Source: Deltaproteobacteria bacterium (GTDB lineage: Bacteria; Bdellovibrionota_B; Oligoflexia; Oligoflexales; CAIYRB01). Taken from it: 41,739 nt of DNA. The DNA is taken from assembly GCA_016874735.1 (NCBI GenBank), contig VGTI01000037.1, forward strand, positions 1 through 41,739, in the 5' to 3' direction. Of the stretch, positions 1 through 41,739 are shown piece after piece. Position 1 is the first letter of the stretch; the number at the start of each line of letters is the position of its first letter. Below the pieces are notes generated by a model. The model did no database searches, was not told the DNA's origin, and saw nothing but the letters and a program-made list of their open reading frames with translations. The position numbers and the translations under genes were made by a program.

Positions 1-50
1 CTTTGCCGAACACCACGTGTGGCGTACGTAAGTACTCAGGGAAGGTGGCG

Positions 51-491
51 ATGGAATTCACGGCGAATCATGCATTATGGTGGCTAGGGCTGGGTGTGGC
101 GCTACTCGCCATGGAAGTCCTCACAACGAGTTTTGGCTTCATCTTCTTCGGGATTAGTGCGCTTTTTGTCTCCGTGATTTGCTGGCAATTTGGCCTAGCC
201 GACGTCATTTGGGAGATGGTGGTCTTCGCGGTCATGGGTGGCGTTTCGGTGCCTTTATTCCGGAGTCGCGTGCGCGCTCTGCTCAACAGATCGAAAAATA
301 TAAGTATCGATACTGGTAAAGAGATGCTTTTGACTGCGGCCGTTGGCCCGCGGGCTGAGGCTACTTGTGAGTACCAGGGTGCTCCTTGGTCGGTATTTAA
401 TGATTCCGATCTTGCGCTCCAGGTTGGGGATCGTGTCACTATCACTAGGGTCGATGGTATTCGACTTGTTATTAGGCCGTTACACTCGTGA
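51..491 (+). CDS. NfeD-like membrane protein
   Basis: The protein has about 147 residues. Two to three hydrophobic segments lie in residues 8-75 and a soluble C-terminal domain of roughly 60 residues follows, ending in a VGDRVTITRVDG stretch typical of the small OB-fold of NfeD/YbbK proteins. The ATG at 51 is preferred because GAAGGTGG lies just upstream; the reading frame continues upstream to the window edge without a better start. It sits 21 nt before a paraslipin gene. Short NfeD-like proteins paired with SPFH proteins are a well-known operon, in which NfeD is thought to partner the SPFH oligomer in the membrane. The family assignment comes from topology and context rather than a catalytic motif, as this short form lacks the serine protease domain of long NfeD. 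Confidence 0.8.
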   Translation: MEFTANHALWWLGLGVALLAMEVLTTSFGFIFFGISALFVSVICWQFGLADVIWEMVVFAVMGGVSVPLFRSRVRALLNRSKNISIDTGKEMLLTAAVGPRAEATCEYQGAPWSVFNDSDLALQVGDRVTITRVDGIRLVIRPLHS

Positions 492-512
492 ACCGCAGAT
501 GAGGTGGGAGTT

Positions 513-1433
513 ATGGACATGATGGTTGGTACAATTTTCGTCGTGCTGGCGTTTGTACTGGTGTTTTACATCGTCAGGATCGTGCCGCAGCAGAGCGCTT
601 ATGTCGTCGAGCGCTTGGGTAAGTACGATCGTACATTGACTGCAGGGTTACACATCATTTTGCCCTTCATTGATCGCGTTAGTTATAAACATTCACTCAA
701 AGAGCTAGTCCTGGATGTTCCTGAGCAGCTTTGTATTACGCGTGATAACGTACAGATTCACGTTGATGGCGTACTCTTTATGCGTGTGATGGACGCTTCG
801 CGCGCATCCTATGGGGTGTCGAACTATCAGTGGGCCGTCAGCCAGTTAGCTCAGACAACGTTACGCTCTGAATTTGGTAAATTAGATCTTGACCGGACAT
901 TTGAAGAGCGTGAGTCGATTAACGGTCAGGTTGTATTGGCTCTCGATAAGGCGACCGAATCTTGGGGGGTAAAAGTACTGCGTTATGAGATCAAGTCGAT
1001 TACGCCACCCAAAGACGTGATCGAGGCGATGGAAAAGCAGATGCGCGCTGAGCGTGAAAAACGCGCAAAGATTCTCGAGTCCGAGGGTGATCGTGATTCG
1101 AAGATTAACCGGGCGGACGGTGTGAAGCAGGAAACCATCAAAGCCTCTGAGGCCCAACGTCAGAAGCAAATCAACGAGGCTGAAGGTGAGGCTTCTGCTA
1201 TCTTGGCGATTGCAACAGCGACCGCAAATGGTCTTAGGCAAGTGGCCAGCGCTCTCGCAGCTGACGGTGGCCGTGAGGCCGCGCGGCTGCGTGTTGCGGA
1301 GAATTGGGTTAATAATTTCGGCGAGCTTGCTAGGACCACTAATTCCATGATCGTCCCAGCATCGGTCAGCGATATGAGCGCCATGCTAGCGACGGCATTT
1401 GGTGTATTCGAGCAATCAAAGACTAAACAATGA
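513..1433 (+). CDS. qmcA: SPFH/paraslipin (QmcA-like) membrane protein
   Basis: The protein has about 306 residues, the usual length for QmcA/paraslipins. It has one N-terminal membrane segment (about residues 3-22), then the SPFH/Band 7 signature (VPQQSAYVVERLGKYDRTL, GLHIILPFIDRV), the KSITPPKDVIEAM segment, and a long charged Ala/Glu-rich coiled coil (about 185-240). SPFH proteins form large membrane cages that organise membrane microdomains and often shield proteases. The ATG at 513 has the Shine-Dalgarno GAGGTGGGAG immediately upstream; an in-frame GTG at 504 lies inside that site and is less likely. It follows the NfeD-like gene closely, so the two are probably co-transcribed. The gene ends 27 nt from the convergent cellulase gene with no clear terminator between. 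Confidence 0.9.
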   Translation: MDMMVGTIFVVLAFVLVFYIVRIVPQQSAYVVERLGKYDRTLTAGLHIILPFIDRVSYKHSLKELVLDVPEQLCITRDNVQIHVDGVLFMRVMDASRASYGVSNYQWAVSQLAQTTLRSEFGKLDLDRTFEERESINGQVVLALDKATESWGVKVLRYEIKSITPPKDVIEAMEKQMRAEREKRAKILESEGDRDSKINRADGVKQETIKASEAQRQKQINEAEGEASAILAIATATANGLRQVASALAADGGREAARLRVAENWVNNFGELARTTNSMIVPASVSDMSAMLATAFGVFEQSKTKQ

Positions 1434-1460
1434 AGTACGATAAATCATGCGCGGTCCCAT

Positions 1461-2987
1461 TCAGATGACCGACCTCACTGTGGCCCGCGCATTGTTGCCA
1501 TTTGGTGTGTCGACACAAAATCCTTGCTGATTAGCGCTCGCTCCCGGGGCGATCTTAGCGTTCCACTCAGCAATTGGTTGGAAGGTGACGCTGTCCCCGC
1601 CGGACGAGACGTTAACGTTCCATTGCTGGGCCAATTTCGTCCCATTTAAATCTAGGGTTAGCGTCCACGAGGTCAAGTTGCTGGAGCCATTGTTAGTGAC
1701 GATGACATCAGCGCAGTATCCGCTTTGCCACTGCGATTTGATATTGATGGATGCCGTGATACCACTGTCGCGGTTCGCTGGGGCAGGAGTGGAAGCAGGA
1801 ATCGGATTAGGCAATGGTGCCGGTGCCGTCCTCGGCGCTGACGACGGCCTTGGCAATGGCGTCGGTATCGGCGTGGGTATCGGAGCGGGAGCATTAGGTA
1901 TCGTTGTCGTTCCTGGAACTTCAGGCGTGACTACCACAACGTCGTCAGCTTTCTGTGCCGCGCTTGGGGCTGTCACCTGCAGATTTGCATTACGTGCGAG
2001 TTCAAGAGCGCGCGCCTGCCAGAACTGGCCCGCACCTGGTCCACCTCCACAGTTGCCGTCGGATTCGCCAGGTGTTTTGATCCACAGGTAGGCATCGACA
2101 CCGGTGATGTTAGTGCGGGAGGTTGGTATCGTACCGAGACCCCGGCCGGACGGGTTGCACCAATCATTATCACCAGCCGCACCGCGACCGTTACGACTGG
2201 AATCGATAACAAAATTCTTTTTGACCAGAGCGCGAATTTTACTTCCGTAGTCCACGACGCGTTTGTTGTCGAAGTAATTGCTCGTATTCAGGGCAAAGCC
2301 GGCCGCCATTTCAATTCCTACCTGCTTCAAGCGCTCCGCAGCGATGTCCGGCGCTAACCAAGCAGGATGACCTACGTCGACATATACTTTGGCGTTGGGA
2401 GCTTTCTCCTTGAACTGAGTGATAGCAAATCGCAGGAGGTCGTAGCGCTCGGCTAGCGCTTGCGCGTTCAAACAATCTGTCAATGCAAGCGCATCTGGCT
2501 CTAGCACGATATAGGCCTTGGCCTGGCCAACAGCGGCTGCGAATTGAGAAATCCATGTGCGGTACTGACCCGCCGGAATTCCACCTGCCGAATGACTGCC
2601 GCAGTCACGATAAGGGATATTGTAAGGAACCATGACGGCAGCGGCGTTAAACGAAAGCGCTTTGTTCGCGTGGGCTCTCACGGCGGATCCGATGTCGCCA
2701 CTCCAAGCACCATACCAAACGCCAACCGTGTTATTGGCAACTAGTTCCATGAGTTTGGTGTCGGGATGATTTTGACTGCGCAGCGTCGCGGCAGCACTCT
2801 TGGCGGCCGTACTCGGCGCCACGAGAAATCCATTGACCACTTCGGAGCTGGACTGTTGAGCCCCGCCGGTGCTCTGAATCTTGCTTACGGGTGAGGGGCG
2901 ACAGCTAGAGACGAAGGCCCCCGCGACTCCGACGGCACCACCTAGGACGAAGGTTCTCAGCGTGTGTGTCAGCTTAGCGTTCATCAT
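1461..2987 (-). CDS. GH6 cellulase with C-terminal CBM2, lipoprotein
   Basis: The predicted 508-residue protein begins with a lipoprotein signal whose lipobox is VSSC (Cys29). The start at 2987 has GTAGGAGACG upstream, so the longer frame to 3062 is not used. A glycoside hydrolase family 6 domain spans about residues 75-350. It shows YNIPYRDCG with the first catalytic-site Asp near 128, VLEPDAL with the acid Asp near 165 (spacing like bacterial GH6 enzymes) and the WIKTPGESDG active-site segment. A Pro/Thr/Ala-rich linker (about 355-410) leads to a CBM2-type cellulose-binding domain with paired Cys, conserved Trp and WNV/EWN motifs. The enzyme should hydrolyse beta-1,4-glucan. Lipidation would hold it on the cell envelope rather than release it. 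Whether it is endo- or exo-acting cannot be told by eye. Confidence 0.9.
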   Translation of the reverse strand: MMNAKLTHTLRTFVLGGAVGVAGAFVSSCRPSPVSKIQSTGGAQQSSSEVVNGFLVAPSTAAKSAAATLRSQNHPDTKLMELVANNTVGVWYGAWSGDIGSAVRAHANKALSFNAAAVMVPYNIPYRDCGSHSAGGIPAGQYRTWISQFAAAVGQAKAYIVLEPDALALTDCLNAQALAERYDLLRFAITQFKEKAPNAKVYVDVGHPAWLAPDIAAERLKQVGIEMAAGFALNTSNYFDNKRVVDYGSKIRALVKKNFVIDSSRNGRGAAGDNDWCNPSGRGLGTIPTSRTNITGVDAYLWIKTPGESDGNCGGGPGAGQFWQARALELARNANLQVTAPSAAQKADDVVVVTPEVPGTTTIPNAPAPIPTPIPTPLPRPSSAPRTAPAPLPNPIPASTPAPANRDSGITASINIKSQWQSGYCADVIVTNNGSSNLTSWTLTLDLNGTKLAQQWNVNVSSGGDSVTFQPIAEWNAKIAPGASANQQGFCVDTPNGNNARATVRSVI

Positions 2988-3084
2988 GATTAGGCGTCTC
3001 CTACATCGGGGAGGGGCAACAACGAGTGCCCTCTGAGGTCGTATGCGGGAACCATTTTGCAAGCTGAGTGCCAGACCGGTGTTT

Positions 3085-3177
3085 TTGAATAATTCAATAA
3101 TTACGTTAAGTTATTGATTATCTACGAATCGCCAGTCTGTGCAAATCTTAGTTTGCGTGTAAAAAGGATTGGCGATT
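3085..3177. promoter_or_regulatory. Palindromes in the cellulase/fbaA divergent region
   Basis: The 271 nt between the divergent cellulase and fbaA starts hold TTGAATAATTCAA (3085-3097, perfect around a central A). They also hold a nested inverted repeat: AATCGCCA (3127-3134) pairs with TGGCGATT (3170-3177), and inside it GCAAA (3141-3145) pairs with TTTGC (3152-3156). These could be operators or a leader stem-loop. No confident promoter hexamers were found, so the role is open. Confidence 0.4.
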
Positions 3178-3258
3178 GGTGGCTCCTGCAATAATCTGCC
3201 GTTGCCACGTAATAGGCTGTTTTTTATTCACGATTTCGTTAGCTGAGGTGGTTTATCC

Positions 3259-4326
3259 ATGGCTAAGTTCAAAGCTGGTGTGATCTTCGGCGAGGACCTT
3301 AAAGCTCTTTATGCGGAAGCGAAGGCGCGGCAGTTTGCTCTGCCCGCGGCCAACGTCACAAGCACAAGTACGATCAATGCCGTCTTGGAGACGGCGGCTA
3401 GAGTGCAATCACCTGTGGTGGTTCAAGTGTCGCACGGCGGAGCGCAATTTTACGCCGGCAAGGCACTAAACAATGATCATCAGCGGGCAACTATCGTCGG
3501 TGCAGTATCTGCAGCCGAGCATGTGCACCATCTGGCTGAACTTTACGGAGTGACTGTTGTACTTCATACGGATCACGCTGCACGCAAGTTACTGCCGTGG
3601 ATTGACGGACTACTCGATGCAGGTGAGAAGTTTCACAAACTTCACGGCAAGCCTCTTTTCAGCTCGCACATGTTGGACCTGTCGGAAGAGTCTCTGAGTG
3701 AAAACATTGAGACCTGTGCGACCTATCTAAAACGGATGAAAAAGATCGGGACCTCGATCGAGATCGAGCTAGGTGTTACTGGTGGTGAAGAGGACGGTGT
3801 CGACAACACGGGAATCGACAGTTCGCGGCTGTATACGCAACCACAGGACGTCTGTTTTGCTTACGATGAACTATCCAAGGTATCGAACCATTTCACGGTG
3901 GCGGCATCTTTTGGCAACGTGCACGGTGTTTATAAGCCGGGCAATGTCCAGCTGCGGCCGGTCATTTTGAAGAATTCCCAGGACTACGTCTCGAAAGAGA
4001 AAGGGACTGGACCCAAGCCGGTTGATTTTGTATTCCACGGTGGATCAGGATCGACTGCGGCAGAGATTCGTGAAGCAATCTCTTACGGTGTCATTAAAAT
4101 GAACTTGGATACCGATTTGCAATGGGCTTTCTGGGACGGAGTGCACAAGTACTACCGTGAGAAGAAAGACTACCTGCAGGCGCAAATCGGCAATCCCGAG
4201 GGCGATGATCGGCCCAACAAAAAATATTACGATCCACGCGTGTGGCTGCGGTCTGGTGAACAAGAGTTTTCGAAACGGCTTGAACAAGCGTTCCGTGAGC
4301 TCAATTGTATCGGTGCAAACAAGTAG
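3259..4326 (+). CDS. fbaA: Fructose-bisphosphate aldolase, class II
   Basis: The protein has 355 residues and is close to E. coli FbaA along its whole length. It catalyses the reversible cleavage of fructose 1,6-bisphosphate to glyceraldehyde 3-phosphate and dihydroxyacetone phosphate in glycolysis and gluconeogenesis. Visible class IIA signatures include HTDHAARKLLPWIDGLLD (catalytic Asp and first zinc His), SSHMLDLSEES, GGEEDGVDN, FGNVHGVYKPGNV (zinc His), FHGGSGS (zinc His and phosphate binding) and KMNLDTDLQWA. The ATG at 3259 follows GAGGTGG. The stop codon is immediately followed by the ATG of an RluA-family gene, so the pair is likely transcribed together. No missing key residue was seen. 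Confidence 0.96.
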   Translation: MAKFKAGVIFGEDLKALYAEAKARQFALPAANVTSTSTINAVLETAARVQSPVVVQVSHGGAQFYAGKALNNDHQRATIVGAVSAAEHVHHLAELYGVTVVLHTDHAARKLLPWIDGLLDAGEKFHKLHGKPLFSSHMLDLSEESLSENIETCATYLKRMKKIGTSIEIELGVTGGEEDGVDNTGIDSSRLYTQPQDVCFAYDELSKVSNHFTVAASFGNVHGVYKPGNVQLRPVILKNSQDYVSKEKGTGPKPVDFVFHGGSGSTAAEIREAISYGVIKMNLDTDLQWAFWDGVHKYYREKKDYLQAQIGNPEGDDRPNKKYYDPRVWLRSGEQEFSKRLEQAFRELNCIGANK

Positions 4327-5295
4327 ATGAAGACTTATGACCTGACGGTAGGCGCTGCCCAAAGCGGCATGCGCCTTGACGTATACTTAGTAGCCGCTGA
4401 GCTTGGCTTGTCGCGGCGTAAGATCCGGCAGGTGATTGACGTTGGTGGTGTGTACGTCAACCGCAAGCGAGTGCGCATAGCGTCGCGGCAGGTTTGTCGC
4501 GGCGATAAGATTCGTGTGGAGTACAGCGAATCATCCCTAAAGACGATACGTGCAGCAGAGCCCCAACTGGCAGCTGAGGCGCTGCTTTACGAGGCTCACG
4601 GGGTTGTTGCCATAAACAAACCCCCAGGCCTACCGTCTCAGGCGACCAAAGATCAGTCGGTGATGCACGTGGTGCCAAGCTTGGAGGCGCTCTTTAAATC
4701 GTTAGGGCGCCCCAAGACCCCGTTCACATTAGTGCATCGCTTAGATAAGGAAACCTCTGGCGTCATCTTGGTCGCGACTAGCGCTGCCAGGGCTACATGG
4801 CTCACCGATCAGTTCAGGGAACGCGCTGTGCGCAAAACTTACCTGGCCTTATGTTACGGGGTGGCCAAGTCCAAGTCTTTTACGGAGCGTGCTTTCCTAA
4901 CCGAGATTGATAAACGGTCCGGGGATGTCAAAGTGGTCCGCGCCGGTGGACGGACGGCAGTGACGCACTTTCGGGTGCTCAGTGAAAATAAGGAACTAGG
5001 TATAAGCCTCGTTGCTTGCCACCCAGAGACAGGGCGTAGCCATCAAATCAGGGTACATCTGCAGCTAAACGGTCTGCCTATCATTGGGGATAAACGCTAC
5101 AGTGGCCCCAGTAAGCGCCCCCTACCTGCCCAGTTGGCGGAGTTGAGTTCTCTCCACCATTTTCTCCATGCCTATAGTTTGCAGTTCGCGCCGACTGCCG
5201 GCAGCAAGCCAGTCCTCGTGAATGCGTCCATGCCGCCCAGGTTTATCAATTTCATCAATGCCTCGGGGCTGCTGTTTGACGCTAGTCAGGTTTAA
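4327..5295 (+). CDS. RluA-family pseudouridine synthase with S4 domain
   Basis: The protein has 322 residues. An N-terminal S4 RNA-binding domain (about residues 14-65, starting MRLDVYL) precedes the RluA-type catalytic domain. That domain holds INKPPGLPSQ, the family signature HRLDKETSG with nucleophilic Asp140, and GRSHQIRVHLQLNGLPIIGDKRY. It converts specific uridines in rRNA or tRNA to pseudouridine. Which site (RluC-, RluD- or TruC-like) cannot be told from sequence alone. The ATG abuts the fbaA stop codon with no spacing and no strong ribosome binding site, which points to translational coupling. No terminator is evident in the 56 nt after the stop. Confidence 0.93.
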   Translation: MKTYDLTVGAAQSGMRLDVYLVAAELGLSRRKIRQVIDVGGVYVNRKRVRIASRQVCRGDKIRVEYSESSLKTIRAAEPQLAAEALLYEAHGVVAINKPPGLPSQATKDQSVMHVVPSLEALFKSLGRPKTPFTLVHRLDKETSGVILVATSAARATWLTDQFRERAVRKTYLALCYGVAKSKSFTERAFLTEIDKRSGDVKVVRAGGRTAVTHFRVLSENKELGISLVACHPETGRSHQIRVHLQLNGLPIIGDKRYSGPSKRPLPAQLAELSSLHHFLHAYSLQFAPTAGSKPVLVNASMPPRFINFINASGLLFDASQV

Positions 5296-5351
5296 GCACC
5301 GCATATGGTAACATTGTATGCAGGTTAGTTAATCTGGCATGCAGTGGGTCC

Positions 5352-6851
5352 ATGTACCGAGGGACAAAAAATTTCCTTTATATTTTGATCGCTGTTGCCG
5401 GCCTAATCTCAGGCAAGGCATTTGGAGCGATATCAAGCGCGCTGCATGTGATCCTTGTTGCCGATGATGTCCAGATGGATCGCTTAGGTGGTAGCAAGGT
5501 TTGGGGGCGTGCATGCAAGACCTTGGGTAAGTCTCTGAGCCAGAGAACTGGTCCTTGGGGCTTCGGTATTATGACATCTTATGATTGTCAGGTGGTCAAA
5601 GCAGCACCATCTGCATTCAAGGACTGGACTTTAATCGTAACGGCGACTGCCGAACGTATTAAGCTAGAACTCTACTTTGCGGAAATAGCGAAACCAGTCG
5701 CTACTACCGGATTTAAACCTGCCGATAAGCCCCTTGAAATCATGGCAAAGCCAAAATTTACCTCGTGCCTTAGCCTGGAGCTGTTAGAGCAATTGCCAGC
5801 GATTTCTCGCTTGGGCAAAGTCGTCAATAAAGGCGATAAGTCACAAATCACGATTAAAAATCAGAGTACCTATGAGAATTTGCTACCACCTCCGGTAGAG
5901 CTGCTTATCTACACTCTGGACTATGATGCTCCGGCAAAATTGTGGCGCGTTCATGTCGTTAGTTCTGCTAAGCGTACTGATTCGCCGACGGACAAACAAA
6001 TCAGTTGGATGCTAGATCGACCGATACCGAATGGTGTGGGCCCGCTTTGGTTCCATGATGCTTCGGGCCGCAACATGCATGAAATTATGCATGAAGAAGT
6101 GATCCAATCGACCCATGATCAAATGCTAGCTAAAAGTCTAGCCGCTGTAGTTTCCAGCAGCGTGAAGGCGCAGTTTGCTGGAGGTTTTTTGGGCATGCGC
6201 TATGGGCGCTCGATCACTACCGGTCAGTTAGTCAATCGGGTCGGCCAGCTTTCCGTTCTAGCAGAGCTGCGCGGATCTCCGATTAACGGCCTCCGACTCT
6301 ACTACGATCTTTGGCCAGAGGTTTCTGATACTGCACAACTAGACGCGGTGAAATTTGGAGCTAGTCGCGCAGTTTTGGGTTGGTCGTTTGGGTTGACTTT
6401 GGGCGGTCCTTTCGACCGCATGGATTTTGTACCCAAACTGGGACGATGGAGCATATTACTAGACTATAATGTTAAAAATCAGAGCGGTTTGATTCAAACG
6501 GTTCAGTTTAAAACCACAGGTGCATTGAGTGCGGGCTTAGAAATCGGCCTAGAAAAGGACATCGGTCCACTTATGCTGCGCCTTTGGTTAGCAGATGATG
6601 TCGGTTCTAATCCGTTGCTCCGTACCTTATCGACCCGCGTCGACGATTTGAGAGCTGGCGCTGATCTCTGGATCAAGGGCGTATCCGTGAACCCTCTGGG
6701 TAAATCCACAAATTTGACGTTTTTGTTGTTTGGTCTTTATGAAAATCTCAGTTTACGCAAAAAAATCGCTGGCGACTCGGGCGAAGTTGCTATCGACGCA
6801 CTCAATCTGCAAATAGCCATTGTAGGGGGTGGTCTTGCGCTTACTTGGTAA
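5352..6851 (+). CDS. Exported protein, probable outer-membrane beta-barrel
   Basis: No family was recognised. The 499-residue product starts with a signal peptide (MYRGTKNFLYILIAVAGLISGKAFG, cleavage near residue 25). The first half (about 30-260) looks soluble and mixed in composition. From about residue 270 the sequence alternates polar and hydrophobic residues in strands separated by short turns, and the last residue is an aromatic Trp after GGGLALT. That is the usual C-terminal signal for outer-membrane insertion by the BAM complex. The ribosome binding site before 5352 is weak (GTGGG, short spacing). The coding end overlaps the next gene by 23 nt, so the two are probably produced together. 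Barrel assignment is inferred from composition and the C-terminus. Confidence 0.7.
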   Translation: MYRGTKNFLYILIAVAGLISGKAFGAISSALHVILVADDVQMDRLGGSKVWGRACKTLGKSLSQRTGPWGFGIMTSYDCQVVKAAPSAFKDWTLIVTATAERIKLELYFAEIAKPVATTGFKPADKPLEIMAKPKFTSCLSLELLEQLPAISRLGKVVNKGDKSQITIKNQSTYENLLPPPVELLIYTLDYDAPAKLWRVHVVSSAKRTDSPTDKQISWMLDRPIPNGVGPLWFHDASGRNMHEIMHEEVIQSTHDQMLAKSLAAVVSSSVKAQFAGGFLGMRYGRSITTGQLVNRVGQLSVLAELRGSPINGLRLYYDLWPEVSDTAQLDAVKFGASRAVLGWSFGLTLGGPFDRMDFVPKLGRWSILLDYNVKNQSGLIQTVQFKTTGALSAGLEIGLEKDIGPLMLRLWLADDVGSNPLLRTLSTRVDDLRAGADLWIKGVSVNPLGKSTNLTFLLFGLYENLSLRKKIAGDSGEVAIDALNLQIAIVGGGLALTW

Positions 6852-7578
6852 ATACCTGCTATTTTTATTTTTGCTTGCGCACCCAACGTACGCCGCTGCG
6901 CCGTCCGGCGGTTCAGATCCTTTGGCACAAATTAAATCAATATTAAAGCAAAAAGGCGGCGCCCTGCCTCACCGCGTGGTTTTTATCGCTGAGCTTAGCG
7001 CTGCGCGCTTTCCTCTATTTACTGAGCTTGATACCGCGGTTTTCAATAAACTGAGCTTTGTCACCGTGATTGAGCCCCTGGATGTCAAAGCGTCGATCTT
7101 AGTGAACAACCTGCCATGGCCAGATGGTGCGGACGAAGTCCGGCTTCAAACCATTTTTAATCTTCTGAGTCCAGATATCATTGTCGTTGGTACGCATGAT
7201 GGTAAGCCATGGCGCATTTACACCCTGGTAAATGGCATACCGCGCGTGATTGTGAGTGCAGCTGGACCTTATGGTTTCGCCTCAGAGCCGCGGATATTGC
7301 TCCGTTGGCTTTTGCATGCTTTAGGTTACGACGCTGTAGTGACTCATGTGAACGGTAATGTTGTGACTGTGGTGGGGATTTCCGGTGATATCGAGCGTTC
7401 ACCAGTAGGGCGTGTCCTAGACCAAAGTGCTGGGCGCTTTACGATCGAGGCTGACGTGAAGAGTGTGATTACCGAACTCAAGCTGATTTCCGCTAAAGGT
7501 GCAGTAGGTGAGTTTAAAATTCAGGGCCTGCCGAATGACCGTAACCCTATAGTCGTTGGGTCTAAAGTCGTCTTTTAG
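6829..7578 (+). CDS. Exported protein of unknown function
   Basis: No family was firmly recognised. The product has about 249 residues with a signal peptide ending near HPTYAAA, so it is exported. A middle alpha/beta region (about 40-150) contains VIEPLDVKAS and DIIVVGTHDGKPW. The last 80 residues form small beta-rich segments (NGNVVTVVGISGDIERSPVGRVL). This arrangement vaguely recalls secreted proteins such as FlgT, where an N-terminal fold probing envelope components precedes an SH3-like end, but this is only a resemblance. Start choice is uncertain. GTG at 6829 overlaps the upstream gene by 23 nt, while the best Shine-Dalgarno-like run (GGGGGTGG, 6825-6832) lies almost on top of it and could instead serve TTG 6835. 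Overlap with the barrel gene suggests a joint function. Confidence 0.65.
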   Translation: MVLRLLGKYLLFLFLLAHPTYAAAPSGGSDPLAQIKSILKQKGGALPHRVVFIAELSAARFPLFTELDTAVFNKLSFVTVIEPLDVKASILVNNLPWPDGADEVRLQTIFNLLSPDIIVVGTHDGKPWRIYTLVNGIPRVIVSAAGPYGFASEPRILLRWLLHALGYDAVVTHVNGNVVTVVGISGDIERSPVGRVLDQSAGRFTIEADVKSVITELKLISAKGAVGEFKIQGLPNDRNPIVVGSKVVF

Positions 7579-7633
7579 GCGCCGCGAAGGGTAGATGCAA
7601 ATAATTTAAATTATTAATTTTTATTTAATATTC

Positions 7634-7660
7634 TCAAGGTTTTTCATGCCCGGTCGATAG
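7634..7660 (+). promoter_or_regulatory. Candidate sigma-28 (FliA) promoter
   Basis: TCAAGGTT (7634-7641), an 11-nt spacer and GTCGATAG (7653-7660) match the FliA consensus TAAAGTTT-N11-GCCGATAA at 6 of 8 positions in each box with exact spacing. It lies 53 nt before the DUF1566 lipoprotein gene. It is the weakest of the six such sites in the window and would not be convincing alone. Confidence 0.4.
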
Positions 7661-7713
7661 GTCTAGAGGTAGTTCTGGTGAGTCACCGCTATCCTGGTAT
7701 CGGAGTCGTGTAA

Positions 7714-9225
7714 ATGGGCAGCCGGTCTCACAAATTAGCGATCTTGCTGAGCGCTTATGCCCTCGGGTGCAAGGGCGGCGTGAAGGCCAGCGTCGCCAAC
7801 AACGCGCCGGCCGCCGCTACGGGGCAGGTGTCTTGCCTGCCGACTGGGCCCTTTGGGCCAGATTGCCCAGCACCAGCCCTTAAGATCACAGACGTGAATA
7901 AGATCATCGTGCAGCCCGGCGACAATCTCGTCTTGAAGGGCGAAAATTTTCGCAGTGGTCTGCGAGTAAAACTGACGTCCAGTGCCGGCGACCAGGATGC
8001 TGCGTTTGTGACTGAGAGTGCAAGCCAACTAAATGTCAAAATTCCGACGAACCAGACTGTCGGTCTGGTAACCATAAACCTGACTCAGGACGGTGTGAAC
8101 CAGCGTGTCACTATCATGTCGGACGGAGGTAAGTCCGATTTTCCCGTGACTAACATGACGCCCGATTTAGTTTGTGGTGGTCTCAAGTTCTACGATGGTA
8201 ACGGGACTCTGCAGGTAGGCACACGTAATTGCGGGTCCGGTGGATCAGCGTCTGGATGTAATGTTGATGGCCAGGTAGGATGTCTATCCACAGCGGATTT
8301 TCCAGCAATCAAAATCGCCGCCCTCGATCCTTGGAACCTGCGCCACGGTGTCACCACGGCTGGTGTGGTTGGGCGTTTACCGCTGAACTGCAGGAACACT
8401 GTGGCTAAGGATAATTTTAGCGCCCAGTTGCCACGCGCTGTTAGTGCTACTGGGAACCCATCGATCTTCACTCTAGCGAATCACGGACTAGATAACGGTC
8501 AAAAGGTGCGCCTTAACTATGATTTGGGTCTCAACTGGCCTGCGAGCGATGAGCTTTATACTAGAGATCTGGTGGTCAATAGGATAGACGACAACACTTT
8601 TAGTCTTCTGGATGGTAGCACAATAGTCACCGCAACCTCGTTAATGAACAATATGACGGTGTCTCGCGTTCAGCTAAGCGAAACAAACAAATACTCAACC
8701 CTTGACCACGCGCTGAACTACATGGGTTCAGGGTATCTCTATAGCAATCCTTGGCCAGCCGGAGCCGAATGTGGTGGACTTGAGGTTGTAAAAGGCGACA
8801 CCAAGGTTTGGCGCGATGTGACGTTAGATGCCACGCTCGCGCCGAGTAGTTGCTCCGCGACGCAGCAAAATTGCGCCTACCTAGACAAGATTTCTAACCT
8901 AACTTGGACAAAGAAATATATGGTGCCTCTGGACTGGGCCAACGCAATGATTGTCTGCGACGCGCTAGATTACAATGGTAAGTCAGACTGGCGGCTTCCT
9001 ACGCAGTTGGAATTGATGGCCGCCGCAGCTCACGGCGCTGTCACTATCGAGAGTATCGACTGGATTCCCAAAGATACGATGCTATTGAGTTCAACCACGG
9101 TGTCACCGGTGCTTGGCCAACTGGCAGAGGATTTGACGTATAAAGCGTGGCAGACCAGCCTAGCCGACGGGCTCACGCAAAGAATCGATAAATCTTCTGT
9201 ATCAGAATTCGCCTGTGTGCGCTGA
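7714..9225 (+). CDS. Lipoprotein with IPT/TIG-like and C-terminal DUF1566 domains
   Basis: The protein has 503 residues. A short signal ends in a lipobox (YALGC, Cys19). A beta-sandwich of IPT/TIG type follows (about 55-135: VNKIIVQPGDNLVLKGENFRSG). Residues about 235-310 have HGLDNGQKVRL and DDNTFSLLDG, a small beta module often seen in surface and phage-like proteins. The C-terminus carries a DUF1566 (Lcl C-terminal) domain with WTKKY, CDALDYNGKSDWRLPTQLEL and a terminal CVR. DUF1566 domains occur in exported proteins of aquatic Proteobacteria and are related to lectin-like folds; the function here is unknown. The ATG at 7714 has GGAG at good spacing. Candidate sigma-28 control is described separately. 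Its end overlaps the convergent Sua5 gene by 24 nt. Confidence 0.8.
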   Translation: MGSRSHKLAILLSAYALGCKGGVKASVANNAPAAATGQVSCLPTGPFGPDCPAPALKITDVNKIIVQPGDNLVLKGENFRSGLRVKLTSSAGDQDAAFVTESASQLNVKIPTNQTVGLVTINLTQDGVNQRVTIMSDGGKSDFPVTNMTPDLVCGGLKFYDGNGTLQVGTRNCGSGGSASGCNVDGQVGCLSTADFPAIKIAALDPWNLRHGVTTAGVVGRLPLNCRNTVAKDNFSAQLPRAVSATGNPSIFTLANHGLDNGQKVRLNYDLGLNWPASDELYTRDLVVNRIDDNTFSLLDGSTIVTATSLMNNMTVSRVQLSETNKYSTLDHALNYMGSGYLYSNPWPAGAECGGLEVVKGDTKVWRDVTLDATLAPSSCSATQQNCAYLDKISNLTWTKKYMVPLDWANAMIVCDALDYNGKSDWRLPTQLELMAAAAHGAVTIESIDWIPKDTMLLSSTTVSPVLGQLAEDLTYKAWQTSLADGLTQRIDKSSVSEFACVR

Positions 9226-10296
9226 ACCACCACGACTTAGTCGATCACAAATAGCTGGCCAAAGTCCACCCGCTCTTTGGGAAGGTAGCTCTGCAACGAT
9301 GACATGCACGTCACTATGATCTAACTCGCGCAGAGCGTTGAAAAGTCCACTGGCGACTAATTGATCGTCGGCAGGAAACTGGATGATTTTTCCGGCGCTG
9401 AAAAGATCTTTATCCAAGCCTAAGCCATCTAAAGTGATTGGAAGTGCTCCAAAACTCATAATGCCAATCCGGCTTATTCCGGAGAGCCGTCCTATTTTGT
9501 ATGCGAGCTCTGAGGTCAGCCCTGCGCCCGCGAGAATGAGTGGCTTCGACGGCGCATAGTGTAGCTTCAGCATGCCGGGGGCTGCGGGTTTATCGGTCAG
9601 CGGAATTTGTAATTCCGTAAAATGCGCCCGCGCTACAGTTGTAATTTGCTCCACTGGCAGACCGCCTGGCCGTAGCAGGGTCAGCGTGCCATCGTGATTC
9701 ACGGCGACTATAGTGGACTCCACACCAACTGGCGCGGATCCGCCGTCAAGCACGAGGGGGATGAGGCCGCCAAGTTCCTCGATGACATGATCAGCAGTCG
9801 TGGGGCTGATGCGATTTGAGCGATTGGCGCTCGGTGCTGCGAGAGGTTTTTGGGAGGCCTCTATTAAGTCGAGAAATGCGGCGTGACGCGGCATGCGAAA
9901 CCCTATTGTCGCAAGACCACCAGCGACCACGGCGGGGAGTGCCTCGCCCCTTGGCAAAACTAAGGTTAAAGGTCCCGGCCAAAACGCCTTCATCAGGCGA
10001 TCACTCACGCATGTGGCCGCATCGCTCAGTGTACGTGCATCTAGGAGTCGCTGACTAAGCAACTTGGCACAGGAGTTAGAGTGACGGCCAACATGGACAA
10101 TGAGTGGATTAAAAGATGGGCGGCCCTTGGCAGCATAAATCTTGGCGACTGCTGCTTCATTGGTAGCGTCAGCTGCCAACCCGTAAACAGTTTCGGTCGG
10201 CACAGCAACAACCTCGCCACTGACGATGAGTTCTTTAGCTACGTGAGTGGCGCGGTCTGAGCATTTAAGGCGTTGTGTTTTCACGGTCCTAGTCAC
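9202..10296 (-). CDS. L-threonylcarbamoyladenylate synthase, Sua5/YrdC type
   Basis: The product has about 364 residues, matching the long Sua5 form: a YrdC domain followed by a C-terminal Sua5 domain. It makes threonylcarbamoyl-AMP from Thr, bicarbonate and ATP for t6A37 modification of ANN-decoding tRNAs. Signatures seen are VAVPTETVYGLAADATN, IYAAKGRPSFNPLIVHV, FWPGPLTLVLPRG, GFRMPRHAAFLDLI, PLAAPSANRSNRISPTTADHV and LRPGGLPVEQI. The Sua5 part has LKLHYAPSKPLIL. The frame is open to 10407, but this would run into the upstream gene. GTG 10296 (or GTG 10284, with TAGGA before it) just after that gene's stop is more likely. It is probably cotranscribed with the Rsm22-like gene, which fits a shared translation theme. 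Confidence 0.92.
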   Translation of the reverse strand: MTRTVKTQRLKCSDRATHVAKELIVSGEVVAVPTETVYGLAADATNEAAVAKIYAAKGRPSFNPLIVHVGRHSNSCAKLLSQRLLDARTLSDAATCVSDRLMKAFWPGPLTLVLPRGEALPAVVAGGLATIGFRMPRHAAFLDLIEASQKPLAAPSANRSNRISPTTADHVIEELGGLIPLVLDGGSAPVGVESTIVAVNHDGTLTLLRPGGLPVEQITTVARAHFTELQIPLTDKPAAPGMLKLHYAPSKPLILAGAGLTSELAYKIGRLSGISRIGIMSFGALPITLDGLGLDKDLFSAGKIIQFPADDQLVASGLFNALRELDHSDVHVIVAELPSQRAGGLWPAICDRLSRGGSAHTGEF

Positions 10297-10303
10297 AGCC
10301 CTC

Positions 10304-11542
10304 TCACTCGGCTCCACCAGCTCCGTCACTACCCACGTTCTCAGAAGCACTCCAAGCGATGCCGCGCGGAAGGAATTCTTGGTTGGGGGTGGGCGCCTCT
10401 TTAGCAAGCTTGTCGCCGCGACAGATTAGATAATCAAATTTAGCCTTAGTTGGCTTCGACGCTGATGCTGCCCGTTTAGCGTTAGACGTTTTTGACACAG
10501 CGACTGATAAATTGCTGCGTTCTGGGCGCCCCACAACGACGGCCTCTGGCATAGTGAGCTTTAAGCTCTTGGCTAAGGACTTGCTGGCAAAGGCAAGTAG
10601 GGTACCGCTTAAGTGACTGCGGCTGATGCCAATGGATTTATCAAGCGTTTGCATGATCTTCGGTTGTTGCCACGTTCCCTCGCTATAACACCAATCACGA
10701 CTCAACTTCAGCATGGGGCAGGGTGTCCGCGCGATGCAGGGGTATAGCGGTTGATACCCAAGTTCCGCGAGCTGGTCACGGAGTTCCATGGTAGCCCTGG
10801 CAAAGGTCTGTGAGGCGGGTTCGAGAACTAAAAGTAACGTGTTCCCCTGCGCTTGATCTGTCAACAGACGCATAATGCGGGCGCGCGCTGGAGCATTGCG
10901 GGCGAGTTCGTTCCATACGTAGCCGAGCGAGATACCGTGAATGGCATGACTTTTGGCCGTCGGGATCATTGCTGCATCTAGGCGCTCCAAACCTACGCGG
11001 TGCGTTTTGACTTTGGCGCCGCAACCAGCTTGCGCGAGCAAGCGTGATGCTGCCGCAAGTAAACTCGAACTTGTGTCGTAGAGATGGATATTAAGTGCCG
11101 CAGGCGGTAGGCCTGCCCCCAACAAGTAATCAACGACCGCATGGGCAACGGCTCCAGTGCCGCAGCCCAAATCGTACCAAGTGACTTCGGTCTTGGACGC
11201 AAAGTGCTTTAGGTATCCGGCAAAATCGGTGCGGTCTTGCAAGCGTCGCAGCAGTAAGCGTGTGCGTGCTGCATTAACGAGATGAAAGCCAAGTAGATAG
11301 GCTACGGTGAGCTGCTGACTGCTGAGCATGCCACGGCTGACCTCCTGACGTTCCTTGGTGAAGGCCTCCCAAAGGTCAATGATAGTCCCAGTCTCTTGGC
11401 GCAACACCTTACCAAGAATTGCCTCTGGTGTCTGGCCCTCTCGCGATGTTCCGCGTGGCAACTTGGCAAACTCCAGAACAGTGTCACGCCACGCGGTGAG
11501 CATGCGTCCGGGGAGGTTGATGGGCTGATTGAGGCTAGTCAT
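10304..11542 (-). CDS. Rsm22/METTL17-like methyltransferase-fold protein with Cys cluster
   Basis: The protein has 412 residues from the ATG at 11542, which has CTGGAG upstream; the frame opens to 11566. Residues about 120-245 form a SAM-binding Rossmann fold (WYDLGCGTGAVAHAV) followed by VWNELARNAPARARIM and LLVLEPASQTFARATMELRDQL. Next come PCIARTPCPMLKLSRDWCYSEG and, near the C-terminus, DYLICRGDK. Four Cys (about 269, 275, 285, 374) match the Rsm22/METTL17 pattern, which in mitochondria binds a 4Fe-4S cluster and assists small ribosomal subunit assembly. An assembly role here is inferred. A Lys/Ala/Ser-rich linker (about 345-368) separates the last Cys, and the tail beyond RGIAW looks disordered. 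It stands upstream of the Sua5 gene. Confidence 0.78.
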   Translation of the reverse strand: MTSLNQPINLPGRMLTAWRDTVLEFAKLPRGTSREGQTPEAILGKVLRQETGTIIDLWEAFTKERQEVSRGMLSSQQLTVAYLLGFHLVNAARTRLLLRRLQDRTDFAGYLKHFASKTEVTWYDLGCGTGAVAHAVVDYLLGAGLPPAALNIHLYDTSSSLLAAASRLLAQAGCGAKVKTHRVGLERLDAAMIPTAKSHAIHGISLGYVWNELARNAPARARIMRLLTDQAQGNTLLLVLEPASQTFARATMELRDQLAELGYQPLYPCIARTPCPMLKLSRDWCYSEGTWQQPKIMQTLDKSIGISRSHLSGTLLAFASKSLAKSLKLTMPEAVVVGRPERSNLSVAVSKTSNAKRAASASKPTKAKFDYLICRGDKLAKEAPTPNQEFLPRGIAWSASENVGSDGAGGAE

Positions 11543-11600
11543 GGTGTTGCTTACTCCAGGGTACACGGGCCGCCCAGGTGTAGTCGGTTTTTGGCACGAG

Positions 11601-11737
11601 GTCCACCGAAGTGTGCGGTGGACCGCTGAGCCCTAGTGTCAGTGATTATAACTATATAAAATTATTGAATAATCGTCACTACTCTCTTGAAGGCGTCGCA
11701 CACTTAAGGCTTGTTCCCTCGCGGATTAGGGTATAAA
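11601..11737. promoter_or_regulatory. Divergent promoter region with hairpin and dyads (rsm22-like / lipA)
   Basis: Minus strand: a perfect TATAAT (plus ATTATA, 11645-11650) could start the Rsm22-like transcript. The leader then contains the hairpin GTCCACCG (11601-11608) / CGGTGGAC (11616-11623). Plus strand: TATAAA (11732-11737) is a plausible lipA -10 with only a poor -35. Between them lie ATTATTGAATAAT (11661-11673, perfect around G) and an imperfect dyad AGTGATTAT ... ATAATCGTCACT (11641-11680), which may be an operator shared by both genes. Confidence 0.45.
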
Positions 11738-11787
11738 TCACAGCCAGGTCAGCCTGATGCTACCAACGCGAAGTGAGTTCACTGATC

Positions 11788-12732
11788 ATGTCCACAGAAG
11801 ACCCAATGGCCACCGAATTACGGCCCGCGGCAGCGCCGCAGGATAAACCTCTGCATGTTGGTAAGCCTGCTTGGCTGAAGACAGCCATTCCGACTGGCGG
11901 CACCTACTTTCAAATCAAAAAAGACCTCCGTGAGCGCAAGCTTTATACGGTCTGTGAAGAGGCCAAATGTCCTAACATCAGCCAGTGTTGGAGCCAGCGC
12001 ACCGCCACTTTTATGGTGCTGGGTGATACATGCACCAGGGCCTGCCGCTTCTGCAACGTCAAGACTGGTAACCCAGGTGGGTGGTTAGATCCGCACGAGC
12101 CCGACCAAACGGCAGAATCGGCTAAGGCTATGGGGCTAAAATACGCCGTGATCACGATGGTCGATCGTGATGACTTGCCCGACGGTGGTGCCGCCCATGT
12201 GGGGCGCGTGATTCACCGCGTCCGTGAACTGAGTCCGCACATCAAGATCGAAATATTAGCCGGTGACTTTGCGGCGCAGGACCACTGTTTGACTACTCTA
12301 CTCGCCGCTAAACCTGACGTGTTTGCACACAATCTAGAAACGGTGGAGCGCTTGACTCCGCGGGTGCGCGATGCCCGTGCAGGCTATTTGCAGTCGCTGC
12401 GCGTGCTGCGTCGCGTGCGTGAGCTGGCAGATTACCGCGTCTACACGAAAAGCGCGCTGATGCTCGGCCTAGGCGAAACTCTCGCTGAGGTGGAAGCAAC
12501 TCTGGCTGACATGCGTGAATACGGCGTCGAGTTTGTGACCATTGGGCAGTATATGCGTCCGACCAAGAAGCATCTGAGCATCAAGCGTTGGGTGCCGCCA
12601 GAGGAGTTTGATGAGATCGCGGCCAAGGCACGCGCCATGGGCTTCCTGTCCGTGGTCTCTGGCCCTCTGGTACGGAGTTCGTACCGCGCGGCCGAATTCT
12701 TTAACGCAGCCACCTCCGGTGCGGAGCCGTAG
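11788..12732 (+). CDS. lipA: Lipoyl synthase
   Basis: The product has about 314 residues, the family length. This radical-SAM enzyme inserts two sulfurs into octanoylated lipoyl domains of 2-oxoacid dehydrogenases and GcvH. Both cluster motifs are present: CEEAKCPNISQCW for the auxiliary, sacrificed 4Fe-4S cluster and CTRACRFCNV for the SAM cluster. The C-terminal RSSYRAAEF supplies the conserved serine ligand region. Also present are VITMVDRDDLPDGGA, EILAGDF, FAHNLETVERLT, KSALMLGLGET and TIGQYMRPTKKHL. ATG 11788 is chosen; GTG 11773 and ATG 11806 are in frame and none has a strong Shine-Dalgarno, so the start is uncertain. No lipB or lipoyl-domain gene is nearby; the stand-alone E2 catalytic domain at 25.6 kb carries no lipoyl domain. 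Confidence 0.96.
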   Translation: MSTEDPMATELRPAAAPQDKPLHVGKPAWLKTAIPTGGTYFQIKKDLRERKLYTVCEEAKCPNISQCWSQRTATFMVLGDTCTRACRFCNVKTGNPGGWLDPHEPDQTAESAKAMGLKYAVITMVDRDDLPDGGAAHVGRVIHRVRELSPHIKIEILAGDFAAQDHCLTTLLAAKPDVFAHNLETVERLTPRVRDARAGYLQSLRVLRRVRELADYRVYTKSALMLGLGETLAEVEATLADMREYGVEFVTIGQYMRPTKKHLSIKRWVPPEEFDEIAAKARAMGFLSVVSGPLVRSSYRAAEFFNAATSGAEP

Positions 12733-12758
12733 TCACACGTGGATGGGGGTGGTTTGGG

Positions 12759-13640
12759 GTGGATCGTTGGCTGGATCGTTTACTTGCGGGCATACTAACG
12801 GCCCTTTGGCTTGTGCTGGCTGCTTTGCCTATGATCTTTTTAGACCGGCTAGCGGCGCTCTTTGCGCCAGTGTACCGGCTACTGGCGCGGCGCGATAGGC
12901 AGCGTCTTGAGTCCAATGTTCACAGGATTTATGGTCTGCCTCCGCAGAGTCATTTTGCCCGCATGTTTAGTCGTCAGGTCTTTCGCGAGCAACTAACTAT
13001 CGCTCTTGAGACGATGCGTCTTGTGCGCTTTCCAAGTCGCGCGAGGATCATTGGCTTCGATGAGCTTGAAGGGCGAGTGGCCGCGGCCGAGGCCGCCGGT
13101 CGTGGGCACATCATGGTAACCGCTCATTTGGGTAGCTGGGAGCTTTGCGCTTACTATGCGCAAAAAGCTGCTAAGCGGCCTCTACACGTGTTGGCTAAAC
13201 CGGCAAAAAGACGTTTTCTCACTAAATTTCTCGATAAGTTAAGGGCGCGCATGCAAGTTCACGTGCTGTGGACCGACCGCAAAACCTTGGTTCGTGACAT
13301 GCTGGGCGCCTTGAAAAAAGGCGAGTCGCTTGGTTTTGTGATGGACCAGAAGCCCGAGGGGCGGCAGGGGCCGCGGGTGCCCTTTCTAGGCATCCCCACG
13401 GAATTTGTGACCGGGCCCGCAGCGATGACCATCCGCTCAGGTTGTCCGGTCATAGCGATCTTCTGTGTACGCGAGGGTTGTGGCCAGTATCGACTACTTA
13501 GCAAAACTTTGCTCGGCGCTGACCACGGTGAGACTGATGAGACGGCGATAACGGCGCTGTTCGCGGATGCCATTACTGATGCCATCCGCGCTTATCCCGA
13601 GCAGTGGACCTGGTCTTATAAAAGGTGGCGCGAAACCTAG
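12759..13640 (+). CDS. LpxL/HtrB-type lipid A acyltransferase
   Basis: The protein has 293 residues. One N-terminal membrane anchor (about residues 8-36) precedes the acyltransferase domain with the catalytic HxxxxE as AHLGSWE (His123, Glu128). Then come KPAKRRFL, MDQKPEGRQGPRVPFLGIPTEFVTGPA and WTWSYKRWRE, all typical of the LpxL/LpxM/LpxP (lysophospholipid acyltransferase) family. It adds a secondary acyl chain to lipid A at the inner membrane, and the position cannot be assigned. The GTG start at 12759 is supported by GGGGGTGG upstream. It follows lipA by 26 nt and may be cotranscribed. Confidence 0.9.
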   Translation: MDRWLDRLLAGILTALWLVLAALPMIFLDRLAALFAPVYRLLARRDRQRLESNVHRIYGLPPQSHFARMFSRQVFREQLTIALETMRLVRFPSRARIIGFDELEGRVAAAEAAGRGHIMVTAHLGSWELCAYYAQKAAKRPLHVLAKPAKRRFLTKFLDKLRARMQVHVLWTDRKTLVRDMLGALKKGESLGFVMDQKPEGRQGPRVPFLGIPTEFVTGPAAMTIRSGCPVIAIFCVREGCGQYRLLSKTLLGADHGETDETAITALFADAITDAIRAYPEQWTWSYKRWRET

Positions 13641-13762
13641 ATGGTTGCAGCGCGGTAGTCATACCTCATACAATGGTAGGCACTGGTTACCTGTGAAGTG
13701 GCGATGCGGTGAGTTGGTAGCACTGTAACCGACTAGCCCTTAATGCGAAGGAGCCGTGGCTG

Positions 13763-14314
13763 GTGAAACGTTGCACCCTTGGCGCATATCTGATTATTGC
13801 GTTGTTGCCGTGGGCTTCCGGGAACGCAGTAGCTTTGCCGTCCCAGTCGTACGAGCTAGGCGTTGCTGGGGTTAGCGGCGGTGATGACCATGCCGATCCT
13901 GCTGGTCTCGTGCGCGTGGCAATCGGCAGCTCTCACTACGGACAGATGCTGCTATACGGCGCCGATTTTGGCCCGGTGAGGGCGCGCAATGTTTTAATTT
14001 CCGGTGGCTTTCATCATGCGCTCAAAGGACTCGACCGCGTCGAGATGCAGTTTGGGCTCACCCTAATGGATGAGTACATTGGTATCTACAACTCAACGCG
14101 CAAACGAGCGGACAACACGGATCAGCCGAAAATCAGCGAGCACAATTTTAATATCGGCGGCATGTTGGGGCTACGTCTAAACTTGATGCAAAAATCTCGC
14201 TACACGGCGAATCTGGGGTGGGAAAGTCACCTGTTCCTCGCAGGCAGCGCCGCAATTTATCTCGTAACAGGCGTGAAACAAGCCTGGTACGCATCGGTTG
14301 GGGTGTCAATATGA
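13763..14314 (+). CDS. Exported protein, probable small beta-barrel
   Basis: No family was recognised. The product has 183 residues with a signal peptide (cleavage near AVALP, about residue 25). The mature part is rich in alternating polar/hydrophobic strands (YELGVAGVSGG, VRVAIGSSHYGQMLLYGADF, NFNIGGMLGLRLNL, YTANLGWESHLFL), consistent with a small outer-membrane barrel. It ends GVSI rather than with an aromatic residue. GTG 13763 is supported by AAGGAG (13748-13753). Its stop overlaps the ATG of the next gene in ATGA, so it is the first gene of a tightly packed set of four. Confidence 0.65.
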   Translation: MKRCTLGAYLIIALLPWASGNAVALPSQSYELGVAGVSGGDDHADPAGLVRVAIGSSHYGQMLLYGADFGPVRARNVLISGGFHHALKGLDRVEMQFGLTLMDEYIGIYNSTRKRADNTDQPKISEHNFNIGGMLGLRLNLMQKSRYTANLGWESHLFLAGSAAIYLVTGVKQAWYASVGVSI

Positions 14315-14781
14315 GGCGCCTGAAGTTGACGGTACCAAGGGCTATCTCCTCCGTAATTTGCGTGGTCGCCTGCACTTTTATGAGTCTCGCTGCACCGTTG
14401 CAAGCAGGGTCGATTGGTCTTCTGTTCGGTCCCGGCAACGCGGGTAATGGAGGGTCTAATCCTGTTGGTATTCCTCCAGGTGGTACTGATATTGCCATCA
14501 AGTATGTGACATCCGGTAACAGCGAGTTAACGGTGTCCCTTGTCCCTGGAATTTTATTCGGTAAACGTTTCAGTGATGGGAATTTCTACACCAGTCTCGG
14601 TGCCGGGGTTTTGGTTAGCGCTAGCGGTCTTGGACTTGGGGCCTACAGCTCCTTTGGTTATCTCTCGGGCACTGGCAGTGGGATACACTTCAACGCTGAA
14701 TACACGCAAAGTATTGGCGCGAACGGTAAAGGTTGGACAGCTCCGGGTGCAGGTCGCATCGGTGCGGTTTGGAGTTTCTAG
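14311..14781 (+). CDS. Exported protein, probable small outer-membrane barrel
   Basis: The product has 156 residues, unrecognised. A signal peptide ends near PLQAGS (about residue 30). Glycine-rich beta-strand repeats follow (FYTSLGAGVLVSASGLGLGAYSSFGYL, FNAEYTQSIG), and the chain ends with aromatic Phe in GAVWSF, which suits BAM-dependent insertion. The start at 14311 overlaps the previous stop by four bases; the frame extends upstream to 14218 but that part is a shadow of the preceding gene. Together with the previous gene it may form a pair of related barrels, although no clear sequence similarity was seen by eye. Confidence 0.68.
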   Translation: MRRLKLTVPRAISSVICVVACTFMSLAAPLQAGSIGLLFGPGNAGNGGSNPVGIPPGGTDIAIKYVTSGNSELTVSLVPGILFGKRFSDGNFYTSLGAGVLVSASGLGLGAYSSFGYLSGTGSGIHFNAEYTQSIGANGKGWTAPGAGRIGAVWSF

Positions 14782-14792
14782 GAGGCCTCGGC

Positions 14793-15551
14793 ATGGCGCG
14801 TAAGTTAATACTTGGGATATTTATCGTTGCCTCATGGCCACTCATGACCGGCTTTGTCTTGCTTGGCAAGGAGGCGGCGACCTTGCCAGCTACGGTCGAT
14901 GCACCGTCGATCGAATTGCTGTGGGACGGCAAGGCACCAACCATAGCCGAAAAAGAAAAATTTGCTGATGGGAGCTACGGCGGTAGTAGCGATGCCGAGA
15001 TCATGGAGCGGATTCTGAAAAAAGCCGCGGCCACCTGGTCCAATGTGCCTGGGAGTTTTTTGCGTCTGACAGTTAATGCCAATACGGCAGCCGTTGAGGA
15101 TGCAGGCGATAAAAAGTACAGCATTATCGTCAAGGCCCTAGAAAGCGCCACGGAGGGTGGTGTGGCACGGCCAGTCGTTAACGACGGCATCATTGACGAT
15201 TGCGATATCGCTTTGCCACCATCGGAGATTGATGCCAACGCCCTGCTACATACATTGACACACGAATTTGGGCACTGCCTAGGACTTGGTCACGCACATA
15301 CTAACTACAAAGCCATCATGGGTTACAGTGGCAGCTCCAATCAGGTTGAACTTGGTGCCGACGACATCTCTGGCGCTATTTACCTTTATGCCGATCCAAA
15401 TGACGCTGAGGCTAAAAAATTCCGGCAACTGGTTGGCATTGGGTGCGGCAAGATAGCAAGTGCTTCGACCAATGAAGGCATTTGGACGATGATAGCAGCG
15501 CTGCTCTTACCATTGGTGACCGCAGTCGTGGCGTGGCGGAGGGCGCATTGA
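14793..15551 (+). CDS. Matrixin-type metalloprotease with C-terminal membrane tail
   Basis: The protein has 252 residues. An N-terminal hydrophobic signal or anchor (about 5-25) leads to a matrixin (M10) catalytic domain. Its zinc motif is HEFGHCLGLGH (His157, Glu158, His161, His167) followed by the Met-turn IMGY (Met176). An Asp/Cys-containing segment DDCDIALPPSEID lies before the active site. No cysteine-switch propeptide was seen. The C-terminus has a lone Cys (GIGCGKI), a hydrophobic segment of about 20 residues and a final WRRAH. This Cys-helix-Arg layout resembles MYXO-CTERM/GlyGly-CTERM type sorting tails. ATG 14793 has AGGAGG upstream. The stop overlaps the next gene's start, so it is translated with the ICMT-like protein. 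Substrate unknown. Confidence 0.85.
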   Translation: MARKLILGIFIVASWPLMTGFVLLGKEAATLPATVDAPSIELLWDGKAPTIAEKEKFADGSYGGSSDAEIMERILKKAAATWSNVPGSFLRLTVNANTAAVEDAGDKKYSIIVKALESATEGGVARPVVNDGIIDDCDIALPPSEIDANALLHTLTHEFGHCLGLGHAHTNYKAIMGYSGSSNQVELGADDISGAIYLYADPNDAEAKKFRQLVGIGCGKIASASTNEGIWTMIAALLLPLVTAVVAWRRAH

Positions 15552-16225
15552 GCGATAGGCTACAAAGGCTCAGGCAGATTTTGCATGTAACGCCACGCAG
15601 TGCTATCGAGTCGTTTCTAGTATTTTTTGGGCTCTGTATGGCAGAGCCATCGCCAAAATCACTCATGGTCGGCGGCTGTATCGCGGTCCTCGGCGAGGCG
15701 TTGCGCCTGTGGGCAGGAGGCTATCCAGCCTTAGCTTTGCGTGCGGGGCCCTGTCGTTGGGTAAGGCATCCGCACATTCTGGGTTCCGCACTACTTTTTG
15801 GGGGCCTGGCTATGGCGACGACGAACTTTTACGCCATGTTGTTAACGCTCTTACTCCTGCCTTTGGCCTACAAGGGACGATTTAAACGTGCAGAAGCGGC
15901 GGCCAGGCAGCTGTGCGGTCCCTGGTACGCCGATTACGAGGCAACGGTTCCAGCCCTTTTGCCGCGTCTTTGGCCAGCCTCCAAGGTGTTCCATAAGGGC
16001 GCGAACCAGCTGGTCAGTAAACTGGAGTCACGGCAATTTTCTTTTGAATTAAGCTTGCTTAGAGGCCGCCATCGCGAGCTCGACACAGTGTTTGCGATGG
16101 CCCTTGTCACTGGCGTGCTGTTTTTACTGGTGCAATTTGGACCGCGTGGCCTAGTCCAGTGGTCGATCTTTGGTATTCTGGTTTTCATGGCGGGTATCCG
16201 GACGGCTTATTACCGGTTGCGTTGA
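15548..16225 (+). CDS. ICMT/PEMT-family membrane methyltransferase
   Basis: The product has about 225 residues with several membrane helices. The family core is recognisable: ALRLWAGGYPAL, then WVRHPHILGSALLFGGLAMA (the RHP-x-YLG-like SAM-binding motif), and GPWYADYEATVPALLPRLWP near the end of the domain. This is the isoprenylcysteine carboxyl / phospholipid methyltransferase superfamily, whose members methylate lipids or C-terminal lipidated cysteines at membranes. A further pair of helices forms the C-terminus (about 175-225). Start is uncertain: TTG 15548 overlaps the matrixin stop and has GGAGGG at short spacing, and GTG 15533 is the alternative. The real substrate is unknown; the overlap with the matrixin gene is suggestive. 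Confidence 0.78.
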   Translation: MSDRLQRLRQILHVTPRSAIESFLVFFGLCMAEPSPKSLMVGGCIAVLGEALRLWAGGYPALALRAGPCRWVRHPHILGSALLFGGLAMATTNFYAMLLTLLLLPLAYKGRFKRAEAAARQLCGPWYADYEATVPALLPRLWPASKVFHKGANQLVSKLESRQFSFELSLLRGRHRELDTVFAMALVTGVLFLLVQFGPRGLVQWSIFGILVFMAGIRTAYYRLR

Positions 16226-16283
16226 GATTGGTGATCAGCGATGCTCCGGCTGTTGCAACCTATTTTTTAGAGGCTTAACTATT

Positions 16284-17456
16284 ATGCCGCATTCATCTCC
16301 GTTTCCTGACTTCGTCGATATCAAAGATCTCCTGACTGAAGAGCAACGCCTCGTAGAGCAAAGCGTGCGCGAATTCGTTGCTAAGGAAGTTGAGCCGCGG
16401 ATCAAGGACTGCTACTTGGAGGAGAAGTTCCCGACGGAGATTATTCCGCGTCTTGGTGAACTTGGTCTCCTCGGCTCAAACCTAAATGGCTACGGGCTCC
16501 CCGGTATGGATGCCATCGCTTATGGTTTGGTGATGCAGGAGCTTGAGCGTTGCGACAGCGGTCTCAGAAGCTTTGCCTCGGTGCAAGGATCGCTGGTGAT
16601 GTACCCTATTCACGCCTTTGGCAGTGAGGCGCAGAAGGAAGAGTGGCTGCCCAAACTTGGTAGTGCCAAGGCCATTGGCTGTTTTGGTTTGACCGAAGCT
16701 AACGGTGGCTCAGACCCAGGCGCCATGATGACGCGCGCTGAGGATAAAGGAGACCACTGGCTATTAAACGGCTCCAAGATGTGGATCACCAACGGCAACC
16801 TGGCCCAAGTCGCAGTCGTTTGGGCTCAGACTGCCGACGGCATCAGAGGATTCGTCGTTCCGACGAATAGCAAGGGATTCACTGCGCGTAAGATGACTGG
16901 GAAGCTGTCGTTGCGGGCATCTGTGACTTCGGAGCTCTACTTCGACAACATCAAGCTACCTAAAGATGCGATACTGCCTAAGTCCGCGGGACTCAAATCA
17001 GCTCTCGCCTGTCTCACGCAAGCGCGGTACGGCATCGCTTGGGGCGTCCTTGGTGCCGGTGAGGCCTGTTTTGACGAGGTGATCGGCTACGTCAAGGATC
17101 GCGTGACTTTTGGGCGCCCGATTGGTCACAGTCAGTTGATCCAACGTAAGCTTGCTCTGGCGCTGTCGCGACTCACCCAGGGTAAGCTCCTGGCCCTTCG
17201 TCTTGGGCAGCTGAAAAATGCGGGCAATTTGCACTTTGCCCAAGTTAGTATGGCTAAACAGAACAATGTTGAGGCTGCACTCGAGGTTGCCAGATCTTGC
17301 CGTGATATGCTCGGTGGCAACGGTATCATGGCAGAGTATAAGAGCATGCGTCATATGTGCAACTTGGAGACAGTTTATACCTACGAAGGCACCAACGATA
17401 TTCACCTGCTGATTGTCGGTGCGGAGATAACTGGGACGCAAGCCTTCGGTGCTTGA
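16284..17456 (+). CDS. gcdH: Glutaryl-CoA dehydrogenase
   Basis: The protein has 390 residues from the ATG at 16284 (AGAGG upstream); the longer frame from 16170 overlaps the methyltransferase and is not used. It is an acyl-CoA dehydrogenase of the glutaryl-CoA type: it oxidises and decarboxylates glutaryl-CoA to crotonyl-CoA with FAD in Lys/Trp/benzoyl catabolism. Supporting signatures are CDSGLRSFASVQGSLVMYPI (the glutarate-binding Arg), GCFGLTEANGGSDP, WITNG, TFGRPIGHSQLIQRKLA, MLGGNGI and the catalytic Glu in YEGTNDIHLLIVGAEITG (about Glu368). Neighbours give no other step of the pathway. A terminator-like hairpin follows. Confidence 0.93.
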   Translation: MPHSSPFPDFVDIKDLLTEEQRLVEQSVREFVAKEVEPRIKDCYLEEKFPTEIIPRLGELGLLGSNLNGYGLPGMDAIAYGLVMQELERCDSGLRSFASVQGSLVMYPIHAFGSEAQKEEWLPKLGSAKAIGCFGLTEANGGSDPGAMMTRAEDKGDHWLLNGSKMWITNGNLAQVAVVWAQTADGIRGFVVPTNSKGFTARKMTGKLSLRASVTSELYFDNIKLPKDAILPKSAGLKSALACLTQARYGIAWGVLGAGEACFDEVIGYVKDRVTFGRPIGHSQLIQRKLALALSRLTQGKLLALRLGQLKNAGNLHFAQVSMAKQNNVEAALEVARSCRDMLGGNGIMAEYKSMRHMCNLETVYTYEGTNDIHLLIVGAEITGTQAFGA

Positions 17457-17485
17457 ACGCGCTCTAACTCACTGAATAAATAGTG

Positions 17486-17518
17486 GCCCTTGGTGCTTCT
17501 TGTCGAAGCACCAAGGGC
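17486..17518 (+). terminator. Strong hairpin after gcdH
   Basis: GCCCTTGGTGCTTC (17486-17499) pairs perfectly with GAAGCACCAAGGGC (17505-17518) around the loop TTGTC, giving a 14-bp stem. The following bases (TAAATCTTGTC) are only weakly U-rich, so termination may be incomplete. Confidence 0.75.
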
Positions 17519-17535
17519 TAAATCTTGTCGATGTG

Positions 17536-17562
17536 TAATGTTTGCCGGCTAACGGTCGATAA
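17536..17562 (+). promoter_or_regulatory. Candidate sigma-28 (FliA) promoter for TPR gene
   Basis: TAATGTTT (17536-17543), 11 nt, then GTCGATAA (17555-17562): 7 of 8 matches in each box with the consensus spacing. It sits between the gcdH hairpin and the 767-residue TPR gene. The predicted start of transcription (about 17569) falls inside the left arm of the next hairpin. Confidence 0.6.
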
Positions 17563-17595
17563 CTCCCTGAGGGCTCTACCAAGTCCTCAGGGAGT
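17562..17595 (+). promoter_or_regulatory. Hairpin covering the ribosome binding site of the TPR gene
   Basis: ACTCCCTGAGG (17562-17572) pairs perfectly with CCTCAGGGAGT (17585-17595) around a 12-nt loop. The right arm contains the Shine-Dalgarno AGGGAG just before ATG 17599, so a transcript carrying both arms would hide the ribosome binding site. Confidence 0.7.
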
Positions 17596-17598
17596 ATT

Positions 17599-19902
17599 AT
17601 GCTGCGGTCAGTCGAACAACAACTCGAAGAGGCAAACAAGCTGATTTTCGTTAAGCGCTACGCTGACGCTGATCAGGTGTTGGCGCATCTAGTTGCCAGT
17701 GAAGATGGTCGCGATGAGGCCTTGGTCCATTTCCGCCGTATTGAGTTGGCGACCATGCTTAAAAGCCTCGACAAATTGCGGCAGCATTATGCGCAACTTT
17801 TGCAGAGAACTGCCAACCTAGCATTGGTTGAGACCTGCATTGTACTCATTCAGCAGCAGGGCGATATGCTCGCACCCAGCGAAGCGGCCGCCCAGTTTCA
17901 GGAGCTGATTCGCACCCACGGCGCAAGTGCTGCAGCCTACTACGGCATCGGGTACGCCATGGAGCAACTGGGTAGTTACGAGCGGGCGATTTTTAATTAC
18001 CAACAAGCCCTCAACATAGACCCGAATTGGGTTGTTGCCTATTTTGGTCTTAGTCAGGTGCACTATCAACTCGGAGACGACAAGCGAGGGGATCATTTCT
18101 TTTATCTTTTCGAGCGTGCTGCGCCGTACAATGTTTACGGGAACTTTGAAACGCATCGCCAACTCTGTCAGGACTTTCTGCAGCGCGAACGTTATTTAGA
18201 TGCCGAGGTTGCCATCCAAACGCTGTCCACCTGGTGGATAGAGAACAAGGGCAATTGCCCCCTGGAGATTCAAGTATACGAACTCTTTGCCACGGCGCGT
18301 ATTTCTGAGTCGCAAGGAGACCGAGTCCAAGCAGCAGATCGTCGCCAACGGGCTCATGCGCTCGCCGACAGTGCCTTGGTCGATGAAAAAGTTGCAGAGC
18401 ATGTACTCTATTTTATTGCTAAGGTTCTTGAAGATTTCGACAGTCTCAGCCGTGCCTGCGTCTTTTATGAAAAGATTTTGCGACGCAAGAATGCAAGCTC
18501 TCAAGTGATCCAAAAAATTGGTTCTCAGTTTTTGGCTCTCGGAGAATTTGAAATAGCCAAGGAACTATTCACAGCCGCTTATCAAGTGCATCCAGAGCAC
18601 AGTGACGTGAGATTTTGTCTCTTGGTTAGTCATTTGAAGCTTGCTGGAGTTAATGTTGAGGAATACTTGATCGGCAGAGAGCGATTGCGTCAGCTTATCA
18701 GTGGCAACGGTGACAAGGTTGAATTGCTTGCGTTACTTCATAGCTTGATCGCGAAGTTTGCTGGTGACGCCGACGTCCAGGGCCATATTGCTGATGTTTA
18801 CCTTAAGCTCGGCAATATCGAGCGCGCCGGCAAGCATTTTGACAAGATGTATCAGATCGATCACCTGAACCGCTCGACAGCACTCAAGTACGCTAACTTT
18901 GTACTCCATTACCGCGAAGCCGATCAGGCTAACGGCATTTTGGATCGCATCAGCGCTGACGCCACCTTGCCTAGCGATGATCGCGCCGAAATATACTGGC
19001 TTAAGGCGAGCTTTTTCGCGCGCAAAAAGGACTTTGCGGAATCTCAGAATATTTTGCGCAAAGTTCTTAAGATGGATCCCTGGAATGTTTCCTATCTTGT
19101 GCAAGAAATCATCAACTTGATGAATCTAGCTACGCTTGACGCCGAGCAGAAGAAAATAGACCCAGTGTTGACCGCAATCACGAGTGGCGATGATTCCCCG
19201 CTGTCATGGCAGGAATTTGACCAAAAAACCGACCGTATCGAAGATCAACATGCTTACGAGCTGGCCTATGCTCGTCGCAAACTCCGTTATCTTTATGCCA
19301 ACGGATCCGACGACACGCTGCAGGATTTGGTGCGTTCTGCCTGTCGCCAAGATGCGGCAATGGCAACCTATGAATTCATTAAACTGCTGAATACTAATTT
19401 TGATAGTTACAGCATCTGCTGGGCACTTGGCACGCTTTATAAGGAACTGTGGCAACTCGAGACTGCAGGGGTCTGGTTTGAACAGATGCTGATGTACTCA
19501 AGCATTCCATCGGGTGCTAAGGCTCGTGCTTATCTCGAATTAGCCGACTGCTATATTTGGCAAAACAGGAGTTTCGACAAGGCTGTCGAGTACGCCAAGC
19601 TCGCTCTTGATCTTGCTGAGGGACAGGACGGCCGTAGTAATCGGACCTTGGCCCATGCATACCTAAAGATCGGACAGATCAGGCACGCCAAGCAGGTACT
19701 CGATCAAATGGACGCGGATTCCGATCCGGAAACGCGATATCTTCAAGGGCTTTTGCACTACCGCAATGGTGCGCGTGACCACGCGAATCGCATCTGGAAG
19801 CCTCTGCTTACTATGCGTAGCGAAAGTCTACGGTTTCACAACATAAAGCAGGATATTCTGCGCTATTACTTCGAAGGTGCACCGTATCTGAAAGTCAATT
19901 AA
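17599..19902 (+). CDS. Large TPR-repeat protein
   Basis: The protein has 767 residues and no signal peptide, so it is probably cytoplasmic. It is built from TPR-like helical pairs throughout. The clearest are AAAYYGIGYAMEQLGSYERAIFNYQQALNIDP (about 113-144) with WVVAYFGLSQVHYQLGD following, DVQGHIADVYLKLGNIERAGKHFDKMYQIDH (about 393-423) and AEIYWLKASFFARKKDFAESQNILRKVLKMDP (about 464-495). TPRs are protein-binding scaffolds; no enzymatic domain is visible and no partner can be named. The start is fixed by GGGAG immediately before ATG 17599. It is probably a single-gene unit with its own promoter (see neighbouring sites). A second TPR gene lies 850 nt downstream, suggesting related jobs. Confidence 0.85.
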   Translation: MLRSVEQQLEEANKLIFVKRYADADQVLAHLVASEDGRDEALVHFRRIELATMLKSLDKLRQHYAQLLQRTANLALVETCIVLIQQQGDMLAPSEAAAQFQELIRTHGASAAAYYGIGYAMEQLGSYERAIFNYQQALNIDPNWVVAYFGLSQVHYQLGDDKRGDHFFYLFERAAPYNVYGNFETHRQLCQDFLQRERYLDAEVAIQTLSTWWIENKGNCPLEIQVYELFATARISESQGDRVQAADRRQRAHALADSALVDEKVAEHVLYFIAKVLEDFDSLSRACVFYEKILRRKNASSQVIQKIGSQFLALGEFEIAKELFTAAYQVHPEHSDVRFCLLVSHLKLAGVNVEEYLIGRERLRQLISGNGDKVELLALLHSLIAKFAGDADVQGHIADVYLKLGNIERAGKHFDKMYQIDHLNRSTALKYANFVLHYREADQANGILDRISADATLPSDDRAEIYWLKASFFARKKDFAESQNILRKVLKMDPWNVSYLVQEIINLMNLATLDAEQKKIDPVLTAITSGDDSPLSWQEFDQKTDRIEDQHAYELAYARRKLRYLYANGSDDTLQDLVRSACRQDAAMATYEFIKLLNTNFDSYSICWALGTLYKELWQLETAGVWFEQMLMYSSIPSGAKARAYLELADCYIWQNRSFDKAVEYAKLALDLAEGQDGRSNRTLAHAYLKIGQIRHAKQVLDQMDADSDPETRYLQGLLHYRNGARDHANRIWKPLLTMRSESLRFHNIKQDILRYYFEGAPYLKVN

Positions 19903-20281
19903 TGACCTGGTCGGCACTATCAGTGAGCCTAATCAGCACCCAATTGTTAAATTTCCAAAAAGTTTCGGCCACCTAGCCAGAAAAAACATTGACTATGAGA
20001 ATGTTTTATGGAGAATAGGATCCGAGCTAAGACATCATAAATTGTAGGTATTTGAACACACGGTGCGGATCCATAGGGTTAGACCTATCGTTTCATCATC
20101 GTGGCGGTTTAAGGCCGGGGTATATACTTAAAAACCCTACCTAAAATCGTGTCAGTTGCGATTGCGCTAAAGTTTTCGGTCAGAATGCCGATACAGCCAC
20201 ATCAAAAACGTGCCTGTAGAGGGGAGAGGCATTGAGGCCTCAGAGTTTTTTGCTGCTACTTAACGACCATGGGGGGACGTT
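19903..20281. other. 379-nt gene-free stretch before the CxxC protein
   Basis: No convincing open frame or RNA gene was seen. It holds a possible sigma-70 promoter (TTGACT at 19989-19994, GAGAAT at 20011-20016, 16-nt spacer) and the strong sigma-28-like site at 20168-20194. Confidence 0.5.
20168..20194 (+). promoter_or_regulatory. Strong candidate sigma-28 (FliA) promoter
   Basis: TAAAGTTT (20168-20175) is a perfect -35, followed by exactly 11 nt and GCCGATAC (20187-20194, 7 of 8). It lies 88 nt before the GTG of the small CxxC protein. Confidence 0.8.
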
Positions 20282-20599
20282 GTGAGGCTTAAAATCGAAC
20301 GACTCGGGAGAACGGCGACTATGCAACACACATCATCGGAATGTTGCAATTGTGGAACCGAAAGTAAGTGCCGCAGGCGCGAATTCAGCGAACAAGCCTG
20401 GACCGTGCTGCTTCTCTGGAACGAGGTCCAGCCTTCGGCTGTAGACCAGCCACTTTGTGACAGCTGCTACGATGAACTCCGTGAAACCCTGATAGACCGC
20501 GCCGAAGAGCTCGATGGAGCCCTTAATAATGTCCAGAACCCTGCCAAATCGCGTCCTGCGACGGGTACAGGACGGTCCAAAGTACGCCGGGCTGGGTAA
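20282..20599 (+). CDS. Small CxxC/CxxC (zinc-ribbon-like) protein
   Basis: The product has 105 residues with no signal peptide. CCNCGTESKC (about residues 21-30) and CDSCYDEL (about 59-66) give two CxxC knuckles about 35 residues apart, as in a zinc ribbon. Between them is FSEQAWTVLLLWNEVQPS. The C-terminal third is charged and Pro/Arg/Lys-rich, probably disordered. GTG 20282 has GGGGGG upstream; ATG 20321 (GGGAGAA upstream) would remove 13 residues but keep both knuckles. It has its own promoter-like site and is followed by a terminator, so it is probably monocistronic. Function unknown; nucleic-acid or protein binding is a guess. Confidence 0.75.
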   Translation: MRLKIERLGRTATMQHTSSECCNCGTESKCRRREFSEQAWTVLLLWNEVQPSAVDQPLCDSCYDELRETLIDRAEELDGALNNVQNPAKSRPATGTGRSKVRRAG

Positions 20600-20632
20600 C
20601 CGCAGTCCCCCCTGCTTAAGTTACTAAGATGG

Positions 20633-20660
20633 AAGGTCCCGCTCTGGGACCTTTTGTTTA
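20633..20660 (+). terminator. Intrinsic terminator after the CxxC gene
   Basis: AAGGTCCC (20633-20640) pairs with GGGACCTT (20646-20653) around GCTCT and is followed by a T-rich run (TTGTTTATTT). Confidence 0.88.
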
Positions 20661-20677
20661 TTTCAAGGGTACACCTC

Positions 20678-20704
20678 TCAAGTTGTCGTGACGGCTGCCG
20701 ATGA
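20678..20704 (+). promoter_or_regulatory. Candidate sigma-28 (FliA) promoter for second TPR gene
   Basis: TCAAGTTG (20678-20685, 6 of 8), 11 nt, GCCGATGA (20697-20704, 7 of 8). It starts 18 nt after the terminator and ends 47 nt before the gene, exactly where a new promoter is needed. Confidence 0.6.
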
Positions 20705-20751
20705 ACGAGTGACAGCCACCATCACGTCATACCTTCTGGGAGGAATACCGG

Positions 20752-22227
20752 ATGATGCGAGCTCAACTGCTCAGCCGTGTCCAGCGTACCTGTGAACTTA
20801 GCCAGCGCACTCTTTTGACCCCGGAAAAGGCGTATGCACATGGCTTTGGTGGTTACGGTGAGGCGCTCCGCTTTATGTGGAGTGGTCAGTATGCAGAGGC
20901 CGCTAGTCATGCCTCGGCAATGTTAGCTGAAAATCCTGACATGGTGGGGCGATTCGCAGTGATCCGACTGTGGATTGAGGCTCTCGCCGAGCAGGCCGAT
21001 CGCCCCTCACTGCGTTTGGTGAAGGAGCTGCTGTTGACTCTCGGTCGCGCCAATCCTGAGGATCAAGCCACCTACTTTGCACTCCGCGGCTTAGCTCACT
21101 ATGAACTTGATGAGCTCGATGCAGCGCGCTTCATGGCTAAGTGCTGCGAGGACTATAAGGCTGACCCCTACTGTCTTGAATTGCGCCAGTTGGTCTCTAA
21201 TCGTGACGAGCAGCTTACTTTCCCGTTGCTCACAGAAGTTCCCCTCGTCGACTATTATCATTGGCAAACTGTAGCTCGTACACTTCTAGCCACTGGCTAT
21301 CGTGACGAATTGAATCTCATCCTCTCATCAATACGTGAGCAATGCCCTGTCGCATCGCTGTCTCACCTCTTTGAATTTCACTTATGCATCGAGGCCGGTT
21401 TTTATGCGGCAGCTGCACTAGTGGCTGAACGGATGACGGAGCTCTACCCTGATTCAGTCGATTATCGTTATTACCAGGCTTATGCCCTTTATGAGGATGC
21501 TGATTATCCAGCTGCGCGCAAAGTTCTTGCAAAACTATTGGCCGAGGGGCATGGAGATGACCCTGAGGTGACCGGTCTGCTCGGTCATACACACGCTAAG
21601 TTAGGTAATGCCGAAGAGGCAGCGCGATGCCTGCAACGTTCTGTATCGTTGCTTAAATCACACGGGCTACCTTACTCGCATCTGTCGCTGGAGCTTTCCG
21701 ACGTCGAGGAAGAATTGCGTGGCGATGAACTTGACCCAACCTTAACCATGCCGCAACAGACGCGCAAATGGCTGATTAATTTGTCTCCCCGGCGGTACAA
21801 CGAGTTAGTTACTGGTTCTACCGAATCTATAGAGAGACTCCTCCGCCCGATGGGCCCCGAGCCTCGCCTCGGTGATATCTGCTTTTTTGCCACGACGACA
21901 CGTAGCCCGCAGGGAACTCAGTGGAAGATTGTCGCCATCTATATGGTTGACTCCTTGCCGATGTGTCATCCAGTCGATGGCTATCACTCGGCGTTGCGTC
22001 TCGTAGCCCGGTTACCTGATGGATTACCCGTTGATATAGAAATGAGTGACGAACAACCGGGGACTGAAACCAGACGTGTACACAAACGTGATCAGCACAT
22101 TACTTACGGCGTCTATGAACTCGACAATTACGCCATCGATATCATCGAAGAAGCGGTCCATTTAAGTCGTGAAGACATGATCGAAAGACGCCGCGGCAGT
22201 GCGCAAAGCCGTCGCCCGACAGCTTAA
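20752..22227 (+). CDS. TPR-like protein with uncharacterised C-terminal domain
   Basis: The protein has 491 residues and no signal peptide. Residues about 30-320 are helical-repeat (TPR-like): YGEALRFMWSGQYAEAASHASAMLAENPD, FALRGLAHYELDELDAARFM, YRYYQAYALYEDADYPAARKVLAKLL, VTGLLGHTHAKLGNAEEAARCLQRSV. After a linker the C-terminal about 140 residues form a different, partly beta-rich domain (LSPRRYNELVTGS, LGDICFFATTTRSPQGTQWKIVAIYMV, ITYGVYELDNYAIDIIEEAVHL) that was not recognised. ATG 20752 follows GGGAGGAATACCGG. It leads a likely operon with the membrane protein 16 nt downstream and perhaps mtnA. Candidate sigma-28 control, like the other TPR gene. Confidence 0.78.
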   Translation: MMRAQLLSRVQRTCELSQRTLLTPEKAYAHGFGGYGEALRFMWSGQYAEAASHASAMLAENPDMVGRFAVIRLWIEALAEQADRPSLRLVKELLLTLGRANPEDQATYFALRGLAHYELDELDAARFMAKCCEDYKADPYCLELRQLVSNRDEQLTFPLLTEVPLVDYYHWQTVARTLLATGYRDELNLILSSIREQCPVASLSHLFEFHLCIEAGFYAAAALVAERMTELYPDSVDYRYYQAYALYEDADYPAARKVLAKLLAEGHGDDPEVTGLLGHTHAKLGNAEEAARCLQRSVSLLKSHGLPYSHLSLELSDVEEELRGDELDPTLTMPQQTRKWLINLSPRRYNELVTGSTESIERLLRPMGPEPRLGDICFFATTTRSPQGTQWKIVAIYMVDSLPMCHPVDGYHSALRLVARLPDGLPVDIEMSDEQPGTETRRVHKRDQHITYGVYELDNYAIDIIEEAVHLSREDMIERRRGSAQSRRPTA

Positions 22228-22243
22228 TTCCAAGGAGACAGCC

Positions 22244-23461
22244 ATGTTTGTCATGAACAAAAAAGTTTTGAGTATGGGCGTGGTCATGGGACTTGGTTCC
22301 GCACCACTCGCGGCGCAGAATGCAACTGCTACACTTCCTCCAGGTCTGACTACGCCACCTCCGGCCGAGGCTACGCCGCCCGCGACGGAGCAAGCTGCAG
22401 CGCCGCAAACGGCTGCACCAGCAGAGCCTACCGCATCAGCGGCACCTGTTGAACCAGCTGCACCGCCTCCACCACCGCAACCTGTCATGGTGATCGCCGA
22501 CGGCAGTCCGGTATCGGTTAAAGATGGTGACTTTAAGATTTCACCACCGCAAGGTTGGGAAGTTTACACGCAGCGTCCCGATTTGACGCTACTGGCGCAG
22601 CCACCGATGCAAGAGGGAGTGAAGTATCAGCGGACCTTGCAGGTGGCCGCATTCTCTGGTCCACGCTATATCGACGCTGTCACTGCGAAAGAGTTTGAGG
22701 AAAAAATTCCCCAGCGTTTCTCCCAAGCTAATCCAGCAATTTATGAATACCGGGTTCGTAACCAAGTGCCGATAGAGCTTAATGATGGGCGCAGGGGCCT
22801 TCTATTCTATACCGAGTTTCAGCTCGAAAAAACTGCTCTGATGCAAGCCCACATTCTCGTGTCGTCGACCTCGAGGCATTACTTGGTGACTTTCACCGAC
22901 GTTGCGGAACACTTCGAGGGCGAGGGAGCCAATCAGTATTTGGCTGAGGCCTGGACTTCGATGGTCTCAACACAATTGGGTACACCAACTCCAGAGCGCT
23001 TTTCTAATCTAACGATGGTTGGTTCAGCCATTGGTGGATTGATCGGCATGGTACTCGCCTTTGTTTGGTGGCGGAGGCGGCGCGCTGGACAGCAGTTCCG
23101 CGACTTCGCCGACCAAAGTGAATTAAGCGGTCACGGTGTCGCGCCAAATACTAACGTATCTGCAGTGTCGACGATGGCGAGTTCCGTATCCATGCCTTTA
23201 GCGACAAGCGTCGTAAGTAAAAGCGGCGTAACGCCAGTGACCGGAGTCAGTCAGGTCAGTATGCCGATGACGGGGCTATCTAACTTCAGCCAGCTCAAAG
23301 TTGCCTCGCAGCAGGCATCGGTCATCGACTTCTCGTCGCACGGGGTGGTCAAAAAAGCGGAGAAAAAGCCGAAGGAAAAGCCCAAGGAGCAGACCAAAGA
23401 CCTTAGCTCCATCGACGACGATGATGACGAAGATCTATTTGACGACGATCTAGCTGTTTAA
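22244..23461 (+). CDS. Single-pass membrane protein with DcrB/PsbP-like domain
   Basis: The protein has 405 residues. The ATG at 22244 has AAGGAG at ideal spacing; the frame from 22199 is a shadow of the previous gene. A signal peptide (ending near PLAAQ) leads into a Pro/Ala/Thr-rich low-complexity stretch (about 25-85). An export domain of about 150 residues follows, starting DFKISPPQGWEVY and containing NDGRRGLLFYTEF and SRHYLVTFTDVAEHFEG; its pattern resembles the DcrB/PsbP fold. One transmembrane helix (GSAIGGLIGMVLAFVWW) with a following RRRR puts the rest in the cytoplasm: Ser/Val/Met-rich, then Lys/Glu-rich, then the acidic end DDDDDEDLFDDDLAV. A receptor- or tether-like role is a guess. 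Confidence 0.72.
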   Translation: MFVMNKKVLSMGVVMGLGSAPLAAQNATATLPPGLTTPPPAEATPPATEQAAAPQTAAPAEPTASAAPVEPAAPPPPPQPVMVIADGSPVSVKDGDFKISPPQGWEVYTQRPDLTLLAQPPMQEGVKYQRTLQVAAFSGPRYIDAVTAKEFEEKIPQRFSQANPAIYEYRVRNQVPIELNDGRRGLLFYTEFQLEKTALMQAHILVSSTSRHYLVTFTDVAEHFEGEGANQYLAEAWTSMVSTQLGTPTPERFSNLTMVGSAIGGLIGMVLAFVWWRRRRAGQQFRDFADQSELSGHGVAPNTNVSAVSTMASSVSMPLATSVVSKSGVTPVTGVSQVSMPMTGLSNFSQLKVASQQASVIDFSSHGVVKKAEKKPKEKPKEQTKDLSSIDDDDDEDLFDDDLAV

Positions 23462-23469
23462 CGGTATAG

Positions 23470-23500
23470 TGCTGGCTCTAGCGAAAAGGTAGGGCCAGCA
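23470..23500 (+). promoter_or_regulatory. Hairpin over the mtnA start codon
   Basis: TGCTGGCTCTA (23470-23480) pairs with TAGGGCCAGCA (23490-23500): 11 bp with one G-U, loop GCGAAAAGG. The right arm ends on the A of the mtnA ATG, and the candidate Shine-Dalgarno AAAAGG lies in the loop. It may limit mtnA translation. Confidence 0.5.
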
Positions 23501-24576
23501 TGGTTTCTAGTTGCAGATACCAAGAAGGTGTCCTCCACTTATTGGATCAACGGCAGTTGCCTGGTTCAGAAGTTTGGGTGGCATGTACCTCTGTAGATAG
23601 CGTAGCGCATGCCATTGAGACGATGGTGGTGCGCGGTGCTCCCGCCATCGCTAATGCTGCTGTCCTGGCTCTCGCAGGCAGTGCGGTGCGGCGGGCTAGA
23701 GAGCGGGGGAGCTGGCGCGACGACCTAGGAGTATTTGAGTTGGAGCTGACGCGACTTGGCGCCACGCGCCCCACCGCAGTGAATTTGTTTACGGCACTTA
23801 ATGTGATGCGCGACCTGGCGGCTAAATTTACACTCGAGACTCCGAGGCATGAAGTCGCTGCTAAACTTGAGGCTGCGGCCCACCGTATCGTTGCTGGGGA
23901 CGTGTCCACCTGCGAGGCGATTGAACAATATGGCTTAAGTTGGGTGCGGCAGCAGCGCTTCGGTAAGAAGCTAAGGATACTTACCCACTGTAATACGGGC
24001 GCCTTAGCTACCGCAGGCTCTGGGACGGCACTTGGCATCATCAGGGCTCTATGGGCTGCGGAGCTTTTATCATTGGTATACGTGGACGAAACCAGGCCAT
24101 ACCTCCAAGGGTCGCGTCTAACCGCCTACGAGTTAGAGCGCGAAGGCATACCATTTAGGCTCAACTGCGACAGTGCTGCTGCTGTCTTGATGCAGAGGGG
24201 CGAGGTGGACTTGGTCTGTGTTGGGGCTGACCGCATTGTGGCCAATGGCGATACGGCCAATAAGATTGGTACCTACAACCTGGCTGTTCAGGCCCATTTT
24301 CATCAAGTGCCCTTCGTAGTGGCCGCCCCAACGACGACTTTTGACCTGCAGCTAAATGACGGTAAAGCTATAGCCATTGAGGACCGTTCTCCTGAAGAGT
24401 TGAGACAGATCGCTGGGATAAGGATCGCCCCGCCAGCTGCCCCCGTCTTCAATCCCAGCTTCGATGTCACTCCTGCAGCGCTTATCACCGCCATCGTTAC
24501 CGACCGCGGGTGGATTGCACCTGTCAGGGCGACAGAAATTAGAAAAGTTCTGGCCGCTACGGCGGTTTGCAGTTGA
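23500..24576 (+). CDS. mtnA: Methylthioribose-1-phosphate isomerase
   Basis: The protein has 358 residues, the usual length. It isomerises 5-methylthioribose 1-phosphate to methylthioribulose 1-phosphate in methionine salvage. Clear signatures are VVRGAPAIANAAVLALA, THCNTGALATAGSGTALG (catalytic Cys164), VYVDETRPYLQGSRLTAYEL, VCVGADRIVANGDTANKIGTYNLA (catalytic Asp244) and PFVVAAPTTTFDLQLNDG. The related eIF2B-alpha-like proteins lack this Cys/Asp pair, which supports mtnA. No other salvage gene is in the window. It lies 38 nt after the DcrB-like membrane protein gene with a hairpin across its start. Confidence 0.95.
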   Translation: MVSSCRYQEGVLHLLDQRQLPGSEVWVACTSVDSVAHAIETMVVRGAPAIANAAVLALAGSAVRRARERGSWRDDLGVFELELTRLGATRPTAVNLFTALNVMRDLAAKFTLETPRHEVAAKLEAAAHRIVAGDVSTCEAIEQYGLSWVRQQRFGKKLRILTHCNTGALATAGSGTALGIIRALWAAELLSLVYVDETRPYLQGSRLTAYELEREGIPFRLNCDSAAAVLMQRGEVDLVCVGADRIVANGDTANKIGTYNLAVQAHFHQVPFVVAAPTTTFDLQLNDGKAIAIEDRSPEELRQIAGIRIAPPAAPVFNPSFDVTPAALITAIVTDRGWIAPVRATEIRKVLAATAVCS

Positions 24577-24630
24577 CAGGACACGGCATGTTCTGGGAAA
24601 ACCTGGGTCTCACGGAATTTCCGTCAGGAC

Positions 24631-24707
24631 AGGCGTTTAGCTCAGTTGGTTAGAGCACCGCGTTTACACCGCGGGGGTCTACGGTTCAAATCCGTAAACG
24701 CCTACCA
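24631..24707 (+). tRNA. tRNA-Val (UAC)
   Basis: The full cloverleaf can be read. Acceptor AGGCGTT (24631-24637) pairs with AACGCCT (24697-24703). The D-arm is GCTC/GAGC and the anticodon stem is CCGCG/CGCGG with loop TTTACAC, so anticodon TAC reads GUA. The T-arm is TACGG/CCGTA with TTCAAAT. The discriminator A and CCA (24705-24707) are encoded. Confidence 0.97.
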
Positions 24708-25032
24708 TTTCTCTCCATAAATCTCTCTCTCTCTCTTCAATCCAATGTCATCCAGCGCGGCCCAAGTATAACTAATTGCATTCATTGATGTGGGCTACCT
24801 TAGCTGCGGTCATAAGTATAGCGATGTTATGAGATCATCATAATTTCATCGTCGTATTTTATTGAAAATCATCAACCCAACCAATTAATAGTACTGATTA
24901 ATTTTATTAATTATAATAAAAAGCTTGATTTATTTTTAAAATAATATAAAAACACTTCTGCCTGGTAAGAATGAGTTTAACAACCCCTAGTGAGGACCAC
25001 CTGTCCTCGAATCAATTGCCTGGAGGCTTCAG
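24708..25032. other. 325-nt AT-rich gene-free stretch
   Basis: No gene was seen. A CT dinucleotide run lies just after the tRNA (about 24723-24736). Three copies of the palindrome ATTAAT (24884-24889, 24897-24902, 24906-24911) and long A/T runs precede the Gly/Tyr-rich lipoprotein gene, suggesting an UP-element-rich promoter. No pair of boxes could be assigned with confidence. Confidence 0.4.
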
Positions 25033-25530
25033 ATGAAATTAGCAAAATCACTCATCGTCGTGGCTTTGGTTGCTGGCGTTAGCGCGTGCGGCACCAAGAA
25101 CAGCAGCGAGCAGCCTGTAGCTGCTGACGTTAAAGCAGCTGCGATCCCAGCCGGAACTATCGTTCGCGTTCCTGTTGACGCTAGCGGGAACCCAATCGGT
25201 GAGCCCACCATGCGCACCATCTCTGCTGACAAGTCTATCGTTAGCGATGCAGTTGCTCTAGAAGCCGCTTTCGAAAATGGCAAAGACCCAGAGAAGGTCG
25301 TTCAGAGTAAGGATGAGCTCAACGGTGATTCTTCGACCCAGTCATGGTGTGGTTGGGGCCGAGGCGGGCTAGGATACGGTTACGGCTACGGATACTACGG
25401 CGGATACGGCGCCGGCTACTGGGCAGGCTCCTACTCCCCAATCCTATGGTGGGGCGGTGCGTCTTACGGCTACGGGTACGGCGGATTCGGCGGACTCGGT
25501 GGCTATAACTACTACGGCTACTGGCGCTAA
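25033..25530 (+). CDS. Lipoprotein with Gly/Tyr-rich tail
   Basis: The product has 165 residues. A signal of about 19 residues ends in a lipobox VSAC (Cys19). Residues 20-100 form a short soluble region (AGTIVRVPVDASGNPIGEP, then DELNGDSSTQSWCGWG). The last 60 residues are a Gly/Tyr/Trp repeat (YGYGYGYYGGYGAGYW, then YGYGYGGFGGLGG) ending YYGYWR. Such aromatic/Gly tails occur in surface and adhesive proteins, but no specific family was recognised. ATG 25033 has TGGAGG upstream. Strong codon regularity and a very good terminator suggest high expression; this is inference. Confidence 0.8.
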   Translation: MKLAKSLIVVALVAGVSACGTKNSSEQPVAADVKAAAIPAGTIVRVPVDASGNPIGEPTMRTISADKSIVSDAVALEAAFENGKDPEKVVQSKDELNGDSSTQSWCGWGRGGLGYGYGYGYYGGYGAGYWAGSYSPILWWGGASYGYGYGGFGGLGGYNYYGYWR

Positions 25531-25581
25531 TTCTAAGCGGTTAATAGCCGCTTGGTAAAGCCGCACAGTTTAGTACGGTTT

Positions 25582-25620
25582 GGCTGGGAAACTTTCGAGT
25601 TTCCCAGCCTTTTAGTTTTT
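25582..25620. terminator. Intrinsic terminator between convergent genes
   Basis: GGCTGGGAAACT (25582-25593) pairs perfectly with AGTTTCCCAGCC (25598-25609) around the TTCG tetraloop, followed by TTTTAGTTTTT. It serves the plus-strand lipoprotein and could also stop the minus-strand gene. Confidence 0.93.
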
Positions 25621-25635
25621 TGCGTCAGCTCGCTA

Positions 25636-26547
25636 TCAAGCGGGAACCGCGACTGCCTGGTGCCCTGAAGCAACCTTGGGTGTAATACCCACGGCTTCGT
25701 TGAGAGACTCCTGTAAGCCGCTGAGTTCTGTTTCGGGATCCTCGAAAATCTTGACCATCGCTCGCGATAGCTTCGAGGCATGAACGCCATCGATGAGCCG
25801 GTGGTCAAAGGTGACACACAGCGGCACCGTTTTGCCGACGACGAGTTTGCCGTCCTCAACCACGGGTTTATCTTTGATGGCTCCGACCGCCACTAGTAGT
25901 GGTACACGGGAATAGGCCACAAGGGGGGCAAACCCAAAATCAAGACCAAGTGATCCAATGTTTGTGATCATGACGCTACCCATCGGGTCTTTAGGTGTAC
26001 CGAGTAGCGGCGACCAAATGTTGAGTGTGTACTGGATGAAACTTGCTGCATCAAGCACCCATCCCGTGAGCCAACCTGGAATCCGTGCCATCAGAGATTT
26101 CATCTGTGAGTACGATTTATCAGAACGATCACGCACCGACGCGATGCGTTTGTTCATCTCAGTGGTCATGGCCGCTAGAGACTTACTCTCAGCCTGACGG
26201 ACGATAATTCCTGATAGATCCTGTCCCGATTGGTCCGTGGCAACCTGAAAAAAGAGTGTCACATGGCGCCGCCGGTAAATCTTGCCGTATCTAAGTACGC
26301 TGTTGATTTCGGGGTGACGCCGCATAGATTCTGCCAGCGCCTTACCAATGAAGTTGGTGATCGTGATGCGTTCCCCGCACTCCTCACTCACGCGACTCAT
26401 GTATGCCAGGACCTTTTCACACCTAAGTTCCAAAATGCCGTACACACTTGGATCCTTGGGCGTCCGCCAAGTGCCAATGGCAATTTTACGCCACGAGGAT
26501 TGATGTTTCGGTGGGGTTAGGTCGAGGTGTCGTTCAATCAATGCCAC
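25636..26547 (-). CDS. Stand-alone 2-oxoacid dehydrogenase E2 acyltransferase domain
   Basis: The protein has 303 residues. It matches the catalytic core of dihydrolipoyl acyltransferases: ITITNFIGKALAESMRRHPEINSVL, VMITNIGSLGLDFGFAPLV, PLLVAVGAIKDKPVV and the active-site FDHRLIDGVHASK (catalytic His plus Asp-Gly). There is no lipoyl domain or peripheral-subunit-binding domain; the normal E2 N-terminus is missing rather than truncated, because the start (GTG 26547 with AGAGGA upstream) is well formed. Family members without lipoyl domains are known from genomes but mostly uncharacterised; they may use free CoA thioesters like the CAT fold. No E1 or E3 gene is nearby. Confidence 0.83.
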   Translation of the reverse strand: MALIERHLDLTPPKHQSSWRKIAIGTWRTPKDPSVYGILELRCEKVLAYMSRVSEECGERITITNFIGKALAESMRRHPEINSVLRYGKIYRRRHVTLFFQVATDQSGQDLSGIIVRQAESKSLAAMTTEMNKRIASVRDRSDKSYSQMKSLMARIPGWLTGWVLDAASFIQYTLNIWSPLLGTPKDPMGSVMITNIGSLGLDFGFAPLVAYSRVPLLVAVGAIKDKPVVEDGKLVVGKTVPLCVTFDHRLIDGVHASKLSRAMVKIFEDPETELSGLQESLNEAVGITPKVASGHQAVAVPA

Positions 26548-26725
26548 AGCTCATCCTCTAATCTCAAGGGGGTTAACGATTCCTGAACTGAAAGTGGATC
26601 AGTGCAAGTTATAGGCCAAGGTATCCGTGCAGAAGTGCATGATATGATGATTCTTGCTAGCGGCTAAATTCTGCAGATTATCGGTGGATCTAAGACCTTA
26701 ATTCTAACATAAATAGGTTTACAAA

Positions 26726-27628
26726 ATGACTGTCTCCTCGGCTAAGTCGCAAAAGAAGATTGCTCGGATCGTGGCCGCACGGCCAGTGCTCGAAGGTGGT
26801 GGTTTTTTGGTTCATCGCCCATTTCCTACTCCTGAACTGATGCAGGTCGATCCTTTTTTGCTTCTCGATGAAATGGGACCAGTCATCTATCCCCCTGGAG
26901 GAGCTAAAGGGGCGCCAGACCATCCCCACCGCGGCTTTGAAACGGTGACCTACCTGCTTGCTGGGGAGATGGAGCATCGCGACTCGGCTGGGCATGCCGG
27001 CAAGCTCACTCCAGGAGACCTCCAGTGGATGACGGCAGGTGCCGGTGTCGTGCATTCGGAGATGCCGTCGGAGGCCTTTCAAAAGTCGGGCGGCAAGATG
27101 CATGGCTTCCAGCTATGGGTCAATTTGGCTGCCAAAGACAAGATGATGGCTCCGCGTTATCAGGAGCTCAGCGCCCAAAGTGTGCCTGTGGTTGACCGCC
27201 CTGAAGAAGGGGCTAAGGTCCGCATCTTAGCTGGCGCCTTTGGTGGCGAGACGGCCGCTACGCAGACCACCGAACCCATTCTGTATCTTGATATCGAACT
27301 CGCTGCTCAAGGCAGCTTTAAAGTATCTGTGCCCATAGGGCAAACATGTCTTGTTTACTTATTCGAAGGCAAGTGCCACGTCGGTGCCGATGGTGCCGAA
27401 GTGCGGGCCCACACGCTGGTCCTCTTTGAGGAGGCCGGTGACCTAATCGTGGCTAAGGCCGCAGCCGGCCCCTGTCGGTTTTTGGTCTTGGCGGCACGCC
27501 CGCTCAGAGAACCGGTAGCCCGCCGCGGCCCCTTTGTCATGAATACTGAGGCCGAAATCAGGCAGGCCTTTGTCGATTATCAAGAGGGGCGGTTTGCAAC
27601 GATTCCCCCACAAGTTAAGAGGAGTTGA
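26726..27628 (+). CDS. Pirin-family protein
   Basis: The protein has 300 residues with the two-cupin pirin architecture. The N-terminal cupin shows PDHPHRGFETVTYLLAGEMEHRDSAGHAG, then PGDLQWMTAGAGVVHSEMP. These supply the three His and one Glu that bind the metal. LWVNLAAKDKMMAPRYQ and the second cupin follow. Bacterial pirins are iron-containing and some act as quercetinases or redox-responsive regulators; the activity here is unknown. ATG 26726 has only a weak ribosome binding site. A small hairpin (27630-27647) follows the stop. Confidence 0.9.
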   Translation: MTVSSAKSQKKIARIVAARPVLEGGGFLVHRPFPTPELMQVDPFLLLDEMGPVIYPPGGAKGAPDHPHRGFETVTYLLAGEMEHRDSAGHAGKLTPGDLQWMTAGAGVVHSEMPSEAFQKSGGKMHGFQLWVNLAAKDKMMAPRYQELSAQSVPVVDRPEEGAKVRILAGAFGGETAATQTTEPILYLDIELAAQGSFKVSVPIGQTCLVYLFEGKCHVGADGAEVRAHTLVLFEEAGDLIVAKAAAGPCRFLVLAARPLREPVARRGPFVMNTEAEIRQAFVDYQEGRFATIPPQVKRS

Positions 27629-27770
27629 GACTGGCCAACTGGCCAGTAACTTACCGATTTTATAGAATTATTAATAAAAGTTATAAAAAAACTTGAAAAT
27701 TTTAATATAGTTTGATAAAAAGCTTTCCGCCCCTATGGTGTAAAAAATATCCCCTGCAAGGAGAGCCTAT

Positions 27771-28901
27771 ATGTTGGTGTCACCACGCAATCCACGTCAG
27801 TGCCTCTTGCTACTTTTAGCCCTTGGCGCCTTGACTTCATCGGCCTGCGGTCGCAGTAAAAGTAAACCCGCCGCGGCTCCTGCCCCGACCACTCCAGTTG
27901 AGGTCGAGGAAGATGAAGACGAAGATGAAGACGAAGACACCCAGCCGCAGCTACCGGCTGGAGCGAACGACCAGTCGCAAGGACAGGCACCATCGGTGGT
28001 GTTCCTGGACGGCGCAGGTCTCCAAGGTAATCCTACTGCTAAATCGGTTAAGTTTACCGTGATCGGATTGCCCGCCGGTACCAGTCCGAGTGATATTAAA
28101 TTCGAGTGCAAGCTTGCGACTGAGGGGAGCTACGCCCCGTGTAACGGGAATGACACTTACAACTTTAGCAACCTACAGAATGGTACGAGCTACACTCTCG
28201 AGGTGCGGGCGACGATCATCTCAACCAACGTCACCCTGCCAGCTGCGAGCATCTCATTCACAGCACAAGGCCAAGCCGACAACGGCAGCAATCAAGCCAC
28301 TGGTAACGGCACAGGTACAGCACCCCAGGGTGGCGTAGATCCCAACAATCCTAACGGAGCTAATAACGGCTTCGGCGGCCAAAACGGCCAGCCCGGTGGG
28401 AATAACGGCTTCGATGGTCAGAACGGCCAGAACGGTCAACCAGGTGCCAACAACGGCTTCGGCGGTCAAAATGGTCAGCCTGGTGGTAATAATGGCTTCG
28501 GCGGCGGTCAACCCGGCATGGGCGGTGGCGGCGGCTTCGGCGGCGGTCAACCCGGCATGGGCGGTGGCGGCGGCTTCGGTGGCGGTCAACCTGGCATCGG
28601 CGGCGGTGGCTTCGGTGGCGGTCAACCCGGCATCGGCGGCGGTGGCTTCGGTGGCGGTCAACCCGGCATCGGCGGCGGTGGCGTCGGTGGCGGGCCCGGA
28701 AGTGGTGGCGGCGGCGGTGGCTTCGGCGGCGGTCCTGGTATCGGTATCGGCGGCGGTGGCTTCGGTGGCCCGGGCATTGGTATCGGTGGAGGCTTCGGCG
28801 GCCCTGGAATTGGAATCGGAACGGGAATTGGTTTCGGCCTAGGCGGCGGCCGCGGTGGTCCTTGTATCCGCGGATTAGGTCGACCGATCGGGCGCTGCTA
28901 A
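27771..28901 (+). CDS. Lipoprotein with acidic run and Gly-rich repeat tail
   Basis: The product has 376 residues. A lipoprotein signal (Cys26 in TSSAC) is followed by a Pro/Ala linker and the acidic run VEEDEDEDEDEDT (about 44-56). A fibronectin/Ig-like beta domain comes next (about 74-165: VVFLDGAGLQGNPTAKSVKF, FECKLATEGSYAPCNG, NGTSYTLEVRATI). It ends in about 190 residues of Asn/Gln/Gly then nearly pure Gly repeats (GGGQPGMGGGGGF, GGGQPGIGGGGF) and RGGPCIRGLGRPIGRC. A surface or matrix role is plausible but inferred. AAGGAG precedes ATG 27771; TTGAAA (about 27693) is a possible -35. A terminator follows. Confidence 0.8.
   Translation: MLVSPRNPRQCLLLLLALGALTSSACGRSKSKPAAAPAPTTPVEVEEDEDEDEDEDTQPQLPAGANDQSQGQAPSVVFLDGAGLQGNPTAKSVKFTVIGLPAGTSPSDIKFECKLATEGSYAPCNGNDTYNFSNLQNGTSYTLEVRATIISTNVTLPAASISFTAQGQADNGSNQATGNGTGTAPQGGVDPNNPNGANNGFGGQNGQPGGNNGFDGQNGQNGQPGANNGFGGQNGQPGGNNGFGGGQPGMGGGGGFGGGQPGMGGGGGFGGGQPGIGGGGFGGGQPGIGGGGFGGGQPGIGGGGVGGGPGSGGGGGGFGGGPGIGIGGGGFGGPGIGIGGGFGGPGIGIGTGIGFGLGGGRGGPCIRGLGRPIGRC
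28501..28690 (+). repeat. In-frame tandem repeats encoding Gly-rich units
   Basis: Tandem copies of a 39-bp unit (13 residues, GGGQPGMGGGGGF) pass into copies of a 36-bp unit (12 residues, GGGQPGIGGGGF). A looser Asn/Gln/Gly repeat occupies about 28365-28500. All units are multiples of three, so copy number can change without frameshift. Confidence 0.85.
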
Positions 28902-28940
28902 CAGGTCCGGAATCGAAGCGCGCTTCAATCTAAATCACTG

Positions 28941-28984
28941 CCAACACCCGATTAGCTCACGCTGGTCGGGTGTTGGTCTTTGTT
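28941..28984 (+). terminator. Intrinsic terminator after Gly-rich lipoprotein
   Basis: CCAACACCCGA (28941-28951) pairs perfectly with TCGGGTGTTGG (28966-28976) around a 14-nt loop, followed by TCTTTGTT. Confidence 0.85.
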
Positions 28985-29251
28985 CGCTACTTTTGTGGGC
29001 AATAGCTGCAGATCGGTGCGCTAAATCTCATGGTACGGGAGGCTACGCCTTCTGGTTTCCGCCGCTGCTTCCAAGTGCGGAATGTTACGCAAGGCGTCTA
29101 ATCAGGAAGGTGAACAAAAAGTAGCAAATTTTGCTATTTGTAAAAAATTGATGACTAAATCTAAAGTTATTATCTGAAAATGCCGATACGGATTCTAGTA
29201 AAAAACGATGGCAGTGCTTTTGGAAAAGTAAATTTTTAGAGGAGATCCGTA
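28985..29251. other. Gene-free leader region of the next lipoprotein
   Basis: Together with the terminator this makes a 350-nt gap without a gene. It holds the palindrome TAGCAAATTTTGCTA (29122-29136, perfect around one base) and the sigma-28-like site. Nothing else was recognised. Confidence 0.5.
29162..29189 (+). promoter_or_regulatory. Candidate sigma-28 (FliA) promoter
   Basis: TAAAGTTA (29162-29169, 7 of 8), a 12-nt spacer (one longer than consensus) and GCCGATAC (29182-29189, 7 of 8). It lies 63 nt before the lipoprotein ATG. Confidence 0.65.
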
Positions 29252-30337
29252 ATGATAAACCTTAAGGCTCGCCATGAGCAAATTGATTTTCTCAAACAAT
29301 TTCGGTCGGTAAAAGCACTTTTGGCGTTAAATTTGGCCGTCGTGAGTGCCACCTCAGGGACGCTCGGAGGCTGCACATCTGGATCTGACGGTGCGGTAAG
29401 TGACTTATTAGGGGCCGACGGAGAGATCGCGGCGGAATTTGCGCAATTCTACAGTGGCATGGATTTAGACGATCAGTTTAAGTCCAAATTTAAAGACCTC
29501 ATCGACAGAGCAGCGACGGACGGTATCGATAAGCTTAGCGATACCATTGTAGTTAAAGGACAACAGCTCACGGGATTTAAAGCCAAGGCCAAAGTTTTAT
29601 CATCGGCATCCAATTTCGCAGCGGTTGACGGAAAAAAATATACCCTCCGCGACTATTTTAAGAAAAATGGCGTGCTGACTGAGCGTCTAAATGCCAAAGA
29701 TCTGGGTGTTGGTTTCAACATGCTCCGCCTCATCGGCACTGCTCCAGCCAATTACGATGCCATCATGAAGGCAGTGAGCAAATTTTCCGCTGACCAAGCA
29801 TTGCGAGGCGCAAGCTCGCTAGTGGTCATGGATGCCTTAATCCAACGCTACGGCCTACCAAAAGGGCTTACGTTACAGTCCGCTGACGGGGAAAAAAGCG
29901 GCCTGATGTTAAAATCTGACGACGTAGCTACAGAAGCCATAAAGCAGACTGGAGAACTAGCTAAAACGGTTGTTCAGTCTGGCGAGCATCTACTAAGTAA
30001 AGAAAACGCTAATTGCGGCAGTCTCAATAAGACGACCGATGCGAGCTCAGACAAATATAATGAATGGCAGCGTTGTCATGGATTCGGACCGCAGGCTCCT
30101 TGGGAGTGTAATGCTGCTGCAGAGAATGATGAAAAATTTGGCGGTGATTCCCCTAAAAAACCAGCGACGATGTGTTCGGGCCTGGGATTCAAATGGAAAT
30201 GCGTATGCACAGGTAAATCCGACCAGCTCAAAGACTGTAAGTGGCAGCTACCTGAAGAGAACATTCCTCCGCCACCACGAGTCATATTAAACAGCTGCAA
30301 GAACGGGTCGACGAATGTCGTCAAACCCCAAGATTGA
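29252..30337 (+). CDS. Lipoprotein of unknown function, Cys-rich C-terminus
   Basis: The product has 361 residues, unrecognised. It has an unusually long n-region, then a hydrophobic stretch ending in lipobox LGGC (Cys41). Residues about 55-250 look helical and polar (FKSKFKDLIDRAATDGIDKLSDTIV, DAIMKAVSKFSADQALRG). The C-terminal 100 residues have eight Cys, including NCGS, RCHG, ECNAA, MCSG, KCVCTG and DCKW, probably disulfide-bonded outside the cytoplasm. AGAGGAGA precedes ATG 29252. The gene is single, with its own promoter-like site upstream and a hairpin (30452-30474) between it and the convergent propeller gene. Confidence 0.75.
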   Translation: MINLKARHEQIDFLKQFRSVKALLALNLAVVSATSGTLGGCTSGSDGAVSDLLGADGEIAAEFAQFYSGMDLDDQFKSKFKDLIDRAATDGIDKLSDTIVVKGQQLTGFKAKAKVLSSASNFAAVDGKKYTLRDYFKKNGVLTERLNAKDLGVGFNMLRLIGTAPANYDAIMKAVSKFSADQALRGASSLVVMDALIQRYGLPKGLTLQSADGEKSGLMLKSDDVATEAIKQTGELAKTVVQSGEHLLSKENANCGSLNKTTDASSDKYNEWQRCHGFGPQAPWECNAAAENDEKFGGDSPKKPATMCSGLGFKWKCVCTGKSDQLKDCKWQLPEENIPPPPRVILNSCKNGSTNVVKPQD

Positions 30338-30451
30338 ATCGCATCCTTACCGTCAAATATTTCGACGAGCTTAGCATATCTCAACTCACATGACCTCAAC
30401 CTCTCGAACCGCCTGGTGCGGACCCGCATGACAGGTGGTCTGGTCTGGTCG

Positions 30452-30474
30452 GGGCGCAGCTAACCGCTGCGCCC
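30452..30474. terminator. Hairpin between convergent genes
   Basis: GGGCGCAGC (30452-30460) pairs with GCTGCGCCC (30466-30474) around TAACC. No U-run follows on either strand, so its use as a terminator is uncertain. Confidence 0.45.
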
Positions 30475-30499
30475 TATGCCGATCAATGATAGTTAGTCG

Positions 30500-33103
30500 T
30501 TACCAGGAAGCTGCGTTCACTTGGCTGCTAAGCAGATACATGGGCACCCCACCATCTGATTGTCCAAGAAAACCATCTTTACTTTGGCTGGTAATGATTA
30601 ACCTGGAGTATGCGTCCACAGTCGATGCTAGACCCAGAGTTGGAAAATTTGCCACCCCAGATTGACGAGCGCTTTTCTCGTTGCCATTCTGATCGTAATT
30701 GACTGCAAAAACGTCAGTCGTTCCAGTAGCCACACCACCATTGAGACCACCAGCCGTCTCGCCGACCACTACAACGCCTTGGTTGCCGTTGATTGCTAGA
30801 GATTTTGGAACGGTAATCACACCAGCCGCCCCCCTTTGTCGACTCCAAATCTTAGTCCCATTTCCATCAAGCTTCAAAAGTACAAAATCTGTGGCACCTT
30901 GCTTGGGATTACCGTCAAAACTAGTTGTAGTTTCGCCAGCGATATAAATATTTCCGTCTGGAGATATCCCAGCCCCTCTTAAAACAGCCGCGCTGCCGCT
31001 GGCCCCAAAAGTTTTTGTCCAGGCTTTAGTTCCGCTGGCGTCGTATCGCGTGATGAAAAAATCGGCACTACCAATGCGGACGTTACCGTCTAAAGAACCA
31101 TAGGTAGTGCCTATGATAAAAATATTATTGGATGCATCCGTGATTATGTGTGCCGCTGACGTCGTGAATCCACTGGTACCAATCATTCTGGTCCAGAGCT
31201 TATTGCCATTTGCGTCGAATTTAACCAAATAAGCATCATAGCTCCCTGTGCGCGACACACCATCTAAGTTGCCGTTAGTTCTGCCAGTCACATAAACATT
31301 ACCGCTAGAATCAGACCCGACCGCAAAACAGTAAGTGATCGAAGCTGATACCCCCATCTGCCGGCTCCAGAGTTTACTGCCCGATTTATCGTATTTGACC
31401 ACTAGCAGGTCAAAGGTTCCTGTAAGTGTGTTACCGTCCACAGCGGTATCGGTGTACCCAGCAATCAAAATATTTTCCTGCGGGTCTTTGGCTACACCAA
31501 GCATGTATAGGACTTTCCCAGCAGCGGCCCCAAGCTGCCTTATCCACTGCCTTCTACCCCATCGATCAAATTTAACGAGCATCAGGTCCGCAAAGCTAGA
31601 AAGATTGAAGCCCGGTAAACTTCCAGTAGTATACCCTCCGACATAGATATTGCCCTCTGCATCAGTCACAACACCGCGAGGATCAGTTTTTCTTGGCGCA
31701 ATAAAGCCTCGCTGTATCGTCCTAAGTCTATTGCCGGATGAATCATACTGTATTGCGAGTAAATCTAGCGATCCCGTCAACGTATTGCCATTGAGTCCTG
31801 TATTCACGTATCCGAATAAATAGGACTCGGAATTACTTGCTGCAACGGCTACGCCGTAGGAATCCTTGCCTGATGCACCATTCACTCGTGTCCAAAGTCG
31901 GTTGCCATTCCCGTCGTACTTAACGATGTAAGCATCACGCGTACCAATCTGAGCGTTTCCATCTATCCCACCGCCTGTGCTATAGCCGCTTATGTAGGCC
32001 TCCCCTGATGGGGTCGCTGAAACTCCGTAGGTGTATAAAGACGAACCAAAATTTCCAATTTGCTGCATCCACTGTAAAGTTCCAGCGCTATTGTATTTAA
32101 TGGTCAGGGTATCCTGAACACCGGCCATGGCAACCCCAGCCACTACACCGGTTGTCTCGCCCGTGATATATACATTTGAGGACGAATCAGTTGCGATGGC
32201 TCTTGCTGCTGCCCCGCCAGAATTTGGTCCGTTTAGTCGGGTCCACTGTCTGTTGCCTGCTCCGTCATATTTGGTCACAAAGAACGCATACGAACCGGAT
32301 TTTGTCACGCCGTCCAAATTACCATTGGTCCAGCCGGTGAGATAAAAATTGCCATTCGGATCAATGGCTGCTGCAGTCCCCATAGTTGCACTTCCTGCTA
32401 ATCCAATATGCTTAGCCCACAGCGCGTTACCACTACCGTCAAATTTTGCTATAAAGCCGTCCTGGGTTGTGCCAATCATGGCGGCGCCCTGAATTGACGC
32501 AGAAGTATCCCCACCAATAAATACGTTGCCGCTGCTATCCACGCCAACACCGTAAGCTCTAGTAGTTGCTCCAGAGGTGGCGCCGATCTGCCGTGTCCAT
32601 AATTTGGTGCCAGTAGAGTCAAATTTTGTCACAAAGGCATCGGTAGTTCCAAGTCGCACGTTTCCATCTATACTCCCCGTCGTAAAGCCAGCGATGTAAA
32701 CATTAAAATTTGAATCGATATAAATATGCCTAGGTGATGCGGTGTAAGACAAGTGGCGTGGACCAATTAATCTGGTCCAAATTAGATTGAATCCGCTGTC
32801 ATATTTTGAAATAAATGCATCAAGATTACTGCCAATGACTTGTCCGTCCATATCGGCATTAGTCTCACCGGCTACATAATAGTTGCCATTTGTGTCACGA
32901 GTTATGAATCGTCCGTAAACCGACGATGGACCGACACCGTTGAGCAAAAGCGCCCAGGTCCTAGCCATGCCGGTTGTCGACCAACCGAATCCGTTGTAGT
33001 AACCAGCAGCGATTAGGCCGGGTGATCGTAACAATAAAAAAATCATGACAGCTGCGGCAATAAATCCCGCTACTTTAGTTTTTATTAAAAACCCAGCCCT
33101 CAT
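30500..33103 (-). CDS. Secreted SBBP-repeat beta-propeller protein
   Basis: The protein has 867 residues with an N-terminal signal/anchor (about 8-33). The remainder is about 14 repeats of roughly 57 residues. Each follows the SBBP pattern: a-D-SGN-v-YvaG-T-g-ldG-----G--DafvtKyD--Gn-lWtrq-G. Examples are VDSSGNVFIGGDTSAS, DAFVTKFDSTGTKLWTRQIG and DAYLVKFDANGNKLWTRMIG. Such repeats fold into beta-propellers, here perhaps two seven-bladed ones. The last repeats (13 and 14) are degenerate, and the chain ends NAASW. The start at 33103 has GCGAGAAG upstream. It follows the tail-fibre-like gene by 42 nt on the same strand, so both are probably one operon. Role likely surface binding; inferred. Confidence 0.87.
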   Translation of the reverse strand: MRAGFLIKTKVAGFIAAAVMIFLLLRSPGLIAAGYYNGFGWSTTGMARTWALLLNGVGPSSVYGRFITRDTNGNYYVAGETNADMDGQVIGSNLDAFISKYDSGFNLIWTRLIGPRHLSYTASPRHIYIDSNFNVYIAGFTTGSIDGNVRLGTTDAFVTKFDSTGTKLWTRQIGATSGATTRAYGVGVDSSGNVFIGGDTSASIQGAAMIGTTQDGFIAKFDGSGNALWAKHIGLAGSATMGTAAAIDPNGNFYLTGWTNGNLDGVTKSGSYAFFVTKYDGAGNRQWTRLNGPNSGGAAARAIATDSSSNVYITGETTGVVAGVAMAGVQDTLTIKYNSAGTLQWMQQIGNFGSSLYTYGVSATPSGEAYISGYSTGGGIDGNAQIGTRDAYIVKYDGNGNRLWTRVNGASGKDSYGVAVAASNSESYLFGYVNTGLNGNTLTGSLDLLAIQYDSSGNRLRTIQRGFIAPRKTDPRGVVTDAEGNIYVGGYTTGSLPGFNLSSFADLMLVKFDRWGRRQWIRQLGAAAGKVLYMLGVAKDPQENILIAGYTDTAVDGNTLTGTFDLLVVKYDKSGSKLWSRQMGVSASITYCFAVGSDSSGNVYVTGRTNGNLDGVSRTGSYDAYLVKFDANGNKLWTRMIGTSGFTTSAAHIITDASNNIFIIGTTYGSLDGNVRIGSADFFITRYDASGTKAWTKTFGASGSAAVLRGAGISPDGNIYIAGETTTSFDGNPKQGATDFVLLKLDGNGTKIWSRQRGAAGVITVPKSLAINGNQGVVVVGETAGGLNGGVATGTTDVFAVNYDQNGNEKSARQSGVANFPTLGLASTVDAYSRLIITSQSKDGFLGQSDGGVPMYLLSSQVNAASW

Positions 33104-33145
33104 GACTTCTCGCTTGTCACCAAATTTGGTTTTTCAATCTCGCAA

Positions 33146-36100
33146 TCAGAATCCACTCATCCAACTAATGAGACAAGTCGCAACCCCCGAAATACTTATC
33201 TTCATGATCGAATAGGTACTATATTTACCGCTAATAGTTGGACCGTTGTCAGGAATAAATCTAGCATCTGTACAACCTGAAAACGCGTAGGTCCTCGCTA
33301 CACCATCTGTAATCACCAGCGTGTAAGACCCCCCGTCAACCATGTTACTTAGTGCGATGGTCGAACTTCCCACACTTGAGAGAACCTGCACGTTACCATT
33401 TGCAAAATCGACTGCATTGCCACTCGCCACCGTAGCCTGCACGGACGCAATGGATCCACTCACCTGCAGCCTTGCCCCTGGTGACGCAAGGCCTATCCCA
33501 GCATTTCCCGCACCATCGATTACTAGTCGATTCGCAGCAGCCGTGGCATCCCAAATAGCGAATTTGCCTGCACCGGCGCCGTTTGCAGAGCCATAACTAC
33601 CGAGTATCCAGTCACCCCCACCTGCCGACGTGTTCTTCAACCGCATGGAAGTATCGCTAGTGCTCGATGACTCAAGGCTGAGAGTCTTAGTTGGAGTTGT
33701 GGTGCCGACACCTATATTGCCGCTCGTTGTTATATTCCCGGAGGTGCTCATAGCCGTGCTGCCACCGATAGTGCCAGACATGATCGCTGATCCTGAAACT
33801 TTACCAGCAGTGCTGATGGTAGCTAACTTAGTGTCACTAATTGCAGCCGATGCCGAAATATCAGCGTCTACAATTTGACCGTCTGTGATGTCTCCAGACC
33901 CGATACTCGACAGCGTTGCCAGATTGCCTAGGCCTAGGCTAGCGCGGCCAGTAGCGGCAACCAGCCCCGTCGCTCCACCATCCCATTTGAGCCGATCGGT
34001 AAAAGCAGAGTCCCAGTTAGCAGAATTGTCAGTGATGGTGGTCCATGTGTCGGCAGCGGTGCGTTTTGCCAATCCATTGGTGGTAAGTGATTCGAGCGCA
34101 TTAAGGTCGTTACCTAGCTCCAGAACGATGTTGCCAGAACTTGTCACCGGACTACCACCACTAACTATGATGCCTGCCGCAGGGGCCGTGATTCCAACAC
34201 TGGTCACCGTGCCAGCAAGCGGGGTGGACCAAGTTGCAAGGCCGTCAGCGTCACTCGTCAGTACTTTGCCTGCACCAGGTGCACCACCGCTGATCTTGAC
34301 CGTTCCATTGACGTCCAATTTTGCGGCTGGGGCTGTTGTTCCGATACCGACGTTGCCGGTAGAACTGATCCTCATCTTCTCTGAAAGCGCACCACCGCTT
34401 GATTGGGCCTTAGTCGAGAAGGTCAAGTGAGCTGAAAGAAGTGTGTCGTCTATTGATTGAATCCGGGCTTCAATCGGCTGGGTTTGCGCTGAAGGACCGA
34501 CGCGGAAATCAATTGACCCTCCAGCGCCGCCATTGACGCCGAGATTGGTGATGCTAAGGCGAGGCCCTAGTGCGCCACTTGCAGTGCTGGACACATCAAG
34601 GATCGAACTTGGAGCCGTCGTCCCAATCCCGACGTTGCCAGTCCCTGTTGGTAGTAGTGCTATTGATGTGTTGGCGCTTACACCTTCCAACGTAACCAAG
34701 CCAGAAGCACCATAGCTGAGCTGGCCGTTGGACAAAGCCGAACCATAACGCAACACCCCTGCAACATCGAGCTTCGCGCCTGGCGTAGCAGTTCCTATCC
34801 CGACGTTACCGCCCGAATAGACAAAGTTAGCATCGCCAGTAAGAAGGCCTCCGCTATTGTATTGGATCTGGTTGGCCGCCCCAGCAGCCGCCGCAGTTGG
34901 AGTTGCCCAAGTACCATCACCACGTAAAAACTTGACGTTATCGGTGGCAGCAGGCCCCGGTACGGCGCCAGCAGTACCTGCAGCGGTTCCATTCGCACCA
35001 CCCATGGTTGGCAGGTCTCCGGCGACTAGAGAACGGAAAGTTGGTGCACCGGTACCATTGGTCGGCCCAGCAAACACATAGTTGGCAGTTGTGGTCACTG
35101 CGCCAGTACCGCCATTGGCGACGCCGAGGACGCCAGAATTGATCAGAGATGCACTATGTGCGGGGATATCACTCTCTGTGAGTGCTGCCCAGACCGGAGC
35201 ATTGGCGACACTGCCAGTTCCGGTACTTGATAAGAACTGCCTGGCGGTTGATTGATTGCCTGCGAGCCGTGTATCCGCACCACTAGCTCCCGCATATAAA
35301 ATGTCACCGATTGTAGTCAGTGGCGATAATGCATCGAAAGCAGTCGATGCCGTAGTCGCTCCGGTACCACCGTTAGCTATGGCCACCGTACCGGTAACGT
35401 TCGTGGCGTTTCCGTTTAAATTCGCTGAGATTGTGCCGGCAGCGAAGTTACCCGAGGCATCACGCTTCACAATCGTTGAGGCCGTGCTAGCACTTGTCGC
35501 GGCCAAGGTATCGTTGATTGAGGTGGCGATTGCGGTAGATGTCTTGCCGCCGACTGTCGCGACGGTAGGGTTAGGGAAGTTGCCACCTAGGTCACCACCG
35601 GCAGCGCCGGTGGGAACTAAACCAGACACCCAACTCAATGTTCCTGTACCGTTGGTGGAGAGCACCTGGCCTGCAGTACCGTCCGTACCTGGGAGCTCCC
35701 AGGTGAGCTGAGAGGCAAGCGTGTCAGGTGCTTTGAAGGCGACATAGTTGGTGTTGTCTTTATCGGTTAGTACTAGTTTATTTGCGTTTGTGCTGTTGCC
35801 CTGTACCGTGATGCTTCCTTGAGATGTCACCGTTGATGCCGTGAGTGCTCCGGTAACTGCACTACCAGTCGTATTGATGGTCGTAGAGCCACCGATGCTC
35901 GAGGCGCCGTTGATTGCCGCTCCGGTCAGAGTCTTGTTGCTTAATGTCTCTGTCGCGTCGCGAGTGACCACGGTACCGGAGATCGGAAATGTGGCTGCAG
36001 AGTTTACGCCGGTACCACCGTTAGCAGCACTCAATTGACCAGTCGTGATCTTGCTCGCATCGAGATTAGGAATGTCAGCGCTTTCGAGCGCCTCGCCGCT

Positions 36101-37801
36101 GACCACCTGACCGCTAGCATTGGTAACAACCTTGGCGTAGGTACCGGCGTTACCAACAGTCGCAAGGCTCACGGTAACGGTCCCACTCGCAGGCGAGACT
36201 GCGATGCCGGTGCCTGCAGTAACGCTGTTTACTTTGTTAGAGAACGCTGTGTAGTCAGTGTTAGAAATGAGCCCTGCGGTCACACTAACACCACTAGAGG
36301 CCATGGGGATATTGAGCGTGTGGACGGTGCCAACTGGGGTGAATCCTAGAGTTGTCCCGCTGGTGCTCGTGCCAAAACTCTGCGTGCTTGCAGTGACACC
36401 ACCCAGCTCAGTCAGTCCTGCTCCCGAGATGCCGAGGGCTTTAGCCGTCGCTCCATCCCAGTACTTAATCTCGTTGGTCGAAGTGTTAAACCAGGTTTTC
36501 CCTTTATCCGGAGAACTCGCTCCACCGCCAATTAGCGTCCCCAGCATGAGCGATTCTGATGCATTATCAAATCGCCCTAGACCGAAAGTTTTGTCTGACG
36601 CCAGTCTCAAGTTACCGACATTGGCGAGGGCGTTTCCATTCATGTCGATAGCACCTGACACGGTATCGCCAGCTCTATTGAGTGGTGTGTAGCCTAAAGT
36701 ATTTTGCTTCGCGTTAAACGCCGACCAGTCAGTGGATGAGAGATATCCGTCCGCTGTGTCTGTCGCCAGAGGGATTTTATTCGCAGGTAGTGCCGGTATT
36801 TCACTTGCTGAGATTGTGTCGACGGTGATGACTGCGCCGTTTGAGCTTTGTTTTAAGAACTGCCCTGTCCCGCCCGTTCCGCTGAGGTCAGATCCCGTGC
36901 CACCGCTTGCAAGTGGCAGCACTCCAGTAACAGCGGATGTGCTAGCGAGATTTAAGGCGCCAAATGACGGCACACCACCAGCCGTTGGTACTCTCAACAC
37001 CTGGTCAGCACCGCCTGCTGCAGTGGTGAGCAGATTATTCGCACCGTTACCGAGGACGACACCGTTTGATGTGAAATTGGTGGCGCCGCTACCACCGCTC
37101 GCAACACCGAGAGTGCCGATCACTTCAGTCGCCAGGTTGATGTTGCCCGATGCTGCCGCTGGTAAGCTTGCCGCTACCCACTTGCCGCTCTTGTAAGTAA
37201 GTACTTGGTTCGCCGTGGGCGCCGCACCTGCCTCGGTTTTAGCTGTTAGGTTGGCGGAACTCAGGTCGTCCCACTTCACGCCTCCAGCGCCGTTGCTGAC
37301 GAGCACGCTACCTGATGCTGCGTCTTTCACACCATTGATTCCTAGCCTGCCGCTCGTGGTGTCAAACCCAACGCTCCTATTATCAACAGGGACACGCATA
37401 GCGAGCGGGATGTAGTTAAACTTCTGCCGTGGATAGGTCTTATCTCCCGTCGAGATTTCGATATAGACAGGCTCGCTGCCGTCTCGGAATATTTCCTGTA
37501 CCTGCGTGGCCATAAACGGGAAGTACAGGGTGAAGACGCCTTGGCTCAGAAATACACTGGCAAACTCGAAGGTCTGCCCGAGCTTAGTCCCATCGAATTC
37601 TGCCGTCCAAAACGTCGCCTCCATGGCGACTGGCCCCACTTTGGGGGCACCAGAGGATTCCGTGAGCCTTCCCGAGTACGTCATTGGTAGACTGCCGGCT
37701 CCCTGCGCCTGGGCTGCAGTCGTCATGCCGATGCTAATCAGAGCCGCCAGCACTGCCAGTGCTCCAGTAGTCGCGGAGGTTTTTAAACCCCGGATGCCCA
37801 A
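33146..37801 (-). CDS. Giant secreted tail-fibre-like adhesin
   Basis: The protein has 1551 residues. The start is TTG 37801, supported by GAGGGGG at good spacing. A Sec signal (cleavage near AAQAQG, about residue 33) shows export, unlike phage fibres. Residues about 37-140 form the conserved head seen in such bacterial fibres (MTYSGRLTESSGAPKVGPVAMEA... TYPRQKFNYIPLAMRV; shown in parts). The shaft is low-complexity Ser/Thr/Gly/Ala with phage-fibre motifs: several GGTG units (LASGGTGSDL, AANGGTGVNS, IANGGTGATT, GVANGGTGAV) and five VGIGT-x-x-P-x-x-x-LDV units (for example NVGIGTTAPAAKLDV). The tip (about 1480-1551) ends CLISWMSGF. No intramolecular chaperone (S74) is visible. It resembles the fibre proteins of Bdellovibrio and relatives. 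Confidence 0.85.
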   Translation of the reverse strand: MGIRGLKTSATTGALAVLAALISIGMTTAAQAQGAGSLPMTYSGRLTESSGAPKVGPVAMEATFWTAEFDGTKLGQTFEFASVFLSQGVFTLYFPFMATQVQEIFRDGSEPVYIEISTGDKTYPRQKFNYIPLAMRVPVDNRSVGFDTTSGRLGINGVKDAASGSVLVSNGAGGVKWDDLSSANLTAKTEAGAAPTANQVLTYKSGKWVAASLPAAASGNINLATEVIGTLGVASGGSGATNFTSNGVVLGNGANNLLTTAAGGADQVLRVPTAGGVPSFGALNLASTSAVTGVLPLASGGTGSDLSGTGGTGQFLKQSSNGAVITVDTISASEIPALPANKIPLATDTADGYLSSTDWSAFNAKQNTLGYTPLNRAGDTVSGAIDMNGNALANVGNLRLASDKTFGLGRFDNASESLMLGTLIGGGASSPDKGKTWFNTSTNEIKYWDGATAKALGISGAGLTELGGVTASTQSFGTSTSGTTLGFTPVGTVHTLNIPMASSGVSVTAGLISNTDYTAFSNKVNSVTAGTGIAVSPASGTVTVSLATVGNAGTYAKVVTNASGQVVSGEALESADIPNLDASKITTGQLSAANGGTGVNSAATFPISGTVVTRDATETLSNKTLTGAAINGASSIGGSTTINTTGSAVTGALTASTVTSQGSITVQGNSTNANKLVLTDKDNTNYVAFKAPDTLASQLTWELPGTDGTAGQVLSTNGTGTLSWVSGLVPTGAAGGDLGGNFPNPTVATVGGKTSTAIATSINDTLAATSASTASTIVKRDASGNFAAGTISANLNGNATNVTGTVAIANGGTGATTASTAFDALSPLTTIGDILYAGASGADTRLAGNQSTARQFLSSTGTGSVANAPVWAALTESDIPAHSASLINSGVLGVANGGTGAVTTTANYVFAGPTNGTGAPTFRSLVAGDLPTMGGANGTAAGTAGAVPGPAATDNVKFLRGDGTWATPTAAAAGAANQIQYNSGGLLTGDANFVYSGGNVGIGTATPGAKLDVAGVLRYGSALSNGQLSYGASGLVTLEGVSANTSIALLPTGTGNVGIGTTAPSSILDVSSTASGALGPRLSITNLGVNGGAGGSIDFRVGPSAQTQPIEARIQSIDDTLLSAHLTFSTKAQSSGGALSEKMRISSTGNVGIGTTAPAAKLDVNGTVKISGGAPGAGKVLTSDADGLATWSTPLAGTVTSVGITAPAAGIIVSGGSPVTSSGNIVLELGNDLNALESLTTNGLAKRTAADTWTTITDNSANWDSAFTDRLKWDGGATGLVAATGRASLGLGNLATLSSIGSGDITDGQIVDADISASAAISDTKLATISTAGKVSGSAIMSGTIGGSTAMSTSGNITTSGNIGVGTTTPTKTLSLESSSTSDTSMRLKNTSAGGGDWILGSYGSANGAGAGKFAIWDATAAANRLVIDGAGNAGIGLASPGARLQVSGSIASVQATVASGNAVDFANGNVQVLSSVGSSTIALSNMVDGGSYTLVITDGVARTYAFSGCTDARFIPDNGPTISGKYSTYSIMKISISGVATCLISWMSGF

Positions 37802-38505
37802 TGCGCGCCCCCTCAGTCAAGCGGACTGATCAATAGTTACCTAGACCAGTCGGCCTCGAGGGGATCCGTCTTTAGGATTATTTTTGGTTACATCACCACC
37901 GGGCCGAAAAGGCGATGATTCCGGCAAGATGGATGACGCTGTTTCGACTGCCAGGAAGTCAGGGTAGGTGCCATTTTATGGGTGCAATTTGATGCCACGT
38001 CTCGTTTTTGAAAACCTAAACGAATTCAGATGCTTGAAAACATTGAGCCCTCGTTTCTTAGTGACTTTTACTAGGCACAAGTAGCTCGCTAAAGAGTAAA
38101 GCATATAAATTTAGTTACTTGCGACTTACAACGAAGTTAGAGAATCCGTCTCTACCGGATCAGTGTTTCGATCCCAGGCGGTAAGTCGGAAGGTACTTTC
38201 AGCCGGGGCTGCGCTATCTGGTTGGTGATAATGCTGAAGATATTAGGTATTCCAATGGAGTTTAGTGACGGTAGACTCGTCGAGCATCTTTCTCATCAAT
38301 GCCATCTCCCGACACCGCCATTTCCCAAGCGTGTTCGCTTTATAAATATTAATACTAAAGTTTTTTAAGAAAATGCCGATAAATGAGGCAACTAGTTCGG
38401 TTGTAGGAAAAATACGTAGACATTATTTACGTAGGTACGTCCAGTTATTTCTGGGACTTAAGAGTTTTGACATCAAAATTGGCGGCGACTAAAGGAGATT
38501 CTATC
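37802..38505. other. 704-nt gene-free region between fibre and META lipoprotein
   Basis: No convincing gene on either strand. It contains a short inverted repeat just before the fibre start (TCAGTC 37813-37818 / GACTGA 37824-37829), an AT-rich central part, and the perfect sigma-28-type promoter at 38356-38382. The fibre promoter itself was not identified. Confidence 0.5.
38356..38382 (+). promoter_or_regulatory. Perfect sigma-28 (FliA) consensus promoter
   Basis: TAAAGTTT (38356-38363), exactly 11 nt, GCCGATAA (38375-38382): all 16 consensus positions match. It lies 123 nt before the GTG of the META-domain lipoprotein. Confidence 0.88.
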
Positions 38506-39009
38506 GTGAGCGTCAAGAAATTTACTGGTGGCCTCGTGAACCAGGCATTCAACTGTTTAATCCGAGGCATCACGGGTTTGGGGCTAACCCTGTTCGTGGC
38601 AGCATGTGGAAAAACAACAACCTTATTTGACCGCTACGGGAGGCAAGCTCCGTCGCCCCTCGAGACCACTCAAAGTTTGGTAGGTACGACCTGGAGTCAA
38701 AAAGGTGCATCAGAGGCATTTTTTTTTATTAACCGTAGTTCCGTAGAAGGATCCGATGGCTGCAACGGATTTGGACAAGAAGAAGAGAATGAAGGAGAAG
38801 CATATTTCATTTTTGCCCCTGATGGGACAATCAAGCAGAATGCGTCATTCTTTTCTACGCTGATGGCGTGCGATCCTTGGCCTCAAGGCTTGTCGTCTTA
38901 CCCATGTTCGGACTGGAAGTCCTATCGGCTTTACGGCGGTAAACTATCGATCACAACTGCTGACGGATCAATTCACACGTTTACACAGCGGTATTCATCG
39001 CCCATGTGA
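38506..39009 (+). CDS. META/HslJ-like lipoprotein
   Basis: The product has 167 residues from GTG 38506, chosen because AAAGGAG precedes it; the frame opens at 38467. The lipoprotein signal ends VAAC (Cys34). The mature part carries a META-like domain: LVGTTWSQKG, GSDGCNGFGQ, YFIFAPDGTIKQNASFFSTLMACDPWP and YRLYGGKLSITTADG, echoing the GCN and T-x-MAC motifs of HslJ/META proteins. HslJ in E. coli is a heat-inducible outer-membrane-associated protein; the molecular role of META domains is not settled. A weak stem (TTTAGTC/GACTAAA, 39012-39041) follows. Confidence 0.75.
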   Translation: MSVKKFTGGLVNQAFNCLIRGITGLGLTLFVAACGKTTTLFDRYGRQAPSPLETTQSLVGTTWSQKGASEAFFFINRSSVEGSDGCNGFGQEEENEGEAYFIFAPDGTIKQNASFFSTLMACDPWPQGLSSYPCSDWKSYRLYGGKLSITTADGSIHTFTQRYSSPM

Positions 39010-39078
39010 GCTTTAGTCCCACTTCCGGTGCTGCGACTAAACTTTAAACCCCAAAATTAGCGGCGATCATCCTAGCTC

Positions 39079-39840
39079 CTACTGATAGATTGGAGAACGC
39101 CGGAGTTCCCCAACTAATTCTCTCATTTGTACTTGAAAGACAGAAAACAGCCCTTCTAGCTTTGCTCGTGGCATTAGTGGACTAAGTTGCTCAAGAAATA
39201 TGAGTTCAGTAGCCTGATTAACAGCTACATCGAGTTGACGAAGAAACTCGTCCATAGTCATCGATTTAGTCTTTTTCAAAGTGGGAAGTCGGCTGTTGAT
39301 ACTCCTCAGTCTGCTTTTCAGAACGTCGGCGTTGGGCATTGTTTTGACATTCACATACCAGTAGTAACAGTCGTAAAGGTCTCTCATCAGCCTGCGCTCG
39401 TTCCAGGCTGCGAGCTTATGGGCAAAAGCTACATCGTTTGACATGACGCGGATAATGCGCGGGAGCGCACCCACCTTTTGAGCCAGCAGCTGGGTGGTTA
39501 GAGTTGTCGAAGGCATGCTTTCGGCTACGTTATATTCAATCTGAATCTCTGCTCTGCCTGCTCTCACAAGGTAGCGTCCAGAATTGGAGTGGAACGATTT
39601 CCGAATTAATGCTCCTGGTATTTTAGCGAGTATTCTGTCGACACCTGGCTCAATTTCTTTTTTCGAGGCAAATGGGCTGAAAACATAGTCGAGATCATTA
39701 GTCGCTCTGTCGCTGCTGAGCAGCATGAGTTGCATACCCCCCTTCAATAGAGCGTGGTCCCTGAATTCTTCAGCAAACTGATGGATAATCCAAAGCATGA
39801 GAACGTCGTTTGATATCTGGTCTCGCTCAGGTAGCTGCAC
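39079..39840 (-). CDS. AbiEii-type nucleotidyltransferase toxin
   Basis: The protein has 253 residues. The nucleotidyltransferase signature is LLKGGMQLML...DRATNDLDY with the metal-binding Asp pair (about Asp49, Asp51), followed by the conserved helix DVAFAHKLAAWNERRLMRDLYDCYYW. AbiEii/MenT-like toxins transfer nucleotides to tRNA or other targets and stop growth or phage propagation. GTG 39840 has AAGGGG upstream and starts 14 nt inside the end of the antitoxin gene, the standard arrangement for this type IV toxin-antitoxin family. Both genes look intact. The target is not predictable from sequence. Confidence 0.86.
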   Translation of the reverse strand: MQLPERDQISNDVLMLWIIHQFAEEFRDHALLKGGMQLMLLSSDRATNDLDYVFSPFASKKEIEPGVDRILAKIPGALIRKSFHSNSGRYLVRAGRAEIQIEYNVAESMPSTTLTTQLLAQKVGALPRIIRVMSNDVAFAHKLAAWNERRLMRDLYDCYYWYVNVKTMPNADVLKSRLRSINSRLPTLKKTKSMTMDEFLRQLDVAVNQATELIFLEQLSPLMPRAKLEGLFSVFQVQMRELVGELRRSPIYQ

Positions 39841-40438
39841 ACATCATCCCCTTGGCAAATTCGACGAACTTAGGATTTTTGTATTGTTGAAGGTAGAGCA
39901 GAAACTTTTCCTGGTTGATATATCCCCAATTAACATCGTTATAGACGTCAAAAGGAAATTGAATACCGTGCTGATGAAAATATAGGGTGTCCAGGAGTGC
40001 CTTCTCAGGCGTCGCTTTGCGAATTCCTCGAATTGTTTCGTAGCCGAAAAGAAGATGATCAACTGATCCCAGATGCCTTACTGTCCAGGACGGTCCAACG
40101 TATGTTTTGGATCGCCCTAGTTTGAAGGCATCGATCTGATTCCTGGGCAAAATGCCGATGATCAGATGTTCCGCCAGTATGTTTCCGAAGCTAACGTAGG
40201 ACTCCGGACATATTTTTTGGCTCAACACCTGCGCGTCAAATTGCTGAGTGACATAGATTCCCTTTATGAACCTATGCAATGTGCCGGCGCTCTCTAAATG
40301 TGCGATCCGACGATACGTGGCAGTCTTGTGCGACTCGGCGAATAAGGTCGCTAATTCGGAGAATAGGAACACCCCGCCCAAAGTCGGGCTGTATTTCTGA
40401 ATTAAGATACTGTCTTCAATGAACTTTTTCATAGGCAT
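39827..40438 (-). CDS. AbiEi-type antitoxin / transcriptional regulator
   Basis: The protein has 203 residues. An N-terminal winged-helix region (FLFSELATLFAESHKTATYRRIAHLESAGTLHRFIKGIYV) precedes the AbiEi core (YVSFGNILAEHLIIG, TVRHLGSVDHLLFGYETIRGIRKATPEKALLDTLYF). The signature TPEKALLDTLY is characteristic. AbiEi proteins bind inverted repeats in their own promoter and neutralise the toxin. Met1 (40438) has no ribosome binding site; Met3 (40432) is an alternative start, and the promoter geometry suggests a leaderless mRNA. Base composition is more AT-rich than most of the window, consistent with acquisition. Confidence 0.85.
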   Translation of the reverse strand: MPMKKFIEDSILIQKYSPTLGGVFLFSELATLFAESHKTATYRRIAHLESAGTLHRFIKGIYVTQQFDAQVLSQKICPESYVSFGNILAEHLIIGILPRNQIDAFKLGRSKTYVGPSWTVRHLGSVDHLLFGYETIRGIRKATPEKALLDTLYFHQHGIQFPFDVYNDVNWGYINQEKFLLYLQQYKNPKFVEFAKGMMCAAT

Positions 40439-40485
40439 ACTAAGTATACAGATGTGTGTACTTTATGTACATATAAATTTATATG
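40437..40485 (-). promoter_or_regulatory. abiE promoter-operator with stacked palindromes
   Basis: On the minus strand, TGTACA (plus 40466-40471) and TATACT (plus AGTATA 40443-40448) are spaced by 17 nt. Three perfect palindromes overlap them: ATACTAAGTAT (40437-40447), TATGTACATA (40464-40473) and CATATAAATTTATATG (40470-40485). This fits autoregulation by AbiEi. Confidence 0.65.
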
Positions 40486-40596
40486 CGTGGCTAGTACACG
40501 ATTTTGTGATTTATCAGTGCTTTTGAATTATACCATTAATATTAGGTAGATCGAGCCTCCGCCGATAATTGCGGCGGTGATGGCAAGACCAAGGTC

Positions 40597-40977
40597 TTAC
40601 AAGAGCCCAAACACCCAAAGCGGGATGATGCGAGGATCTGCGGAGAATTCTCAAGTATCCCGGACTACATAGGAATGCTCTTCGTTCTTGATTTGCCGTT
40701 TGCCTTTGCGCGGACCGCCCACTTCGAACGTGTAAGGACCAACAGCAAAGTCAGCCTGTCCCGGATGCAGACTGACCTGGTGGTGGCTTAGTGCCATACT
40801 GGTCAGGAAGAAAGTCTCGCGTATCGATCCTAAATCGGGTTTTAGTTCGGCATATGCATAATAGAGAGCCGTGTTGCCGAGATAAAACTTTTCAAGTTTA
40901 CGTAGAGACTTTAGTGTGTAGCGGTCGAGGCTGCGGATGATTCCAGCATCCTGTAGGCATGCAAGGTAGTGCTTGTT
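40597..40977 (-). pseudogene. AAA ATPase (DUF4143-type) C-terminal remnant with in-frame stop
   Basis: The readable part begins NKHYLACLQDAGIIRSLDRY and continues EKFYLGNTALYYAY, IRETFFLTSMALSHH, FEVGGPRKGKRQI and YVVRDT, the C-terminal domain of AAA+ ATPases of the DUF4143 type. A TGA at 40651-40653 stops the frame, yet the next 17 codons read EFSADPRIIPLWVFGLL before TAA (40597-40599), which is the normal end of this family (IPLW-FG). So the gene has a nonsense codon. The ATPase domain with its P-loop is absent; at 40977 the sequence changes abruptly into a 107-nt repeat, although an open frame runs on to 41208. Confidence 0.8.
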
Positions 40978-41083
40978 GGTAGGACATTCAACCCCCATTG
41001 CCCCAGCACCCGGGCTTGCTTCCTGCTCCAACCTTCCCTCCTCCGCAACCCACTGTGTGCCTAAATGGCAGGATTTCTCTGTA
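40977..41083. repeat. 107-nt direct repeat, copy A
   Basis: It starts TGGTAGGACATTCAACCCCC and ends CAGGATTTCTCTGTA. It aligns without gaps to copy B (41615-41721) with about nine mismatches counted by eye. Its left edge is exactly where the ATPase remnant breaks off. The 123 nt to its right show no recognised gene. Confidence 0.85.
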
Positions 41084-41206
41084 TCGGTGTCTGTTGCTGC
41101 CACCTTGACCAGGAGCAATCTCCGCAATGGTCCGTAGCATCTGCCACCCAGGCAATAGGGCGCCCCAGCCCATGAGCTAACTGGACTCCACCTCGTCATC
41201 CAGCAC

Positions 41207-41614
41207 ATGCCTCGCTTAGCTCAGGTGTTCACTCGACCAGTCATCAGACTCAAAGTGGAACTCCCCCTGCTCGCAGCGCGGCGGTGCGCGGGGAGGCGGG
41301 TCGTAGTCCAGGCCCCTATGTTTCAGATAGCGTCTGGCTTGCATGGGGTCGGTTACGGCGCAGACCTTGACGAGATTGCCGCCACATTGAGCGCACGTGG
41401 TGACGGCGGACGTGAGCGTCAGGTGTTGAGCATTACTAAACAGCTTGACGATTGGCGGGCTGCCATCGCGTTTGCGAGGTCGCTGCCTGAGGTGGATCCA
41501 GAGTGCATTTGTATCTGGTGATCGTCCTTAGGTGGTGGCCAAGTTCTAACCATCGCGGCTGAAGACCACCGTCTACGTGCCGCCATTGCGCAAGTTCCTC
41601 ACATCAGCGGCTGA
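41207..41614 (+). pseudogene. Alpha/beta-hydrolase remnant with stop at the nucleophile elbow
   Basis: From about 41408 the frame reads RERQVLSITKQLDDWRAAIA, then FARSLPEVDPECICIW, a typical stretch before the nucleophile elbow of alpha/beta hydrolases in the DLH/X-Pro-like group. TGA (41519-41521) then replaces what should be the Gly of G-S-S-L-G; after it the same frame continues SSLGGGQVLTIAAEDHRLRA and AIAQVPHISG to TGA 41612-41614. One GGA-to-TGA change would explain the stop. The N-terminal half before about 41400 is not recognisable, and the C-terminal half is cut by repeat copy B. Confidence 0.8.
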
Positions 41615-41721
41615 TGGTAGGACAATCAACCCCCATTGCCCCAGCACCCGGGTTTGCTTCCCGGGCCAACCTGTCCTCCTCCGCAACCCACTCTCTGCCT
41701 AAATGGCAGGATTTCTCTGTA
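41615..41721. repeat. 107-nt direct repeat, copy B
   Basis: Same orientation as copy A. It follows immediately after the hydrolase remnant. On the minus strand it can fold the hairpin CCCGGG-AAGCAAA-CCCGGG, which copy A has lost through substitutions. The sequence after 41721 differs from that after copy A. Confidence 0.85.
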
Positions 41722-41739
41722 CCAGGCGCCTTTGTGGCC

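What the first reader, a model, noticed from the sequence alone, without database searches (positions are those of the whole stretch)
30500..37801. Secreted tail-fibre-like giant plus SBBP propeller as a surface-fibre operon
The 1551-residue protein has phage-fibre shaft motifs but a bacterial signal peptide and no phage genes around it. It resembles the Mosaic Adhesive Trimer fibres described in Bdellovibrio. The gene 42 nt downstream encodes an exported propeller of about 14 SBBP repeats. A fibre plus a propeller cap or receptor would be an unusual adhesion pair.
Basis: partly seen in the sequence, partly recalled or inferred. Interest (0 to 1): 0.75.

Follow-up and report, generated by a model that had tools for sequence, protein, structure and literature searches.

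The report
Surface fibre with swappable cap protein
A bacterium that encodes dozens of phage-like surface fibres appears to tip one class of them with a separately made, interchangeable sticky protein encoded by the next gene; in this window that cap is a beta-propeller, and in other copies it is a lectin-like, fibrinogen-like or glycine-rich protein.

Summary
A 1551-aa secreted, phage-fibre-like protein (33146-37801, minus strand) is followed 42 nt later by an exported 867-aa SBBP protein of about 14 repeats. The fibre is one of 47 head-bearing fibre genes in this genome, a mosaic of modules shared with them, and its shaft matches five Bdellovibrio MAT crystal structures (best E 6.6e-17). The propeller is not conserved: none of six genus/family relatives has it, so the literal pair is not an ancient unit. 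What is conserved is the slot. Fibres ending in this tip class (a phage tail-fibre C-terminal fold; pLDDT 92.5) carry a close, co-directional, signal-peptide-bearing gene downstream: 14 of 15 in relatives against 0 of 16 fibres with other tips (p=5.7e-8). The downstream proteins differ entirely (propellers, Gly-rich, fibrinogen-like, LamG, fn3, Cys-rich). Unrelated ones still share a short mature N-terminus, and that segment, not the body or signal peptide, tracks the tip (partial Mantel r=0.37, p=2e-4). Where the tip is internal (two fibres) there is no cap gene. I conclude that a conserved docking tip probably carries a swappable secreted cap, working like T-even gp37/gp38. Docking, trimerisation and surface location are inferred, not shown.

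The parts
33146..37801 (-). Fibre gene, 1551 aa, TTG start
   Evidence: the start aligns with the GTG start of the C38 paralogue
37700..37801 (-). Signal peptide of the fibre (about aa 1-33, AQA|QG)
   Evidence: inspection of the sequence
37382..37696 (-). Conserved N-terminal head domain (aa 36-140), present 47 times in this genome
33440..37381 (-). Mosaic shaft (aa 141-1454): successive blocks are closest to different paralogues
34196..34432 (-). NVGIGT capping-loop segment (aa 1124-1202) homologous to the MAT beta-helix of Bd2133, Bd1334 and three others
33149..33439 (-). C-terminal tip (aa 1455-1551), tip class 0, proposed cap-docking domain; phage tail-fibre C-terminal fold
33104..33145 (-). 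42-nt spacer, no terminator-like site; contains the palindrome ACCAAATTTGGT
30500..33103 (-). Cap gene, SBBP beta-propeller protein, 867 aa
33008..33103 (-). Signal peptide of the cap (aa 1-32), no lipobox cysteine
   Evidence: inspection
32963..33007 (-). Proposed docking anchor, mature N-terminus AGYYNGFGWSTTGMA
   Evidence: low-confidence, non-propeller in the model
30524..32962 (-). SBBP repeat region, 58-aa period, about 14 blades

Best explanation
The two genes form one adhesive device. The fibre is exported, stays at the cell surface by its conserved head, and trimerises along a beta-prism/beta-helix shaft (inferred from MAT homology). Its last ~97 residues are a docking tip. The downstream gene makes a secreted cap whose first ~15 mature residues (here AGYYNGFGW...) plug into the tip, so the cap body, here an SBBP beta-propeller, is the receptor-contacting end. 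Because only the anchor has to fit the tip, cap bodies can be exchanged between loci or acquired from outside, giving a repertoire of specificities on a common fibre. Shown: the gene slot, its association with terminal tip class 0, the diversity of caps, the shared N-terminal segment, tip-anchor covariation, and a phage-type tip fold. Inferred: physical docking, stoichiometry, surface display, ligand binding.
For: (1) Slot: a co-directional, signal-like next gene within -60..+180 nt follows 23/24 tip-0 fibres against 6/38 others, p=1.6e-10; with tandem fibres and one HlyD-like neighbour not counted as caps, relatives 14/15 against 0/16, p=5.7e-8, own genome 8/9 against 4/22. The tip class was defined before the neighbours were examined (then 41, 48). 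(2) Caps are unrelated: SBBP, another propeller, Gly_rich_2, Fibrinogen_C, Laminin_G_3, fn3, Big_9. (3) Their mature N-termini resemble each other: 14/22 rank in the top 5% of 326 control secreted proteins, 10/13 after one per homology group; the best-scoring control was a second cap in tandem at C72. (4) The anchor follows the tip when body is controlled for (r=0.37, p=2e-4); the signal peptide does not (r=0.10, p=0.12); across cap families tip~anchor r=0.31, tip~body -0.04. (5) Two fibres with tip 0 internal have no cap gene. (6) The same adhesive domain occurs fused in another fibre: C46 ends in Fibrinogen_C, 7.5e-37, and in trans at C72, C2 and C50. (7) The tip fold matches phage tail-fibre C-termini; five of the six phage fibres inspected, which carry a C2-like tip at their C-terminus, are followed at -34..+11 nt by diverse genes. 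(8) Precedent: S16 gp37 trimer capped by gp38.
Against: No complex was modelled or measured. The shared N-terminal segment is short, cleavage sites were assigned by eye for part of the analysis, and several caps (C235, C50, C71) do not score above controls. One own-genome tip-0 fibre (C11:12685) and one in G001 lack a cap. The window's cap is unique to this genome, so its fit to this tip rests on the family pattern plus the YYN motif shared with C25 and G010:C955. The propeller model is of modest confidence (pLDDT 60). The four own-genome non-tip-0 positives show that a secreted neighbour alone is not proof.
Confidence: 0.68

Rival explanations
1. Two independent secreted adhesins sharing a transcript: the SBBP protein acts on its own at the surface, and gene order reflects co-regulation only.
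For: Short spacer without a terminator; SBBP proteins exist without fibres in many phyla; signal peptides on both.
Against: Does not explain why caps follow only one tip class and only when it is terminal, or why tip and cap N-terminus covary independently of the cap body.
Confidence: 0.17
2. The downstream proteins are assembly chaperones for the tip, like phage Tfa or T4 gp38.
For: Position directly after the fibre gene, as for phage tail-fibre chaperones (established knowledge).
Against: A chaperone for a conserved tip should itself be conserved; these proteins range over propellers, fibrinogen-like, fn3, LamG and Gly-rich folds, typical binding modules, and carry signal peptides.
Confidence: 0.06
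3. Chance insertion of a foreign SBBP gene behind a fibre, with no functional link.
For: SBBP gene lower in GC (48%) than the fibre (55%), single copy, absent from congeners.
Against: It occupies the slot filled by other caps at 22 tip-0 loci and carries an anchor-like N-terminus (rank p 0.015). Foreign origin fits a swapped cap equally well.
Confidence: 0.09

Closest known systems
Mosaic adhesive trimer (MAT) superfamily of Bdellovibrio bacteriovorus (Caulton et al. 2024, PMC10769870)
   Same: Secreted fibres with a conserved N-terminal domain, NVGIGT capping-loop shaft homologous by sequence to five solved MAT structures, exchanged C-terminal tips, many copies per genome (47 heads here, 21 in HD100).
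   Different: Tip class 0 was not matched to any solved MAT tip by sequence or Foldseek, and part of its function seems moved to a separate downstream protein; the MAT paper's main text has no mention of operons, adjacent genes or propellers. Homology of the head to the Bdellovibrio head could not be tested.
T-even/S16 phage long tail fibre gp37 with tip adhesin gp38 (PDB 6F45; PMC6851490)
   Same: Trimeric fibre ending in a dock, separate receptor-binding cap that determines specificity; Gly-rich caps occur in both.
   Different: Here chromosomal and secreted by signal peptides; caps are many unrelated folds; no sequence match to 6F45 was listed; gp38 attaches by a helical domain with three tryptophans, here a short N-terminal segment is proposed.
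Phage tail-fibre C-terminal beta-sandwich domains (PHROG tail-fibre families; Pa223 capsid spike 9ny6)
   Same: Fold of the tip; in five inspected phages a diverse gene also follows directly.
   Different: The window tip itself finds no phage homologue by tblastn.
LipL53-family SBBP lipoproteins (NF047494) and the CylK propeller
   Same: SBBP beta-propeller repeats.
   Different: No lipobox cysteine; 14 rather than 7 blades expected; encoded behind a fibre.

Membership tests
MAT superfamily | Signal peptide followed by a conserved ~130-aa beta-rich domain | tested here: inconclusive
   Signal peptide and a conserved head of ~105 aa are present (47 copies); homology to the Bdellovibrio head could not be tested, since no Bdellovibrio genome was identified among the relatives.
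MAT superfamily | Beta-helix shaft with capping-loop motif | tested here: met
   aa 1124-1202 match 8ond 6.6e-17, 8oml, 8ol4, 8ojn, 8on4.
MAT superfamily | Mosaic: conserved N-terminal end, exchanged tips | tested here: met
   28 complete fibres fall into 20 tip clusters; block mosaicism of the window fibre.
MAT superfamily | Trimeric fibre | not testable with these tools
   Only monomer prediction was available.
MAT superfamily | Surface display and relocation during predation | not testable with these tools
   Needs microscopy.
S74 MAT subgroup | C-terminal Peptidase_S74 domain | tested here: not met
   No PF13884 in the window fibre; two other fibres of this genome have it.
gp37/gp38 fibre-tip adhesin | Adhesin encoded directly after the fibre, only with the matching dock | tested here: met
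gp37/gp38 fibre-tip adhesin | Homology to gp38 or polyglycine sandwich | tested here: not met
   The window cap is an SBBP propeller with no match to 6F45; some other caps are Gly_rich_2.
gp37/gp38 fibre-tip adhesin | Physical attachment of cap to fibre tip | not testable with these tools
   Covariation only.
LipL53 SBBP lipoprotein | Lipoprotein signal | tested here: not met
   Score above cut-off (432 against 400) but no cysteine in the signal region.

The most novel reading that the evidence does not exclude
A chromosomal adhesion system in which a phage-derived docking tip on a MAT-like fibre presents interchangeable secreted caps of unrelated folds, with a short N-terminal anchor that coevolves with the tip and lets any binding domain, including beta-propellers, be plugged onto the fibre.
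Probability: 0.6. Interest if true: 0.85.

Novelty: new variant of a known kind. Interest (0 to 1): 0.74.

Why it matters
MAT fibres are so far known with covalently fused tips. A trans-acting cap would explain how one fibre scaffold gains new specificities quickly, and would give a natural plug-and-socket pair (tip plus ~15-residue anchor) for displaying arbitrary domains. It also predicts from sequence alone which orphan secreted proteins are fibre tips, and suggests that many unannotated genes behind phage tail fibres with this tip fold are receptor-binding caps. All of this is testable with two small proteins.

Tried and rejected
Prophage remnant: no phage genes among neighbours. Conserved fibre-propeller pair: rejected, the SBBP gene is absent from six relatives. 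Synteny of the locus in relatives: flanking genes are not conserved enough to locate an empty site. It is probably Oligoflexia-like, judged from genome sizes and the order pattern only. First attempts at the N-terminal motif test failed on program options and were replaced by an alignment-score test. Propeller model too weak (pLDDT 60) for a fold search.

Full report
Observation. Two minus-strand genes sit as described: an 867-aa protein (30500-33103) and, 42 nt upstream of it, a 1551-aa protein starting at TTG (33146-37801). No terminator-like site lies in the spacer. The small protein has twelve Pfam SBBP stretches (E 8.9e-67) and a 58-aa period giving about 14 blades; its nearest solved sequences are CylK propellers (8.5e-54). 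The NCBIfam LipL53 model scores above its cut-off, but there is no lipobox. The large protein has GGTG and NVGIGT fibre motifs.

The fibre is one of a huge family. Its head (aa 36-140) occurs 47 times in this 4.65-Mb genome, 5 to 36 times in five congeners and about 26-30 times in one genome of another family. Complete members run from about 800 to 2244 aa, with giants of 4701, 12490 and at least 15097 aa. The 28 complete fibres fall into 20 tip clusters. Tiling the window fibre shows that successive blocks are closest to different paralogues, often out of register: C38/C50/C11 for the head, then C41, C147, C41, C11, C85, C132, C69/C12/C51, C129, C25. The shaft segment aa 1124-1202 matches five B. 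bacteriovorus MAT crystal chains (best 8ond/Bd2133, 6.6e-17). It works like a MAT fibre; whether its head is homologous to the Bdellovibrio head could not be tested.

The propeller is not a conserved partner. It is single-copy here and absent from all five congeners and the one same-family genome.

The slot is conserved. The window fibre belongs to the largest tip cluster, defined before neighbours were looked at. In the own genome, six of that cluster's seven fibres have a secreted-looking gene right behind them (the seventh, C11, has an HlyD-like gene 177 nt away). I then searched relatives with the tip profile, fetched tip-0 loci and control fibres and scored the next gene. With tandem fibres and the HlyD-like neighbour not counted as caps, relatives give 14 of 15 tip-0 fibres against 0 of 16 controls (p=5.7e-8) and the own genome 8 of 9 against 4 of 22 (p=5e-4) (cruder count, p=1.6e-10, median gap 8 nt). 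One relative's cap (G005:C91) was missed by the simple gene caller and added by hand after reading the three frames. Two fibres with tip 0 internal rather than terminal have no cap gene.

Caps are unrelated to each other: SBBP propeller (window), another propeller type (C10, G002:C235, G002:C97), Gly_rich_2, Fibrinogen_C, Laminin_G_3, fn3, Big_9, cysteine-rich repeats. Tips 60-71% identical can carry caps with only 10-25% identity. Adhesive domains of the same kinds also occur fused to other fibres of this genome, such as Fibrinogen_C ending C46 (7.5e-37) and an FGE-sulfatase-like domain ending C41.

A shared anchor. Right after the predicted signal cleavage, caps of different families resemble each other: QFNAGMFVRAP, QFNALMFMKTQGPNAP, QFGSHVGVFFKTQGPNAP, QTPWFGVFIKNSGPN, QFRGLFVRDSSPAP, and the YYN type AGYYNGFGW (window), AGYYNLQGFLIRR (C25), SYYNRGFFADR (G010:C955). 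With whole homology groups left out, 14 of 22 rank within the top 5% of 326 control secreted proteins, and 10 of 13 with one per group. The best-scoring control turned out to be a second, fibrinogen-like cap in tandem at C72. Tip similarity correlates with anchor similarity after removing body similarity (r=0.37, p=2e-4), not with signal-peptide similarity (r=0.10, p=0.12); across cap families tip-anchor r=0.31 and tip-body -0.04. The window's nearest tip is C25 (48%), whose cap body is Gly-rich rather than a propeller.

Tip structure. The tip is predicted with pLDDT 92.5 as an all-beta domain. Foldseek finds 122 phage proteins at E<=1e-3, among them tail-fibre C-terminal domains (TM up to 0.76), and a phage capsid spike in the PDB (E 1.5e-3). 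In six phage records found with the C2-type tip, five fibres end in that domain and are followed at -34 to +11 nt by diverse genes; in the sixth (Manatee Spring phage, +24 nt) the annotated C-terminus looks different. The cap model is weak (pLDDT 60) but shows regular propeller strands over aa 62-814 and no structure at the anchor.

Mechanism and status. The best reading is a plug-and-socket fibre tip, functionally like S16 gp37/gp38, where one gp38 caps a gp37 trimer (PMC6851490). The genomic pattern, cap diversity, anchor resemblance and covariation are shown by computation. Docking, trimerisation, surface display and receptor binding are inferred. The lower GC of the SBBP gene (48% against 55%) and its absence from relatives fit recent capture of a foreign propeller as a cap.

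Noticed in passing
own genome C18:3-45293 (-), C20:13984-51453 (+), C34:17632-31734 (+); G005:C24, G005:C69: Giant open frames of at least 15097 (cut by contig end), 12490, 4701, 9481 and 4693 aa that begin with a diverged MAT-like head and carry up to 75 GGTG motifs.
   Followed up: partly
own genome C72:2531-3379 (-) (locus L122): A second fibrinogen-like cap in tandem behind the first one, picked out by its anchor motif.
   Followed up: partly
own genome C85:3025-6858, C12:12963-15980, C69:11936-15517, C14:10120-11199: Fibre frames whose C-terminus turns into scrambled sequence within repetitive regions: frameshifts, phase variation or assembly error.
   Followed up: no
own genome C39 (L110) and G002:C141 (L200): Fibres in which tip class 0 is internal and followed by another shaft piece and a different tip, without a cap gene.
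   Followed up: yes
own genome C49:7971-14702 (L112): Fibre ending in Gp34_trimer and Shufflon_N-like domains; possible tip inversion system, not examined.
   Followed up: no
window 33104-33145: 12-bp perfect palindrome ACCAAATTTGGT in the fibre-cap spacer.
   Followed up: no
window 39079-40438: AbiEii-like toxin gene and a weakly AbiEi-like gene next to the fibre locus.
   Followed up: no
phage records MZ892991, OR003941, PP438425, NC_070974, MW514246 (L260, L262-L265): Phage fibres ending in a related tip are followed at -34..+11 nt by diverse genes with short hydrophobic N-termini; possibly the same docking principle.
   Followed up: partly
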